Origin: Arthonia radiata
Lineage: Eukaryota > Ascomycota > Arthoniomycetes > Arthoniales > Arthoniaceae
NCBI GenBank assembly: GCA_002989075.1
Contig: PSQN01000014.1
Location: 124,001-188,000 of the forward strand
Direction of reading: 5' to 3'
DNA length: 64,000 nt
Made by a program: the position numbers and the translations under genes. Under the pieces are notes generated by a model. That model worked only from the letters and a program-made list of their open reading frames with translations. It did not search any database and was not told the DNA's origin. Shown piece by piece: positions 1-64,000 of this stretch. Within the stretch, counting starts at the first letter, position 1; each line of letters opens with the position of its first letter.

Positions 1-427
1 TTGCATAGCTCAAGTCAACCCGCCTTCTTCTTACCTCCGCTTCCTGCTCGTCCAGTCTCTGCCCGCCTTCTTCCTTACTTTCTCGTGCCTCTCGCAACTG
101 CCTCACCGCCCTGCCCAATCTCCTCTCCGCTTTCCGTCGTTCAAAGAAGCGGATCTTGTGATACTTGGCAATCATCCGACTGCGCTCTTCCTTCTTTTCA
201 ATGCCTTCAATCTCTTTCCGTAGGCTTGTCTCCTCATCTTGAAGACTCACGAGCTGTGGTGCCGACATATGCTCGGATTTGTGGGCGAGTAAGCGCGTCA
301 CGGAGCGCAGGCGCGATTTCCGAGGGTTTATTGGGTTCGGCTTTGGTGCTGGTTTATGTGGGTTCGCGCGGGAGCGCGGATCAGACTTGTGGCGCTTCCC
401 CGCGCGATCGCGGTCTGATGTAGACAT
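1..427 (-). CDS. EFG1: rRNA-processing protein Efg1, 5' part (runs off window)
   Basis: Reading the minus strand from the ATG at 427 gives an uninterrupted frame to the window edge, about 142 residues. It starts MSTSDRDRAGKRHKSDP and has a basic, proline-rich N-terminus. A charged helical segment then carries the family hallmark KIRFFERRKAERRL, followed by a stretch ending VDLSYA near the edge. Efg1 is a nucleolar protein needed for early 18S rRNA and 40S processing in yeast, and the helical KxRFFERxKAxRxL block is the conserved core of that family. The acidic C-terminus lies outside the window. The gene is divergent from the SEA4 gene, sharing an intergenic region of about 300 bp. A GTAAGA near the left end could be a donor, but the frame stays coding through it, so I do not call an intron there. 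Confidence 0.85.
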   Translation of the reverse strand, partial: MSTSDRDRAGKRHKSDPRSRANPHKPAPKPNPINPRKSRLRSVTRLLAHKSEHMSAPQLVSLQDEETSLRKEIEGIEKKEERSRMIAKYHKIRFFERRKAERRLGRAVRQLREARESKEEGGQRLDEQEAEVRRRRVDLSYA

Positions 428-724
428 GGTGCCTGTCTAGAGACAAGCAGTTCGTGCGGAGCGCGTAAAACGCAGCCCAGTGGCTTCAAGTGACAGCGAT
501 GGCACATGCTGCATGGGAAGGTCCAGAAATTGACAAATTTTGGGTGTTCCCTTGCCGACCCTGTCCGCCAAGAGGAATCTTTTTGACTTCGTCGTTTCTG
601 AGTCGCAGATGTTTTTTATATCGACCTACGCCTGCCACGTTTCTGAAGCAAATAGCTCTAATGAGGACAGACAGATGAAGCTGTCTACGCATTGCTATCC
701 TTGATAAAACTATGGCCGCTAGCA
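428..724. promoter_or_regulatory. Divergent promoter region between EFG1 and SEA4 genes
   Basis: This 297-bp spacer lies head to head between the EFG1 start and the SEA4 start and must hold both promoters. I see no clear TATA box. A short open frame on the plus strand here has no coding character. Confidence 0.4.
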
Positions 725-3539
725 ATGGAAGCCGCCATTCGATGGTCGGCCCGCAACCACCAAGATGCAACCCGTCGCTTTCTTGTCGCCGATGTCGCGA
801 ACAACAGCATACAGTATGGTGACATAGCAGACGTGAGCGATGGCCTAATAGAACATCGCATTATCACCAGACGTGACCAACTGCCCAACTTCACTGCCTT
901 TGACTGGTCGCGTGACGATGATACTCTGGTAGCCATTGGCACCTCAGTTGGCGAAGGCCGTATCATCAGCATTGACCCGGACCGGTCTGAACCGGATGTA
1001 CTGACACTGCCTGTGAAACTGCAACGCAAGTGCAATTCCATCTCGTTCAGTCGCGACGGCCAACTGGCAATTGGTCTGGACAGGATCCGTGGCGACACGT
1101 CGTTGAATACGTACGACATTGCATCGCAGAGCGTTGAGCCAGTCCGTAGACTAAGTGGGTCTGAAGTAATAACAAACGTCAAATATTTCAGTGACCAGCC
1201 GCAGACGCTGGTTGTAGGATCTGGTGGGATTGGTAGGTACGGACAGAGCCTGAAGATCTGGGACGTCAGAGGTACGCGCACTTTTTGTATTGATGTCGTG
1301 GAATTCTGTATGCTAAACGGGCATAGAGCCTACATCGACACCAACTGCTACCATACCAACACGGCATGTACATCTTATATCGTTGGACCCACTGGATGAG
1401 AACTACTTTGCGTCCGCAGGACCAGCCGCCGAAAATGTAGTCAGCATCTGGGACAAGCGCCGGCTACCAGATACTGAGACAGCAGCCTCGCCTTCACCAA
1501 CAAGCGCGGCTCTGCTTGAGATGGGGTCAGTACTACCTCAGGCGACACAGCCGAGCATCTGGAGTCTTCGATATAGCGGCTATAAACGAGGCGCTTTTGC
1601 TGTCTTATCCGCCGATGGCCAGATCCGCTACTTTGAGACTGCTCAGATGGCTTCTGAGGGTGGAAATGAGAGTCAGCTCTTCGTCAAGCGGTCTCACAAT
1701 GTCTTCTCGCAGCAGGTCAAGGAGAGCGACCAGGTCATTGGCTTTGATCATTCAACTCCCCGGGGCGGTAAAAATTGTCAAAGCCTCATTACAATCCGGC
1801 ACAGCCGTCAGCTATGGGCTGTAAGCGTTCCAACCTCAGCACCTACAGCAATAATGTCTTCTGCTGGTACCGCGGCTTTTACCTCAAATGCATCAACCTT
1901 TGCATGCTCGACGCGAACATCTCGCAAGCAGCTCAAGTGGTCACGATCGACACTGAATATTGAAGCTAATCCTCGATCCCACATTACGGCAGACAATACT
2001 CATCTATCTAGCCGCGAGCGGCATTATCGATTCATCAACGAATCTCTTGACTCTAGCAGAGCTAGCCTTCCACAAGCGTTACGTCAAGTCGACCTGCACC
2101 GGCAGCGCTGCGTCTCAGGGTATCTATTTGATTGCGACAGGAACATGAAGATTGTGAGAGAAGATCCCTGGCTTGTAGAGCTTTGGGACATCATCAGGCG
2201 ACTGAAACGAATGGCAGCTAACCAAGGGATGGCGTATCAAGGTGCAGACTTAGCTTATCTTGGGGTCTACGATTTGTGGTTTGGCTCATTTGACGACCGT
2301 ATGCATAGGCTGCGTAGACCACCTGTTTCACAAAAGCAATACAAGGATATCGTAAGGTCAATAGTCGACCAAAAGGGATACCCTAAGTTCGAAGGCGTTG
2401 AGACTGAGTTTCCAGCGCGGAGGCAGCTGGCCTTGTCTATCTGCGGATGGAAGTTTGACGAGCGCCAACTTCGGGCAAAATGCAACGACATACTCAACCG
2501 CAAAGAATATTATAAGGCGATTGTTGTGGCTGTTGCTCACGGAAGAAAAGATATCGCGATCGAACTTCTGAAGAGCCTGACACGCTCGAAGGCTATTGAG
2601 AACAGCGGGCTGGCTGCCGTCGTTGCCTGCAACGCCATTTCCGACGAGCAGCGAAGTCTTTGCGACTGGATGGCTGAAGAGGCCGAAGATTCATACTTGA
2701 AGGCTCTCCTCGCATATTTTGTTTCCAGTTCGTGGACGTCTATCGTTGGGATGGTGGAGCTTCCTCTTCAATATCGCGTTGCTATTGCGCTGAAGTACCT
2801 CACTGATGACGCTTTGGATACTTTCCTATCTGACACCCTGAAGGACGTGGTAGATGCTGGAGACACCGAGGGCATCGTCTTGACTGGTCTTACGGAGTCT
2901 GCAGTCGATCTGTTTCAGAACTACGTTGCCAAGTTCAACGACTTGCAAACTGCAGTCCTGGCGCTCTCATTTGTGGCGCCGGGTTTCGTCAATGACGGTG
3001 AGCGGTGGGAGCTGTGGAAAAACGTTTACTTTGAGATGATGCAGGCCTGGTCGGCATTCATTCAGCGCTCACGCTTCTCAAGTCAGCACAGAGTAATGAT
3101 GCGAGGGTACAAGTCTGGCAGACAAACTTCCATGACAACTTCCGATGGACATGCAGAGGTGATGCTGAAATGTAACCACTGCGGCAAACCCGTCATCAGC
3201 CGCAAGCACAAGGAGCTCGCTACTGAAAGCCTGGCTGGGATAGATCGAGGGAAGCGCGGGGCTGCCTTCGATGGTGAGCGGTGCCAAAGATGTCATGCGC
3301 GCTTTGCTCGCTGTGCCATTTGCATGCATTGGCTGGGTGGGAGGAAGCTAGCTGTAGCTGTGTCAATTCCCGGAGGTATTGACGACAGTTTCGTGGCAAA
3401 GCTGGTTGGGATTTGTGGCCTGTGCAAGCACAGCTTCCATGTTCATCATGCGAGGGAGTGGTTTGCAACGAGGAGCAGATGCCCAGTCCCGGAGTGTGAC
3501 TGCAGGTGCAATGTGAGCGCCGGATCGATGAAAATCTAG
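725..3539 (+). CDS. SEA4: SEA complex (GATOR2) subunit, MIOS/Sea4-like WD40 protein
   Basis: Two exons, 725-1271 and 1327-3539, with a 55-bp intron (GTACGC...ATAG), give 919 residues. The splice restores the family sequence DPLDENYFASAGP just after the junction, matching the MIOS signature that follows a WD repeat. The N-terminal third is WD40-like (for example FTAFDWSRDDDTLVAIG, SLKIWDVR, VVSIWDKRR). The middle is alpha-solenoid. The last ~120 residues are a MIOS-type zinc-binding region: CNHCGKPV, CQRCHARFARCAICM, CGLCKHSFHVHHAREWF, CPVPECDCRC. Sea4/Mios belongs to the GATOR2/SEACAT subcomplex, which counteracts the Iml1-Npr2-Npr3 TORC1 inhibitor at the vacuole in response to amino acids. 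The start ATG at 725 is the first in frame; upstream in-frame codons lack ATG. Confidence 0.88.
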
Positions 3540-4057
3540 AGGAGGAGCACCCTTCAAATCAAGGTCTCAAACGATTGTGTCGAGCATTTACATAGGTATC
3601 TTCTGCTCTTTCAGTTTTCGTGAGACAGCCGAAGAGCTGGCGCAGCAGGCACCCATCCAAGGTTTCGAGTTCCTTGTCCCACGTAAAGACCCTCTGCGGA
3701 TAGTCACTTCTATTGATGGGCTGACAATCCACCCTGATATTCAACGCGATCATGATTATGAGACAGTCCGTAGTCATATGGTCTAATATTTCCGCAAATG
3801 GTGATGTATGAGTGAAGTCGCGCCTGACTCATACTGGAGTTGCAGCTACCTGTAGCTGTGAAGCATTCACCTAAGGTACGCGTTCTTTTTAAATGCTGAA
3901 AAATCTGTAGATTGTCTACAGTGACACTGCAGATTTCATATCACATTCTACAAGCCACGATTGCGTAGTACCTTTTTGCTAGCACAACGGCGTGGCATCC
4001 AGCCTGCGTCAGACGGCCGTCCTCTGGGCACGCTCGAATTGCCGAACAGGAACTGCG
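3540..4057. other. Intergenic, SEA4 3' side and TPT1 promoter
   Basis: This spacer lies between two genes on the same strand. It holds a short open frame (3577-3786) without an ATG, which I do not consider a gene. No repeat or RNA gene is visible. Confidence 0.4.
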
Positions 4058-5158
4058 ATGGGAAGAACAAATCGAAAGACTCCTCAAGGGTCGAGACTAC
4101 CAGACGGCGGGAGGACATCTGGCAATTCAAACAAACGGCCGAGTGGACCTGTACCTCGGGAGGTTCAGGTTTCAAAGAAGCTATCGTTTCTGCTAAGACA
4201 TGGTGCTGAGAAGCAAGGTCTTAAGCTTGGTGTAGGAGGCTACGTCAATGTAGCAGACTTGCTCAAAAATCAAATGGTCAAGTCTGCGCATATCACGTTT
4301 GACGAAGTCAAGCAAGTCGTGGCGAATAACGAAAAGAAGCGCTTTGGATTAGCTCATATTGCAGAGAACATCGCAGCAGACCAATTCGCCGTCGAGAATG
4401 ATGGCGAAGACGTGGCTGCAAGCAAAGCGGCTGCAGCTAATCAGTCAGCTACAGCCACTGACGACGCCATTGCCAATGAAGACATCATTCCAGCACACTA
4501 CGTCATCCGAGCGAATCAAGGTCACTCCATCAAGTTGGAAGATACTTCAGATCTCCTCACGCCTATCACATTCGAAGCTGACAACTTACCTGGTACAGTT
4601 GTTCACGGCACTCGCCATGAAGTCTGGCCAGCAGTTCTGGACACTGGCGGTCTGAAGCCGATGCGCCGCAACCACGTTCACTTTGCTACGGGTTTGCCTG
4701 AACAGCTTCGATCCCAGAGGAGCGCGGAACAAAGCAGCTCACACACGCCTTCTGGTACTGAGCGAGGCGTCGCTGCCCTTTCTGTGGACGAACCTACCAC
4801 ACCCACAGTAGTGAGCGGAATGCGGGTGTCAAGTACGGTCCTAATATACTTGGACCTACGGAAGGCGTTGCAAAAGGGATTGCAGTTCTTCTTGAGCGAG
4901 AACGGCGTCGTCCTAACAGAAGGCGACGATAATGGTGTGGTATCACTCGATCTCTTCGAGCGTGTTGAAGAGAAGGGCGGTCAGATACTTGTGCAGAATG
5001 GCAAGATCATGTCCGATCTGAAAGGGTACGCTCAAGCTCAGGGAAAGAAGAAGAAGGCATCCAAGCCCAAGCTGAACACTGGAGATCGAGGCGGAGATGA
5101 TGGTGATGGTGATGATGATGATGATGATGATGATGGAGACGACCCTAAAGACGGTTGA
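4058..5158 (+). CDS. TPT1: tRNA 2'-phosphotransferase Tpt1
   Basis: A single exon of 366 residues. Tpt1 removes the 2'-phosphate left at the tRNA splice junction by transfer to NAD+, forming ADP-ribose 1'',2''-cyclic phosphate. Family blocks appear in order: KLSFLLRHGAEKQGL (about residue 41), GGYVNVADLL, KKRFGL, IRANQGHS (about 150), VVHGTRHEVWPAVLDTGGLKPMRRNHVHFATGLP-type block (about 181-214), and RVSSTVLIYLDL...FFLSENGVVLTEG (about 256-295). The Arg/His active-site residues of these blocks are all present. The ATG at 4058 was chosen because the in-frame extension upstream has no ATG. Two features are odd. An Ala/Asn/Ser-rich insert of about 40 residues separates the N-lobe from RANQGHS. 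The Asp-rich C-terminal tail is encoded by a GAT repeat; both are probably disordered. Confidence 0.93.
   Translation: MGRTNRKTPQGSRLPDGGRTSGNSNKRPSGPVPREVQVSKKLSFLLRHGAEKQGLKLGVGGYVNVADLLKNQMVKSAHITFDEVKQVVANNEKKRFGLAHIAENIAADQFAVENDGEDVAASKAAAANQSATATDDAIANEDIIPAHYVIRANQGHSIKLEDTSDLLTPITFEADNLPGTVVHGTRHEVWPAVLDTGGLKPMRRNHVHFATGLPEQLRSQRSAEQSSSHTPSGTERGVAALSVDEPTTPTVVSGMRVSSTVLIYLDLRKALQKGLQFFLSENGVVLTEGDDNGVVSLDLFERVEEKGGQILVQNGKIMSDLKGYAQAQGKKKKASKPKLNTGDRGGDDGDGDDDDDDDDGDDPKDG
5095..5136 (+). repeat. GAT trinucleotide microsatellite inside TPT1
   Basis: The codons run GAT GAT GGT GAT GGT followed by eight GAT, giving an acidic Asp/Gly tail. It lies after the catalytic domain, so length changes in threes should be tolerated. 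Confidence 0.9.
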
Positions 5159-6834
5159 TTGCTCTTCAAAACGCATGGCATGCACCCACCGAAGGTGCGC
5201 ATATGTGCTGTACAGTAATCATATTGGCTCGCCATATCATTCTTAGATCGATGGGATGTGGCGCCAGCGGACCGAGACACGTGAACGCTCTCCGCGTGGT
5301 CTGTCCAGGATTGTGCGACAAAGCACCCGCAACGCTTTCCCGCATATCAAGCTCGTGAGCTTTACGACCTTCCCGTCGATTTCGGCAGGGCGGAGTGACA
5401 CCTGTGCAAACCGATGCGAACCAGTTATCGTGAGGCACCGCTTTCTCTGGCACAGCCGCCGCCTGGCCCGACGTCTACAGCAAAGCGTACTGATGAAGCG
5501 ACCCCACCAGAGGTATTCACAGACGTTGAACGAGGCGGACTCGTGTGCAGTCGCATGCGACAAACTTCTCGATGCATACGGCGTAAGAGACGTGGGACTT
5601 AGAATGGCACAGTAATGATACCCGAACAGGTATATACCTGACGCTCTAACCGAAAAGGGACTGCTACGGGACCGCGAGTGAAGCTTGCGCCCGGCAAGCC
5701 GAGGGCGATCCTCTGATTCTTTCGCTTTGCCCCTGGCATGAGTCGCAACCATGCCTTGCTCTTGCTCCTGTTTCATCTTCACTTAGCTGAACAGCTGTTC
5801 ATCTTTGCAGCTTCGACGACCTTTAGTTGGTGACAGTAGGTAGGCACCCCCGCACAAAGGGAAAGACCTTCCTCGGCACGATGTGAACGTCAATAAGAGG
5901 CTTGGCTGTCAGCTGAAAGCAATTTCGACAAAGAAATTTGGTCACCGTGGGATCCTCAAAGGCAGCAAGACACGATCCCACGTAGAGTGAAGTCACGTTG
6001 TACCAGCGCGGGCTGTAATTTCCGCCGCAACGAGTCTTGCGAAACAGCCAGCCAACAGACGCGCTCCGCCTGCGCTTGTCTAAATCGGCTCTCTGCAATT
6101 TGATCCAGATTCGAATACTTCTCTCGCCGCTTGTATGCATGCTGTATGCACATAAGAGCCTATCAATTTCCTACACACTGCATGAGCAGACAAAGCCCCA
6201 GCAAACAGCCAACTCTCAAGACTTGGTCGCAATCAATCAGGGATCCACGCGCGTGGTCGCAAGATTGCGTGAATCCATTCAACTCCCTAGCGCGCGAGCG
6301 GACTGCGACCTTCTACCAATTGCAGCGTCGACTAGAGAGGGCTGATTACAAGAGCTACCGAATCAGCGATAACGCATCCAAAGTAAGTACATAAGGCGCC
6401 GAGCCGCCTAGCCCTCCGCAAGCATCGTTGCCAATGAACGGCCGGCCGTTAGCGGCTAGTCAGACGCTTCCTTTGGTCGAATGGCATGGCCTGTTCTCCC
6501 CGATGCCCCTTGTTAGACGCGGCACTGTGCTTGCGTCTCCGTATGAAAATGTGCCTGCCACCGCCGCCCGCACTCGTGCTTTTCCCCCTTCCCTTCTTGC
6601 ACAGCAGCCGCGTGTCTCTATCCATTCATTCACCCACTCTGTGGTTCACTCACTCACGCTGAGCAACAGGTTGCTCGTTCCACTCCTTTGCAGACCAGCA
6701 ATCACAACCCCCACACTCATTTGAACCACAGCAAGAAAGAAAGCGATCCCTCACCCGCCATCCAATTAACACATCAACCCCTGAGACACTTGACAACCTT
6801 CTGAAAAACACGAAACGCATATCAAACAGCAACA
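5159..6834. other. Intergenic region of about 1.7 kb before the BYS1-like gene
   Basis: Open frames exist on both strands (for example 5243-5782 minus and 5823-6140 minus), but they overlap one another, are basic and repetitive in composition, and have no recognisable domain. I call no gene. The right end carries the BYS1-like promoter: a pyrimidine-rich stretch near 6590-6720 and a CCAAT box at 6762-6766. Confidence 0.4.
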
Positions 6835-7851
6835 ATGCAGTACGCTTACACTTTCGCCGTCCTCGGCGCCACTCTGGCGACTCTCGTCGCCGGTATCCCT
6901 CACCACCAGCATGCGCACCACCACGCCCTCAAGGCGCGCGACGCCGAGCCGGCTGCCCAGCCCGTTCCGGAGAATACTGGCGACATTGAGGCTCGTCAGA
7001 TGGCACCCCAAGTTGGCAAGAACGGTGCTCTTGTGTACACGACCGTCAACGCTCCCGTTCAAACTCAATACGTTACCGTCACTGGTGGCCAACCAAGCGT
7101 CACTGCGCAAGCTGTGCCCGTTCAGAACACTCCTGTGAATTATGCTGCTGTGTCCGGCCAAAAAGCTCAGCAACAGCAGCAGCAAGGTCAACAGGGTCAA
7201 CAACAACAACAGGGTCAGAATGGACAGAAGGCGCAGATCAACCCACCTGCACAACCCGTCCAACCCGTCCAACCTGTTCAGCCCGTCCAGCCTGTCCAAG
7301 GCGCATCTAGCCAGCCAGCAGCTCCCGCAACATCATCTGCATCTTCCTCCAACGGTGGCAACAGCGGCGACAAGGGCTCATCAAGCTCAGTCAACGTCCC
7401 CAAGGGCGGCTCACCCTCCGTGTACATTCACAACAATTGCGACAAGTCCATCTTCATTGGCAGCGGCAACGACCCGATGAAGGAGTTGAAGCCCAACAGC
7501 GATCCTTTCACAGCGCCTATGGCTGGCTCTGCACAAGTCTACAAGGTGGGATGGGATGACCAGTGCGCCTGGACTGGCAACACCGCTTTGGTTGAATTCA
7601 GTCAGACGGGCAGCAACAGCATGTTCTACGACCTGTCCCTGCAAAAAGGCAACCCCTTCAAGGACTTTGGTCAGAAGCTTACCCTTCCCAACTCATCAGA
7701 CTGCAAGCCCGTTCACTGCAAGCCCGGTCAGTTCCCATGCCCGAACGCCTACAACTACGAATCAGACAACAACCAGAAGGGCGAGCCCAGCTTCTCGTGC
7801 GGCATGTCCAGCATTCTGTACACCGCGTGCGCTGGTCACGACGACAACTAG
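6835..7851 (+). CDS. Secreted antigenic thaumatin-like (BYS1-type) protein with Gln/Pro linker
   Basis: A single exon of 338 residues. A clear signal peptide (MQYAYTFAVLGATLATLVAG) is followed by a His-rich stretch. Residues ~105-165 form a low-complexity linker of Gln runs and tandem QPV units, then a Ser/Gly-rich segment. The C-terminal ~140 residues, from about SVYIHNNCDKSIFIG, form a BYS1/antigenic thaumatin-like domain with YKVGWDDQCAW, FYDLSLQKGNPF, KPGQFPCPNAYNY and a final SCGMSSILYTAC. The family is named for the Blastomyces yeast-phase protein and is secreted or wall-associated; its biochemical role is not settled. The linker suggests that the domain is held away from an anchor or matrix. 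It is the first of three consecutive secreted-protein genes. Confidence 0.85.
   Translation: MQYAYTFAVLGATLATLVAGIPHHQHAHHHALKARDAEPAAQPVPENTGDIEARQMAPQVGKNGALVYTTVNAPVQTQYVTVTGGQPSVTAQAVPVQNTPVNYAAVSGQKAQQQQQQGQQGQQQQQGQNGQKAQINPPAQPVQPVQPVQPVQPVQGASSQPAAPATSSASSSNGGNSGDKGSSSSVNVPKGGSPSVYIHNNCDKSIFIGSGNDPMKELKPNSDPFTAPMAGSAQVYKVGWDDQCAWTGNTALVEFSQTGSNSMFYDLSLQKGNPFKDFGQKLTLPNSSDCKPVHCKPGQFPCPNAYNYESDNNQKGEPSFSCGMSSILYTACAGHDDN
7165..7300 (+). repeat. CAG/CAA tract and 9-bp tandem repeats in the BYS1-like linker
   Basis: Mixed CAG/CAA codons make Gln runs, followed by about five copies of a 9-bp unit encoding Gln-Pro-Val (around 7251-7300). The codon mixing suggests that the tract is not expanding freely now. 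Confidence 0.75.
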
Positions 7852-9016
7852 ACGAGCCGGTGGACTTGGGGTGGCTGGTGTGGTTCTTGTGAATAATATT
7901 GACGGCTTGAGGCTACTGTGCAGCGACGGTGTTGGTGTCGCCAGAGGGCTAGATAGGCGTTTCGTTTCTTCTTATATCCCACATTTACTCCTACGCGTTG
8001 TACGATGAACGTTTGATAGACGAATCCACTTGGATATGTGCTATTCGACGCGCGTTGGTAGTTGAAATGATGTTCCCTGATTGTGCTTGACCTGCCGTGT
8101 TGCAGCGAACATTGCTGTTAACAGACAGCTTCATACAATATGATCGACCGTTTATTGTTTTGCTCAACGCGTGCAAATCGCATTCCTTGGACTTACTCCT
8201 GCCCACACCTCTCTTGACTGCGCTCACTTCTTGGCTTCACCCCTCAACTTCTGTGTCTACGCCCAAGTGATTCTTGGATCCTCTTGAGATATAATCTTTC
8301 TGCATCCTGGCGTGTCACTTGTCACAATGATTTGACGTCTCGTGGAGCGTCGCGAACTGCAGCGTCCCAATGCCCATTTTCCCTGTTCTTCAAGTCTACC
8401 ATCTTCACCTGCTCTGCTACTAATTCCACACTCCGGCATGCAAGATACAAGTCTCGCAACACTGGCATCGCATCCTCCATGCTCCCCTGTTTCCTCTTGT
8501 CCCTCTACCCGAGGCGCGCGCCAGAACAGATGAGCCATGCAAAAGCCTCCAGAATGGAGAAGACCTACACTCGCACACGTGGGAAGCACATCTATCCGCA
8601 AGATTGAAGATTGAAACCTGGACATTTCCCCGACATCCTACACAGCACATGCTGTTCCCTGCACCTCTCCTCAAAGATGAGATTGAATAAAGAAGGTGAC
8701 ATAGACGGCCCTCAATTGGGCGCAACAGCACGATGCCTGCACTCAAGATTGATGCACCGACCCAGACACACCATGCTCGGTGGCCATCTGGCAAGCAAGA
8801 CGGTTTCCAAGGCCCTCGCAAGAGGCCAGTAGTCGAAAACACCCAGGCAAAGCCGGCAGTCGTATGCAGGTTCAATAGGCGCTTCGCACTGCGCACACTG
8901 CAAAACTCGTTGTCAAGGGGTAGTCAAAATAAACACTCTCAAGGGCTTGTGGATAGCTACGGCTGCAAGAGCATGACAAGAGACACAGAGGCGCCGATAA
9001 AAGGGTAGATTCAACG
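7852..9016. other. Convergent intergenic region, BYS1-like to GH131
   Basis: The two flanking genes end toward each other here. Overlapping open frames on both strands (8257-8625, 8284-8607, 8420-8896) look like chance frames. I see no repeat or RNA gene. Confidence 0.4.
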
Positions 9017-9984
9017 CTACTTCGTGATTGACGTCGTAATAGGCGCAGATTCAACATACACCCCGCTGAAATACCAATCCTCTGGCCCGTTCTCAGCTGG
9101 ATTCGCCGCGCCGTTGAGCGGCAGACGCAGCACGCCGAGGTGCCAGTCCGCGCCGTTCTGCGTTCACCGTCAGCCATGACTGCCGACATCTCGCAGACAG
9201 GACACAAGCAAGAACTCGAAAGACTCACCGATGATGTGCTCGCCTTCTTCGGCGCAATCACCTGCGCCAGCGGCGCCGCGCCCGTCGAATGCCAGAAGCC
9301 CACCGTGCCCGCATCAAAGTCGATATCATACGCCACATTATGCCACACATCCGCCGCCCACGTGGTGTTCCACTGGCTCTGCCCGCCAATATCCCAGCGC
9401 AGCTGACTATCGCTCGTACCCTGCTCCCCGCTGATCAATCCGTACTTCATCTCCGTGAAGTGGCTCTCGAAGAAGTTGACCTGGTGCTCGGACAGCGTGC
9501 TCGGCGCGTTGGTGTTGGTGCGCTTCATGCTGAAGTGGTAGTACACGTGGCCTTTGTTGATGGCCGCTGTGGTCTGCGGGATGAGCTCTGTGCGCCGCAT
9601 GGTTTGGCCGTTCCAGTAGGCCGTGGAGTCGATGGTGAGCTTGGCGCCTTGGTGCGAGGAGGTGTCGGCGGGGTTGGCGTAGGTGGGGGATAGGTTCACG
9701 TAGGATTGGAGGGGGGAGGGGCCGTGGATGTAGTATTGATAGGGCCCGACTTGGTTGGACCAGGACCCTGAGTGGATGTTAGTGGAAGGAGGGAGGCGCG
9801 AAAGTGGGAAAGGGTAAAGTACAGTTGTTGAGGTCGCTAGAGGAGGCGAGGTCGTTGAAGCGGCCGTCCCAGAGGATGGTGCCTGTTCCTGTCAGTTTCG
9901 GGTGTAGATTGGGGGGGAGTTGACAGACGGACCGGCGAGAGCAGAGCTCACGAGCGCTTGGGCGATGGCTGCTGTGCGGAACAT
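9017..9984 (-). CDS. Glycoside hydrolase family 131 beta-glucanase, secreted
   Basis: Four exons by reading splice sites: 9984-9933, 9888-9823, 9767-9229 and 9157-9017, with introns of 44, 55 and 71 bp, give 265 residues. A signal peptide (MFRTAAIAQALVSSALAG) is followed directly by the GH131 start TILWDGRFND. Further family blocks are GPYQYYIHG, AYWNGQTMRRTELIPQT, GHVYYHFSMKR, FFESHFTEMKYG, ADVWHNVAYDIDFD, GFWHSTG and NGADWHLGVLRLP. GH131 enzymes act on beta-1,3/1,4/1,6-glucans in plant or fungal walls. The protein has no carbohydrate-binding module. The first donor is GTCCGT; the better-looking GTGAGC 19 bp upstream cannot keep the frame. All phases agree, so the model is firm. Confidence 0.93.
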
Positions 9985-10629
9985 GGTGGACGGTGTGAAT
10001 TGAACGAGTGACAATAATGACAACAGCACGAAATGGCTCTTGGCTTCGAAGCGAGCACGACCATTATGTACAGAAGTCAAACAGGTCACTTGATTTGGCG
10101 TTTCATTCCCTTGTGCCGAGCCATCGTTGTAGGTAGTACTATACAGAGCGCCTGCCCTACGCAGAGCTGGCGCATCCTTGTTGACCGGGGTCCGAGCGTT
10201 TCATGCCAAGTCGTGGAAATGAGAAGGTGGTGAGGCGGCTGCACTAGAGAGCGAGGTCGAGACTCTTTACTTCAGGACATTTGTTCAGAATGTAAGGCAA
10301 GTATACGGGCTTTGTTACACTGTCACAGGGAATGATGAGGACACTATAGATCAGCTTGAGAAGCCTGATGTGCTGGGCTATTGGGCGCTATGCTTGTGTG
10401 CGAGTCTGCGGACTTATTTGCAAAGGTTCCCTTCGAGTCTTGTTGATTTTGAGAAAGGCCGTTCGATCTGCAGTACCTGCTGTGAGTGGGTACATCATCC
10501 TCCGAGCAGAAAGCCGTGAGCTTCAAACATTGACATGGCCCTAAATGGCTGTCCGCCAGCACGTACGCGACGTCTTCCGGAGGCAGTCTTTGTTCTCCGC
10601 CCTCTCCGTCGTCGCTCTCAGCACCAGTC
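9985..10629. other. Intergenic, GH131 promoter side
   Basis: This spacer lies upstream of GH131 and downstream of the next minus-strand gene. Only short open frames on both strands are present, none with coding character. Confidence 0.4.
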
Positions 10630-11105
10630 TCACCTCAAGTCTTCCATACCGCTTTGCGCCTCGTGCACGACGAAAGTGTCGCCCGTCGCAAACTCAATAC
10701 AACCCGGGCGCTTGTAAAAGTCGGCGTCGAGGTCGTTGCACCCTGACACTAAATCGCCCAATCGCGCCCCGGTGCACATGTTGATGTCGGCATCGAGAGC
10801 ACCAGCGTAGGCAGTCCAGCTGCCTGAGATGATGTAGTCGTCCTCCTCGTCGACGTCGGGGATCATAACGGAGTGTGCGGTGGGGTTGATGGCTTGTGCT
10901 TCGTTGGTGCCGCTCTTTTGGTTTGTGCTGAGCGGTGTTCTGCCGCCGATAGAGCTGTGTGAGTGCTATTAGACGCTGCAGAAAGGCATTGTTGAGAGGA
11001 CCCTTACCATATCCTGCCTCTGTATTGCGTGGCGGGACCTTGCTGTGCTAAAGCCAGTACGGCTGTGAATGTTACAACGACGATGAGATAACAATGCCAC
11101 ATCAT
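10630..11105 (-). CDS. Small secreted protein, family not recognised
   Basis: Two exons, 11105-11008 and 10954-10630, with a 53-bp GTAAGG...CACAG intron, give 140 residues. The N-terminus (MMWHCYLIVVVTFTAVLALA) is a signal peptide, so the protein should be secreted. The mature part has four cysteines and a central acidic stretch (PDVDEEDDYIISGSW), then NMCTGARLGDLVSGCNDLD and KRPGCIEF. I recognise no family; size and cysteines resemble fungal effector-like proteins. Exon 1 contains the whole signal peptide, so the gene would look like a leaderless fragment without splicing. It lies next to GH131 and the BYS1-like gene. Confidence 0.75.
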
Positions 11106-13040
11106 GGAGGTCCGATCGAAGCTGGATTCGAGCAAATAGGAAGATAGAAAGATAAGAAATCTCAGTCAATGAGCGTTTCGTCCAGCGAGTGAAAGTCAGT
11201 GAAGGCTGACATTCATGGCAGACCTTTTTAACAAAGTGACAGGCAAGCAAAGCGTCTTAGTGCTGCACATGAATCTTCACACGGGAGATCTGCTACGCGG
11301 AATTGTGAACAGGGATGCAGAAATGCTTCAAGAAGATTGGCGAACGGATCGCCCAAAAGCCCAAAGGGAGCGGCATACCCCAAGCGAGCCGATGTACTGT
11401 AAAACAGGCGATGGGGAGAGGGCCGCATGAGCGTGTAGCAGTGCGGACAGTGCGGGCAGTGGCGCGAGCCGGCTTGAAGGCATTATAGAGAAGCCGGCAA
11501 GCGGCTATTTCGACTCTTTGCGATCTTGTACGATACCGCTACAGCGGCTATTGGTGATATGAGCCAGGAAGAAGCTGGTGAAGGAGCATAGAAAAGCCAA
11601 CCTGGAGAAGTGATGTGTCGAACAAGTATCTCGGATGGAACTGTGTGGGTCGGCGAGATGGAGGACGTAAGACGACAGTCTCGTCGCAAGCAGTTGCCCT
11701 TCCGAACACGCTGACCAGAATTGACAAATGCAGCCTGTTGCAGGCCGTCTCTTTGGTCAGACAGATGAAACTCGCAAGGACGGAGACAACTCTCCGCGAG
11801 AGGGGTGGCGACGCTCGTAAGGCTGCTAGCTTGAAGCACGGACGCAACCTTCGACGACACCATTCTGGCCCTTATGTTCATTGCTGCTACATCCGAGCGT
11901 GCCAAGCAAGCAAAATAGTCGTGGCTACCCGTGGTACTTACCCGGTGTGTAGTGCGGATATTCGAACTGAAGTCCGCTGAGCCTATTAGAAAAGGGTTAT
12001 CCTGCCAACGACGGTCCAGCAATACCGACGATAATGCTGGAGCACCTGTTCCCCCCCCCACCTCAAGTGGTGGCGCCGCCGCAGACGCTGACTTGAAGAG
12101 CTACAGCTTGCGACGAAAGCGAATGCACAGTTTGAATTCTTTATCCCTGTCCTAGCGTGGACGTTTTATTGGGCCTGCTTTCCACGGCACAACCATGCAG
12201 GCGCAACGCTCAAGCACTTCAATCTTCCGGATACTTACAAGAGATAGAAGGGGTGGCATGGTGCCAAAAGCCACCAAAGATCTCAACAAATTGTATTCAA
12301 GAGCAAGAGAGAATGGATAGGATACGAAAGACGCCCTTACCGTATACATTGTCGAGTCACTACATCGCACGGGTGGCTTTTGCAAAGTTCCTGTTCAATG
12401 CACTATTGTCTCTCGATCCCAAAGCCTTTGGAAGCATCTGCTCTTTAAGAGCAAAACATGGATATGTATCGCAAGAATGATGCTACGTAGGTCTCGCTTA
12501 AGGTATTCAGTCCTGCATTGGTCTACTGGTATGTGTCGACACATACAACAAATATGAGGTCACGAGAGGCATTATATGAGTCTCTCCAGCCTCTCTAAGA
12601 AGATAACTAAATTCCGTGGAGACGATGTTCACCGTGGCGTTCTTCGAAGGAGTAGGAGGGCAGAGCTGGGATCACCTACACTGTTCAGATGTGGTCATCA
12701 CTTTCTCACTCTCTCAAAATTTACCAACTCAGCTCTCGCTCTCTGACTCATCTTATAGCAGCGTTATCGCCAATTCCTTCGCGGCTCAATATGGTAGCTG
12801 GATGCGAAGGCAACGAGATCCTGGGCTCAACATTCTTTTCTAGAGCGTCTGCCAGAGTTGAGTTCGTTGTACCTGCTTCTAGCCCTGAATTGTGACTAAT
12901 AGTTGGTCTCTGCCCTTGACTACTCCTCTTCCTCTTTCTCCTCTCTCTTGGCCCAGTGAGTCGTCTGAATCGATAAGCCTTCCCGTACCGTCTTCTGCAT
13001 CGCGCCGGCCACAGTTGAAGACTTGTGGCAACCCAAGACA
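11106..13040. other. Intergenic region of about 1.9 kb
   Basis: A 192-codon minus frame (11483-12061) and overlapping plus frames are present, but none has a recognisable domain, and the minus frame is Ser/Arg-rich and opposed by another long frame. A short poly-C run lies near 12049-12060, and a perfect 16-bp palindrome at 12530-12545. A pyrimidine-rich stretch (about 12900-12950) lies before the next gene and may be its promoter. Confidence 0.4.
12530..12545. repeat. Perfect 16-bp palindrome
   Basis: TATGTGTCGACACATA is its own reverse complement. It lies about 500 bp upstream of the 13041 gene. It could be a dimeric factor site, or chance. Confidence 0.5.
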
Positions 13041-14237
13041 ATGGCACATATGACGACGGAATGGCAGGCCAACCATGTCGACTTCACACAAACTATGCTC
13101 GCTCTGTATTCAGCAAATGATCAAGACATTTTACAGAAGCTACTCGCTCCATCTTCAGCAAGTGATCACAACATCGAATTAGGCGATGAGAAGACTGAAT
13201 CGAGCGCCTCGAAGCGCAAGCGTAGCATCGTCGACATGGATGCAGATCTACCAAACTCAAAGAAGGTGCCCACCTTCGACCTTGTTGGAGACGATAATTC
13301 GCATGTAGAGCAAGATTCTGCACGGTACAAGCCCTACCATCACGCTGGCTTGGGCACGCTGGACTTCGACAATATTCCCAACCCGTTCTTAGCGTTCAAG
13401 CTCACAGCTCCCGGCAAAGGCGAGCTTCGTCCTCCAGAGGCCGTCGCCTATCTTCGACGTATACTCAGTCAGCAACTTCCCTCCTCCGACCATACCCCAG
13501 AGTTCTTTCGGCCTGGACTGCCGCCCGCTACTGTCGGTTCCCACGCTGGCAGGAAGCGTAAGCATCGCGGCAAGACCGTCATCTTCTGGCACATGGGCGG
13601 GCGTGAGAAAGAGTACGAGTACCACATCGTTCCGCCTCAGGCTCGAGGCTTGCCAGTGCATGAAGAATGGCGCACAGACATCGAAAAGAAGTGGGTAGAG
13701 GAATTACTGGGAGAAGTCATCGACCACATCCACGGCAGCCTCAAGAACTTAATGAGCGTCGTTGGTGCAGAGAAGCTGGCATCGATCTCTGATGACGATC
13801 GCCACAAGCTCTTCGAGCATCTATTCGAGCATGACCCTCATGCGGTAACAATCTGCACGTTCCACGCGTTTGACGGTCCTGTTGATTTCGATACTCCATT
13901 CGGCCCGCCGTCAGCCGACAAGCGGATCTCCATCTTTCGCGAGTACATCAAGCGCATCTTTATTCACTGCGTCGACATTGTCTATGCCGAGCACACCTGT
14001 CTACCCAAACAGCCGCGGAAGAGGACCCGATGCTACGCCGCCATCAGAAGGTTGAGTGACCACGAAGACATTACCAAACTTGAGAAGGGAGGATTCGAGA
14101 ACTGCCCGCTGCCTCCAGGTTATTGTGGCTCCGGGAACAACTTGCGTCTGACTAGGATCGATGACCTCTATGCCTTCGGCGGGCCAACAGCGGAGGTACC
14201 CGCCCTGCCCGACCTGGACTTTGACGAAGACAATTAG
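13041..14237 (+). CDS. Hypothetical protein with basic NLS-like motif
   Basis: A single exon of 398 residues that I do not recognise. The N-terminal ~100 residues are polar and include SKRKRSIVDMD and a second basic motif GRKRKHRGK, both fitting nuclear import. The middle is compact and aromatic (KTVIFWHMGGREKEYEYH; EEWRTDIEKKWVEELLGEVIDHIHGSL). A Cys/Arg-rich part follows (HCVDIVYAEHTCLPKQPRKRTRCYAAI) and an acidic C-terminus LDFDEDN. Even amino-acid use and a long ATG-started frame argue that it is real. The ATG at 13041 is the first in frame, with a second at 13050. No catalytic motif is visible. Confidence 0.75.
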   Translation: MAHMTTEWQANHVDFTQTMLALYSANDQDILQKLLAPSSASDHNIELGDEKTESSASKRKRSIVDMDADLPNSKKVPTFDLVGDDNSHVEQDSARYKPYHHAGLGTLDFDNIPNPFLAFKLTAPGKGELRPPEAVAYLRRILSQQLPSSDHTPEFFRPGLPPATVGSHAGRKRKHRGKTVIFWHMGGREKEYEYHIVPPQARGLPVHEEWRTDIEKKWVEELLGEVIDHIHGSLKNLMSVVGAEKLASISDDDRHKLFEHLFEHDPHAVTICTFHAFDGPVDFDTPFGPPSADKRISIFREYIKRIFIHCVDIVYAEHTCLPKQPRKRTRCYAAIRRLSDHEDITKLEKGGFENCPLPPGYCGSGNNLRLTRIDDLYAFGGPTAEVPALPDLDFDEDN

Positions 14238-14495
14238 TAGTTCGAAGAGGCTCGGTCACGACTCACTCCGTCTTGTCGGCATTCCGATTAGTTCTGAGCT
14301 TGGATGGAGGCAGAATGAGTCTCTACGCCAAAAGGTGTGTTGACTCCAGGAAATGGAACGTATGCTTGGCACAACACCCTTTGGCCTGTCGAGTCTGTCG
14401 TTCATGCGTATCAGCGTTATGAACGTAATTACGTAACGACGGTACGATCTAATGGTACATGATCTGCCCCACAATATTTCCCGCATAGTGGCTCC

Positions 14496-16204
14496 TCACG
14501 TGTGCTGTGTGTTGGGATTCGCCAGTGACTCGGCCAACGCCAGATCCTGATGAGGGTGCTTCGGCAGACTCTGCTCTTCCCTCGCCATCTCCAGATCCTC
14601 CTTCGCAAAGTGAGCCCGAAGCTCGCCAGACTCGTTGGTTGTCGGCGACATATCCGGCGACGCAGTAGGTGATACACCCCATGCACTGATCTTGCGCGCC
14701 AGACTCTTTCCCGCGGTCTCATCAGCTAACCCAGGCCATCCTTGACCACGCTCAGCTGACATCTCCATACGCGCGTCTCTGGCGTATTCGTTGTTCGACT
14801 GCAGGGGACCCCAGCCGGAGACCTTCTTCCTCATCCTGAAACGGAAACCAGACCTGGCCTCTGAATGGCCCGCCGAGGAGCCCCCATCGCCGCCACCGCC
14901 GCCGCTGCCACTGCTGAACATGTGCTTGAACCTTCCACCCAAGAGATCGAGCATCGAACTTTTGCTTGTCGCCCCTTCGCTCGACGGGTCCGCGTAAGGT
15001 ACCTGGAACATCCGCTGCGGGCGCGTGACACGTCCGTCTGAAAGAGAAGCTTGACGGTACCAGAAGATGTCACGGAGATTGACGCGGTGCCGGAACCGGC
15101 GGAAGTCTTGGTCGGGTGTCTGGCGCTCGCTGGTCGGGTAGAAGGTTCCCACGCGTCGACGATAAGCCCAGAACTGTCGAATGGCAGGCCCGCTGGCGAA
15201 TATGATGCCGCATTTTTCTTCGACCATGCTGAACGTGCTTGCTGGTATGGCGCGCCCTGGTATGTGGTCAGTCATCGACATAAAGCTCCAGTGCGCGTGT
15301 CAGCACCAGTACTCACATCCGCCATCCGCCTCCCAGGTTGAGCTGTTCATTGTAGCCACACGACCGATGCTCAATCCAGCCGTGGCTATGCCGAGCCCGA
15401 AGATGATGTCAAGCGACAGCTTCGTCGACCACTTCATCTGGACCCTCCAAAGCAGAAACTGCGGTATCAGAGCAACAACAACGTCGATGACGCACGCAAG
15501 GGCTAATAACAGTCAGCACGTTGCGCGAAAAGCGAACCTTTCCTGCCGAAGTCTGCTCACCTCCGTTGACCTGCTGCGTAATAGCGAGAGTCTGCTTTGA
15601 AAAGCATTTTGCGTTCGATGTTGTATCCCAATTGGCCGGGAACGGCATGCAGCTGAGCCCGTAGCTGACTGTAGCGACTATTGTGATAGCGAAGTTCAGA
15701 AGGAATGTTGCGAGGATGATTCGCGTCTGCCACTTCTTGTTCGGCGGCAGCAACCGAAGGACGAAGAGCATGACTGATACTCGGAGGAAGAAGAACGAGA
15801 TAAACACGATGACCCAAATGATGTACGACCTTTTCGCGCGATTAGCTTGTCGTCTGCGTTGATATTTGTCGTGGTCGAAGCCTGCTCACCATTTCGTCAC
15901 TTGCGAGATTTGGTGGGCGTCCAAAAGCGACTCATGCTTCCCAAGACCATACTCCACGCCTACAGTGTCCATGACCATTCCGATAAGGGTTAGGCACTGA
16001 ATACATGGTCAGCCCAGAGGCACACAGACTCTGAAGGACAGTACTTGCTGTCGTGATGAGGATTGCAAAGTCGTCCGAGCCTATAGACCGAGTGAGGTAG
16101 GTCCGCGAATAGATCCTGACCGAGACTGCGACGAGAGCTACGAGTGTCAACACCCAGCCGATGATTATGTATGGGATGCCACGATTATGCGAGTGTTCGT
16201 CCAT
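14496..16204 (-). CDS. Fungal rhodopsin-like (Pth11-related) integral membrane protein
   Basis: Five exons, 16204-16040, 15996-15890, 15829-15561, 15502-15317 and 15256-14496, give 495 residues with all phases consistent. About seven hydrophobic helices fill the first ~290 residues (IPYIIIGWVLTLVALVAVSV; SYIIWVIVFISFFFLRV; RIILATFLLNFAITIVATV; ACVIDVVVALIPQFLLW). Family marks are SDDFAILI after helix 1-2, CFSKQTLAITQQVNGALACVIDVVVALIP, and W-x-x-x-E-x-x-x-x-I near GCGIIFASGPAIRQFW-type sequence. This is the fungal 'rhodopsin domain' family (Pth11-like, no retinal lysine expected). The 200-residue tail is cytosolic, Gly/Ser-rich and basic. Intron 1 uses a weak GTCCTT donor; GTACTG five bases upstream would break the frame. 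Confidence 0.85.
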
Positions 16205-17621
16205 TTTTCTCTAATGTGGACAGCATATGTTACCAGCAGTACAATTACCATCACAAGGTACAGCAAGCAAGACATATAGACATGAAATCATGCGCGTCTG
16301 CATTGGGGCTGCGAACCCATGAATCGATATCGATCAACTTCCCGTGCCTGCTCATCAATCATATGCAACCAAGAACGTCTATGGAAGACTCGACAGGAAA
16401 GAGAGAGCCTTTGCTCCATGTCGTTGGTCTCGTTTATAGGCGTAATGCAGGTGCTCGCTTGTAGGTGGGGTAGAAGGTAGAATGACGACTCAGTTGATAG
16501 CTTTAGCGAAAAGCTGGATGAAGATCTGAAGGCGAGCAAGGCCTCGCTGTGGCGAACTACGGCGCTCCTTTACATGAAAGCTCAAGTCGAGTCTTGACTG
16601 CATGCCAGCATATGACATCTGCCTCAAGCGCTACGATTCAACGAACGAAGAGATCATCAACTTAGAAAATGGGCGTGAAATGAAGTTGGACGAAGGCGAA
16701 ATGACGGGACAGGCGTTTTGACATTCGTCGCGCTAAGCCATTCACAGAACCACCCACCGGATGCAGGCAACGCATTGGGAAGCTCGAAAGCAACAATGCC
16801 AGTCTATGTCAGTCAAGCGAGGCATCTTCTTCCGCGATGTCGGGAACACCGGGCGGCAACCATGTGATCATCCCCCGGCGGTCCTAGCATGAACAATTAC
16901 GGGCACTGAAGTCTTTGTGGGCACAGCTTCCGTGCTCCTTGTAGACGGAGATGCGGTTCCAGCAATTTTACCTCGCATTGCAAGCCAACATGTCATTACA
17001 CATTTGATCCGCGGCTGGTCGGCATCCATTGGCATTAGGTGTTAATCAATCAATTGATTCCAGAGGTCCGCGCACGACTCCTTGAAATCCGCCACACTCT
17101 TCGTCAAGTCGCACCGCATTAGCCTCTATGTCACTGAGCGTTATGCGTTTCTGAGCGAGCTTGCAGAAAGCAATTGTTTCAAAATTGGCGCTAGACAGGT
17201 CGAGATGCTTGCTGAAGGAGTGATTTCGATCGGGCTCAGAAATACGCGCCATCGACCAGCTTTGGGTTTTCCATGATTTCTTACAGCAGTCCCTGCGCAG
17301 TTGCGACGTTCGGTCTCTCCCTCAAAGCAGCCCGTGGAGCAAGCCATGAAGGTAGACTTGAAGAAGGTCGTGGTGAAGACAAGAGGTTGATTATCACCTG
17401 ATCGTGCTAGGGCAAGCGGACCGTTCACGCTACCACTTCCGGCCCGTAGCTTTCCAGATCTCATCATGACGCCGCTTCGTTCACAAACCACCGTGCCACC
17501 TTGCGCGTTTCATCTGTTCTGTATCTCCCATTCACAAGGAAGCCGTAATAGTCCCATTGCCCACTCAATCGTCTCTTCCCGTGCCCCATCTACTCATATT
17601 CCTTGTTGATCATCCGCGAAC
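16205..17621. other. Divergent intergenic region of about 1.4 kb
   Basis: This spacer separates the membrane-protein start (minus) from the 17622 gene (plus). Only short open frames on either strand are present. A pyrimidine-rich stretch precedes the plus-strand start (about 17500-17620). Nothing else is visible. Confidence 0.4.
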
Positions 17622-18320
17622 ATGTCCTCCCATGCTCCGCCTAGCTCATCCGAGCCCGTTCCAGATCCCCAGAAGCTCACCCAAAACCCAGACCCATCGC
17701 AGAACTCCAAAGCCGGCGTCGACTACACTCCCCACGCATCCGAGTCCATCGCGCTCCCCTCCGACCGCCAGCATATCGTCAACTCAATCACGAACCTGTA
17801 CAGCGGCAGCGCGAGCGAAGACGACATGCGCGTCTACGCGCAGAACGCCGTGTACGACGACCCGTGGAGCTTCTGCAATGATCGGTATCAGATCGCTGGA
17901 CAGTGGTATGGTGAGTTGCACCACATATTCCCCGACACCGAGAATGCTAGCTAACCCAGTTTCAGGCATCCCAAAGCTTTTCAACTCCAAGACTCTCGCC
18001 ACCCAAGTCGTGGCCAATGACCCCACACGCATAACCTTCAAGCTACGGCAAGAATACAATCCGCGGGGCGCGCAGTTTGCAGGAAAGGCGGTCGATTCGC
18101 TTGTGACGCTCAGTCTGAACGACCAGGGAAAGGTGACGTACCACAAGGACATGTGGAATGAGAAAGAGTAAGTTATGAAGACTGTGTTCTGGGTGGACTC
18201 GTGCTGACGAAGACGAACAGCTACAGCCACGAAGGTCTCGGCAAGCTGATGAAGACGCTCAACGGCGAGCAGCTGACGAAGGTGACGCGACCGCCGGAGA
18301 GCTTGAAGCAGGGACCGTGA
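17622..18320 (+). CDS. NTF2/SnoaL-like small hypothetical protein
   Basis: Three exons, 17622-17910, 17966-18167 and 18221-18320, with 55- and 53-bp introns (GTGAGT...TTCAG and GTAAGT...ACAG), give 196 residues. The first ~45 residues are Pro/Ser-rich and probably disordered. The rest runs HIVNSITNLYSGSASEDDMRVYAQNAVYDDP, WSFCNDRYQIAGQWYGIPKLF, then beta-rich ITFKLRQEYNPRG and SLVTLSLNDQGKVTYHKDMWNE. This helix-then-curved-sheet pattern resembles NTF2-like/SnoaL proteins, which bind small molecules or dimerise. The assignment is by pattern only. The conserved phases across both introns make the gene itself firm. Confidence 0.8.
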
Positions 18321-19007
18321 AGATGCTGTGGGGCTGCTGAAACCAACTGAAACCGCACTGCACTCGCTGAGGACGATCCGCGTTCATCAGAGGATACTCC
18401 AGGCACGCAACAGCACGCACCAATAAAATGCTCTGATCCTGCCCAGCAATCCCTGGTTATCTGGAAGGCGCTCGACATGGCTCCTCTTCAGCAACACAAC
18501 CAACGGGGCAGTCGATGGGGCCCAGGGAGAGAGCAAACATCATGGCGAGGGCTGCGAGGTCAGCTCTACAAGTAAAGCGCCTGCATATTGCGCTTGACCC
18601 AGTGACGGCTCCCGCGCTCTGGCGTCTCAATATAGTTGCTTCCACTAGTTCTTGACATCCGTCGAGCATCTGCAACAGCACCCAACGTCTTATCTGATTG
18701 CCTGCTGCCAGTCTGAAAGCAACAATCGCCCAGCATGTCGCACACGCGAAACTTGATCTTCTCAACAAACAGGCGAAGATCCTGTGTACCAGCACCCCAG
18801 TTCGGCCAGGAGGCGACTGATAGGCTTGGCACGGTTATATCTGCACGAAAACCTAATAGCCTGGGACCGGCGACTGGGTACGTCTCCGCGGCTGTGCAAA
18901 TGGAAGAATCTTCTCATCTTCTCATTGTCGGCGTCACGAGCCGTGATTGCTAGGCTCTCGCCTTACACGATCACTCCTCTTACAGACCCCAGGTCCTCCT
19001 CTCACTC
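18321..19007. other. Convergent intergenic region holding one copy of a dispersed repeat
   Basis: Apart from the repeat copy at about 18685-18790, only short chance frames are visible. Confidence 0.45.
18685..18790. repeat. Dispersed repeat, copy A
   Basis: The stretch beginning CTTATCTGATTGCCTGCTGC is found again at 37597, in the same orientation. The first ~50 bp match with a few substitutions. After a gap there is a second matching block (CAACAA...GAAGATCCTGT here against CAACAATATGCAAAGATCCTGT there). Neither copy lies in a coding frame. It may be a remnant of a small non-autonomous element, but I see no terminal repeats. Confidence 0.6.
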
Positions 19008-19478
19008 TCAGATCACAGAACCATCAACCACCCTATCCCCTTCTACGCGCACACCCTTCGCAATCAAATCATCCGCAACAGCCACGAGTCTATTCATCTT
19101 CCACACCAACTCCTTCTCCTTCTCCTTCTTTCCCGCCAGCTCCATCTCCTTGATCTGCTGAAGCAAAGGTAACGCCATCTCCTTCACGATGTTCGCCAAC
19201 TCAAGCTGGACATCAGTAGGCCCTCTTCGATAGAGCTCCTTCTTCTCCTCGTAGCACCAGCCCTCTTGCTCTACATACCAGTCGTACAGCTTTGTCGGAA
19301 CTGTGGACGTCCCGGCTTGACGGCGGTTGATGTCGGCGCGGTAGGCGTCGATGGGGCTGATGGCGGATGGGGTTTGCTTGTGCAGCTCCGCGAGGATGTG
19401 GGTTAAGTAGTTGATTATCTCGTGAATGATGGCTGTGGGGTGAGGAGGAGGCGTGGATGCTGAGCTGGGAGGTGGCAT
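19008..19478 (-). CDS. Hypothetical 156-residue helical protein
   Basis: A single exon starting at MPPPSSAST (ATG at 19478; the open frame extends further only through a TTG). After a Pro/Ser-rich start, the sequence is mostly helical and charged: IIHEIINYLTHILAELHKQT, PIDAYRADINRRQ, TKLYDWYVEQEGWCYEEKKELY, then an amphipathic stretch LANIVKEMALPLLQQIKEME with a Lys/Glu-rich coil and LVAVADDLIAKG. I recognise no family. Its regular heptad-like pattern, normal composition and lack of a comparable opposite frame support a real gene. It could be a small subunit of a complex, but that is inference. Confidence 0.6.
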   Translation of the reverse strand: MPPPSSASTPPPHPTAIIHEIINYLTHILAELHKQTPSAISPIDAYRADINRRQAGTSTVPTKLYDWYVEQEGWCYEEKKELYRRGPTDVQLELANIVKEMALPLLQQIKEMELAGKKEKEKELVWKMNRLVAVADDLIAKGVRVEGDRVVDGSVI

Positions 19479-20017
19479 GATTGATGCTGACCACAATGGT
19501 ATGAAATTTCAAGAGTGAGCGGATGACGGGGGCTTTTGATGGGCTGTGAAAGTGAAGCAAACCATTTGTTTCATTTGCCAAGAGCGCCAGTGGCTCAGAG
19601 ATCGAGACTGAAGTGAAGCGTTGTAGACCAGTGTCTTAGTCTACTCTTCAAGTGTGTCTCGTCTGGAAAGGTGCCTCGCTTCTCCATCTCCCTCATCTTC
19701 CAGCACTTAATCACGCAGGCTGCCTACTCGCTTGGCAGTTTAATAGCAGCACTTCCATACACTCATCGACAGCCCCTCAATCTCAACCCCCATGAGTTCC
19801 AGCAGCACATTTGCGAGCTCAGCCACGTGCGCCATCTTCGCCTGATGCTTGGTCTTCAGAGCGTCACTAGGCGGACTCTAGCGATTGGCGTGCGAAGCGT
19901 TTCATTTCGCTGCTGAACGTCATTATACTCCCAGAAAGGTCCACGCTTCTTGTGAAGACGGCCCGCTGTGCGTCTGCTCATAGATTGAAAGATGCTTTAT
20001 ATGTACACATACCGAGC
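19479..20017. other. Intergenic region between two minus-strand genes
   Basis: This spacer holds the promoter of the 19008-19478 gene and the 3' side of the large 20018-24253 gene. A plus frame at 19671-19916 has no ATG-supported coding character. Confidence 0.35.
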
Positions 20018-23000
20018 TCAGCCCGCCTTCTGTTTGACGGTAGTCCCTCCAAAAAGCGTCTCAGCCGACCCAATGCCGGTGGATAATATTACAAACATAG
20101 TGCTGGCGATTGCGAAGCCGCCCTGAACATCGTGCTTGCCTATCGTCCACGCGAGAGCAACGGCAATACTCACAAGTCCACATATGAACAGCACAGCGCA
20201 CACACGCTCCCGATCGACGTCTTCGATATATTGGATGCCCCATCCGTCGCAGTGCCCCTTGATCGGGCAAGCCTGCAGTTTCTCTCGAAGTTTCTTTGGC
20301 ACCCACTTGAAGAGCACCTGATCGGGCTCGGCTTGCTCAGGGTGCTCCATCAGATGAAGCATCAGCTCAGGCCCAATAGGCGGCGTCCAGCTCACTGGCT
20401 CGTACTCGTATTCTTCAATATGAGGCGGTGGGATACAGTCAAGCTTCTGCACCTGAGCAAGGCCGGACCGAAGCATGTCGAACTTGACGAAGCGCATATC
20501 GATCAAGGACTTCCAGGACAAAGCGCCCCGCACGGCACCACGAGCCGTCTTGTATTGTTGCGAAAGCGCTTCGAAGAACCCTCGATCGGACAGTATCCAG
20601 TCTGATGCAGGCTGGTGCACTCGCGAAGCTCGCTTCATGTGTGGTAAGACCAGAACGAGATGGCTGCTAAGGCTACCTGGTCTCCGAAACGGGGTTTGAG
20701 CTCCATTTGCTACAGTATTCGAGAGGTTATGTTGAGGTAGCGAGCTCTGGGAGTTGGAAGATGAATTGTACACGAAAGAGATCACGTAGTTGTAGAATAT
20801 TGAGATATGCGTAGTAGGAGGAGGAGCAATGTTCGCAGGCTCGTTATGTTGACGAACGCTGGGTGTGACCGGGCGCCGGCGCTCCATAGAACGTAGCGTG
20901 CGTCGAAGCTCGTCAAGACCGCCCTTTTGAAGCTCTGTGTAATCGTCTGCCACGTGTCGGCCGCAGGCGCAGTGGAACGATACTCGCTCTTTGCCCCCTT
21001 CGGACTGCCCCCTCATAACATCGTCTATGAAGTTGCGCGCGTGTGACAGGGCCAAAGTACGCCAACTGTGCGGCTTGAATGTAGGATTTGAGAACGGCTG
21101 GTGAGGCTCGGATGTCTGTGTCTTGGAAGTACTTGTGCAGGCAGTATCCCAGGATGAACGTGTTGAATCAATCTTCAGTCCACCGACGTCTTCTTGCGGA
21201 TGAGCGAGTCGGCAATGAAGCCGGAAGTTGTCAACTCGTAACCAGACTTTCTTCGACTGCCGACAGCCAGAAGAGGCACATACAAAGGAATGTGCGGAGA
21301 CTTGATGATACCTCATCTGGTGCTCCTCTAACTCAGATTTGTCAACATAGCCGTCGTCCCTACCGTTACAAGTCGAGAAGGTGCAGAGCCATCGCTGTTG
21401 AGGCACGCAATAGTGGATTGTGCCTTTTCCGAGCCGAATAATATCTGTCTCACAGCGTGCACACTCAACAAGTCTCGCGCATTGCTTTGACCGCACCGTA
21501 TCAACGAAAGCCTCCAGCCTATCGAGAAAGCTGTCAAAGGATTCTGTAAACATCACAAAGTTCTGCACTTGCTCGAAAGGCAGGTATCGTAGCTCCCCAT
21601 CATCGGTGTCGTTGGCTTCGCTGATCGTCTGGTAGTCATCTTCTGCCTCGACGACTACATCGTCTTCTCTGCGCTGATCACCAACATTTCCCGCTGCCAG
21701 ATCACTGGACCGCTTTTTGACGCCAAATGCATCTTTCGCAGGATGTTCAAAGAATTTGCCAGTGAGTCGCTCCGCAGCGAGACTAACGCGTGCCCTTAGA
21801 TAGGCAACAACCTGACTCTCGAGCGCGTCCGCAACATGACGACGAAGCTGATAAGACAAGAATGTGAGCAGCCTCCGCAGGTTGCGCTCGAACTGCGCAG
21901 CGTCCATGTCTTTCGAAGCGTTCTTGCATATGTGCGAGAAACGCTCATGCTTGGCAAATGCGTCCAGACATGCATCGAAGAGCTCTATTTGAGCGGCAGA
22001 AGCTGCTGAGGTTTGGCTTGATGTGATCGAATGTTTGGAGAAAATGCTCGCCAATGAACCAGTGTCAGAGAAAGCATCCATGTCATCTCGATCAGAGTCG
22101 TCTAGCTCTATCACAGGTGCAGTATAAGGGTGTGCAAACGGAGACTCTTGCATGGGGGCAACACCTGCAGCGTCAACTAACCCTCGATCCTGATAGTAAC
22201 CTTCGAAGTCCCACTGTGGGTCCCTGATAGCCCCTGAGTATCCGCTTTGATTCAGATGCACTGTATTCTTCTCTTTCGAACTCCGACCACCAAAGGAGTC
22301 ATCGTCTGTTCTGAGAGAAGGAACTTCCGGGAATGGATGATCAAAAGGATCGTTAGAAAGGTATTCAGTTACATCCACGCTCTTATCGGATTCCAGAAGT
22401 TCATTAGACTCGTTGGAATTGTCCCAGAAGTCAGTAAAAGGCGCCTCGAGGTTATCCACCCCTACCTGCTTTCCGCTTTGCTTGGCTCTAGCTCTGCTCT
22501 GCTCCGAATGTGGAAAGACGTTTGAGATCTCGCTGACGTGCAGAAGGCTAGGGACTTGCCTGGTTCTGTCTTTGAGCACTGCGTTGTTTTCTGTCGAGCT
22601 TGAATGTAGGTTAGGAGCAGGGACTTCCTCTTTGCTCCGCTGCGACGTTTTCTCAGCCGCATTAGTCTTCTCTGACGCTGTCTTACAAAACGGACAATAC
22701 CACGTCTCCCTCCCAGCTGGCGTTCTCTCCATGCCCACACACTCCAAATGGAACCATTCCACCGTACACGCCGCGCCATCGCACGCCACCATCCTCCCGT
22801 GATCGATATCCCGGCAGATACAGTAAATCGGCACGCCATTCTCGTTAAAGCCGCTGTCCTTGGGCGCTTCGAGGTTTTTTTTGTTGCCTTGGGTTGTGAT
22901 GGCGGCGAGGGGTTTGGACTTCTTGGCGGCTTTGAAAGATACGGTTGTAGATGACTCTACCAATTCGCGCTCACTAACAGGTGGGTCACCTGGTCGCTCA

Positions 23001-24253
23001 AAAGGGCTTGCAGCTTGTACACTGTCGAGTGGGCTTCTTGCAGGTGTAACTTCGATCATAGCTTCTCCCGTCGTCATCACCCGCAGCTGCTGACGCTTTT
23101 CGTGGAGTTCCATGGTCTTCATTTTGCTTGTTGAGCTTATGAGTGTGGGGGCTGAGATGTCGTTTTTATTTATGATCGGAAAGCGACGAGCGCGGCGGAC
23201 GCCACGATCCTTTTCAGGTTGTGTTGAGGATGAGTACGTGTTCAGTGACAGTGTGGAAGCTGGTCTGAGGCGTCCATAGTCACGGCTTGTTTTCTTCTGC
23301 GAGAACCTGGCTCGTGCAATCTCATCTGAAGCTACCGGTGATAGCTGCGCCGCCTTTCCCTCGACAACGCCTGGTGGTTGAAGTAGAGACCGGGTCATAA
23401 GAGTGGCTTTACTGGTGGCAGATGACGACTCATTGGCCCAATCCTGCGCATCTTTTGCGACATCAAAACGTTCACCCAAATGCTGGGGAAACCAGCCTCG
23501 ATCACCTTTCAAGAGTCCATACCACCAGCCTTGGTTACTTTTGGCACGAACCTGAACAACATCGCCGGGTCCAAACGCCAGAGCCCACTTGACCCGTGGG
23601 TTAAAGTGGGAAACAGTCCTGACCGTCAAATCGGCTCTTTCATCGAATGTCGGCGAATCACTCCACGTGGCAGCCTCGACTGATATGAGGTTTGTCGCCT
23701 CAGCAATCATTCCAGCTTCATCCACGTTGTTGGTGTCTTCATCAAGGTCCTCTGGTGTATCTGGGTCCAGGGAAAGAGGCGGAACAACGCCATGCTTCTT
23801 CCAATGCAGACCACATGCGTCGCAAAGGGTCTGACCGGAGGTGGTACTTCGCCACAAGTGCGTGGTCTGTGTGTAGCAGTTCGCACATGCCTTTAGCTCT
23901 GCCGTCTTGATCTTGGCGACGCTGTTAGAAGCCGCTGACAAGGTCGTCGAGTCCTGCGATAGCCTGTCTTTCGCTCTAGATTCCAATTTCCTGAGCGCGC
24001 GACTGTACTCAGGCGACGGTGAGCGACCTCGAAGACTGCTGTGTATGTCTGCGAGTGACGGCGAGCTTGATGGAGCATTCGAAACATCGATGTTGTTGTC
24101 GATTACAACAGACGTTTTCGAAGAGGTGAGCGAGGAGTCTCCATCATCATTAGAATACATGGACAAGCAGTCAACAGAGCCAGGCCACAGCCGGATGCCT
24201 TCTTCACCGCGCCGTGAGGTAGGGCTACCCTTACGCCTGAAGAGCTCGCCCAT
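20018..24253 (-). CDS. Multidomain protein: GATA finger, SH3, ING-type PHD, fungal core, C-terminal membrane segments
   Basis: One unbroken frame of 1,411 residues. Domains in order: GATA zinc finger ~123-148 (CANC...THLWR...[12 protein letters not shown], a Cx2Cx17Cx2C loop); SH3 ~209-262 ([36 protein letters not shown]); PHD ~476-523 ([27 protein letters not shown]...WYCPFC), closest to ING/Yng readers of H3K4me3. From ~730 a fungal core follows: [48 protein letters not shown], two Cys/His finger-like segments, and [20 protein letters not shown]. It ends with [51 protein letters not shown] and two hydrophobic helices. The C-terminal half matches the 51981-57454 protein. No internal stop or splice is needed. 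Two closely apposed genes are an alternative, but no start region is visible near the junction. Confidence 0.8.
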
Positions 24254-25007
24254 CGCTATTGGATGTTGAATGGTCACAGAGAGACAATGCTGAGTTCACA
24301 GTCTTTACTCATCACGAGATTCAAGATATCTTTCACGTGATTGACCACCAGGATGACGCTTCACAAGTTATGGAGGATGTTCTTATCTGCTTTTCGACCT
24401 CGATCTCAGTCCACTCGTGAGAAGATTGGAAAGATCCTACAACTCAGATACCCAGATTCGAGCATGCTTCTCGTCCGCAGCGTGGCCTCAGCCTGCGCCT
24501 CCGCCTTGTTGCCTCGCTAATGCGGGGCCAATGCAGCCCGCAGAGACCGCAATTGTGTCCGTTGCGTTCATGGCTGCTTACATTATATTCCTTTACCTCG
24601 CGAGGACAGCGATCAGCAATATCAGGCGGTGACGATCCCGTCAACAATGGAACTGAAATGCAGGGAACACTTACACAGCGACCCCTAGCTCTCCTTTGAG
24701 GCACATGAGTCAAGGCCCTGCGCTGACTGCATACAATATTGCCATATGTGGCAGCTGCATGCGCCACAGCGGATCTCACAGTGATGACGTGGGATGGCAA
24801 GAGCTACCATTTTCTCGAGACGCGAAGCACTCGCAGGCTGTGAGCTATCACAGAATCAGTCAGGAGTTTCCTTATCCTTCGAAGCGTCAGCAGTGCTTGT
24901 TCACTCCCTCAAGATTCCCTTTTGATTCTCGCATCAATACCCACCAGTTCAATAGCAGCTCCTCCCACCACACTCACCCTACATTTCACCCCAGACGTAC
25001 CGCCAAG
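24254..25007. promoter_or_regulatory. Divergent promoter region, large fusion gene and WW-domain gene
   Basis: About 750 bp separate the two ATGs. An open frame on the plus strand runs in from 24696 but has no ATG-supported coding character before 25008, so it is probably 5' UTR. A pyrimidine-rich stretch near 24900-24990 is consistent with a fungal promoter. Confidence 0.4.
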
Positions 25008-25964
25008 ATGCCAAACCCCGAGATACCCTCAGATGCGCCACCCTCTTACGCTCAGGCGACTGGATCCTCCACAGCCTCGAACAACCTTGAAGTACCCCAT
25101 GCCCGCAACAACATTCCACCCAGGCAACGCCGCTCAATGGAGGACGAAGGTCGGCCCGTGCCTGAAGGCTGGGTCCGTCTGTACGATACTGGGAACGACC
25201 ATCAATACTTCACCAATACCCGATCTGACCCGCCTCGCTCAATCTGGCATCATCCTTATGATGACGAACAGTACCTCAGCACTCTGTCTTCCGAAGAGCG
25301 CGAGCGCATCCAAGTGGAGTCGATGAGCCCAAAGTACCATGATGATGGTGCCAGTACAGACGGGAGCGTAATCGATGAAGCCACAAGCCCCAAACACGAT
25401 CCCTACACAAAGACCGGTAAGGGGCCGTCGTCACCGCTACCCAACGCAGCTGCAGGTGAAGGATCCAGTGCGCAGGTCGCCCAACCCCAGCAGAAGCCGA
25501 AATTTGGTCGCAGATTCAAAGACAAGGTGACAGGTATGACGCACGACCAGCGCGTGGCAGAGCGTGAGCGACAAGCCCGGGAAGAGGAGGAGCAGTACCG
25601 CCAATACCTTGCCTTCCGCACTGCGATGAAGCGCGCGATGGAGACCGGTCAGCCACAACTGCTCGGGAAAGACAACGACGGCAAAGACATCTACGTCGAG
25701 CCTCCCGTTGGGTATAGTGGCTATGGTCGATACGGCGGAACGACGATGGGCGGATACCCTGGTTCACCAGGCCGAGGCACCAGATATGTGAACCCGTACA
25801 ATCAGGGTATCTACGCCAATCCCAACGCTCGGTTCGTGCGTCCGGCTGATCCATACAATCGACCTTATGGTTCGAGGTATGGTGGTGGGTATGGTTTGCC
25901 GATTGCTGGTGGTCTGGCTGGTGGTTTGCTGCTGGGCGGTGCCCTGGGAGGGTTTGGGCTCTGA
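25008..25964 (+). CDS. WW-domain protein with Gly/Tyr-rich tail
   Basis: A single exon of 318 residues. A PPSY motif (residues 11-14) near the N-terminus is itself a WW ligand, as in Rsp5 adaptors. The WW domain is at about 52-83 (PEGWVRLYDTGNDHQYFTN...SIWHHP, both signature Trp and the final Pro present). Next come a Ser/Pro-rich linker, a basic coiled segment (RRFKDKVTGMTHDQRVAERERQ-type, Arg/Glu-rich) and a Gly/Tyr-rich tail ending in a hydrophobic glycine repeat (LPIAGGLAGGLLLGGALGG). WW domains bind proline motifs. The glycine tail could associate with membranes, but that is inference. The ATG at 25008 has a good AAG context and fits the homologous N-terminus MPNPEIPSDAPPSY. Confidence 0.85.
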   Translation: MPNPEIPSDAPPSYAQATGSSTASNNLEVPHARNNIPPRQRRSMEDEGRPVPEGWVRLYDTGNDHQYFTNTRSDPPRSIWHHPYDDEQYLSTLSSEERERIQVESMSPKYHDDGASTDGSVIDEATSPKHDPYTKTGKGPSSPLPNAAAGEGSSAQVAQPQQKPKFGRRFKDKVTGMTHDQRVAERERQAREEEEQYRQYLAFRTAMKRAMETGQPQLLGKDNDGKDIYVEPPVGYSGYGRYGGTTMGGYPGSPGRGTRYVNPYNQGIYANPNARFVRPADPYNRPYGSRYGGGYGLPIAGGLAGGLLLGGALGGFGL

Positions 25965-26089
25965 AAGGCCCTTGCCAACGCGCGACATATTCGCTTCGAA
26001 ATTGTATATATTTCAAGTAACAATGATTGAATGAATCCGTAGTCTGATAGGGTCGTCAATGTCACATCCTGGGTCTCGATCATCTGCGC

Positions 26090-26902
26090 TCAGCTATCTC
26101 TGCGTTTCTTGGCTTCCTGTCGCATTCTGTCTTCTAGCTTGCGCTCAGTTATCCTCATCATTTCCAACGATTTGATGTCTTTCCGCGTTTGTTCGTTGTC
26201 CTCGATAGCTTGGCTTCTGTCTTGCATTTGTTTTATCAGCTCCACCATCTGCTTCCTAGTCTCAGCAGTGATCGCGGTCTTCAAGTCAGCGGCTGACTTC
26301 ACTCCCCTCTCCGCGATCAATCGTGGTGCAAATTGCTGAACATCACGAGGGACCTGGCCGTCGGAAGCTTGTGCTGCTGAGGGCGCGAAAGAAGGCGCGC
26401 CACCCTCTACGGGCCCGCCTGGATGTGTACTTCGGACGCCTGTCACATTACTGCGGTATGCTCGACGCGGATCGCCCAGGGGAAGCGGAAGCTCTGTTGG
26501 ATCGATGCTCGGAGGAAGTACATCTTCTACGCGTACGGAGTCTTCGTCTGTACTGGGGTCTGACCCTTTTGGTAAGACACATGTGCCATTGGCTGATGCT
26601 GGCTCCAAGACAGCTTTCATAAGCTCATCAGTGAATTGCCCAGAGTATGGAAATGAGCTTTGCGCCGCAATGTCATCGTCCGGATTCGGAGAGCTCGGAG
26701 GCGACTGCATCTTCGATGATTGGGCGGCTTTAAGCTCATTATACAGCTGACAGTCTAGGTGCTGATGAAATGCGCTCGCATCGTGCGTGATGAGCTCCAG
26801 GGCCAGCAAGACGCGCCGAGATTGAGATTCGAAAGCCATCTGCGGGTAGAGCCGCATGGCCCAAGCTCTTGCAGCACGACGCGCTAGTGGAGAGGCTAGC
26901 AT
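26090..26902 (-). CDS. Hypothetical protein with C-terminal coiled coil
   Basis: A single exon of 270 residues starting at a true ATG. The N-terminus (MLASPLARRAARAWAMRLYP) is arginine-rich and amphipathic, resembling a mitochondrial presequence, though this is not proof. LELITHDASAFHQHLDCQLYNELK follows, then a Pro/Asp/Ser-rich middle (SIDPTELPLPLGDPRRAYRSN). The C-terminus is a charged coiled coil with ETRKQMVELIKQMQDRSQ and LEMMRITERKLEDRMRQEAK. I recognise no family. The 125-bp spacer to the 3' end of the WW gene shows tight convergent packing. Confidence 0.65.
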   Translation of the reverse strand: MLASPLARRAARAWAMRLYPQMAFESQSRRVLLALELITHDASAFHQHLDCQLYNELKAAQSSKMQSPPSSPNPDDDIAAQSSFPYSGQFTDELMKAVLEPASANGTCVLPKGSDPSTDEDSVRVEDVLPPSIDPTELPLPLGDPRRAYRSNVTGVRSTHPGGPVEGGAPSFAPSAAQASDGQVPRDVQQFAPRLIAERGVKSAADLKTAITAETRKQMVELIKQMQDRSQAIEDNEQTRKDIKSLEMMRITERKLEDRMRQEAKKRRDS

Positions 26903-27167
26903 GCTCTCGTCCCATTAGCACTGACACGACCACGTCGACAACACGTCCGACGTGATCGTCTCGTCCCTTTCACGCGAAATGATTCTCGTTTTTTATATGC
27001 TCACGGCCGACTTCGTATGTATACGTATCTAGCATCTCGTCTGGCGTTCAGTATTCGTTATTATCTTGTGTTACTGCGTTGCTCTTTTTGATACCACAAC
27101 CTTGACACCTTCACGGAAATCTCTGGAATCCATACTGCACGACCGCTTCTCCGAAGAATCGACGACA

Positions 27168-28325
27168 ATGGCTTCCTGCATCCGACGTGTTTTGGGCGAG
27201 AAGGACATCAATGTACCCGTTGCTCCACCTCCAGTAGCTGCAAAGCAACGAGCGGTGTATTCGGCTACTGGCATTCAAGCCACACCGCCAGTGTCTTCTG
27301 TACCTGGCAGGGACGCATCCAACACTCTTGCACCTCATGATGTCCGTGGACTTGCTGTACACGAGAGCACTCCGGCACAGAGTGCATATCACACAGATCA
27401 GTCAAGCAGCCAACAACAATTGATGGCTACCACGACACCTGGAGCTTCGCCGATTCCGACAGTTGGTGTTGCAAAGTCAGAAGTGACGACAGGCACCAAG
27501 AGGCCACGCTCGGTTGATGATGGAGCGTCAGATCAAGACCAGCCCATAGCTAGAAGCAGTCAACGACAAAGGCTGGCGTCTCCATTTTCGGAAGACGCAG
27601 ACACCATCACGGTCCAGTCGCAGCCAACATTACTCACAGAGGAACGCGTCGCTGCGTTGCAACAACAGGAGCCAGTCGTCCGATCGATCTCGGCTTCACC
27701 AACGCTTGTCGATCACACCTTAGAGCCTTCCGTGCGTTCTCCCTCCTCTCACAGCTGATCCGCGCTGACTTCCATACAGCCTGCTGACTTACTACGCACC
27801 CGCTTGCGATACGCGCTGTATAAAGTACGGACAGACCAAACCACGGAACCGCTCTCAAGGTTAGAGATAAGCACACCGTCTCCAAGACCTAGAAACCAGC
27901 TTTTGATTCAAGACGTGCCCGAAGAACTGCAGAAAGCTTTTCGAGCAAGCAATGGGCGTCCTTGGGCCTACAAGCATGCGAAGATGAAGCATGCGAGACG
28001 TATAGCCAACATCGACCCACGGCTTAGTGAGCAAGACAATGATGCAACGCAACACACGCCTGTGCTTGCACAACCGTTGCTGTCACTCCAAACGGACCAT
28101 GAGAAGGAGGAAGAGCCACTACCGACGACTGAGGACACTCCAGCGACACCAGTGTCTGTCAGTGATTGCGGGAGCTGCTCAGAAGGTGAGGACGACGAGA
28201 TGAAGCCTCAGCCTCTGCAACGAAGATACGGCCCCATCATGGCGCAGGAGAATGATCTTACGAGCAGCGCAGTCAAAGATCGAGCGGCAGACTCGTTACT
28301 GCAACTGGGAGGTGACAGATTATGA
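27168..28325 (+). CDS. Whi5/Nrm1-type G1/S transcription repressor
   Basis: Two exons, 27168-27731 and 27780-28325, with a 48-bp intron (GTGCGT...ACAG) in phase 0, give 369 residues. Right after the splice comes PADLLRTRLRYALYKVRTDQ, then EPLSRLE, the GTB motif of Whi5/Nrm1 family repressors that bind SBF or MBF. The rest is disordered, rich in Ser/Pro/Gln, with many minimal CDK sites (SP/TP, for example ASPFSED, STPSPRP, DTPATP), as expected of a protein inactivated by cyclin-CDK phosphorylation. A KRPRS basic patch may be a nuclear signal. The orthologous role would be to hold G1/S genes off until size or nutrient cues are met. Whi5 and Nrm1 cannot be told apart here. The ATG at 27168 is the first in frame; the upstream extension uses only GTG. 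Confidence 0.8.
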
Positions 28326-28678
28326 GCTTTGTGAGGATGACGGATTACAGCCAACGCGAGGGAATGGTGGAGATTAAACGGAGATACTGTTCTGCATGCC
28401 TACCGTGTGAAGGTAGCGACATCAGTAACGACGGACAAGGCTGTCAGCTCATCCATCTTCATCGTCCTTCAAGGCACTTTTGAGAGTCTTTGGGCTGCGA
28501 TCGTTTGTGTCTGAGAATCGATGGCGGCTCAAGTTCCGCAGTAGATCCGAAATGCTGCACGCGCTGCTGTCTCGTGCCCGATAGCAACGCCTCGCCAAGG
28601 GACCAATTGTCCTGTTTCGACGTCTCTGCCTCCCTGTCAAACTGGTGGCTTAACGAAATCGGCAACGCACTTTTCACC
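28326..28678. other. Intergenic, WHI5-like 3' side and transporter promoter
   Basis: A frame continuous with the transporter runs through part of this region but contains no ATG before 28679, so I treat it as 5' UTR. Nothing else is visible. Confidence 0.4.
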
Positions 28679-30055
28679 ATGGCGACAAAGGCTATGATTC
28701 CGTTCTTGATCGGCATGATGCTGTTGACAGGAGTATGCAACACAATCATGACCAAGTACCAGGTATGCTCAGCAACGGCGATTCGAATTGATCCCATTCT
28801 GACGCGAGGCCAGGACATGCAATGCGTCGAGAATTGTGACTCCCCCGATCCATCGCGCCGAAAGAACTTCGAGCAGCCGGTGTGGCAGACAGCGCAAATG
28901 TTCGTCGGCGAGATGGGTTGCTGGCTCATTGTAGCTGGCTCGGCTGTCTGGAGCAGATTGATATCAAGGCAGTCACATACACACTACGAGCCTCTGGAGA
29001 CAGCGAGTCAACATGTGACGGATGGGTCCACGAACGAGGGTGACGAGCTACAGCCTGGCGCAGAACCTATTGCGAAGCCTTTAACGACGAACGACGCGGA
29101 TAGACAGCCATTGAAAGGCTGGCGAATACTTCTGCTGGCTATCCCTGCCTCGTGCGACATTGTCGGCACCACCCTCATGATGGCTGGCTTCTTGTTCGTT
29201 GCAGCTTCAATCTATCAAATGATTCGCGGCACCATCGTCCTCTTTGTTGGGTTCTTCAGCGTCATGTTCTTGCGACGTCGCTTAGGCGTATGGAAATGGG
29301 CAGGACTGTTCATTGTGGTAGGCGGCGTCGCGATTGTGGGTCTCGCGGGTGTCATTGAGCAGCGCGATGCGACTGTGCCCGGCCAGCAGTCCGCAAGCTC
29401 TGAAATGGATCTGGCAGCCCGTTCCTCGAATCTAATTGTTCGCGCCGTCCACAGTCAAGCCAACAAGCCCACACCGGCTGCACAGACTCTACTTGGTATC
29501 ATGCTTATTGCATTAGCACAGATTTTCACGGCATCACAGTTTGTTATTGAAGAGAGCATCATGCACCGTTTCTCATGCACGCCGCTTGCCGTGGTCGGTT
29601 GGGAGGGCACTTTCGGACTGACCGTCACACTCCTCTTCCAGATCATCGCACATCTGGCATACGGCCGTACCGAGGAGGGGCGAGGTAGCCATTTTGACAT
29701 GTCGAAAGGCTGGTATGAGATGATTAATAACTCACAAGTCCTTATCAGCAGCTTCTTGATCATGGTCTCCATTGGAGGCTTCAACTTCTTCGGGTTGAGC
29801 GTCACACGCAGCGTCAGCGCGACAAGCCGGAGCACAATCGACACGTGCAGAACACTGTTCATCTGGATCATCAGTCTGGGGCTAGGGTGGGAGACTTTCA
29901 AATGGCTGCAGGTGTTGGGTTTTGCAGGATTGGTATACGGCACATTTCTGTTCAATGAGATCGTGAACCCGCCCAGTTGGCGCTGGGTGCGAAGGTGGGG
30001 AGTGAAGAACCGAGAGGACGAGCTTTTGCCTGAGCGGCCGATCGAGCACAACTGA
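28679..30055 (+). CDS. SLC35F6-like drug/metabolite or nucleotide-sugar family transporter
   Basis: Two exons, 28679-28762 and 28814-30055, give 441 residues. The 51-bp intron (GTATGC...CTGAC...CCAG) is a multiple of three and so does not break the frame; removing it restores KYQDMQCVENC...FEQPVWQTAQMFVGE, which matches the SLC35F6 family. About ten membrane helices are visible, including MIPFLIGMMLLTGVCNTIM, ILLLAIPASCDIVGTTLMMA, IYQMIRGTIVLFVGFFSVMF, the repeat-2 equivalent LGIMLIALAQIFTASQFVIEE, and FKWLQVLGFAGLVYGTFLFN. Two EamA-like halves are separated by a hydrophilic loop. Family members sit in Golgi, lysosome/vacuole or mitochondria. The substrate is unknown. Confidence 0.85.
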   Translation: MATKAMIPFLIGMMLLTGVCNTIMTKYQVCSATAIRIDPILTRGQDMQCVENCDSPDPSRRKNFEQPVWQTAQMFVGEMGCWLIVAGSAVWSRLISRQSHTHYEPLETASQHVTDGSTNEGDELQPGAEPIAKPLTTNDADRQPLKGWRILLLAIPASCDIVGTTLMMAGFLFVAASIYQMIRGTIVLFVGFFSVMFLRRRLGVWKWAGLFIVVGGVAIVGLAGVIEQRDATVPGQQSASSEMDLAARSSNLIVRAVHSQANKPTPAAQTLLGIMLIALAQIFTASQFVIEESIMHRFSCTPLAVVGWEGTFGLTVTLLFQIIAHLAYGRTEEGRGSHFDMSKGWYEMINNSQVLISSFLIMVSIGGFNFFGLSVTRSVSATSRSTIDTCRTLFIWIISLGLGWETFKWLQVLGFAGLVYGTFLFNEIVNPPSWRWVRRWGVKNREDELLPERPIEHN

Positions 30056-30493
30056 ATGTGTAGTGATGAATTCATGAGGTCGAAATGATACTGAATTACC
30101 TTGTCTCTTCACCTCGTGCCATGTCACTTCCTTGCAGCTGCAGATCAGCATCGCAGCTTGCGTCTTGGCCCCTAGAATTTCAAGACCTCGCATTCGACGT
30201 TCAACTACAATCTCAGAAACCGCACGCTTGGACAAGCGACGAAGAAGACCAGTTGCCGTCGTGTAGCTTCTTACCTCACTCTTCTTTGCAAGCGATCGCC
30301 GCCGCAAGTGTTTCACCAAGCACAAGCGCCAACACCGCCGGACAACGTTTACAAAACGCATCCCTCCGGACCCTCCTCTCTAGCTTCTCACTTCGTTCAC
30401 CTATAACCGAGCAGTGAAGCCTCGGTAGTCGCAGCTTCCTGAAAGCCTGCGTGCGTCCCCTTAAGCCGCCCGCAAGCGGGCATAGAGATCACG
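30056..30493. other. Intergenic between transporter and ankyrin genes
   Basis: Short chance frames on both strands only. No regulatory motif stands out. Confidence 0.35.
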
Positions 30494-31102
30494 ATGGCAG
30501 ACGAAGTACAAACTTCACTCCCTGAATACTGCTTATAGAACTTATCTAACATCGTATTGTAGGACGGCGCCTCCCCGCGCGAGCTCATCATCGAAGCCTG
30601 CCGTCGCAACAACACCTCCCTGCTCACAGACCTCTTCGCCTCCCTCTCAAAAAGCTCCTCTGGCCACTCTGCCATCTCCAGCCTCATCAACGAAACTGTG
30701 TCACCGACCGGCCTCTACCCTTTGCATATCGCCGCCACAAACGGCGCCTACGAAGTCCTAGACACCCTGCTTGATCAAGAGGGCGTGGAGACTGACCCTC
30801 GTACACGCCGCGACGGCCGCACGCCCCTTCACTGCGCGGTAGAATATTGCACCACGCTGGAACCGGCGGAGTGGGAAGAGGGCGGCGCAGGGAGGGCCGT
30901 GGTGGATATACTGCTGGATGCGGGATGCGATCCACGAATACGAGACAAGCACAAGCAGCGGCCGCTGGAGATATGCGATCCGAGGAATGAAGAGGTGCGG
31001 AGTATGTTGAGGAAGGGGGAGATGGTGTTGATGGAGGGTGAGAGTCTGGCAGTTGAGGATGATGATGAGGGTGGGGATGGGCCGCCGAGTGACAGCGATT
31101 GA
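30494..31102 (+). CDS. Ankyrin-repeat protein (possibly Yar1-like)
   Basis: The first exon is only 12 nt (30494-30505, MADE). A 57-bp intron (GTACAA...TTGTAG) follows, then exon 2 30563-31102, giving 183 residues. Exon 2 starts GASPRELIIEACRRNN. Two ankyrin repeats follow, with GLYPLHIAATNGAYEVLDTL and RDGRTPLHCAVEY...VVDILLDAGCDPRIRDKHKQ, then RPLEICDPRNEEV and an acidic tail (EDDDEGGDGPPSDSD). This architecture resembles Yar1 and S. pombe small ankyrin proteins; Yar1 chaperones Rps3. The specific orthology is tentative. The tiny start exon is inferred from the open frame, the splice sites and the lack of another ATG in frame at the right place. Confidence 0.75.
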
Positions 31103-32770
31103 GAGCTCACACGCGTAGGAGCGTTAAGAGAAGAGCATGCCAATGAAGAGCGAAAAGCATTCAAGCATATGACAATGCGGTCTCGACGTCGCATGAATAT
31201 TCGGCCAGAACATGGACCTGATAGAATACAAATCTCTCAATGAGCTACTGTAAAAAGTGAAGGCCATTGACCAAATGAACAGCTACTGTCTTTCCCAGTA
31301 AGGCATCAGACAGGTTCAAGAAGTATATGATCTCTTGAACTGGTTCCTTTTTCCATCGTCTCCGCACCTGCTTGTGCATCCGTTGTCGAGCACAAGATAT
31401 GAATGACCGATCAGGCTGGAAAGCCTTATCGACAAAGTGAGCGCCACTTCCTACGTCTCGTCGACACCGACCGTGCGATTAGCGCGATCTTATTGCGGTC
31501 CATCCACTGGGGCCTCGGAGCCCGAACGACGACTGTGTCGACATCTCAACAAGCTACAGAACAAGCTTTCCAGACTTGTGCCTAGCGAGGCGTCATCTCA
31601 GAACGTTCGCACCAAAACAGCATCCCCCAACGAAAGCTCTTACCGGAATCGCTCGCTTCCACCCAAAGCGGTCTGCTGGACGAGAGAACAGTCACAAAAC
31701 GGGTGCGGGGCTCCCACCAATCTGTGCATCGCGTCTCAAGGCAGACGAGAAGTCTTACAGAGTTTATACCGAGTATGACGCGTCTCAGCTGGCTCCGATG
31801 CAAGCCAGAAAGCTCCGTCGCTACACTTTCGACCGGCCAAAGATGACAGAGTCAATGTCAGCAAGCAAGCCGTGGTGATTTGCGACAGCGAGCGAGACAA
31901 TAATTCGGAAGACAGTCACGCCGCACGAGTCAGGCTTTTGGCCGTTTGCGAGGCGCCCACGTTCGGCTAGGGGCGACGAAATGGCAAAGGTTACAAGGTG
32001 CAGCAGCCGCATCTGGGGAACCCTGGTCTGGCCTCGTTGATCCCAGGCGCGAAATTGGCGAGCACCCGGAGGGCCAGAGTCAGCGGCGTGCAGACTGTCC
32101 CGCAGGATTTGCGATGCAGAGCCGCATAGTCCAGGGTTTGCTGTTGGGAATTCGCATTTGTCAACGAGGCGTTCGCATTATTGCCTCTGGCGCGATCGTT
32201 TCGTGGCGAAGACAAGACAGCGAGAGATCAAAGCGTTGCACCCGATCCTCCAGATTGCAGCCAATAACACGAGAGGCGATGCGATGACAGGCGAACAAAT
32301 TCTCGATTGAGGACCAACGAGGCCGCAACATAATGGCAAGACAGAGGCGCATCCTTGGAACGGCAAGAGAAATGTACTCACTTCGGGCGTAGAGAGATGA
32401 GGTCAGTGACTTTAGTTGTACCGCGCGTACCTGACGGGAGCATGCGGCTCTTCTGTATGCGCTGGTCGTCTGATCTCTATGCTTCAAATCCCCCTCACCT
32501 CCACCGCGCTAGCCTATCGTCCCATCTTTTGCAGAGAGCAACTCGAGACTACTAACCACATTTCGATACTGCTAGAGCCTTAGCGCTTGCGCATCTTGAC
32601 GCCGTCGGCTCCCTACACCGCTTTCGTCCAATCCTTCCCGGCTCGGTATTCTTTAGCGTGTGCAAGGGGCCAGCTGGGCTTGCCGGTTCAGTCACTCACG
32701 CCTTCCTCTACCCTCGTCTTCTGTGCACCTCTTTCCTTTGACATCGCGACGCGCCGTTGTCGCGAACATC
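31103..32770. other. Intergenic region of about 1.7 kb
   Basis: Overlapping frames of 60-113 codons exist on both strands (31437-31778, 31946-32287, 32161-32487), but none has a domain or consistent coding look. I call no gene. The right end is the promoter and leader of the SGNH gene, with pyrimidine-rich stretches at 32690-32750. Confidence 0.4.
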
Positions 32771-34243
32771 ATGTCGTGGCACAAGAAGGTCTCCAGTGAA
32801 GCCTTCATGTCGAGCGAAAAGGCCACCATTCCGCTCTATCGATTCACCAGCAGGCAACCGTCTGGTCTGCTACGATTACGATGGATACCGTGTTTAGCGG
32901 CCTTCGCTGGAACAATACTCATCACGACGGTCTGCTTTGACTTCTTCGGCGGCGTACAGAGCGTCTTCGATGGTTTTCTTCCTGCGCCTCCAGCATTAGC
33001 AGCATCACAAGCGCTTGCAAAGTTCGATGGATGGGAGAGCCTTGACAGATTATTTGTGTTGTAAGAGTGATACAGACACACGGCGTATGCGCAATTAAGA
33101 CTGACTGACCTCTACAAAGTGGCGAGACATACTCCGCGAACGGATTTGACGTCAATGGCACGCAGCCCTCAGTAGGGAATCCATTCGGAAATCCGACGTT
33201 AGAGTACGACTCACAGTCCATTTAAAAACTGCAATCGGCAAGCTAATCGATAATATAGTTATGCGCCTGGCATGCCAGCACTCGGCGCAACGTAAGTCCT
33301 GCAGCATGGATCCCTGTTCGAGAACAACGCTGACTTGTTATTATATAGCGGACCGCTATGGGTGTAAGCTGACGCATTCCAGCTGCGGCTATCACTACTG
33401 ACGGTCAATGCAGACATTACGCCACCCAAATGTACAATCGTACCTCTATTAAGTGCTATGACCTTGCTGTCGGAGGCGGCACCATCAACCGCAACTTGGT
33501 CAACCCCGTCTTTCCAACAGCAAAGACGTTCTTCGACCAGATTGAACACAAGTTCATCCCGTACTACGGACCTAAGGGTCTCGATCAAGACTGGATTCCA
33601 AGCAAAACCTTGTTCGCTGTCTTTTTCGGTGTCATGGACATGATCATCCCGTTCCATGCGGAGAAGCGACCACCGATCGAGAAGCTCATCGAGTCATATG
33701 AGTCCGAGCTGGACAAGGTATGAGTGTTCTATGTTCGAGCTTATGTCTACATTTGGGAACGCTGACACCCTGTTCCAGCTATACGATCTGGGAGCACGAA
33801 ACTTCTTGCTTCTTAACATACCTCCAGTCGATCGACCTTACCGCAGCGACAAGGTCGGCGTCACTGCACTTCACAACGATGTCACCAAATTCAACCATCA
33901 GCTTGTGGAGATGCGGCAACGCTTCCACAACCAACATTCTGATACTATAACTTTCTTGTTTGACACTTACTCACTGTTCGAAACCGTCATGGCTGAGCCC
34001 AACAGTATCCTACAGACCAATCGCATCAGCTACACTAAGGGGCCCTGTCCAAGATACGACCTAGGGATCGGTTTCGAGGGCCTCCCAGACCTCGACCGTC
34101 TGGATCAAAAGTGTGGTGTGCCGGTGTCGCAATACCTTTGGCACGACTATATTCACCCAACATATCCTGTGCACGAGGCGATCGCGGCGAAAATAGTAGA
34201 GGACTGTATGATTTCAGGCACGAGCAAGGGGTTCTGCTCGTGA
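32771..34243 (+). CDS. Membrane-anchored SGNH/GDSL (CE16-like) protein with altered catalytic blocks
   Basis: Six exons, 32771-33060, 33120-33203, 33259-33291, 33349-33363 (15 nt), 33414-33717 and 33779-34243, give 396 residues with every phase consistent. A basic cytosolic start precedes one hydrophobic helix (WIPCLAAFAGTILITTVCF), suggesting a type II membrane protein. Family order is clear: FVFGETYSANGFDVNG (block I), GTQPSVGNPFGNP, YDLAVGGGTINRNLV (block II), LFAVFFGVMDMI (block III), NFLLLNIPPVDR, and WHDYIHPTYPVHEAIA (block V, DxxH). In active CE16-like enzymes block I reads GDSY and block III GxND. Here they are GETY and GVMD, so the usual serine nucleophile and oxyanion Asn are missing, while the Asp/His pair remains. 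It is probably non-catalytic or changed in chemistry. Confidence 0.87.
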
Positions 34244-35240
34244 GGGCAGCCCCGAGACTTTGAACTTATGACATTTCGACTTTTATGATACCCCATGATA
34301 TCGAGGCAGGGATTGAGGAATGGATTACGCAACCGTTATGAGGCTCTGAAGACAGGAGACATACAACCGTGACTGGACATATACACACAGTCGAGTATTT
34401 ACAGGGATATTGGATAATGCTAATAGAAAATCCAAGTCACCCATCAGCCTCATTCTCGTTCACGCGCATTCCATCGCCGGCACGCAGAGACTTACAGTAC
34501 TAAGAGCATGTTACGCTGGTAGCAAACGACCACAGCAGTAATGTTGGCGTTTGTAAAGGTGACGAAAATCGCAGAAGTTGGCTTCCCTCTGGGCGAGTCT
34601 ATTGACAGCGCAGCGAAAGTCAATACCTTCCAACAAACGCCATCGAAAGTCGTGTGCCACCTAAAAAGCAAGCCATGAAACCTCGCATCATCCATACATA
34701 TCGAAAATGGCAGGACGACATCAATAAGTGGATTTGACATGAAAGTCAGGTGAGTAGGAAACGGAAGCTTTACCCAAACCGGCGACTCAGTATGCACTCT
34801 GCGAGGAGGGCTTGTGGCGAGATGAAAAAATGACGCGCACCAAGCCACGGCACCTCCTATGCCAACTCAATCCTTTGCACCTCAGGCGGGACGTTTGACT
34901 TCTGTTTACATCTCTTTGTTCTCTTGCGTTCAAGCGTTAGCATTGTAGCGGGTCGTTGCGTCAAGACTTCTCGTCGCTTTCATAGAAGCCGGTGATCAAG
35001 TAGCCACGTGCGTGTGCAAGAGTCCACCAGATCTACCAACGCGTCTATCCCACTCTAACCATCAGCAGCGTGACCCCTGTCGCCTGCGCGCATAGTCGAA
35101 TACACAGAATACTTGGTTCGTGTTTCTTATATCAGTCTCATTCCTCTATGTGTTCGAAGAAGCCCTCCCTGGCCAGAGACGATCACTACGATCAAGAACA
35201 TTCATTCCCAAAGTAGACCCCAGCCAATTCCATTTTAAAA
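34244..35240. other. Intergenic region of about 1 kb
   Basis: A 118-codon minus frame (34492-34848) has no recognisable domain and I do not call it. The right part is the promoter and leader of the GH64 gene. Confidence 0.4.
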
Positions 35241-36605
35241 ATGTCTTGTGGATGCATCAAAAGCCTGACGAGCATGTTGCGGGGCAAAGGCAGCCAACAG
35301 CCCTCAGCCCAGCCTGCTCAACCAGGGGCTCCGGCACCAGCACAACCTGCGAAACCGGCGCCCGCTAACGGTGCTCCAGCAGCCAGCGCGCCTGACAATA
35401 CCAGCAACAACAATAACACCGCTCAGCCCGCCATTCCACAAGCTCCAGATATGTCGACTACCCCTGCGACGACCCAGATCGACCTGGTGAATCAATCCAA
35501 TGGCTCCCAACAGGTCTACGCCTTTATCACTGGGCAAGCCCTCAATAATGGTAACAAGGTGGTCCTCATTCAAGCTGATGGTAGAACACCATACTTCCCG
35601 AACAATCCGTCTTCCACTGGCGCGTCTCTCGGCGCCAACTGTGCCATTCCACTCGGCGGCGTCGGTGCAACAACGACTTGTATCATCCCCCAAATTGCCG
35701 GTGGTAGGATCTGGTTCTCGTATGGCACTCCCATCCAATTCTTGCTCAACCCGGGTCCAAACGGCCCCGCGCTCGTCGAACCAAGCGTCACTAACCCCAG
35801 TGACCCGTCCATCAACATTCCTTGGGGTTTCGCGGAGTTCACATACAACAGCCAGCAACTCTTCGTCAACATCTCCTACGTCGACTTCGTCAGCCTTCCT
35901 ATTGCGCTGGATCTCTACGAGACCACCGGTGCGAACCAGCACGTCTCCGGCCTACCCCAGAACGGCTTGACCACCGTTGTCAATGGCCTCAACGCACAGC
36001 AAGCCGCCGACGGAGCCGGCTGGAACAAGCTCATTAGGAATGGACCCAACGGCCAGCCACTGCGCGTGCTTTCGCCTAATGCGGCTTCTGTGGGAGCCAG
36101 TGGTGTCGCAGCCAACTACTGGGACGGCTACGTCAACCAGATCTGGGGCCAGTACACCAACCAGAATCTGCAAATCGACACGCAAGCTGCTGCGGGCACA
36201 GTCTCTGGCCGCGTCCAGAACGGCGTGCTGACCTTCCCTGACGGGTCGAGTTTCAACAAGCCGACCGGCGCGGACATCTTCTCATGCAGCACCGGGCCGT
36301 TCAGTACCGCCGGCGTGTCGCTGACTGCGCTGGGTATCATTCCGCGCTTGGCCGCGGCGTTCAATAGGACGACGCTGCAATTTGGAAAGGTCGAACCAAG
36401 CGGTGTCAACTCGAGCCAATACTACACCCAGAACCCGACGAATCACTACAGTCGGATCTTGCACAATGCGAACGTGGACAGGAAGGGCTACGCCTTCCCG
36501 TACGATGATGTCGTGCCAAGCGGCGGGAGCGATGTCGCAGGCACCGTCTTCAGTGGCACCCCTCAGCGCTTGGTCGTGACTGTGGGCGGTGGGAATGCGC
36601 ATTGA
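35241..36605 (+). CDS. GH64 (beta-1,3-glucanase, thaumatin-like superfamily) protein
   Basis: A single exon of 454 residues. After an N-terminal low-complexity stretch of Pro/Ala/Gln/Asn (residues ~15-75), the GH64-type domain starts at IDLVNQSNGSQQVYAFITG. It continues through GRIWFSYGTPIQFLLNPG, WGFAEFTYNSQQLFVNISYVDFVSLPIALDLYE, GYVNQIWGQYTN, FPDGSSFNKPTGADIFSCSTGPF, AAFNRTTL, NHYSRILHNANVDRKGYAFPYDDV and DVAGTVFSG. GH64 enzymes release laminaripentaose from beta-1,3-glucan. The start MSCGCIKSLTSMLRG is not a signal peptide, which is unusual for a wall-glucan enzyme, and I find no upstream exon that would supply one. The protein may be intracellular, exported unconventionally, or have a missed leader exon. 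Confidence 0.87.
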   Translation: MSCGCIKSLTSMLRGKGSQQPSAQPAQPGAPAPAQPAKPAPANGAPAASAPDNTSNNNNTAQPAIPQAPDMSTTPATTQIDLVNQSNGSQQVYAFITGQALNNGNKVVLIQADGRTPYFPNNPSSTGASLGANCAIPLGGVGATTTCIIPQIAGGRIWFSYGTPIQFLLNPGPNGPALVEPSVTNPSDPSINIPWGFAEFTYNSQQLFVNISYVDFVSLPIALDLYETTGANQHVSGLPQNGLTTVVNGLNAQQAADGAGWNKLIRNGPNGQPLRVLSPNAASVGASGVAANYWDGYVNQIWGQYTNQNLQIDTQAAAGTVSGRVQNGVLTFPDGSSFNKPTGADIFSCSTGPFSTAGVSLTALGIIPRLAAAFNRTTLQFGKVEPSGVNSSQYYTQNPTNHYSRILHNANVDRKGYAFPYDDVVPSGGSDVAGTVFSGTPQRLVVTVGGGNAH

Positions 36606-37037
36606 GGTCAGGGGCTTACAGGTAAGCAAGACCGTAGGATGAGCGTTGCTTTTTGGTTCTTGGATCTACCTTATGCATTGGCTGTCTGGTCTTGAAAGGG
36701 GAGTACATTGGAAGCTTGTATATAGCTTATTGAACATATCTTCACGACCGTGACAATGTCACGCATATAGGAGCAGTGACTCTCTATTCTCAATCAACTT
36801 CCTGGTCCATTTGTACACATTTCCCGAAACCCTCTGCAATTTGACGTAGTCAAGCCAACATTCACAAGCCCTGCCAGGTCGTCACGAGATTTCGCTCGCC
36901 GCCTTCCATATGCAGTACAATCTGGGGTATCGCAATCATTTTTGTTGATCATCTTCATTCACATACATAGCTAGGTGAGTCTCTAAGAGTATTCACACAG
37001 TTCCTCAGAGGCGCACATTGACCGCGTCGCGATCATC
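36606..37037. other. Intergenic, GH64 3' side and RPC11 promoter
   Basis: No coding frame of note. The sequence is AT-richer than its neighbours, with a likely 3' UTR near 36690-36760. Confidence 0.35.
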
Positions 37038-37580
37038 ATGATCGTCTGTGAGTATTCGTCTCTCTTTACCACAATTAAGCAATGAGCTGAATCAATCAGT
37101 CTGCCCCGTCTGCTCCAACCTCCTCACCGTCACCCGCGACGACAAAAACGCCTCGTTCGCCAACCCCTCCCTCACAGCTCCAAAATTCCAGTTCGAATGC
37201 CGTACATGTCCATATCAGTGCGTTTCATCCCCCCTCTCCCCCTTGACCACCGCCGGCTTCCCATCCCTCTTCTTCCCACAACCCCACACACAGTAAACCC
37301 AGTCTCCACCCTTCCCGGGCTTCAACTGACAGAAGACCGCAGATACGCCATTCAAAACCCCCTCCGCGACGTGACGCGCTTTCCCCGCAAGAAGGCCGAG
37401 GACGTGATCGGCGGCGCCGAGGCCTGGGAGAACGTGGACAAGACGCGGCACGTCTGCCAGTTCGAGGGGTGTGACGCGACTGAGGCGTACTTCTACCAGG
37501 TGCAGATTCGCAGTGCGGATGAGCCGATGACAATGTTCTTGAAGTGTACTGGCTGTGGAAGAGAGAGTCGGGAGGGTTGA
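37038..37580 (+). CDS. RPC11: RNA polymerase III subunit Rpc11 (C11, TFIIS-like)
   Basis: Three exons, 37038-37047 (10 nt), 37100-37217 and 37343-37580, with introns of 52 and 125 bp, give 121 residues. The assembled start MIVFCPVCSNLLTV is the first zinc ribbon, completed by FECRTCPYQ. A linker (FPRKKAEDVIGGAEAWENVDKT) leads to the C-terminal TFIIS-type ribbon: CQFEGCDATEAYFYQVQIRSADEPMTMFLKCTGCG. The RSADEP motif with its acidic pair is the cleavage hairpin that lets Pol III trim and release RNA, and it is intact. The first ten coding bases lie on their own exon and the two introns split both zinc-ribbon Cys pairs from their neighbours, so the gene is invisible to simple frame calling. Confidence 0.9.
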
Positions 37581-38343
37581 TGAGAGTCATTCGACGCCTT
37601 ATCTGATTGCCTGCTGCCGGTATGGAAGCAACAATTCGCCTGGCATGGGGATCGTGAACTGGTGCCAGGATGCGCTCGCTCATTGTCAACAATATGCAAA
37701 GATCCTGTTGCTCGAGAATCGTTGACGACATACAAGGAGCACGTGTTTGGTGGTGCGACAAGAGGAAGATGATGCCGTTTTCAATTGTAGCAGGAACAGA
37801 TGCGAGATATCAAGGTGAGATTGGACACAAGGATGGATGCCCTCGCGTTCGAGACTGCGTTACGTCTGAACCACAAGCCACCACAAGCCGGCTATCACGC
37901 CTTCGATGTGTCGGGGTCGCATGACGCAGAAGTGGTGGACAACGCCCACAGGACAGCTAGGCCGATCACAGCACTTGAATAAGGCAGCTCATGTCTATCA
38001 GAAAAGAACTCGAAGCAAGAGACTGCAAGTTCCCCATTCCATCAGCATGAGCGGCGACGCGTTGAAAGAGGACACCGAAACGCCCTCGCGCTGGACCCGG
38101 AGATCGATATGGGTCGACCGAGCCGATTTCTTTGACTCCATCGAACCCCACCTGAGTATAGGCAAAGTATTAAATAGCGGCCTCGAAAGGAGTTGCTGCG
38201 ACATAGCACTGTGGAACAACTTCTATACAACACGCCCAGTCTGGCGACCTTCTATTTTCACGACGCGAGGAAAATGCACAATGACCATACACAGATCAAT
38301 CTCAGTGGTAGCCACAACACCAAAACCTCCACTCTTGACGACG
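37581..38343. other. Intergenic region with repeat copy B
   Basis: This region begins with the dispersed repeat directly after the RPC11 stop. A plus frame at 37906-38490 contains MSGDALKEDTETPSRW and could hold a small protein, but it lacks a domain and runs into low-quality sequence, so I do not call it. Confidence 0.35.
37597..37712. repeat. Dispersed repeat, copy B
   Basis: This copy matches the one at 18685 in the same orientation (CTTATCTGATTGCCTGCTGC and on for ~50 bp, then a second block ending AAAGATCCTGT). It starts about 17 bp after the RPC11 stop codon and so lies in its 3' UTR. Confidence 0.6.
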
Positions 38344-38783
38344 TCAGCTACGAGCGTCCCGCCTCGCAGTCATCATCTCCCTCAAATGGTTGACCACGAC
38401 TGCAGTGCCCATCTCCTGCTCCAGCTCGTCCTGACGGCTCCGGTCCATCGCGATGAATCTATTGACTTTTTGTCCATCCCGAGCCCTTAGCACCGCATTG
38501 ACATACCTGATGTTTGATTCTGACACCGAGAACCTGCTACTCGCTATCAGCTTTCCGCTCAGAACCTATTAGAATAGCAACAAGAACGGCATTTGCTGGT
38601 TCGCACTCACGTCACAGTCACGGTATGCGGATGCTTGTCCCATGCGCGCTCATATGCGTCTCGACAGAATACACGAATGCGTGTTGCTGTGGCCAATGGA
38701 AGCTGGATCGTAATGCGTTCCACTCGCTCTTCTATACGTTCAAGGTGGCTCGGGTTCAGAAGACAAATATCGGTCGTGCACCT
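38344..38783 (-). CDS. Possible small gene, 3' part only, 5' end unresolved
   Basis: Two minus-strand pieces join cleanly. A piece within 38783-38611 encodes LLNPSHLERIEERVERI, ATRIRVFCRDAYERAWDKHP. A 77-bp intron (GTGAGT...AGCAG, 38610-38534) follows, and 38533-38344 continues FSVSESNIRYVNAVL, DGQKVNRFIAMDRSRQDELEQ and ends at a stop. The helical, charged composition and a phase-matched canonical intron argue for a real protein. Upstream the frame closes at a stop near 38784, so a further exon is needed and I could not place it. Family not recognised. Confidence 0.4.
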
Positions 38784-39550
38784 TCACCGGTGAGACAAAG
38801 CCTATTCCCGCCTTTAGAGACGCTTGCACAGCTGACTTTGAAACGGTAACTTGGCGATACGATCTAGTTGACATTGCGTCATCAAAACGCAAGGAAGTTT
38901 TCGTGGATACTCGTGTTGGAAACGGCAGTCTAGGACTCTGCGATCGAGTTGTGACGAGGTTCAGTGGAGAGAACGCTTCTCGATGCAAAGCACATGAGAA
39001 GACAGCCTGGTTTCTAAAGCCTTTGGCGATGTCTCCGACCACGAAAGCGAATCGTCACCTAAAACAGGCAGATTCTGAGTGCGCGCTGCCGAAGCAATCA
39101 AACTTCGGTCGCAAGCATGGCGATGATACAGCCTGCCAGCACATCGAAAAATATACAAGCCTCAAAACGAGGCACGCCCAGCCAACGCTGGACGGTTACA
39201 GTGGTCCTTTCCCCAAGTGATTTACCATGCTTCTGCCGCTGGTCAACAATCGGACTACTTCTGCGAAGCGGATCTCATGGCCACGGTTCCCAGTGCGTCC
39301 CATCAAGATCCCGCTGATGACTCGCGTCCCAAGCGATCAACTTGATATACACGCGGTTCTCCCTCCTCGCGACGACCTTTGCGTGCTCAATTAGATACCT
39401 CCCTGGCCGTGTGGAACGTACTCGATCCGTGGATCTGGCTGTGTCAGCTCTCTGTGCTCTTAAACAAGACCCAAGCCTATTTCTCAAGGGCGCGGGTCAA
39501 GCGACTCTCGACAAGACTGAAACAACACAGAGGGCATTGACGCACAGCAA
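38784..39550. other. Poorly resolved stretch
   Basis: Overlapping frames on both strands (38740-39042 minus, 38903-39220 plus). The first exon of the minus-strand gene at 38344-38783 is probably here, but I cannot choose a start. Confidence 0.3.
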
Positions 39551-40189
39551 CTAGATCCTCTCACACGGCTTCATGTCATTCTCCCACCCGCTGTACCACT
39601 CGCGAATCCGCGCCTCCCACCGCGACGACACACAGATACGCGGTCGGTCCGGCGGAGGAACGGGACTGGGAGTGCGACTGGGACTGGCACCGTGAAGCTT
39701 CCTGGCGCGCCAGAAGCGGCGGAGTGTCTGCGCTTTGTCGTCGGCGCTCATCGCGGATTGAGAGAATGAGCTCGTGTCGAGAGGGGCGGTCAAATCGCGA
39801 GATGGAGGCTCACCCGCGCTGCGCTGTTGCAGAAGATGATCGACGCGAGGACATGGTGGCGCAAGTGTGGTGATAAGATGGGCGGCATGATTACGTGGCT
39901 CGTTTGGTGATGGTGCTGCCTTACTGAGGCTGTTTGGACGAGATGGTGGATATCTTCCAGAGACGGCGATGACTCTGTTCCTTCCGCTGCCACCACAGGA
40001 GAGATGGGGATCGACCGACTGCTTCTGGCAAATAACATCGTCGACGGCTTGACAGGCGTTCGACCTCGAGACGGTACTGCTTCTACGCGCGGTTCTGATC
40101 TTTGAGATACGAGGGAGATAGGGCGTATGACTGTGCGTTAGGGAACAGCGAAGCATATCAGAGGCCACGCTTCGTTTTAGAGGGTTCAT
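39551..40189 (-). CDS. Hypothetical basic protein
   Basis: A single frame from ATG 40189 gives 212 residues (the frame extends upstream only from a GTG). It is Ser/Pro/Arg-rich and mostly disordered, with a helical, more ordered C-terminal part: SADDKAQTLRRFWRARKLHG, then SPSRTPSPVPPPDRP and WEARIREWYSGWENDMKP. No family recognised. The C-terminal segment looks the most gene-like, and the true start may be the internal Met at the SADDKAQ segment. Confidence is limited because composition alone supports it. Confidence 0.4.
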   Translation of the reverse strand: MNPLKRSVASDMLRCSLTHSHTPYLPRISKIRTARRSSTVSRSNACQAVDDVICQKQSVDPHLSCGGSGRNRVIAVSGRYPPSRPNSLSKAAPSPNEPRNHAAHLITTLAPPCPRVDHLLQQRSAGEPPSRDLTAPLDTSSFSQSAMSADDKAQTLRRFWRARKLHGASPSRTPSPVPPPDRPRICVSSRWEARIREWYSGWENDMKPCERI

Positions 40190-40861
40190 AAAGACGAGCT
40201 GCACGGCATGCTGATATACTGGCGAGGCTGGGGTTCTCACTGGACTGTCTCATGCGCAAGACTGAGTAAAGAGGGATTGACGGATCTAGTGTTACTGGAA
40301 TGAGGATAAGATCAGCGATATGAATTCGTTGATAGCAGCGTCGTGGAGAACGACATGTCTATCTCCTGCTGCTCTGACCGTCCGGTTTCAACTGCTCTAT
40401 ATGCCCTTATTGCATCTTATTCACCAGCAGTGAGCGTTTAGTACCTAGCACTCTCGTTAGTGTGCCTCGTAAATCGGTGAATAGAAGAAGCAGAAGGCTC
40501 AGCACGTTGCGCTCAACAAAGATAAAGTAGAAAACGGCGAGAACCGAATCAAGTGAGCATAATCATATGGAACACTTTTGTGGCCCTCGTCAGTATGCCC
40601 TTGACTTACGGTGGTCGTACTGGAGCTGCTTGACACCAACGCAGCTAGACGATCGGGACACAACGATTGTCAAGCAGACATGGTCAACAGGCTGAGTGAC
40701 ATATTCATGAGTTCATCAAGCCTCCAGATGCTTATGTACCGAAACTCTACACACCGTGTGCATCGCACATGGTTCGCCAGAACTCTCCATCCTGGCCCAA
40801 CGCCTCACCTAGTCAATATTACAATGCATGCACGTCCCCTGACCACTCAATCATCGCACTC
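40190..40861. other. Intergenic region
   Basis: A plus frame (40611-41222) here runs antisense into the J-domain gene and mirrors its Arg/Ser-rich tail; I reject it. Nothing else is visible. Confidence 0.4.
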
Positions 40862-43249
40862 TCACCCGAAAATGCTAGGCATCCTTGGACTCCGCTTCGA
40901 CTGCTGCGCATTGGTACGCGAGATAGTCTCGCGGGCACTGCGCGTTTTGTCCTCGTACGTCCTCCGCTCATCATGCGAACGCTTCTCTCTCCTGCCTTCT
41001 TTCTCACGCCTCCGCTCACGATCCTTGTCGCTCGTTCGCTCCCGTCCGCTGTCGCCACCACGCTCGCGTCCAGAGTCACCGGCTCTTTCACGGCCGGAAT
41101 CGCGCCCAGAGTCACGGCCTTCGCCATCTGACTTGCCATTACGCTCGAGGTCGACAGGGGAAGAGGTCACGTCGCCCATCTCGCCGAACAGCTTCTTGGT
41201 ATTGAGGTTGGCGCTAGTCTGACTGCGTGTTTCGAGACGTGGTCTCTCGACTGGCATAGTCTTGCTTCGGCTCAGCGTAGGCACTTGGCCCTTGGAGCTA
41301 TTGCTCCTCTGCAGACTTGGCCGACGGGTGCGACCTTCGCCAGGACTGTGGATATGTGTGCTTGAGCTGGTGCTGTCTTGATGCTTGGAGGGGTGGTACG
41401 GATCGCGATCACGTTCGGCAGAGGCGAACTTGGAGGATGAAGAGGGTGGAGGACCCTTGGCACGCTCAGCAGTGTTCGTGTGTGGCGCGTGTAGTTGGGT
41501 GCGGGTAGCAGAGGAGTTGGCGCGGGTGCGCTCGGGAGGCGCTGCAGGCGGGCTCGTTGAGCGACTCGGTGCTGGCGGGCGTCGCGAAGATCTAGCGTCG
41601 GCGGTGGTGCTGCGGGCGGCTGGCTGCGGTTGTGATCGCTTGGGGGGCTCGTCATCGGAGTCCTCGTCTTCCGAAGAGGAAGTCTCGGACTCGACATGCA
41701 CATTCATGCTTGTGCCATTAGAAGAGGCGGTGTATGGGTATGTTTTTGAGGTCTTGCCTGGCGTATTGGCATTCGGATTTGCAGACTGCGAGAAGGGAAT
41801 ATTCTCCTTTTGAGGGGCTTCTTCTGAGGGGGAGGAGGTAGAATAACCAGAGTCGTCATTGGGAACGGTGGCACTTTGTCGTAGATGCGAAGAGCCATGA
41901 TGAAGCGGCGGAGGACGCTGAGAAGCACCTTGTTGAGCCTCGGATGACCGCCGGGGTGGTGCAGTTGGGCTTGTTGCGTACTTGTCGTTGCGCACATCCT
42001 TTGTGCGATCCGGCATGGGCATGGTGTTTGCTCGGTCCGGCGCTCGTCGCTGCGGTGGCTTCTCATTGACAGGCACGGTGCTCCGACGATCTGAGTTGGT
42101 CATCTTCGGTAGTTGACCACCGCCAGGAGGCGAGGACATGGAGTGCATCATCGATGCTGGTGGAACTGGACGACGCTCGTCGTCAGGTGGAGCTTTGCTT
42201 TCTGTCCTTCGGGAGTTCGCGGCATCGCGGCCTGAGGGAGCTCGTGATCGCGGCACAGACTCGACTGGAGAATGTCGGTACGATGTGGTGCGAGTCATAC
42301 CTGGGCGAGAGTCATAGCTGCCTCGCGTATCTACAGTAGGTCGAGGTGGCATCTCTCTCTGGAAAGCCTCTCGACGGTATGCAGGCGGCGAGTGAGAGCG
42401 CGGAGGAGAGGGATTGGGTCGTGATCTGGCCTGGTATTCTCTTGCGGTGTTGAATTTTGCGTGGTAGGGATCTGCAGCGGCGGCTGGCGAGCGATCTCGG
42501 CGTGGTGCTGAGCTCTTGCGCCCGTAGTCAGTATCTCGCCCTCGTGAATCATAAGCTTCATCGCTGTCCGAATCATCGGAGGAGCTGTATTGAGAGAAGC
42601 GTCCTTTGGCGAAGCGGTCTTGCTTGCGAGTCTGGCCTGTCTTCTTTTTGTCGGCATCAAACGTTTTGGGCTTGGGCTGGTCGCGTGATGGTCTTCGGAT
42701 TTCTTCTTGTCTCGAGGATGTTGGCCGAGATGTGGAAGGCGGTGCTCGCATATACTCCGGTGGGTACTTGCGCGCCGTGAAGCGCGACTCTTCGAACTGC
42801 GAAGCACGATCATCTTCTCGCGACGTATCCCTGGGCGGCCTCCTCTCCTCAAACCGCGCTTGAGACGTGAAGGGGGTCGTGCCGGTATACGGACTTCGAG
42901 GCTGTGGATAGCCATATCTTACGTCGACACTGGGTCTCCGCGAGCCCATCGGCGAGCCACCATATCCAGACGGTGGTGGGCCATACTGTTGTCGTCGCTC
43001 TTGAATGTCCTTCTTTAATCGTGCCAACTGCAGCTGTTCTTCGTATTTCCCTCGCTTCTCATCGTCGACCAAAGTCTCATACGCCTGACTGATTTTGTGG
43101 AACTGATCAGCGGCCGTGTTCTTATCCTTGGCCTTGTCCGGGTGGTGTTTTAGGGCCAGCTTCTTATAGGCGGTCTTGATCTGGGCCGAGGTGGCTTGCT
43201 TGTCGAGGCCTAAGACCGCATAATGGTCGGGCGGGATGCTGTCGACCAT
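40862..43249 (-). CDS. Large J-domain (DnaJ/Hsp40) protein with long disordered tail
   Basis: A single exon of 795 residues. The N-terminal J domain (residues ~6-75) is complete: DHYAVLGLDKQATSAQIKTA, KKLALKHHPDKA with HPD at 36-38, and FHKISQAYETLVDDEKRGKY. A helical segment RLKKDIQERRQQYG follows. The remaining ~690 residues are low complexity: Arg/Ser/Pro-rich with Tyr/Gly near the start, Ser/Asp/Glu clusters (SSSDDSDSDEAYDS; SETSSSEDEDSDDE) and a C-terminal array of short SGRER-type repeats. The J domain should stimulate an Hsp70. The Arg/Ser content recalls RNA-binding or spliceosome-associated J proteins, but no RRM or zinc finger is visible. Neighbouring spacers are long on its 5' side. 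Confidence 0.88.
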   Translation of the reverse strand: MVDSIPPDHYAVLGLDKQATSAQIKTAYKKLALKHHPDKAKDKNTAADQFHKISQAYETLVDDEKRGKYEEQLQLARLKKDIQERRQQYGPPPSGYGGSPMGSRRPSVDVRYGYPQPRSPYTGTTPFTSQARFEERRPPRDTSREDDRASQFEESRFTARKYPPEYMRAPPSTSRPTSSRQEEIRRPSRDQPKPKTFDADKKKTGQTRKQDRFAKGRFSQYSSSDDSDSDEAYDSRGRDTDYGRKSSAPRRDRSPAAAADPYHAKFNTAREYQARSRPNPSPPRSHSPPAYRREAFQREMPPRPTVDTRGSYDSRPGMTRTTSYRHSPVESVPRSRAPSGRDAANSRRTESKAPPDDERRPVPPASMMHSMSSPPGGGQLPKMTNSDRRSTVPVNEKPPQRRAPDRANTMPMPDRTKDVRNDKYATSPTAPPRRSSEAQQGASQRPPPLHHGSSHLRQSATVPNDDSGYSTSSPSEEAPQKENIPFSQSANPNANTPGKTSKTYPYTASSNGTSMNVHVESETSSSEDEDSDDEPPKRSQPQPAARSTTADARSSRRPPAPSRSTSPPAAPPERTRANSSATRTQLHAPHTNTAERAKGPPPSSSSKFASAERDRDPYHPSKHQDSTSSSTHIHSPGEGRTRRPSLQRSNSSKGQVPTLSRSKTMPVERPRLETRSQTSANLNTKKLFGEMGDVTSSPVDLERNGKSDGEGRDSGRDSGRERAGDSGRERGGDSGRERTSDKDRERRREKEGRREKRSHDERRTYEDKTRSARETISRTNAQQSKRSPRMPSIFG
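41030..41120 (-). repeat. Tandem SGRER-type coding repeats in J-domain protein
   Basis: Degenerate copies encode GRDSGRER, AGDSGRER, GGDSGRER on the minus strand, making an alternating charge tail. Confidence 0.7.
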
Positions 43250-46200
43250 GTCGAATGGTCATTAAGGGGTTGTTGGTTGTTGTAAAACGGTCGTCGAGGC
43301 AGAAATTGTTGCGGGTCAATAACAACATCGGGTTTTCATATGGGTAAGGTAGGGGTGAGAGGCAATGCGTGGCTGTGAGAGTCTTGGTGCACTGTGCAGG
43401 TGGTGTAGAAAGCGTCGGAAGCGGATGGTCTGGATGAGGACGACGAAGAAGGGGCTCGTGCAGCGATGGAGGATGTTTGATGACGACGGAGGTTGACTGT
43501 TGTGTTACTGGCGCCGGTTTTGAACGGAGTGACTGCCAAGAGGAGCGCCACAGGATACGGATTTCCGGATGGGGTAGAAAAGGGAGGAAGATTGACCAGA
43601 AGGAGCTTAGTCAGTGGCAAGAGAGTTCCAGCCACTTCGGTACGTAATAATGCTTTGAAGTTGGTGAGGCTCTGCAGTGATTCCGTGCAGGGTTTTTGGA
43701 GAGTCGGAAAAGCGAAGGTGCGAAGGGAAGTCGGCAGAAGGGATTTGAGTGAGGGTGGGATCGGGCGCTGACTACTCCGTAATGCTGCGGCGGCCGGCTT
43801 ATGCAGTGGAGTGACCAGTGGGCGGTAGAGAGAATAGAAGGAGCGAGGGACGGCGCGGAATGGACGGTGAGCTGAATCGAAATGGTGTGAGTGAGCTGGG
43901 GTGTCAGGCGTTGCTTAGTCTTGGTCTTGGGGCGTGCCGGATGCTTGGGTCGCCCCCGGGCCCTCCCTATTTTAGTGGGTTACTGCCCCTGGTTTGGAGT
44001 AAGGGCTTTCCTCGTCGAGACTGCTACCAGCCCGCTCGAGACTCGGAGAGTCTGCTGTCTCTGGTGGTCGGTCAACGACGGCGAGTGAATGGAAGGTCGG
44101 ATACTGCGAGGTGGATCGTGGGCGAGAGTGGCATGGGAGAGTAGGTTTCCGCCAAGGTTCGAAGCAGATGGTCAAGTGGTCACTTTGGTCTTTGATGCGA
44201 TGAAGGCGATGGTGCTGCATCAAGTGGGACTCCCAGAGCCAGTCGACCAATCTGCGATGCTCGACGCTCAAGGCTTGCCAGCGCACTGAAGACCTTCGCT
44301 CACCCAAACAACAAAGTCAAAAGTCGAGATGAAGCGTTCCAGCTAGCAACACAAGTCAATGTGTTTCTAGAGCTTCACTTTGATGATCAACAGCAGCGCA
44401 CCAGGCTGTTGCTGCGCCTTTCTATCTCTCGCGGCACCTAAGAATAATGCCCTTCCTCTTCCCCCATGCGACCTGCTTATCCACTTAGATGCCTGCGCGC
44501 TCCACGCCCCCAAGGCGCTTCAACCGCCAATCAAGCTCTACTGCCCACCACACCCCGCTTCCCCCAAGCTCACATTCCATCACATCACCTGTTGATACCA
44601 GAAACCCACGCATACTTCGAAATAGATACGTTGATCAATGTGCCACAAGGCCTCCCTGTCGCGGATCGCTACATGCTCAACTGACCTTGTCCCAGCAATT
44701 CCACATCCACCTCGATCGCGTCCGCACATCGAGAGTGCCCCCACAACAGCTTCCCTAAGCCTCTGCAGCCACTGCCTAGCTGCAGCATCTGCCACATGCG
44801 CTATTCTCCTCCTTGGTTGCCCGGTCCACCAAGCATTTCCAAACAGCTGGACAGCCTTCCTACTCGTAACCCCACCGTCGCTGAAGCTTGCTATTCGGCC
44901 GACCTGCACAACCGACTGATGTTAATTCTTGCCGCTTTAAACGAGCTGTCGCCGAAGAACACTATTCCACCCAGGAGTTCGACATACCTATGCGATCAAG
45001 ACTCAAATATTGGCGTAGGCGCATGGGCTAGCATTCAACCCACCAATACGTCAAGCGTTGGGTTACTTCGGCAGTGCTCCAAGTCAATCGAGATCCTCGG
45101 TGTTGGGTGCAGAAGTACGGCAATACTCCATGTCGACGCTTTGCGTATAGACTTCGTTCGTTATCATCGCAAAACGATCAACCCTAACTTGTAAGCTGCG
45201 CGGGGAAACACGTTACAACAGAACACTGATAAACACAACAAATTATGTGTATGATCGAACCCTGTGCAGGTGGGAATGTCTATCGCACCGTGGTCGCAGC
45301 CAGCAACGCCGCGGAAAGAGGCGTGAGAGGGTCTTGGGAAGACGCGAGTCTACGCTTGCGGTTCGCTGTTGCATCCGTGCCAACTGCATCACAACGTCTC
45401 GTCGAAGTAGGAGACACGGCACAACGCCGAAACGAGTGTCTCTGATGTTCATCTTTGCTCCAAACGGTGGACTTGACACCTCCGGCTACAGTCGCATTTG
45501 AAAACAAGCAATTCGAGCAATGCAACCGACCTGACGTCAATCAAGTCGGGATGAAAGCAAGCGTTATCATCGGGATTTGGTTGTCAGACTGTGACGTTGC
45601 TTGTGGCCCGCTCCCGCTCATAGGTGGATTTGCGCAGATCTGTCAGCACATACAGTGAGCTCGTTTGGCTGTGAACGAAGAGATCTGTGCCCCTACTTCG
45701 TACAAAGCGGTGTGTTTAGGTTGGGAAATGAAATGAGTGTCTGACAATGAAGGAGCTTTCCTGGAATGATGAAAGACATTCCAACGATCTTTTAGCGCTC
45801 ATGCAAGAATTGTCTGGGACTGGCGCACAAGGCTCCGTTGCCTTTGATTATTGTCTGAGTCAAGCTGCCGGGGTTGAATCGCCCCAAGGTTTCAAATCCA
45901 GATTGACACCTCGCTTGCGATTTGGACCAAGAGCTCTCGGTCGCAGACGTAGCGTGTGCAGCTAGAGATTCCACAGTAGACTAGGCGTCTTCGAATGAAC
46001 GATGAAGGTCGTTGCGACATGTTAGTGAAGCATCAAGTGGAGGAAAATTGTCGACGATCATTCTGAGAAGTGGCCAAAGGCGGCTAGCACGAACGTCTGC
46101 ACAGGCGGTGGATCCGCCCGGCTTGAAACAGCCGTCTTGAAAGCCCTGGAGTCAATTGTAGGAACATCATGGCACCGCAATGCTCATCTTCACAGGACCA

Positions 46201-47694
46201 GGTAGTCCATTGAATGGCTTAACGAGCACCTCTACGTTCGGTCAGTCTTGACCGTGGTCGTCTCTGTGAGGGTTTGTTTGAGCCACCCAAAGCTGGGGGG
46301 CGAGCAAGAAACATAGAGCAAGCCCGTACGAGGAGCTTGCGCAGTCGTAGGCTGTGCCATCCAGCTCGTCAGTCGTGAGGCGTTTTCCGAGTGCGAAGCA
46401 AAATTTAGCATGAGACCTTGCCCACATCGTGTGGCCAGCTGAGATGACAACGCAGTCTCAGTCGGAAACATAGCTGCGTGGCAAAGAGATTGGCAGTGGC
46501 GTTGTTCGCCATCTTGTCGCGATCTCCACACGAGCTTGTCTGGAGAGTGCCATTGACGAGATGAATGCTGCTGGTGGGGTCTAAAGATAGATTATGTTAG
46601 AGAAGTCGGAATGTCTATCACAGTGAGTAGTTTGAAGATGAGCGTGTTCGTTTGCCATCATTACGAAGATCCCTCGGTCTGACAGTAGGGTAGCGAATAT
46701 TGAGTTGTATGTACGGATGATCCATCGCCTTATACAGGTCAGAGGGACGGCCGGAAAACAGTGATAGCTCGCATGGAGAGCTGTATAGCTATTTTCGGTG
46801 CCCGCGATGCATACTTGATCACCGTAAACGCCGACTGTCCGTGGAGGGCGCACGGTCGGGCGACCCAAAGAGGCTGGAAAAAGCTGATGGCGTGGATGGT
46901 GCCACGAACGAGATTTGTGAGGATCACCTATTAATAGAGTGGGGGCCGATGATTGGTCGTAATGGCCGGTTGGAGCCCGACTAGCGCTGCCAGGATTAGG
47001 CCAGCAGAAGGGAACAAAGCATCTCCCATCACCCACCTCTCGCCCTCTGTAAGCGCCCTTGAACTCCCCCACGACTCGCTCGACTGCGATCGCTGAACAC
47101 GACCTAGTCACTTTCCTCTCTTCCCCAGTCCTTCCATCTCCTCCTGCCCTTCCATCACCTACTTCCACTCCTCTCGCGCCTCCCATTCGTCCTCTTACCG
47201 CCGTCACACTCGCGACTCAACTCCTCTCGCAGCTCTTCGAGAGCCCTTCACCACCACACGCCAGTCCCTGCATACACCCTCCGCTCTCCCATAATTCACA
47301 CCTCCCTACTCCGGCCCGAGAAGCAGACAGCGAAGCCACATCCACGACCTCACGACTCATCGGCGCATAATCTCGAAACGTAGCCTGTAGCCATCACTTT
47401 GCGCACCGGCGCTTCACCTTCTCAGTCGCTCCTTACGCGCCCACGACGACTTCTGGCATCTCGTCCTTGACGCTCCACCTAGTGTCTAATTAGTATTGTA
47501 GGTCCATTCCTTACGCCTCTGCCCTTCGTCCACAGACCTCTGTCGTTTCCTGCGCTGTGCCTCATGCCCACGTTGACAAGGGGCCACGTTCCAAGTCCTA
47601 AGCTCTACGCTGAAGCTCCACGAGGCCACTGGGCTCATTACATGTGAACCGACCACATTGTTGGCCGCTCGATATCAGCAAGAAACAGAGTGGA
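43250..47694. other. Gene-poor region of about 4.4 kb between divergent genes
   Basis: Both flanking genes point outward. Frames of 60-130 codons occur on both strands, for example 44796-45194 (plus), 46232-46531 (minus) and 46581-47207 (minus), but all overlap others, lack domains and have uneven composition. The right end (about 47050-47640) is strongly pyrimidine-rich on the plus strand and reads like a long leader for the phosphatase gene. The rest may carry long UTRs, a non-coding RNA or regulatory DNA; I cannot say which. Confidence 0.5.
47564..47647 (+). promoter_or_regulatory. Upstream ORF (27 codons) ending ATG TGA before the phosphatase start
   Basis: ATG at 47564 opens a frame of 27 codons (MPTLTRGHVPSPKLYAEAPR...) whose last sense codon is itself an ATG directly followed by TGA (47642-47647). 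It ends 47 bp before the main ATG at 47695. If transcribed it should reduce or regulate initiation at the phosphatase. A start codon followed at once by a stop is a known ribosome-stalling arrangement. Confidence 0.5.
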
Positions 47695-50600
47695 ATGGAA
47701 ATCGCAACGTCCTTAGCAGCTAACATGGCATGCGATAGATTCTGTAATGCGCCTCACGTAGACGACACTCCTCTATACCGAGTCGACCCTCCTTCGCGTT
47801 CGACCTTCATCTGGCGAAAGGCCGCTTTCGCGAAACGCAAAAAACCCTTGGATCATCCACCCCAATGCAGAATGCCGGTGCAAATAGCAAACGGGTACTC
47901 GTCTAGCCACATGCCTTCGTTCCCGCCGACGCTGGAGGAAGAGCCTGAAAACGCTCCTGAATCACACACAGGATCCAGTGCGTGTACACAATCACCTGAT
48001 AGCAAGCAAAGCGAGAACCAAACCCAACATTACTTGGAAAAAGCCAAACCACAAAGTTCGGTCTCAAATTATCCAACGTTACACTTCCACCGCGACAGCG
48101 CCTCTACCACGGCCTCAGATTCTACTTCCTCTTCACCTACGACTACTGCTTCGCTGGCGGAGTCTTTGACCAATACGGAAACGCCCATCACATCTCCGGA
48201 CACGCCTGCGTCCTCGCAGTCGCTCTCATCGTTCGCTCTGGCCAACCAATACCATCCCCCGGAGAAGCAGGAGGTGTTGCGGCAGCCGCCTGCTCCGCGA
48301 AGTCTTCCACGCCCTTCTACGGCCGGCAAGAAACCGCGAAACCTCAAGGGCTTGGCTGTCGACACTTCGAGCGCGGCCCATTTTGGCCGCGCTCTCACAA
48401 CGGCGTCACTGCCGTTGCGACCGCAAGACCCGAAGATGATATCAGCCCCTGCTTCTCCTGCGTTTGTGAAGCCAGCCAAGCCCCCGCGGCGCATGGGAAG
48501 CACCCTTGGGCTGAGCATCGTTACTCCGGCTTCCAACTCACCTCCGGTGCAGGAGATTGCTGAGGTTCCGTCTACACCAAGTCTGGTGAGACCTCATGCC
48601 TTGCGACATTTTCCATCGTCGCCATCATTACCACTAGCATCGCCTAGTGTACCTCCTGAGGGGGGCATGCAGTTGCCTCCCTTGGCGTTCCGCCGTAGTG
48701 TCAACGTTGGCTTCGCAGAGGCGCCGCAAGAGAAAGATGAGGATGAACCCAACTTTGACATTCCGCAATCCGCCGAACCGAAGCCGCAGGGATATCCAGA
48801 TGGCCCGATCTGCATTTATGATCCACACGTCTACCTCTTCTATGAGCCTCCAGCCAATGTCGCTTCACAATTCGGTGTCGTGCTGAACGTGGCCAGTGAG
48901 GTGAAGAATCCCTTTGCGACGACGGAGCCTGTAGAGGAGATTGCTGTGATAGCTCCAACGGTGAAGTCGTCGCCAACAACTCCGAAAGCGGCAGATGCGC
49001 CTGAAACGGATTCGAGCTCGCGGCCAGAGTACATTCACATTCCCTGGGAGCACAATACCGACATATTACCAGATCTATGGGAGTTGGTCAAGCTGATTGA
49101 TGAACGAGTTCAGGAAGGCAAAAAGGTACTCATTCATTGCCAGCTTGGCGTGAGTCGCTCCGCGTCTTTGATCGTGGCCTACGGCCTATACAAGAATCCC
49201 AGTATGTCCGTCCAAGAAGCATACGATGCAGTCAAGCGACGCAGCAAATGGATCAGCCCCAACATGAATCTCATCATGACATTGCAAGAGTTCCGTACGG
49301 AACTGATGAAGCAAAGTGTTGGTATGCCGAGGCGAGGCATGAGCCACAGACGTCAGACCAGCAAGCCTCAAATCCCGCCGCTCAGCTCGATTCGTACTGC
49401 AGAGTCGCCCAGTCGCCGCGCACAGGATAGAGAGCGAAAAAGTGAAGAACCAGGTCCCCGAAGCGCACCACTGCCACCCGATGATGAGAGCCACAACGCA
49501 ATGTCAATCACGACTTCCAGGAATGCCGTCACGCCAGGTCCATCATCGGCTCCATCAGGCATCTCGTGGCCTTCGGATGCTGCTCAAGCTGACCCCATCG
49601 AATCACCCGCACCGAGCAGTTCCATACCAACAGGATCACTGTCCCCGCCTTCCCTCCCTCGAGCTCCCAGCTCCAGCATGTCCAACATTTCAACGCCTTC
49701 GCTGTACTCTCCCCAGTCACAGTCGTCAGAAAGTTCATCGCAATTCTCGGCTCTGCAAGCACACGCCCCTCCAGCACCATTCAGAGATCATACTGGCATC
49801 TTTGCAAAGGCATCGCCACCTCCGAATCTTAAACCTTTATCTCTTCCACTCAACCATGTTTCGCGGTTTCAAAGCTCACATTCTGCCTTCATGCCGCCGC
49901 AGACATCGCCGCGTTCATCCGAATTTGCCATGAACCCCGCCCAGCCTCCGACGCCAGACGACACACTGGGCCTCACTTCGCCTCGCGTCACCACCTTCCA
50001 GACCTTACATCACAGCTTACACCCCTCTCCAGCTCAACCGTCCGCGTTAGCAAACCCCCCAACAGTAGCTATCGAAGACGAGAGATCCTCGGAAAACTCC
50101 GAAGTGCCGCAACGGCATTCTCCTAAAATCAAGCCCATAATGCCTCCTGATAACCTAGCGAGCATAGCTGGACTCTCGTTCCCTTCTGAATATAATCACG
50201 AGCATCGACCCTCGTTGGACTCACTGACCTCACCACGCTCATCAGAGTTTGCGATGACGAACATCGGACCACCACGCGCGTTGCAAAACGACGACAGCTT
50301 TGGGCTCACATCCCCCAGAGAAAATCTGAGCTTTGCGCAGCAAATGCAACTGCCTCACGGGCGGCCGAAACCGCCGCCTCGCGTACCAAGTGCCAGAGAA
50401 AAGGCGTTTGCGAGTTTACACTCGCCGACCTCGTCGCTGTCACAGCCGCCTTCACAAGACCAGCATCTAGCTGTACCCGAGACACGCGCGGCCGCTCACA
50501 GTGGCGCAAATGACCGGCGAAAGCTTCGTTCTAAGCTAGGCATGAGCACAAGCAGCGCCTATGACATGCGATCCGAGTACATTCTCGCAGGCCAAGCACG

Positions 50601-50889
50601 GGAGCTTGTCTCGCCCTCGGCGAACCGCACCCCGGACGACAGGAGAGAGTCGTTCCACTATGCCCGGACGACGCAGGATGATATGGATGCCCTCATGTCG
50701 CCGCGTGCAACTGAGTTCACGCGAAATCCTTTTGCTGACGCTCTTGGCTTTGCTGTCGATGAAGCGCAGCAGAGCTCTGTGGTCGCTCCCGAGCCCGCCG
50801 TGGCAGAAGAACCGAAGGATCCGCGAAGTCCTGTGCAGAATCCTGGCAGCAGTCCGATTGTCCGCAATATCGCGGATGTGTTTTCATGA
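47695..50889 (+). CDS. Dual-specificity protein phosphatase (Msg5/MAPK-phosphatase type)
   Basis: A single exon of 1,064 residues. The catalytic DSP domain lies at about 370-542: GPICIYDPHVYLFYEPP, QFGVVLNVASEV, an insert, EYIHIPWEHNTDI, then the active-site loop VLIHCQLGVSRSASLIVAYG with HCxxGxxRS at ~481-489, and WISPNMNLIMTLQEFRTEL. The invariant Cys and Arg are present, with a general-acid Asp likely in EHNTD. Flanks of ~370 and ~520 residues are disordered, Ser/Pro-rich, with repeated (S/T)P sites and recurring SPRSSEFAM / LTSPR motifs (at least four copies), likely kinase targets or docking sites. Yeast Msg5 and S. pombe Pmp1 dephosphorylate cell-wall and mating MAPKs. The ATG at 47695 is the first in frame; an alternative is 30 bp downstream. 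Confidence 0.88.
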   Translation: MEIATSLAANMACDRFCNAPHVDDTPLYRVDPPSRSTFIWRKAAFAKRKKPLDHPPQCRMPVQIANGYSSSHMPSFPPTLEEEPENAPESHTGSSACTQSPDSKQSENQTQHYLEKAKPQSSVSNYPTLHFHRDSASTTASDSTSSSPTTTASLAESLTNTETPITSPDTPASSQSLSSFALANQYHPPEKQEVLRQPPAPRSLPRPSTAGKKPRNLKGLAVDTSSAAHFGRALTTASLPLRPQDPKMISAPASPAFVKPAKPPRRMGSTLGLSIVTPASNSPPVQEIAEVPSTPSLVRPHALRHFPSSPSLPLASPSVPPEGGMQLPPLAFRRSVNVGFAEAPQEKDEDEPNFDIPQSAEPKPQGYPDGPICIYDPHVYLFYEPPANVASQFGVVLNVASEVKNPFATTEPVEEIAVIAPTVKSSPTTPKAADAPETDSSSRPEYIHIPWEHNTDILPDLWELVKLIDERVQEGKKVLIHCQLGVSRSASLIVAYGLYKNPSMSVQEAYDAVKRRSKWISPNMNLIMTLQEFRTELMKQSVGMPRRGMSHRRQTSKPQIPPLSSIRTAESPSRRAQDRERKSEEPGPRSAPLPPDDESHNAMSITTSRNAVTPGPSSAPSGISWPSDAAQADPIESPAPSSSIPTGSLSPPSLPRAPSSSMSNISTPSLYSPQSQSSESSSQFSALQAHAPPAPFRDHTGIFAKASPPPNLKPLSLPLNHVSRFQSSHSAFMPPQTSPRSSEFAMNPAQPPTPDDTLGLTSPRVTTFQTLHHSLHPSPAQPSALANPPTVAIEDERSSENSEVPQRHSPKIKPIMPPDNLASIAGLSFPSEYNHEHRPSLDSLTSPRSSEFAMTNIGPPRALQNDDSFGLTSPRENLSFAQQMQLPHGRPKPPPRVPSAREKAFASLHSPTSSLSQPPSQDQHLAVPETRAAAHSGANDRRKLRSKLGMSTSSAYDMRSEYILAGQARELVSPSANRTPDDRRESFHYARTTQDDMDALMSPRATEFTRNPFADALGFAVDEAQQSSVVAPEPAVAEEPKDPRSPVQNPGSSPIVRNIADVFS

Positions 50890-51980
50890 TTGTTTCGTGT
50901 TTCATCACGTTTGGCGCTTTGGTGCTCACATATAGCTGTCTGGAAGGGCCAGCGGCTTGGGACATATTTGACATTTACATGCTGTATTGGAAAGACGCTC
51001 CTACAGAGGGTATCCGAGAAGAGTGTTCACGACGTTACGGATTGCATCGAGATACACGACCTTAACAGCTATTCCCCAATACACTGGAAAGGGACAGATG
51101 GATTGGGATAAAGGCCGCACGAGTCTTATGCTTCGTGGCTGTATGTAGTTGAAAGATGCTGGGAACTGTACCCGCAAAGCTGATCTCAGCACTCTTCCTC
51201 GTCATTCTGCCTTGGTGTGATCGCGCGGCCAATCTAAGCCTGCTCTCTGCAGTGAGAAACAACGTAGCCCTCATTGCCCTCGTCCGTTTTAGCCGGGTGC
51301 CCTAATTTTCAGGCACAAACGCGACTTACCTCAATGGCGCGTCATTTCACTCCAACATTCACGACCTCCCTCCATGCAGGCACCTATACTGCTTGTACCG
51401 GAACCTCCATAAGTAAGCGCGGTTGCTGGAACCCATCTAAGGTCTTCATCATCTTTCGAAGCCGGGCCTCCTTGGTAGCAGTCAGTAACGTTACCATCCT
51501 CTGACCTACGGGCACATCAGCCATGGCAAGACACGACCGTCACGAGAGCCACCTGCAACCTCTACATCCGTTCACAGACCACACTCGACCGCCATGAGCT
51601 CACCGACATTGGTTTGTCTCAGTGAAGGTGACTGTATGGTCTTAGTACATGTCCTGCACGTGTGATTGGTGGGTACCATGCTCGCCCTGCATGGCGAGGC
51701 AACTGATTTGGGGCTCGGCCTCGTCGCCCACTTTGCTGGGCTGTGCGGACAGCCTTGTTGTCTGTAAAAGAGCGAGAAATCTCTCGAGATTTGTTCATTG
51801 TTGCTATGTGTGAAGATTGGGTTTGGTGAATGCTTGTTTCTGGGTTTACTTTTCGTGCAGCAGAAGCGACATTGACGTTGATTGCTGACGATAGCGCTCA
51901 TCTGATGTGTTGTGGATGAGCTCCTACGTGTTTGAATTAACCAATCCAACAGGCATAGTCTTTCATACAGCAAGAACAGG
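50890..51980. other. Intergenic region of about 1.1 kb
   Basis: A minus frame at 51572-51973 (133 codons) opposes the next gene's promoter and has no domain; rejected. Nothing else is visible. Confidence 0.4.
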
Positions 51981-54900
51981 ATGGCGGCACCATTTGATGA
52001 TGGTTATCACAGTGGAGGAGATACGAGACTTGATGGCAGCGATGCTGCAGAAGGTAGCTACATATTCATCCATGAGGACGATCTTTCCGTCGGCAAAGAC
52101 TCGCGTAGACAGCGTCAAACCAGTCTAGAATGGGACAACGATCTGCCAAACCCCTTCGATCAACGTGCGGGTACGACGACTACGCAAACGCTTCTTGCTT
52201 CCGAGAGCCTCGAAAATTGGGCCAACCAGGAACCTTGGTCCGGCGCACCGCGCTACAGCGACGGAGTCAATGCTGTAGTCCCTCCCCATAACGACTCGGC
52301 TTATGCCAGCAATGTGTCGTCCGCCACTCGCGGGCGTACCAAAACAGGTCGCGAATGGCAAGACAATACTGGCGTGTTCCGCCGCACGCCGTATGAAACG
52401 ATTCAATCAGCTGATACTTCGACAAGACCGACCCGAGGAGAGACCACTTCACCTGCTGGAAGTATAGATCATGGTAGCATGACTGTGCCAGGCGAGAGCA
52501 CGTGCATACACTGTAAGAGAGGATTCACGGTCAAGTCTGAGCTGGAGAAACACATGCTCCGGCATGCACGGCCCTTTCGCTGTAGCCTATCAAGCTGTAA
52601 CAGGTCAACTGAAGGCTTTGTTACGCTCAACGATCTGGACCGACATAACAGAAGTATGCACGGCATCTTCTGCAAAGCTGCCAAGGTCTACATTTGTGCA
52701 GTTAAAAACTGTGCCGAAAGAAAGGAGATCTGGTCAACGCTAGACAGCTTCATACAGCATTGCGAGCGCAAGCATGGGCGTGAGGGGTTGGACCGCCTCA
52801 TACGCAAGTCCGAAAGACAGGCGCCCGAGCCATCTGTTGAGACACAGCCGTATCTTCCAGAACGCACAAACAGGCGGCAACCAAGCACATCTTCCTCATC
52901 TCCCAATTTCACTCAGAACAGAGAGACAGACCTCATGACTGTTGCTTCGCCTATCGGTACACCCGCTCCCCCCTCCCTTCCCAAGCGCTCAAACTCAAAA
53001 ATCGCTACCGCAAACTCCGCCCTCGTCTCTCGAGCTTTCAACCAAGCAACCGCAGCCTACCGTCGCGCCCCTCAGACCGTCTCATGTCCGGCGCTGCAGC
53101 ATATTACTCCCAAATCCTCCGAGACCAGCCGAAAGCCAATGTGTCACCGAACGTGCCGGCGAAGCAACTGCCACTGAAGTTTGCTTCTATGCAGAGCCTC
53201 GATCTTGGGATCGGTGTAGCAGAAGTAGCGGGAGTGAAACAGCCGCAATATGTTGCAGAGCACGATCCTCTCAGAAGTGGCACTGTATTGCCTCCTGCAC
53301 CTCCTCGCTCACTATTAAGACACCCGCCATCCAAGGCACAGAGAAATATCTACACAGTTGGCTTACAGCGGTATCACAGTTCCTTCATGAAGTGGTTGAA
53401 GCAAGAATGCGCAACTGACGTCGAAAAGTATCGACGATTTTGCGACCTGATACACGAGTACCGGAGTGATCCGTCTAACACCGAGAGATACCATAATGAC
53501 AGTGAAATGAAGCGCGTTCGCGAAGGCGCCTCGGACATCTTCGCGAGCAGACCCGACATCACTGCGGGGCTCATAGACTTTATACCTGCAGTGGCTGCGA
53601 TCCGGCGTATGACTTTCGCAAGGAATGCCTCCAGCCTTGCGCGTGAAGCACAAGAGCCTGTCCCCGTTGGCGAAGGCAACTTCTCGCGTGAGCGAAGCCA
53701 GCCGGCCGGCTACACACCAGGACCATCTGCGACCGTTGACGCATCTTTAGATCCAGAGCCAGACACAGTCAGTGGCTTTGACCCAGACCTTGATGACCAT
53801 GGTTTGCACAGCGTTGCTCAGCATGACGATGACATATGGTCGACAGTGAACCCCGAGTCTGCAAGACCTGGGCGTGGACATGATTCGAATTTGAACGAAG
53901 ATTCAAGAACCAGAGATCTTGATTCTGCCACGAGTGATAACGGAGTTACAAACTTGCGCCTGCAGTCCATCGCAGGACTCTATTTAGATCCGACCGATGA
54001 AGAATCTGACATTTCGCAGCGTTTAGAAGCAGCTGATGGTGGTGATTACCATCTCAGCGTTTCTCGTGGGGGCGATCTCCGAGACTCGACTCCAGCTGGC
54101 ATACAAGCTGTGTTTGCTGGCGCAGGCTTGACCGACGTTGGCAGTGATGATGCCCAACAGGACATCACGGTGTCTACAGTACACTCCATGACCGGAACGA
54201 CTGTGTCTCGCATCAATCCCAAAGGGGAACTAGAAAAGCTCCTCACGACAATGCAGACGGCATCCTTCCGTGGTCTTATTCGGGATTGCCCGGATCATTG
54301 CTTGTCTCTCGAATTGAAAGACCTGCAAAGGAAACTTGAACTGCTGCAAGAGACTTCGGTGTTGACCATAGTTGTCATCCAAGATGAAGCAGTCTCGCAA
54401 ACTTTAACGCTGTGTCGCAGCCTTCTCGCAGCCATATGTCATGCTCTTGAGGAGGCACCTGAGCCTTCAAATAACTGGCATGGATCTGAACCTGATCGCA
54501 ATCCTTTCTCAGACTATATGCTGAAGCTGAACTACTTTTACGAGTCCACGAGAGACTGCAATTCTTCATTGACAAAGGCGATGTATACTGTGGAAGCGCG
54601 GAAGACTTTCCCGTTGATCAATTCACTTAAAACTTCCATGTCACATCCTCTCCCGAACCAGCTCGAACCGGGTCCTGGTCCAGAGGCAGGAATGAACATT
54701 GACAAACGCCACGACACAACTGAGTTCAGCGAGTCGTTCGACGATGCATCTGATCGAATGTCAATCTTTTCTGGAGACGGTGGAAGCCTCTTCTCCATCA
54801 TCTCAGATACCTCGAGTCAGACATCGGCTGCGCAAGTCGATCTGATAAACGAGTGTCTCAAGGGACTGGCCGGTCACCCAAGAGTATACCGAGCAGGGAA

Positions 54901-57454
54901 ACAAGCAATGTCAGTACTCGACAAAACGCGGTTTGAGCGCAATCTTGACAGGCTGTTCAAACAGTTTGCCCGAAGGCTCAGAAGCGAAGCACAGCAACCG
55001 CTGGAGGAGCAAGCTGCAAGGTTTTTGAGGAGGCGAACCCGCTTTGCCGCCGACTTCTTGACCAATGTGTTCCTCAAGAGCAATGATAAGGACGGCGTTG
55101 CCCAAGTCGCCAGGCCTGAATGTGAAGATAAGCTCCCTGAATTGAACAAAGCCCGAACTCATGTGATAGACGCGAACGCGGACGAAGACTCCAACTGTGA
55201 ATCAGAACCAGATGACGACCCGTCGATGTCCTCCGAGCAGATCAAGAGCTTTGTGATGGAGGGCCAAGCTTTCGAGAACTTCTTGCTCGATCTTGAGACC
55301 TTAGCGGGAGTAACAGCGCCTCTGCCCAAAGCTGGCACTTACTGTGGCCTTATTACTACACCATTGGAAGCGTTGCTTCTACTGGCAAGCGGCTCCTTAC
55401 TCTCTGTTCAGAGGAGGCTCTCCTATGTGGAGCGCCAGGCTATTAGCTCTGGCTCGGTCTTCGCCTCGTATGCTAACCACCTCCACGACAGCTCTTGGGA
55501 CGACGGCCGTAGCTGGGCTGAGCAGTCAGGAGGGACATTATCCAGCGTAAGCATTGAGAAAGTTGCGCCGTTAGCGCCAGGCAGACTCTCCACCAATACG
55601 AAGACCGAGGGCCGGATGACGAGGCGCATATTCACTTTCGAGGACTCAAGAGGTCGCAGGGTCCATATCTTTGCTTACGCACAAGCTCACTACTACCAAA
55701 CATCCGACATAAGACAACCAGAGTTTGTTCCGCATTTGGGTGAGCAAGTGGTCAAACATCTCAAATCCAGCAGTAGAGTCTGTGTGCGGCGCCACGCTGG
55801 CTATAACAGCAAGCTACGCAACCTCCTCAGAAGAGGATTTCTGCTCCAGATCAATTACACTACGCTCTCCAAACTTTATGTCCACTCTCGAAGCATACCT
55901 CAATCAGTCAAAGGAGCGAATGTTGGCCCGTTTCTACTTATGCAGGAAGCGCAGTCAATGAGAGGGCACGATGTCGTAGAAACGATTTCGTCTGCGAATA
56001 TGACACTACCCATGGATGTCCAGGTCGATGCGTGCAAATTAGCGACACCGGGTACAGGCAGGGTGCATAGAGTGACACGAGCACTTCAGACCAGGGTGGC
56101 GAACCTCGTAGACATGATCATGCGGCCAAAGCTTCAAGCGGGAAAGCGCAGGCTGCAGTGGACTTGTGTGAGTTAAGAAGATTTGCAATAATGCTGTCTT
56201 CTGGCCGTGCGCTGGTTTGCTGACAAGAGATAGCGTTGTGGTCAAAGGCTGTTCGACGATTACATCGAGCTGCAGCCTGGTGCACTTGATCGATTACAGA
56301 TCGAGTTGGATTCTAGACGATGGAAGCATAGTGACTCCAACTCGGCCAGTGCAGAGGCGGAACAAACGGGGGGCGCGCGAAGCCTGATGCTGAGCTTGCG
56401 AAGTGCATTCGACTTTCGCCGGCGAAGCGACGACGATACAGAAAAGTTGCCTGACCATGAGGTAGGGCCCCTCTGCTCTACGTTTTGAGCATCACCATTC
56501 GTCTCCTCTGTTTTTACTTGCACGCCTTATATGCGACCAAATGAAAGCTCTGACGATCTTTGCAGCAGAACACTCAGCGGACCGCGCAAACGCAGCCTCA
56601 CGCATGCCCATTTCAAAGCTCCACGGACCGTCTCCTACTTGTACGCCCACACCGATCGCACGCGCACAAGGTCGAACAGCCAGTATCCTGTGCTATCGGC
56701 ACTGACATCGACTTCTTCTTAACGCTTTGCAAGCACTACAGCTTGTTGTGTCACAACTTGAGACATATGCTTTCATTGCGAGGGCTCAAAGAGGTACGAT
56801 TCGTGGAGTTTCAAATGCGTCGCAACGAGCTGGCCCACGTGTTAAGACTCGACGTTGTGCCGCCTGATGCTGAGAAAGACAACTATCGCTATACGCCAAT
56901 GCCGCCGGAATACTTGCCGCCGATCGGATCAAACGAAATGCTCCATTACATGCATCATCCTGAAGTGAGTGATGCTTGTTCATTCTCAATCTGTCTACTA
57001 GCTCGCTGATGCAGCGATGATAGGATCTTCTCGAGGGAGCGGACATGTTCTCTACAGTGCCGAAGAAGCTTCGTGACCCTCTCAAAGCTTGTCCACAGAA
57101 AGGCTACGGCGTGGGCTGGGGCATTCAGTTTGTTGAAGGTGTTGAGGTACGTTGACAATCGTTGCACCACTTTTGTTTCTATTACCACAGCGTTCCCGGA
57201 CCGTCGCGGTCGTATGCTTCGGGCACTCGTCAAGACTCGTTTCAGCGCGCTCGCTTTGAACAGCCACTGACGTAAGCACGTAGTACAAACGCGCCTGCGC
57301 GCTCTCTTTCACGATCATCGTAATCTCAACGATCGTTTCGGCCATCGTCGCTGTCCGAAATGACAATATACAAACCGGTTTTGCGGTAGGAGCCTACATA
57401 CTTCTGGCGATGGGAAGTGGACTCGGTGCGCTACAAACAGCGTTCGACAGATAA
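51981..57454 (+). CDS. Multidomain protein: three C2H2 fingers, PAH-like segment, fungal core, C-terminal membrane segments
   Basis: An N-terminal frame from ATG 51981 carries three C2H2-type fingers (C175/C178/H191/H195; C201/C206/H222/H227; C239/C244/H260/H265). A second frame, open by 53084, continues to 56167. Joining them needs an intron; GTACAC at 52957 to CAG at 53075 (119 bp) keeps frame but is not proven. Next comes a PAH-like segment (~53372-53588, YHSSFMKWLKQ...DIFASRPDITAGLIDFIP), then the core: [47 protein letters not shown]. Four C-terminal introns (56168-56233, 56462-56565, 56965-57023, 57147-57283) restore WTCRCGQRLFDDYIELQPGA, RFVEFQMRRNELAHVLRLD, PKKLRDPLKACPQKG, GWGIQFVEGVE and two hydrophobic helices to a stop at 57454. 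Core and tail match the 20018-24253 protein. Confidence 0.75.
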
Positions 57455-58072
57455 ATGAGGCATTTGCCCCGAGAAGTCACAGATAAGAGCGTGCGTACAC
57501 AGCCCTCGCGCGCTGAAAGAAAAAACGGTGTTTTAATAGGCGTCATTATCAACACTCGACCGCCAGTGCAGGTTCGCCTTAGCTGCTCGAAGCGTCGATG
57601 GAACCTCGTGTAGTGCTCCGGCTGCATATGTTGGAATCATGACAGAAATTCGATAAAGCGAAACTTCCTAAAGACCTTGCTGGCTCTTGTTTGGGGCTTT
57701 GGTGGCCTCTCAAAGGATGAGTAAGACGAACTAAAACCGATACAAGCCAGATGACGGCCATGCTTTCTTTACCGCGTACACTCCGAAAAGGAAGGTGTCT
57801 AACCTTGAAGAGAAGATCGATGATCGCCCCGCCAGATCGTCTGAGCAAAACGAGACTATGCAGCGAGCCGCCCAGTGGTGAGTGATTTCTCACGGCTAAA
57901 AGGTGCCAATAAGCAGCTCTCTAGCGTTGTTGACAAATATGCCTATTCGCCCCTATACGTGCAAGATAAGTATCACAAATGGCCAGTCTCCGACCACGAA
58001 TTATGCCTCTCCTTCACCAGCACCACCAAATTCTACACTCTCCCACCAACCCCACTCCCATCCACAACCACC
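57455..58072. other. Intergenic region
   Basis: Minus frames here (57394-57627, 57579-57893) have no domain. The right end is the promoter of the 58073 gene with a pyrimidine-rich leader at 58000-58070. Confidence 0.4.
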
Positions 58073-58485
58073 ATGAGCGAGACGGCCTACGCCTTAACCC
58101 ATGACGACCTCCACGCTGGCACAGTGGTCCGCAACTCCGGCCTCATCCACGTCTACCGCAGCAAACACTACGCCGGCCCCAATCGTATCGACTTCGAGGA
58201 GATCCGTGTGAACCGTGAAGACGTGGCGTACATTACCATAAAGTACGTGTCTCGTCCAGGGTTGATAACGCGCTAATAGCGTATAGATGGGCATGCGAAG
58301 ACGCGAAATGGCCTGGCTCCGAGACGTCGAAGCGGGCGCGGAAGTATGTGGAGTTTAAGATCGTGCTGAAGAGTACGTGGTGGGATCCCTTCAAGCGGAA
58401 GGACAGGGGTCATAGACATGTTGTGTGTGTTGCGGAAACCGCGCAGGAGCAGAAAGGGATGGAGTATAGTGCACGGATGGGCTAA
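58073..58485 (+). CDS. Small hypothetical protein, two exons
   Basis: Exons 58073-58242 and 58287-58485 with a 44-bp intron (GTACGT...TATAG) give 122 residues. The sequence is compact and globular-looking with alternating beta-like segments: AGTVVRNSGLIHVYRSKHYA, RIDFEEIRVNREDVAYITIK, WACEDAKWPGSETSKRARKY, FKIVLKSTWWDPFKRKDRGH, HVVCVAETAQEQKG. No signal peptide or membrane helix. I do not recognise a family. Phase-consistent splicing with a very short canonical intron and a good start context make the gene likely real. It ends about 100 bp from the convergent deaminase-like gene. Confidence 0.7.
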
Positions 58486-58582
58486 TTGATTGTTAGCGAC
58501 TTCTTGTACGCTCCTTGATGGAATGTGCACGATTTGGGAGGGGTTGTGCTGTTTGTGTCTGTGTGAGTTTTGTTGTGAGTTT

Positions 58583-60215
58583 TCATATCCCTCCCATCAC
58601 TCGCCTCATCATCAGTACCTCGTGCTTCGTCGCGTACATCTCGCTCATGCCTTCTGCACCAGCTCCTCCATTGGCAGCGCTACCGTCTAGCACAGCGACC
58701 AGATGCGCTACCTTTCCGCCCTCCCACTCCCCACGCTGATTCGTCCAGAAGACGCGCTTGATACCCACTGCGTGCATGTAGCTGATGCAGCGGTAGCAAG
58801 GACGGGAGGTGTGCGCTTTCATCGTGGCCGTGGTGCTAGCTCTGCAAGGATCGGTTCGCTTAGCCTGGGTGGGTGAGACGTTCGAAGAGCAAGTGAGCTC
58901 GTCGTGGAGGCTGCGTGGCTCAGAGAACGTGTCGGACGGTAAGGACGAGATGGAAGCGGAAAGGTCAGAGTCGGTATCATTGATACTCTCTGTATCTTCT
59001 TGTATAGGAACGGGGGTAACAGCCTCCGCGACGGTAGGTGGGCATAGCGTACGCTGATGCGACTTCTTCGATGAATTGTCAATGCATAACCGTGCGACGT
59101 AGAGATCCGCGCCGTTCAGTCTAGGATGCCGCTGGCGGTCTCGGACGTGGTGGGAAGCGTGCTTGATTTGAGCTATTGGCTTGAGCACTGGCTGCTCCTC
59201 CGCATTCGTATTGGTTGGCGACCTTGTCCCTGTCTTGCTCGAACGGTTCTGAGCTTGTGCATGCAATATCTGCTGAGTTGTCGTCGGCCTCAGGTTCTTA
59301 TGCTGCTGTTGCACATGCCGGTGCTGCTGCACATGCTGCTGCATCGGACCAGAACGGTGTTGTACCTGTTGTTGTTCGTGTTCTACATGTCCGTGATGTT
59401 GAAAGCTGTGATGATGACCATGGTGATGACGCTGAGACCTCAGCTTCTTGGCCTGGTCTAACACCCGACTTTCCCATGGCTGCGAACGTAGTGTACTGCT
59501 CATCTCGTCCTCCACATCCCGGTCCTGATCCTCCACATTCTCGTTCTCCTTCTTCACGTACCCGTTCCCTCTCACGTTGTGATTGTACTCGACCGCCTCC
59601 ACATTGTTGTACAACAGCCGACTGCCCAAATGCACCCGTTTCAAAACGCCACTCGCCACCCTCGGCAGTCGCCTCACGCTGCTCGCCGAGCGCGGCACGG
59701 CAGACAGCCTCGACGTATTTCTCGAGGTTGGCACGTCGTAGTCGCGCTTTCCGTTTAGAGTCGCCCGGTAGTTTGTAGCACGGTTTTTCGGAGGCGAAGG
59801 CCCTGGAGGAGAGCGCGGTGATGGCGCCGAGGGCGGACTGGATCGCCATCATCTCCGAATGCATGGACAGCGGCGTGTTGGCGAGGTGGCCGCCGCCAGA
59901 GGTGTACTCGAAGGGGTGGAAGGCGTCGGTGGACTTACTGGGCTTACGACAGTGGGCATTCGAGGGCAACGACGAGTCCGACTTGGACTTTCGCTTTGGC
60001 TTCGGCTTGGACTTGGGATGGTCGGACAGGGTGGCGGTGGTGCCGTGGCTGCCTGTCTTGAGGGCGCCGCCGTCGAAGCCGGAGCGGTACGCATTGTGGC
60101 CGCGACCGAGAATTTTACCGCCCCGGACGATAACCGCGCCGTGGCGGTAATGCAGTGGGGAGTTGGCGGCCTCGGCCAGGCAAAGGTTAAGATAGTTATC
60201 AGTGCGGTAAGACAT
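58583..60215 (-). CDS. Cytidine/CMP deaminase-like zinc protein with large internal insertion
   Basis: From ATG 60215 the first part reads NYLNLCLAEAANSPLHYRHGAVIVRGGKILGRG-type sequence, then FDGGALKTG and, after a basic insert, SMHSEMMAIQSAL, the HxE motif (zinc ligand and catalytic Glu). The second part, in another frame that ends at 58583, holds GADLYVARL, SLHDELTCS and RPCYRCISYMHAVGIKRVFW with the PCxxC ligands, then GEWEGGKV and KHEVLMMRRVMGG. The frame change falls between about 59680 and 59570 and implies an intron; one fit is 59677-59569, but the exact sites are uncertain. About 250 residues, many His and Gln, separate the HxE and PCxxC motifs, far more than in stand-alone deaminases (~25-30). 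The substrate (free nucleoside, nucleotide or RNA) is unknown. Confidence 0.75.
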
Positions 60216-61616
60216 CGTCGTTGATATTGAGTGTCTGGCTTTGGGGGGTCGTTTTTTGAGTATGACTTCTTGAAGTTTTTGATATCTAACTTCTTCCCGT
60301 AATGCTCTTGATTTGTTTGATTGGGGGATCTGAAAGCTGTTGAGCTGCTGTTGACAAGTTAAAGAGGTTTGGTTTGGATAATTGCTTCGGTTTTCCGGTT
60401 GTTTAGACTGGTATTTGCTTGTATAGCTATCAGTTCGAGATCGCTACTCACTTCATCGACCTCCGCAAGGCGAGACGTGTATCAATATGACTCGCGAAAC
60501 TTGAACGCTAAGCTCGTCTCGGCAGAAGACCGCCCCATCCGCTGATGCCATTTATAGAATTAGCGCCTGTCTCAGGAGTCTCCATCACCTTTCCCTTTAC
60601 TTGCCTGCACTTCACTACTTTCTATTCCCGTGCAGATTGTTCTTTCACAAGGCTGCGACGCCATGTACAGCTACGATAAGCAGCCTCAGCCCTAGAGCAA
60701 TGTCACACGGATCATACACGCGTATGCTGCACATGTTGACTCCAAACATAGGCGAGTCGACTCCTGAAACATGGGTCAAGCCTACATGGAGGCTCCAGAC
60801 GTGGCCTTGACCTCGATGTTGACGCCCTTCGGCGAAGCAGTGGTTAGACGGGCGCAGATAGCATTCAAGACGGCAACTGACCATGCACGAAGGGCCGACA
60901 GAGCGTTGCACTGCATGCTTTCTGGCGAGGCGTATTCTGACATAGAAGATGAAGGTTTGTTTGCCTACTGTCTGCCTGCTGCAAGCGCCCACCGTTGGAA
61001 TCACAGCGAAGTCGATTGGTATCAAATTGCGTATTGAAGAGAAGGAAGGCAAAAACTGTGTTTCACTGTGCTTGTATGGTACATCAGTGAGAGGCCGCTT
61101 GTGGCATCGTAGGTGGCCGCGTTACCATCAGAGCGCTAGTGATCTGCGTGGAGGGGGCATACAACATGTTAGCGCTTTGCATGAGCTTTCTTCGAGCCTT
61201 TCGTCAATGGCACGACAGTCCGGCCGCTAGGGCCGCTTCCCATTTTGGCAAGCAGCGCCATTGGGCGGCAAGCCGCTGGGTGCAATGCGATGCTACCTTC
61301 ACCTGAATACCTCGTTGGGCCGGCGTCGTTCAATGAACATCTGGCAAAGCAGACACCTACACATACAAGGTATGCGTCGAAGACGCATCGGGTCACTAAG
61401 TGAATATTGGCACTATACTTCCTCCGACTACTTCGCAGCCTGTTCAACTATCAGACAAAATCCACGGACTTCTACACATTATCGACCACACCAATAACAC
61501 AAAGGATATATCGCTGTTAAGCCAGAAAGATGCGAGGGAGAGGCTGGCGCCGGTAGCAGATGGGTATCTGGCAAGTCTGCAGCTAAGGCATCTTCATTGG
61601 CAATTCCACCACCCGC
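60216..61616. other. Intergenic region of about 1.4 kb
   Basis: One plus frame of 88 codons (60771-61037, starting MGQAYMEAPDVALTS) has normal composition and a true ATG and could be a small protein, but I have no support beyond that. Other frames look like chance. Confidence 0.35.
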
Positions 61617-62177
61617 TCAGCAATCGTGACCACCCGTGACCAAAACATTCCAACCGTCCTGCACCAAGTCAGTATGCATGCCATATCAAGCAAGCATCAG
61701 AGGATATCGACTCACCTCCCAGTACTGGAACGCATGGACACTCCCCTTGCCCCCAGACATAGAACCATAGCATGCTTCATACGCTTTCTCGATGTCTCCA
61801 GCGACCGCAAGAGGATCATACTGAGTCGCACGCGTCTCGGCGGCCGAGTCGACGCAGACCTCGATGGCGGTTTTCCCCGCACAAATTGCCTGTCTGCATC
61901 CCCCCACTTGGCCCCAGACTGTCGGTTGGCCTTCTTTTAAGAAATTTACAGCGTCTTTGATGGGACCCGCAGTAGCATCCTGATAGTTGGTGAGGGGACA
62001 CGACTGTCAAGAAAGCATTAGTAGGCCTTTCAAGAGTACACCAATGTGCAGAGATCGATTGATCGTGGATGTACTTACCCAGGTTCCAGGAGCACCGCGC
62101 TTGGTAAGCTCACTACCAGTCGGCACTGCGGCGGCCAGGCCTGCCGATACGGCAAGGAGGATGGTAGAGAGTTGCAT
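61617..62177 (-). CDS. Small secreted cysteine-containing protein, paralogue 1
   Basis: Three exons, 62177-62079, 62003-61716 and 61658-61617, with 75- and 57-bp introns (GTAAGT...ACAG, GTGAGT...GCAG), all phase 0, give 142 residues. The signal peptide MQLSTILLAVSAGLAAAV is followed by a Lys-Arg site (ELTKRGAPG) typical of Kex2 processing. The mature protein has six cysteines: SCPLTNYQD, GGCRQAICAGKTAIEVCVDS, YEACYGS and a final DGWNVLVTGGHDC. I do not recognise a named family, but the same pattern (GC...C...VCV...C...GWNVLV.G...C) recurs in the gene at 63679-64000. Size, secretion and cysteines suit an effector-like or defence-related role, by inference. Confidence 0.8.
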
Positions 62178-63678
62178 GTTGATAATCGGCTTGAGTTAAA
62201 TAGTTGAAGGAAATTGAGTGACGGCTTGCACGAGAACGAGTAAGACGTACGGGCGACCTGGCTTGAAACTTCGATGATGTGGAAGTGGAGAAAGACAAGA
62301 GCGAAAGACTGTACTGATGGCGATGACAGATCTCTTGAGAAACGAGGGAAGCAACGACAACTTATATGAAAGACTATGTACTTCCACAGCCCACGGTCGT
62401 CGTGGTCTAGATACTCACCGGCCTCCTCGACATTCCGTGTTCATCTTACGTGAATTCAGCTCTTGACCAAACCGGATCTTGGAACGTAGATCAAGCCACT
62501 GTCCAGCCTCGAGACATAGTTTTTGCTTCTGTATTGAGACCATTCTTTGAAGAGATGGTCATGAAAAGATTGGAAGCATCCCGCCACGGAAGCGCTTGAA
62601 ACGACTGACATCGCAGGAAGACCCATACCATGCTCGGTTGACTGCGCATGTACGGTAAGCTGAGGGCCAGCACTCGTCAAGGCTCGCGGAAGCGTGCAGT
62701 TCTCGGGTTGGGGAGCTCGTGCGGGCTGCTAATGCAGCGTCACAACGCAGAATCGACCTAGATGAGAAGGATTATACAGTTGAGGGCTCGTGATATTGAT
62801 TGCTTGCCGCCGAAGCTAGGGTTTGACGGTCTGTGCTAGGGAGTATGCGCGATGAGTTGCCGCGCGGCTCGCGATACAAGTCACGGCCGGCGTGGCTATG
62901 AAGCGCTTCCAGTATGATGAAACGTAGTGATAGCGGCAGCAGTGATATCGCGCTGAGAGCTTTCGTCTGGACGCCAGCGGAGGAGAAGACGCTCAGGATG
63001 GAAGCAAACCACGAGACCGGGGCGCTAGGTGCGAGCTCTTTTCCCAACATCACTAGCAGTGCCATGATGTTCGATACTGCGCCTGTCATGACCTCCGATC
63101 TCGGCGTACTCGGTCCGACGAGCCCAACGCCCTTTCGTCTCCTGGGGAATTGCTCCTCAGACTTTAGAAGAGGCCGGCGTAGTACGGAGTATTTCACTCA
63201 TAAGCGATTCCGGCGCACCAGCGCGATGGCTGGGGGAGAGATTTATAGACATGGGCCGAATACAAGATCCGATTCCCACCTCGTTCCGACATCCACAGAG
63301 TAAGACCTTCCGAAAGCACTGACAAAAAGCTGTGGGTTTAAGTCTCGTGGATAAAAGGCCGACCGGAGTAACTTCGCCAAATCAAGGCTTGTGTTTGTCG
63401 GGAAGTGTCATTAACAACCATCAACGCCACGGATGCCACAGCAAAAATGAGAATTCAGTCAACTCACTGAACGGCTTCATGGAAGTAATCACGCAGCGTG
63501 CAGCAAATGAGCGTGAAAGCCAGTCCCACATAGATTCATACAGAATTGCACTCCCCTACTCATAGCTCGACAAAGGTCTCCACAGCGGACAGTAGCGACA
63601 CCGAACGAAACCTCGCAGCAGCATGTACGGACCCAGTCCAACGTGTCTCGGCCTCGCTTGCACTTTGTAGAGGTCGTC
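62178..63678. other. Intergenic region of about 1.5 kb between secreted paralogues
   Basis: Opposed frames at 62772-63197 (minus) and 62914-63303 (plus) cover the same DNA; neither has a signal peptide or domain, and I call neither. The left part is the promoter of the 61617-62177 gene. Confidence 0.4.
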
Positions 63679-64000
63679 TCACCGGCATTCGTCCGTTCCC
63701 TTAACCAAGACGTTCCAGCCGGGCTGTACGTATTGTCAGTGAAACATCAAAAATGGGGAACAACATGATCTTCTCACAAAGAACTCCTGGAAGGCGTTGG
63801 TCTTTTCTCCATCTGCTGAGAGGTCGTTCCCCTGATTGCACCGCTTGTACAAACTCTTAAGGGCTGTGCACACGAGATCGGGCTTGAGCGATGTCACCAC
63901 GAGGGGGTTGAGCGAACGGTCGCCCACGCACACCGAGATGAGCGCGCTGCCTGAGCACGCCGCCGTCGTACATCCTGCCTGTGGGGGCGTGATTGGGGTT
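63679..64000 (-). CDS. Small secreted protein, paralogue 2 (5' end outside window)
   Basis: The last two exons are visible: 64000-63778 (open at the window edge) and 63723-63679, joined across a 54-bp intron (GTGAGA...ACAG). The protein reads AGCTTAACSGSALISVCVGD, SLKPDLVCTALKSLYKRC, KTNAFQEFF and ends PGWNVLVKGTDECR. The spacing of GC...C...VCV, the C in the helix, the intron position before GWNVLV, and the terminal Cys match the gene at 61617-62177. The signal peptide should lie in the missing first exon. Two same-strand copies 1.5 kb apart suggest an old local duplication, as the two are quite diverged. Confidence 0.75.

Follow-up and report, generated by a model that had tools for sequence, protein, structure and literature searches.

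We find that a long open frame in Arthonia radiata probably encodes a mosaic protein, in which an older, membrane-ended arrangement of N-terminal motif, SH3 domain and core has received two inserted modules, a GATA finger and a presumably working PHD finger derived from an ING-like gene. The frame lies on the minus strand at positions 20018..24253 of the window, by which we mean the whole 64,000-nt stretch of DNA that was analysed, and runs for 1,411 codons with 0 internal stops. The original prediction had described an unbroken frame of 1,411 residues without stating its strand, and the frame is indeed stop-free at exactly these positions. The chance of an equally long stop-free run is about 1.6e-24 at the given base composition, and a chance explanation of this openness is negligible. 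Codon usage, trained on 10 ORFs of the same genome (including the ING donor and two core paralogues described below), ranks this frame first among the six in 29 of 34 codon-usage windows; those lost start at residues 1, 41, 441, 921 and 1321, the one from residue 441 covering the PHD block. Since the losses include the windows from residues 1 and 41, the first ATG may not be the true start, which could be farther downstream. The presence of GATA, SH3 and ING-type PHD modules in one frame was also borne out, as profile and structure matches agree (the PHD falling just under its Pfam cut-off), and at the sequence level the combination of chromatin-type modules with a membrane end is real. The architecture itself was not found in a literature search limited to open-licence PMC papers.

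Judged by its DNA, the PHD block was copied within this genome, from an ING-like gene. A whole-genome DNA search with the 4,236-bp gene returned the gene itself and a single further place, a 250-bp stretch at C5:1468546-1468795 that is 85% identical (213/250) without gaps and lies about 1.3 Mb from the gene, in the 3′-terminal part of this ING-like gene. The copied part corresponds to residues 442–524 (22682..22930, minus strand) and includes the PHD finger at residues 477–524 (22682..22825, minus strand). Two control stretches of the window, of 3,195 and 5,220 bp, gave only self-matches in the same search, which misses similarity of about 68% (three such cases described below, the pair of ORF 51981-53177 with L019, and the genes L012 and L014, were all unlisted). 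The edges of the block can be read in ungapped comparison by 30-nt blocks, where identity is 22–29 in eight inner blocks and 18 in the 5′-edge block, against 5–7 per 30 nt in the four blocks before the copy and 9/27 after it. Donor and copy are ungapped over the whole block, so this comparison speaks neither for nor against a retrocopy. The donor frame has 953 codons; its PHD is C-terminal (24.5 bits against a cut-off of 24), and its N-terminal part matches ING weakly (16.4 bits against 23.9). Three ING-like genes were met in the genome, with an ING match above cut-off in L015 only (72.1 bits; 21.3 in L018); for yeast, a passage of PMC8123807 gives three ING proteins.

The PHD scores 22.9 bits in Pfam (residues 478–523), slightly below the cut-off of 24, and against solved structures it is clearly of ING type (ING1, 2.7e-18; Pho23, 3.1e-17). 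As predicted, it keeps all eight zinc ligands (C4HC3), and Tyr477, Met488 and Trp500 occupy what we take to be the H3K4me3 cage positions; where the cage has a serine, copy and donor alike read Asp. One cage residue, Y198 of ING4, is named in a passage of PMC8123807. The protein thus resembles the ING family (Pho23, Yng1, Yng2, ING1-5) in carrying a PHD with the eight ligands and the Tyr/Met/Trp cage, with the donor in the same genome. It differs from that family in that no ING domain is among the 9 Pfam families listed for the 1,411-aa protein up to E 1, in that the PHD is internal rather than C-terminal, and in its hydrophobic C-terminal helices.

Over 83 codons, copy and donor differ at 37/249 nt (7, 7 and 23 by codon position), with 13 residues changed, a dN of 0.075 and a dS of 0.668, and by this dS of 0.67 the copying is not very recent. 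We simulated decay with 40 synonymous events, a transition weight of 2 and 400 runs in each of four settings. A neutral copy showed as few changed codons as observed in a fraction of 0 to 0.0075 of the 400 runs across the four settings; at an omega of 0.5 the fractions were 0.005 and 0.015 when half of the time was assigned to the copy, and 0.10 and 0.26, which is no rejection, when its share was a quarter. In this simulation a freely decaying PHD copy is rejected, with the proviso that conversion between donor and copy could look like constraint. Its kept ligands, cage residues and constraint suggest that the PHD is most likely the one captured module that works.

The GATA finger (residues 123–162; 23768..23887, minus strand) was identified by Pfam (residues 123–156; 46.1 bits, cut-off 26.8), by solved structures and by comparison with genes of the same genome. 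Its Cx2Cx17Cx2C spacing is intact, as had been claimed, in the form C123-x2-C126-x17-C144-x2-C147. With AreA-type factors it further shares C-[YF]-TQTT and HGVV-x-PLSL, and the closest of the four GATA genes of this genome that were compared is the AreA-like L014 (30/54 residues; 71/104 nt, or 68%), so the finger looks AreA-derived. This similarity was seen in pairwise comparison and was not listed in the whole-genome DNA search, and on the DNA compared the finger has no donor as clear as that of the PHD. Unlike AreA-type factors, however, it reads CDAC for CNAC and WRS for WRR, and an acidic stretch (residues 163–179; 23717..23767, minus strand) takes the place of the basic tail, which reads KTDVIKKRNR in L014 and [11 protein letters not shown] here. 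We take the Asn of CNAC and the basic tail to be DNA-binding features of the AreA-type finger, and because both are changed, DNA binding is doubtful and the grip of the finger on DNA is probably lost. The solved fingers of AreA, GATA-1, -3 and -4 that were shown all have Asn at CNAC, and a basic tail is named for a GATA-type finger in a passage of PMC10693065.

The SH3 domain (residues 209–264; 23462..23629, minus strand) stands above the Pfam cut-off as SH3_2 (residues 211–257; 32.2 bits, cut-off 21.8) and also as SH3_1, and under it as SH3_9 (25.9 bits, cut-off 30); it is further identified by solved structures and by comparison with L017, a gene of the same genome. Its ligand groove presumably consists of the ALYDY tyrosines, the Trp, the Pro and the last Tyr. 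The Trp and Pro are kept, whereas the ALYDY of L017 reads TVSHF here and the last Tyr has become Leu, so that the three groove tyrosines read Ser, Phe and Leu. The SH3 of the Coniocarpon relative discussed below matches that of L017 in 40/86 columns, and a frame overlapping at the L017 locus encodes RasGEF domains. The original prediction that the modules look functional therefore holds for the PHD, with its ligands, cage and constraint, and fails for the GATA finger and the SH3, where the known binding residues differ. By these residues, only one of the three modules retains its textbook-ligand positions.

The core (residues 708–1405; 20039..22132, minus strand) ends in hydrophobic helices as predicted. 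Two C-terminal stretches, at residues 1351–1369 and 1379–1397 (20063..20203, minus strand), have mean Kyte-Doolittle values of 2.64 and 1.55, with a loop of about 9 residues between them and 14 residues behind the second. They align with hydrophobic stretches of two paralogues, and hydropathy together with this alignment suggests a membrane hairpin. The core also holds a C2H2-like Cys/His region recognised by sequence comparison (residues 931–1018; 21200..21463, minus strand) and a family motif with CxCG and DDY, seen in the paralogue alignment (residues 1090–1108; 20930..20986, minus strand). It had no match up to E 10 among solved structures, and the model predicted from a five-row alignment was unusable (mean pLDDT 40.5, pTM 0.29).

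A collinear core of about 700 residues with the terminal hydrophobic pair, found here in full, defines a family with at least five members. Relatives in the same genome include at least L013 (C5:104498, 711 codons); a second member in the window, apparently of several exons (C5 ~177–181 kb; window ~53084-57150, plus strand); L010 (C9:2566871, 639 codons), followed by a partial piece; L009 (C12 ~1,065–1,070 kb), which spans nearly the whole core, has in-frame stops inside aligned stretches and is probably a decayed copy; and a weak match on C8 (E 0.0098). C5 carries three of the family members between 104 and 181 kb, a span of about 80 kb. The second member in the window carries a Gti1/Pac2 (WOPR) piece at residues 752–813 of its first ORF (28.5 bits, cut-off 23.6), which has a relative in the same genome at C9:335191 (41%) and roughly corresponds in position, judged by order, to the C2H2-like region. 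No Pfam family was found at E 0.1 in L010, L013 or the first frame of L009, and inserted regulator modules are seen in two of the five main members. A PAH-like stretch noticed by eye in the second member was dropped, being absent from the Pfam list at E 0.1. A C2H2-like ORF (51981-53177, plus strand) precedes and overlaps that member and resembles L019 on C3 (67.7% over 288 nt); under the criteria of our script, no consensus intron would join ORFs 51981-53177 and 53084-56176 into one gene.

Some plant NLRs display copies of regulator domains as bait, and the core family could similarly be a sensor that displays the organism's own regulator domains, in which case the copies would need to keep only their fold. 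A GATA finger that retains its zinc ligands and not its DNA-binding features would suit such an integrated decoy, and the WOPR piece of the second member and the closeness of three members on one contig also fit. On the other hand, there is no NLR domain among the nine Pfam families listed, two paralogues and the first frame of a third lack any Pfam family as described above, and the constraint on the PHD suits a reader equally well as a bait. We regard the decoy as unlikely, if conceivable.

The hairpin could also belong to an SREBP-like regulator, whose N-terminal part would be cut from the membrane on a signal and enter the nucleus. The likeness to SREBP-type membrane-bound factors lies in nuclear-type modules placed before two adjacent hydrophobic helices, but no bHLH is among the Pfam families listed here, the DNA-binding features of the GATA finger are changed, the loop is short and few residues follow the second helix, all of which makes this reading rather improbable to us.

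We favor the mosaic, and the age of its parts can be judged against one relative. Queried with the whole protein, the protein database gave one match among 7,989 scored candidates, the Coniocarpon cinnabarinum prediction Q9159_003581 (P0002; 2,138 aa, predicted from a MAG). Core residues 700–1411 matched none of 7,991 scored candidates at E 0.001, and residues 335–535 none of 538 at E 0.01, no ING protein among them either; on our assumption that this database is poor in fungi, absence from it says little. In direct alignment with P0002, core residues 708–1405 are 51% identical (365/715 columns) and residues 62–264 are 32% identical (64/203), with the N-terminal motif (residues 62–101; 23951..24070, minus strand) and the SH3 matching and the GATA finger without a counterpart. 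P0002 thus has motif, SH3 and core in the same order and differs in having neither GATA nor PHD. Its Pfam list contains SH3 and SLS1 domains and no GATA or PHD, and it has 0 cysteines in residues 1–210 and two in residues 260–560. The prediction runs from the core directly into SLS1, and by its make-up it probably arose when the gene caller fused two adjacent genes. The genome studied here has SLS1 as a locus of its own, about 95 kb away on the contig that carries our gene, and because of this shared contig we favor orthology of our gene and P0002.

With the order of parts compared to one relative, from a MAG and with a gene model probably merged with SLS1, SH3 and core look like a shared older arrangement and GATA and PHD look like additions. 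The proposed recent fusion of two genes meeting at 22,000–22,700 is not borne out by this comparison, as motif, SH3 and core are already joined in P0002, and the search for the same domain order recovered the SH3 and core in this one relative and not the GATA and PHD. By its DNA the PHD block is the newer part, and the GATA finger is probably newer too. GATA and PHD could instead be ancestral, with Coniocarpon having lost them or the gene caller having missed them there; a single relative predicted from a MAG leaves some room for this, but DNA identity between the PHD block and the ING-like gene of its own genome is 85%, whereas protein identity between the core and its Coniocarpon counterpart is 51%. 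The PHD therefore probably joined after the Coniocarpon split, unless gene conversion refreshed the block, and we consider an ancestral GATA and PHD quite unlikely.

Upstream of the PHD block, residues 356–397 (23063..23188, minus strand) are identical at 86/126 nt to the C-terminal part of L012 (C9 ~2,654.7 kb), a frame of 1,304 codons in which no Pfam family was listed at E 0.1. The similarity to L012 (69% over 195 nt) is visible in pairwise comparison only, and because of its lower identity we read this segment as older than the PHD copy. Six candidate in-frame introns use four donor sites, of which those at residues 934 and 1287 fall in stretches alignable with Coniocarpon and those at residues 506 and 523 lie inside the PHD. 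One candidate of 96 or 108 nt starts in the last PHD cysteine codon (window 22,686 downwards, minus strand) and another of 99 nt lies inside the PHD; if spliced, these would ruin it. The ING parent has the same donor-like letters as those at 22,686, so the 96/108-nt candidate may be due to chance. The linker between PHD and core (residues 525–707; 22133..22681, minus strand) found only itself when residues 525–711 were searched in the genome at E 0.1. That the frame gives two products, a GATA-SH3-PHD protein and a separate core protein, would agree with this unmatched linker and with candidate introns in and after the PHD, but is very unlikely given that codon usage backs the frame in 5/5 windows starting at residues 521 to 681 and that SH3 and core lie within one predicted Coniocarpon protein.

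We suggest, then, that the mosaic began as a fungal protein with the N-terminal motif, the SH3 and the C2H2-like core, ending in two hydrophobic helices. After the split from Coniocarpon, an AreA-like GATA finger and an 83-codon block from near the end of the ING-like gene would have entered in frame; we infer the order of insertion and the mechanism of copying. The protein would sit in the ER or nuclear membrane, and because the loop is so short both of its ends should lie on one side. Zinc fingers require a reducing compartment, and for this reason the long N-terminal part is expected in the cytosol or nucleoplasm. There the PHD, with its ligands, cage residues and constraint, could hold K4-methylated H3 tails beside the membrane, while the GATA finger, given its changed residues, may serve as a zinc-folded protein-contact surface and not as a DNA binder. 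Membrane insertion and its side, histone binding and the loss of DNA binding are all read from sequence features.

Most cases of domain shuffling are deduced from old proteins after their donors have vanished from view. Here the donor, the recipient and the edges of the PHD block can all be read within one genome, and since membrane helices close the recipient, a histone reader may have been relocated to a membrane. A bolder reading, to which we attach little probability, is that the core family repeatedly captures modules of the organism's own regulators (AreA-like GATA, ING PHD, WOPR and perhaps a RasGEF SH3) and holds them at the membrane as baits or tethers; it is suggested by regulator modules in two of the five main members, and the same count is its limit. 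If true, this would be a receptor-like family of fungi that integrates host domains without belonging to the NLRs. Should other paralogues also have captured modules of regulators, for which the WOPR piece is a hint, the idea of such a family could be put to the test. This gene shows, in readable form, a protein put together from spare parts.
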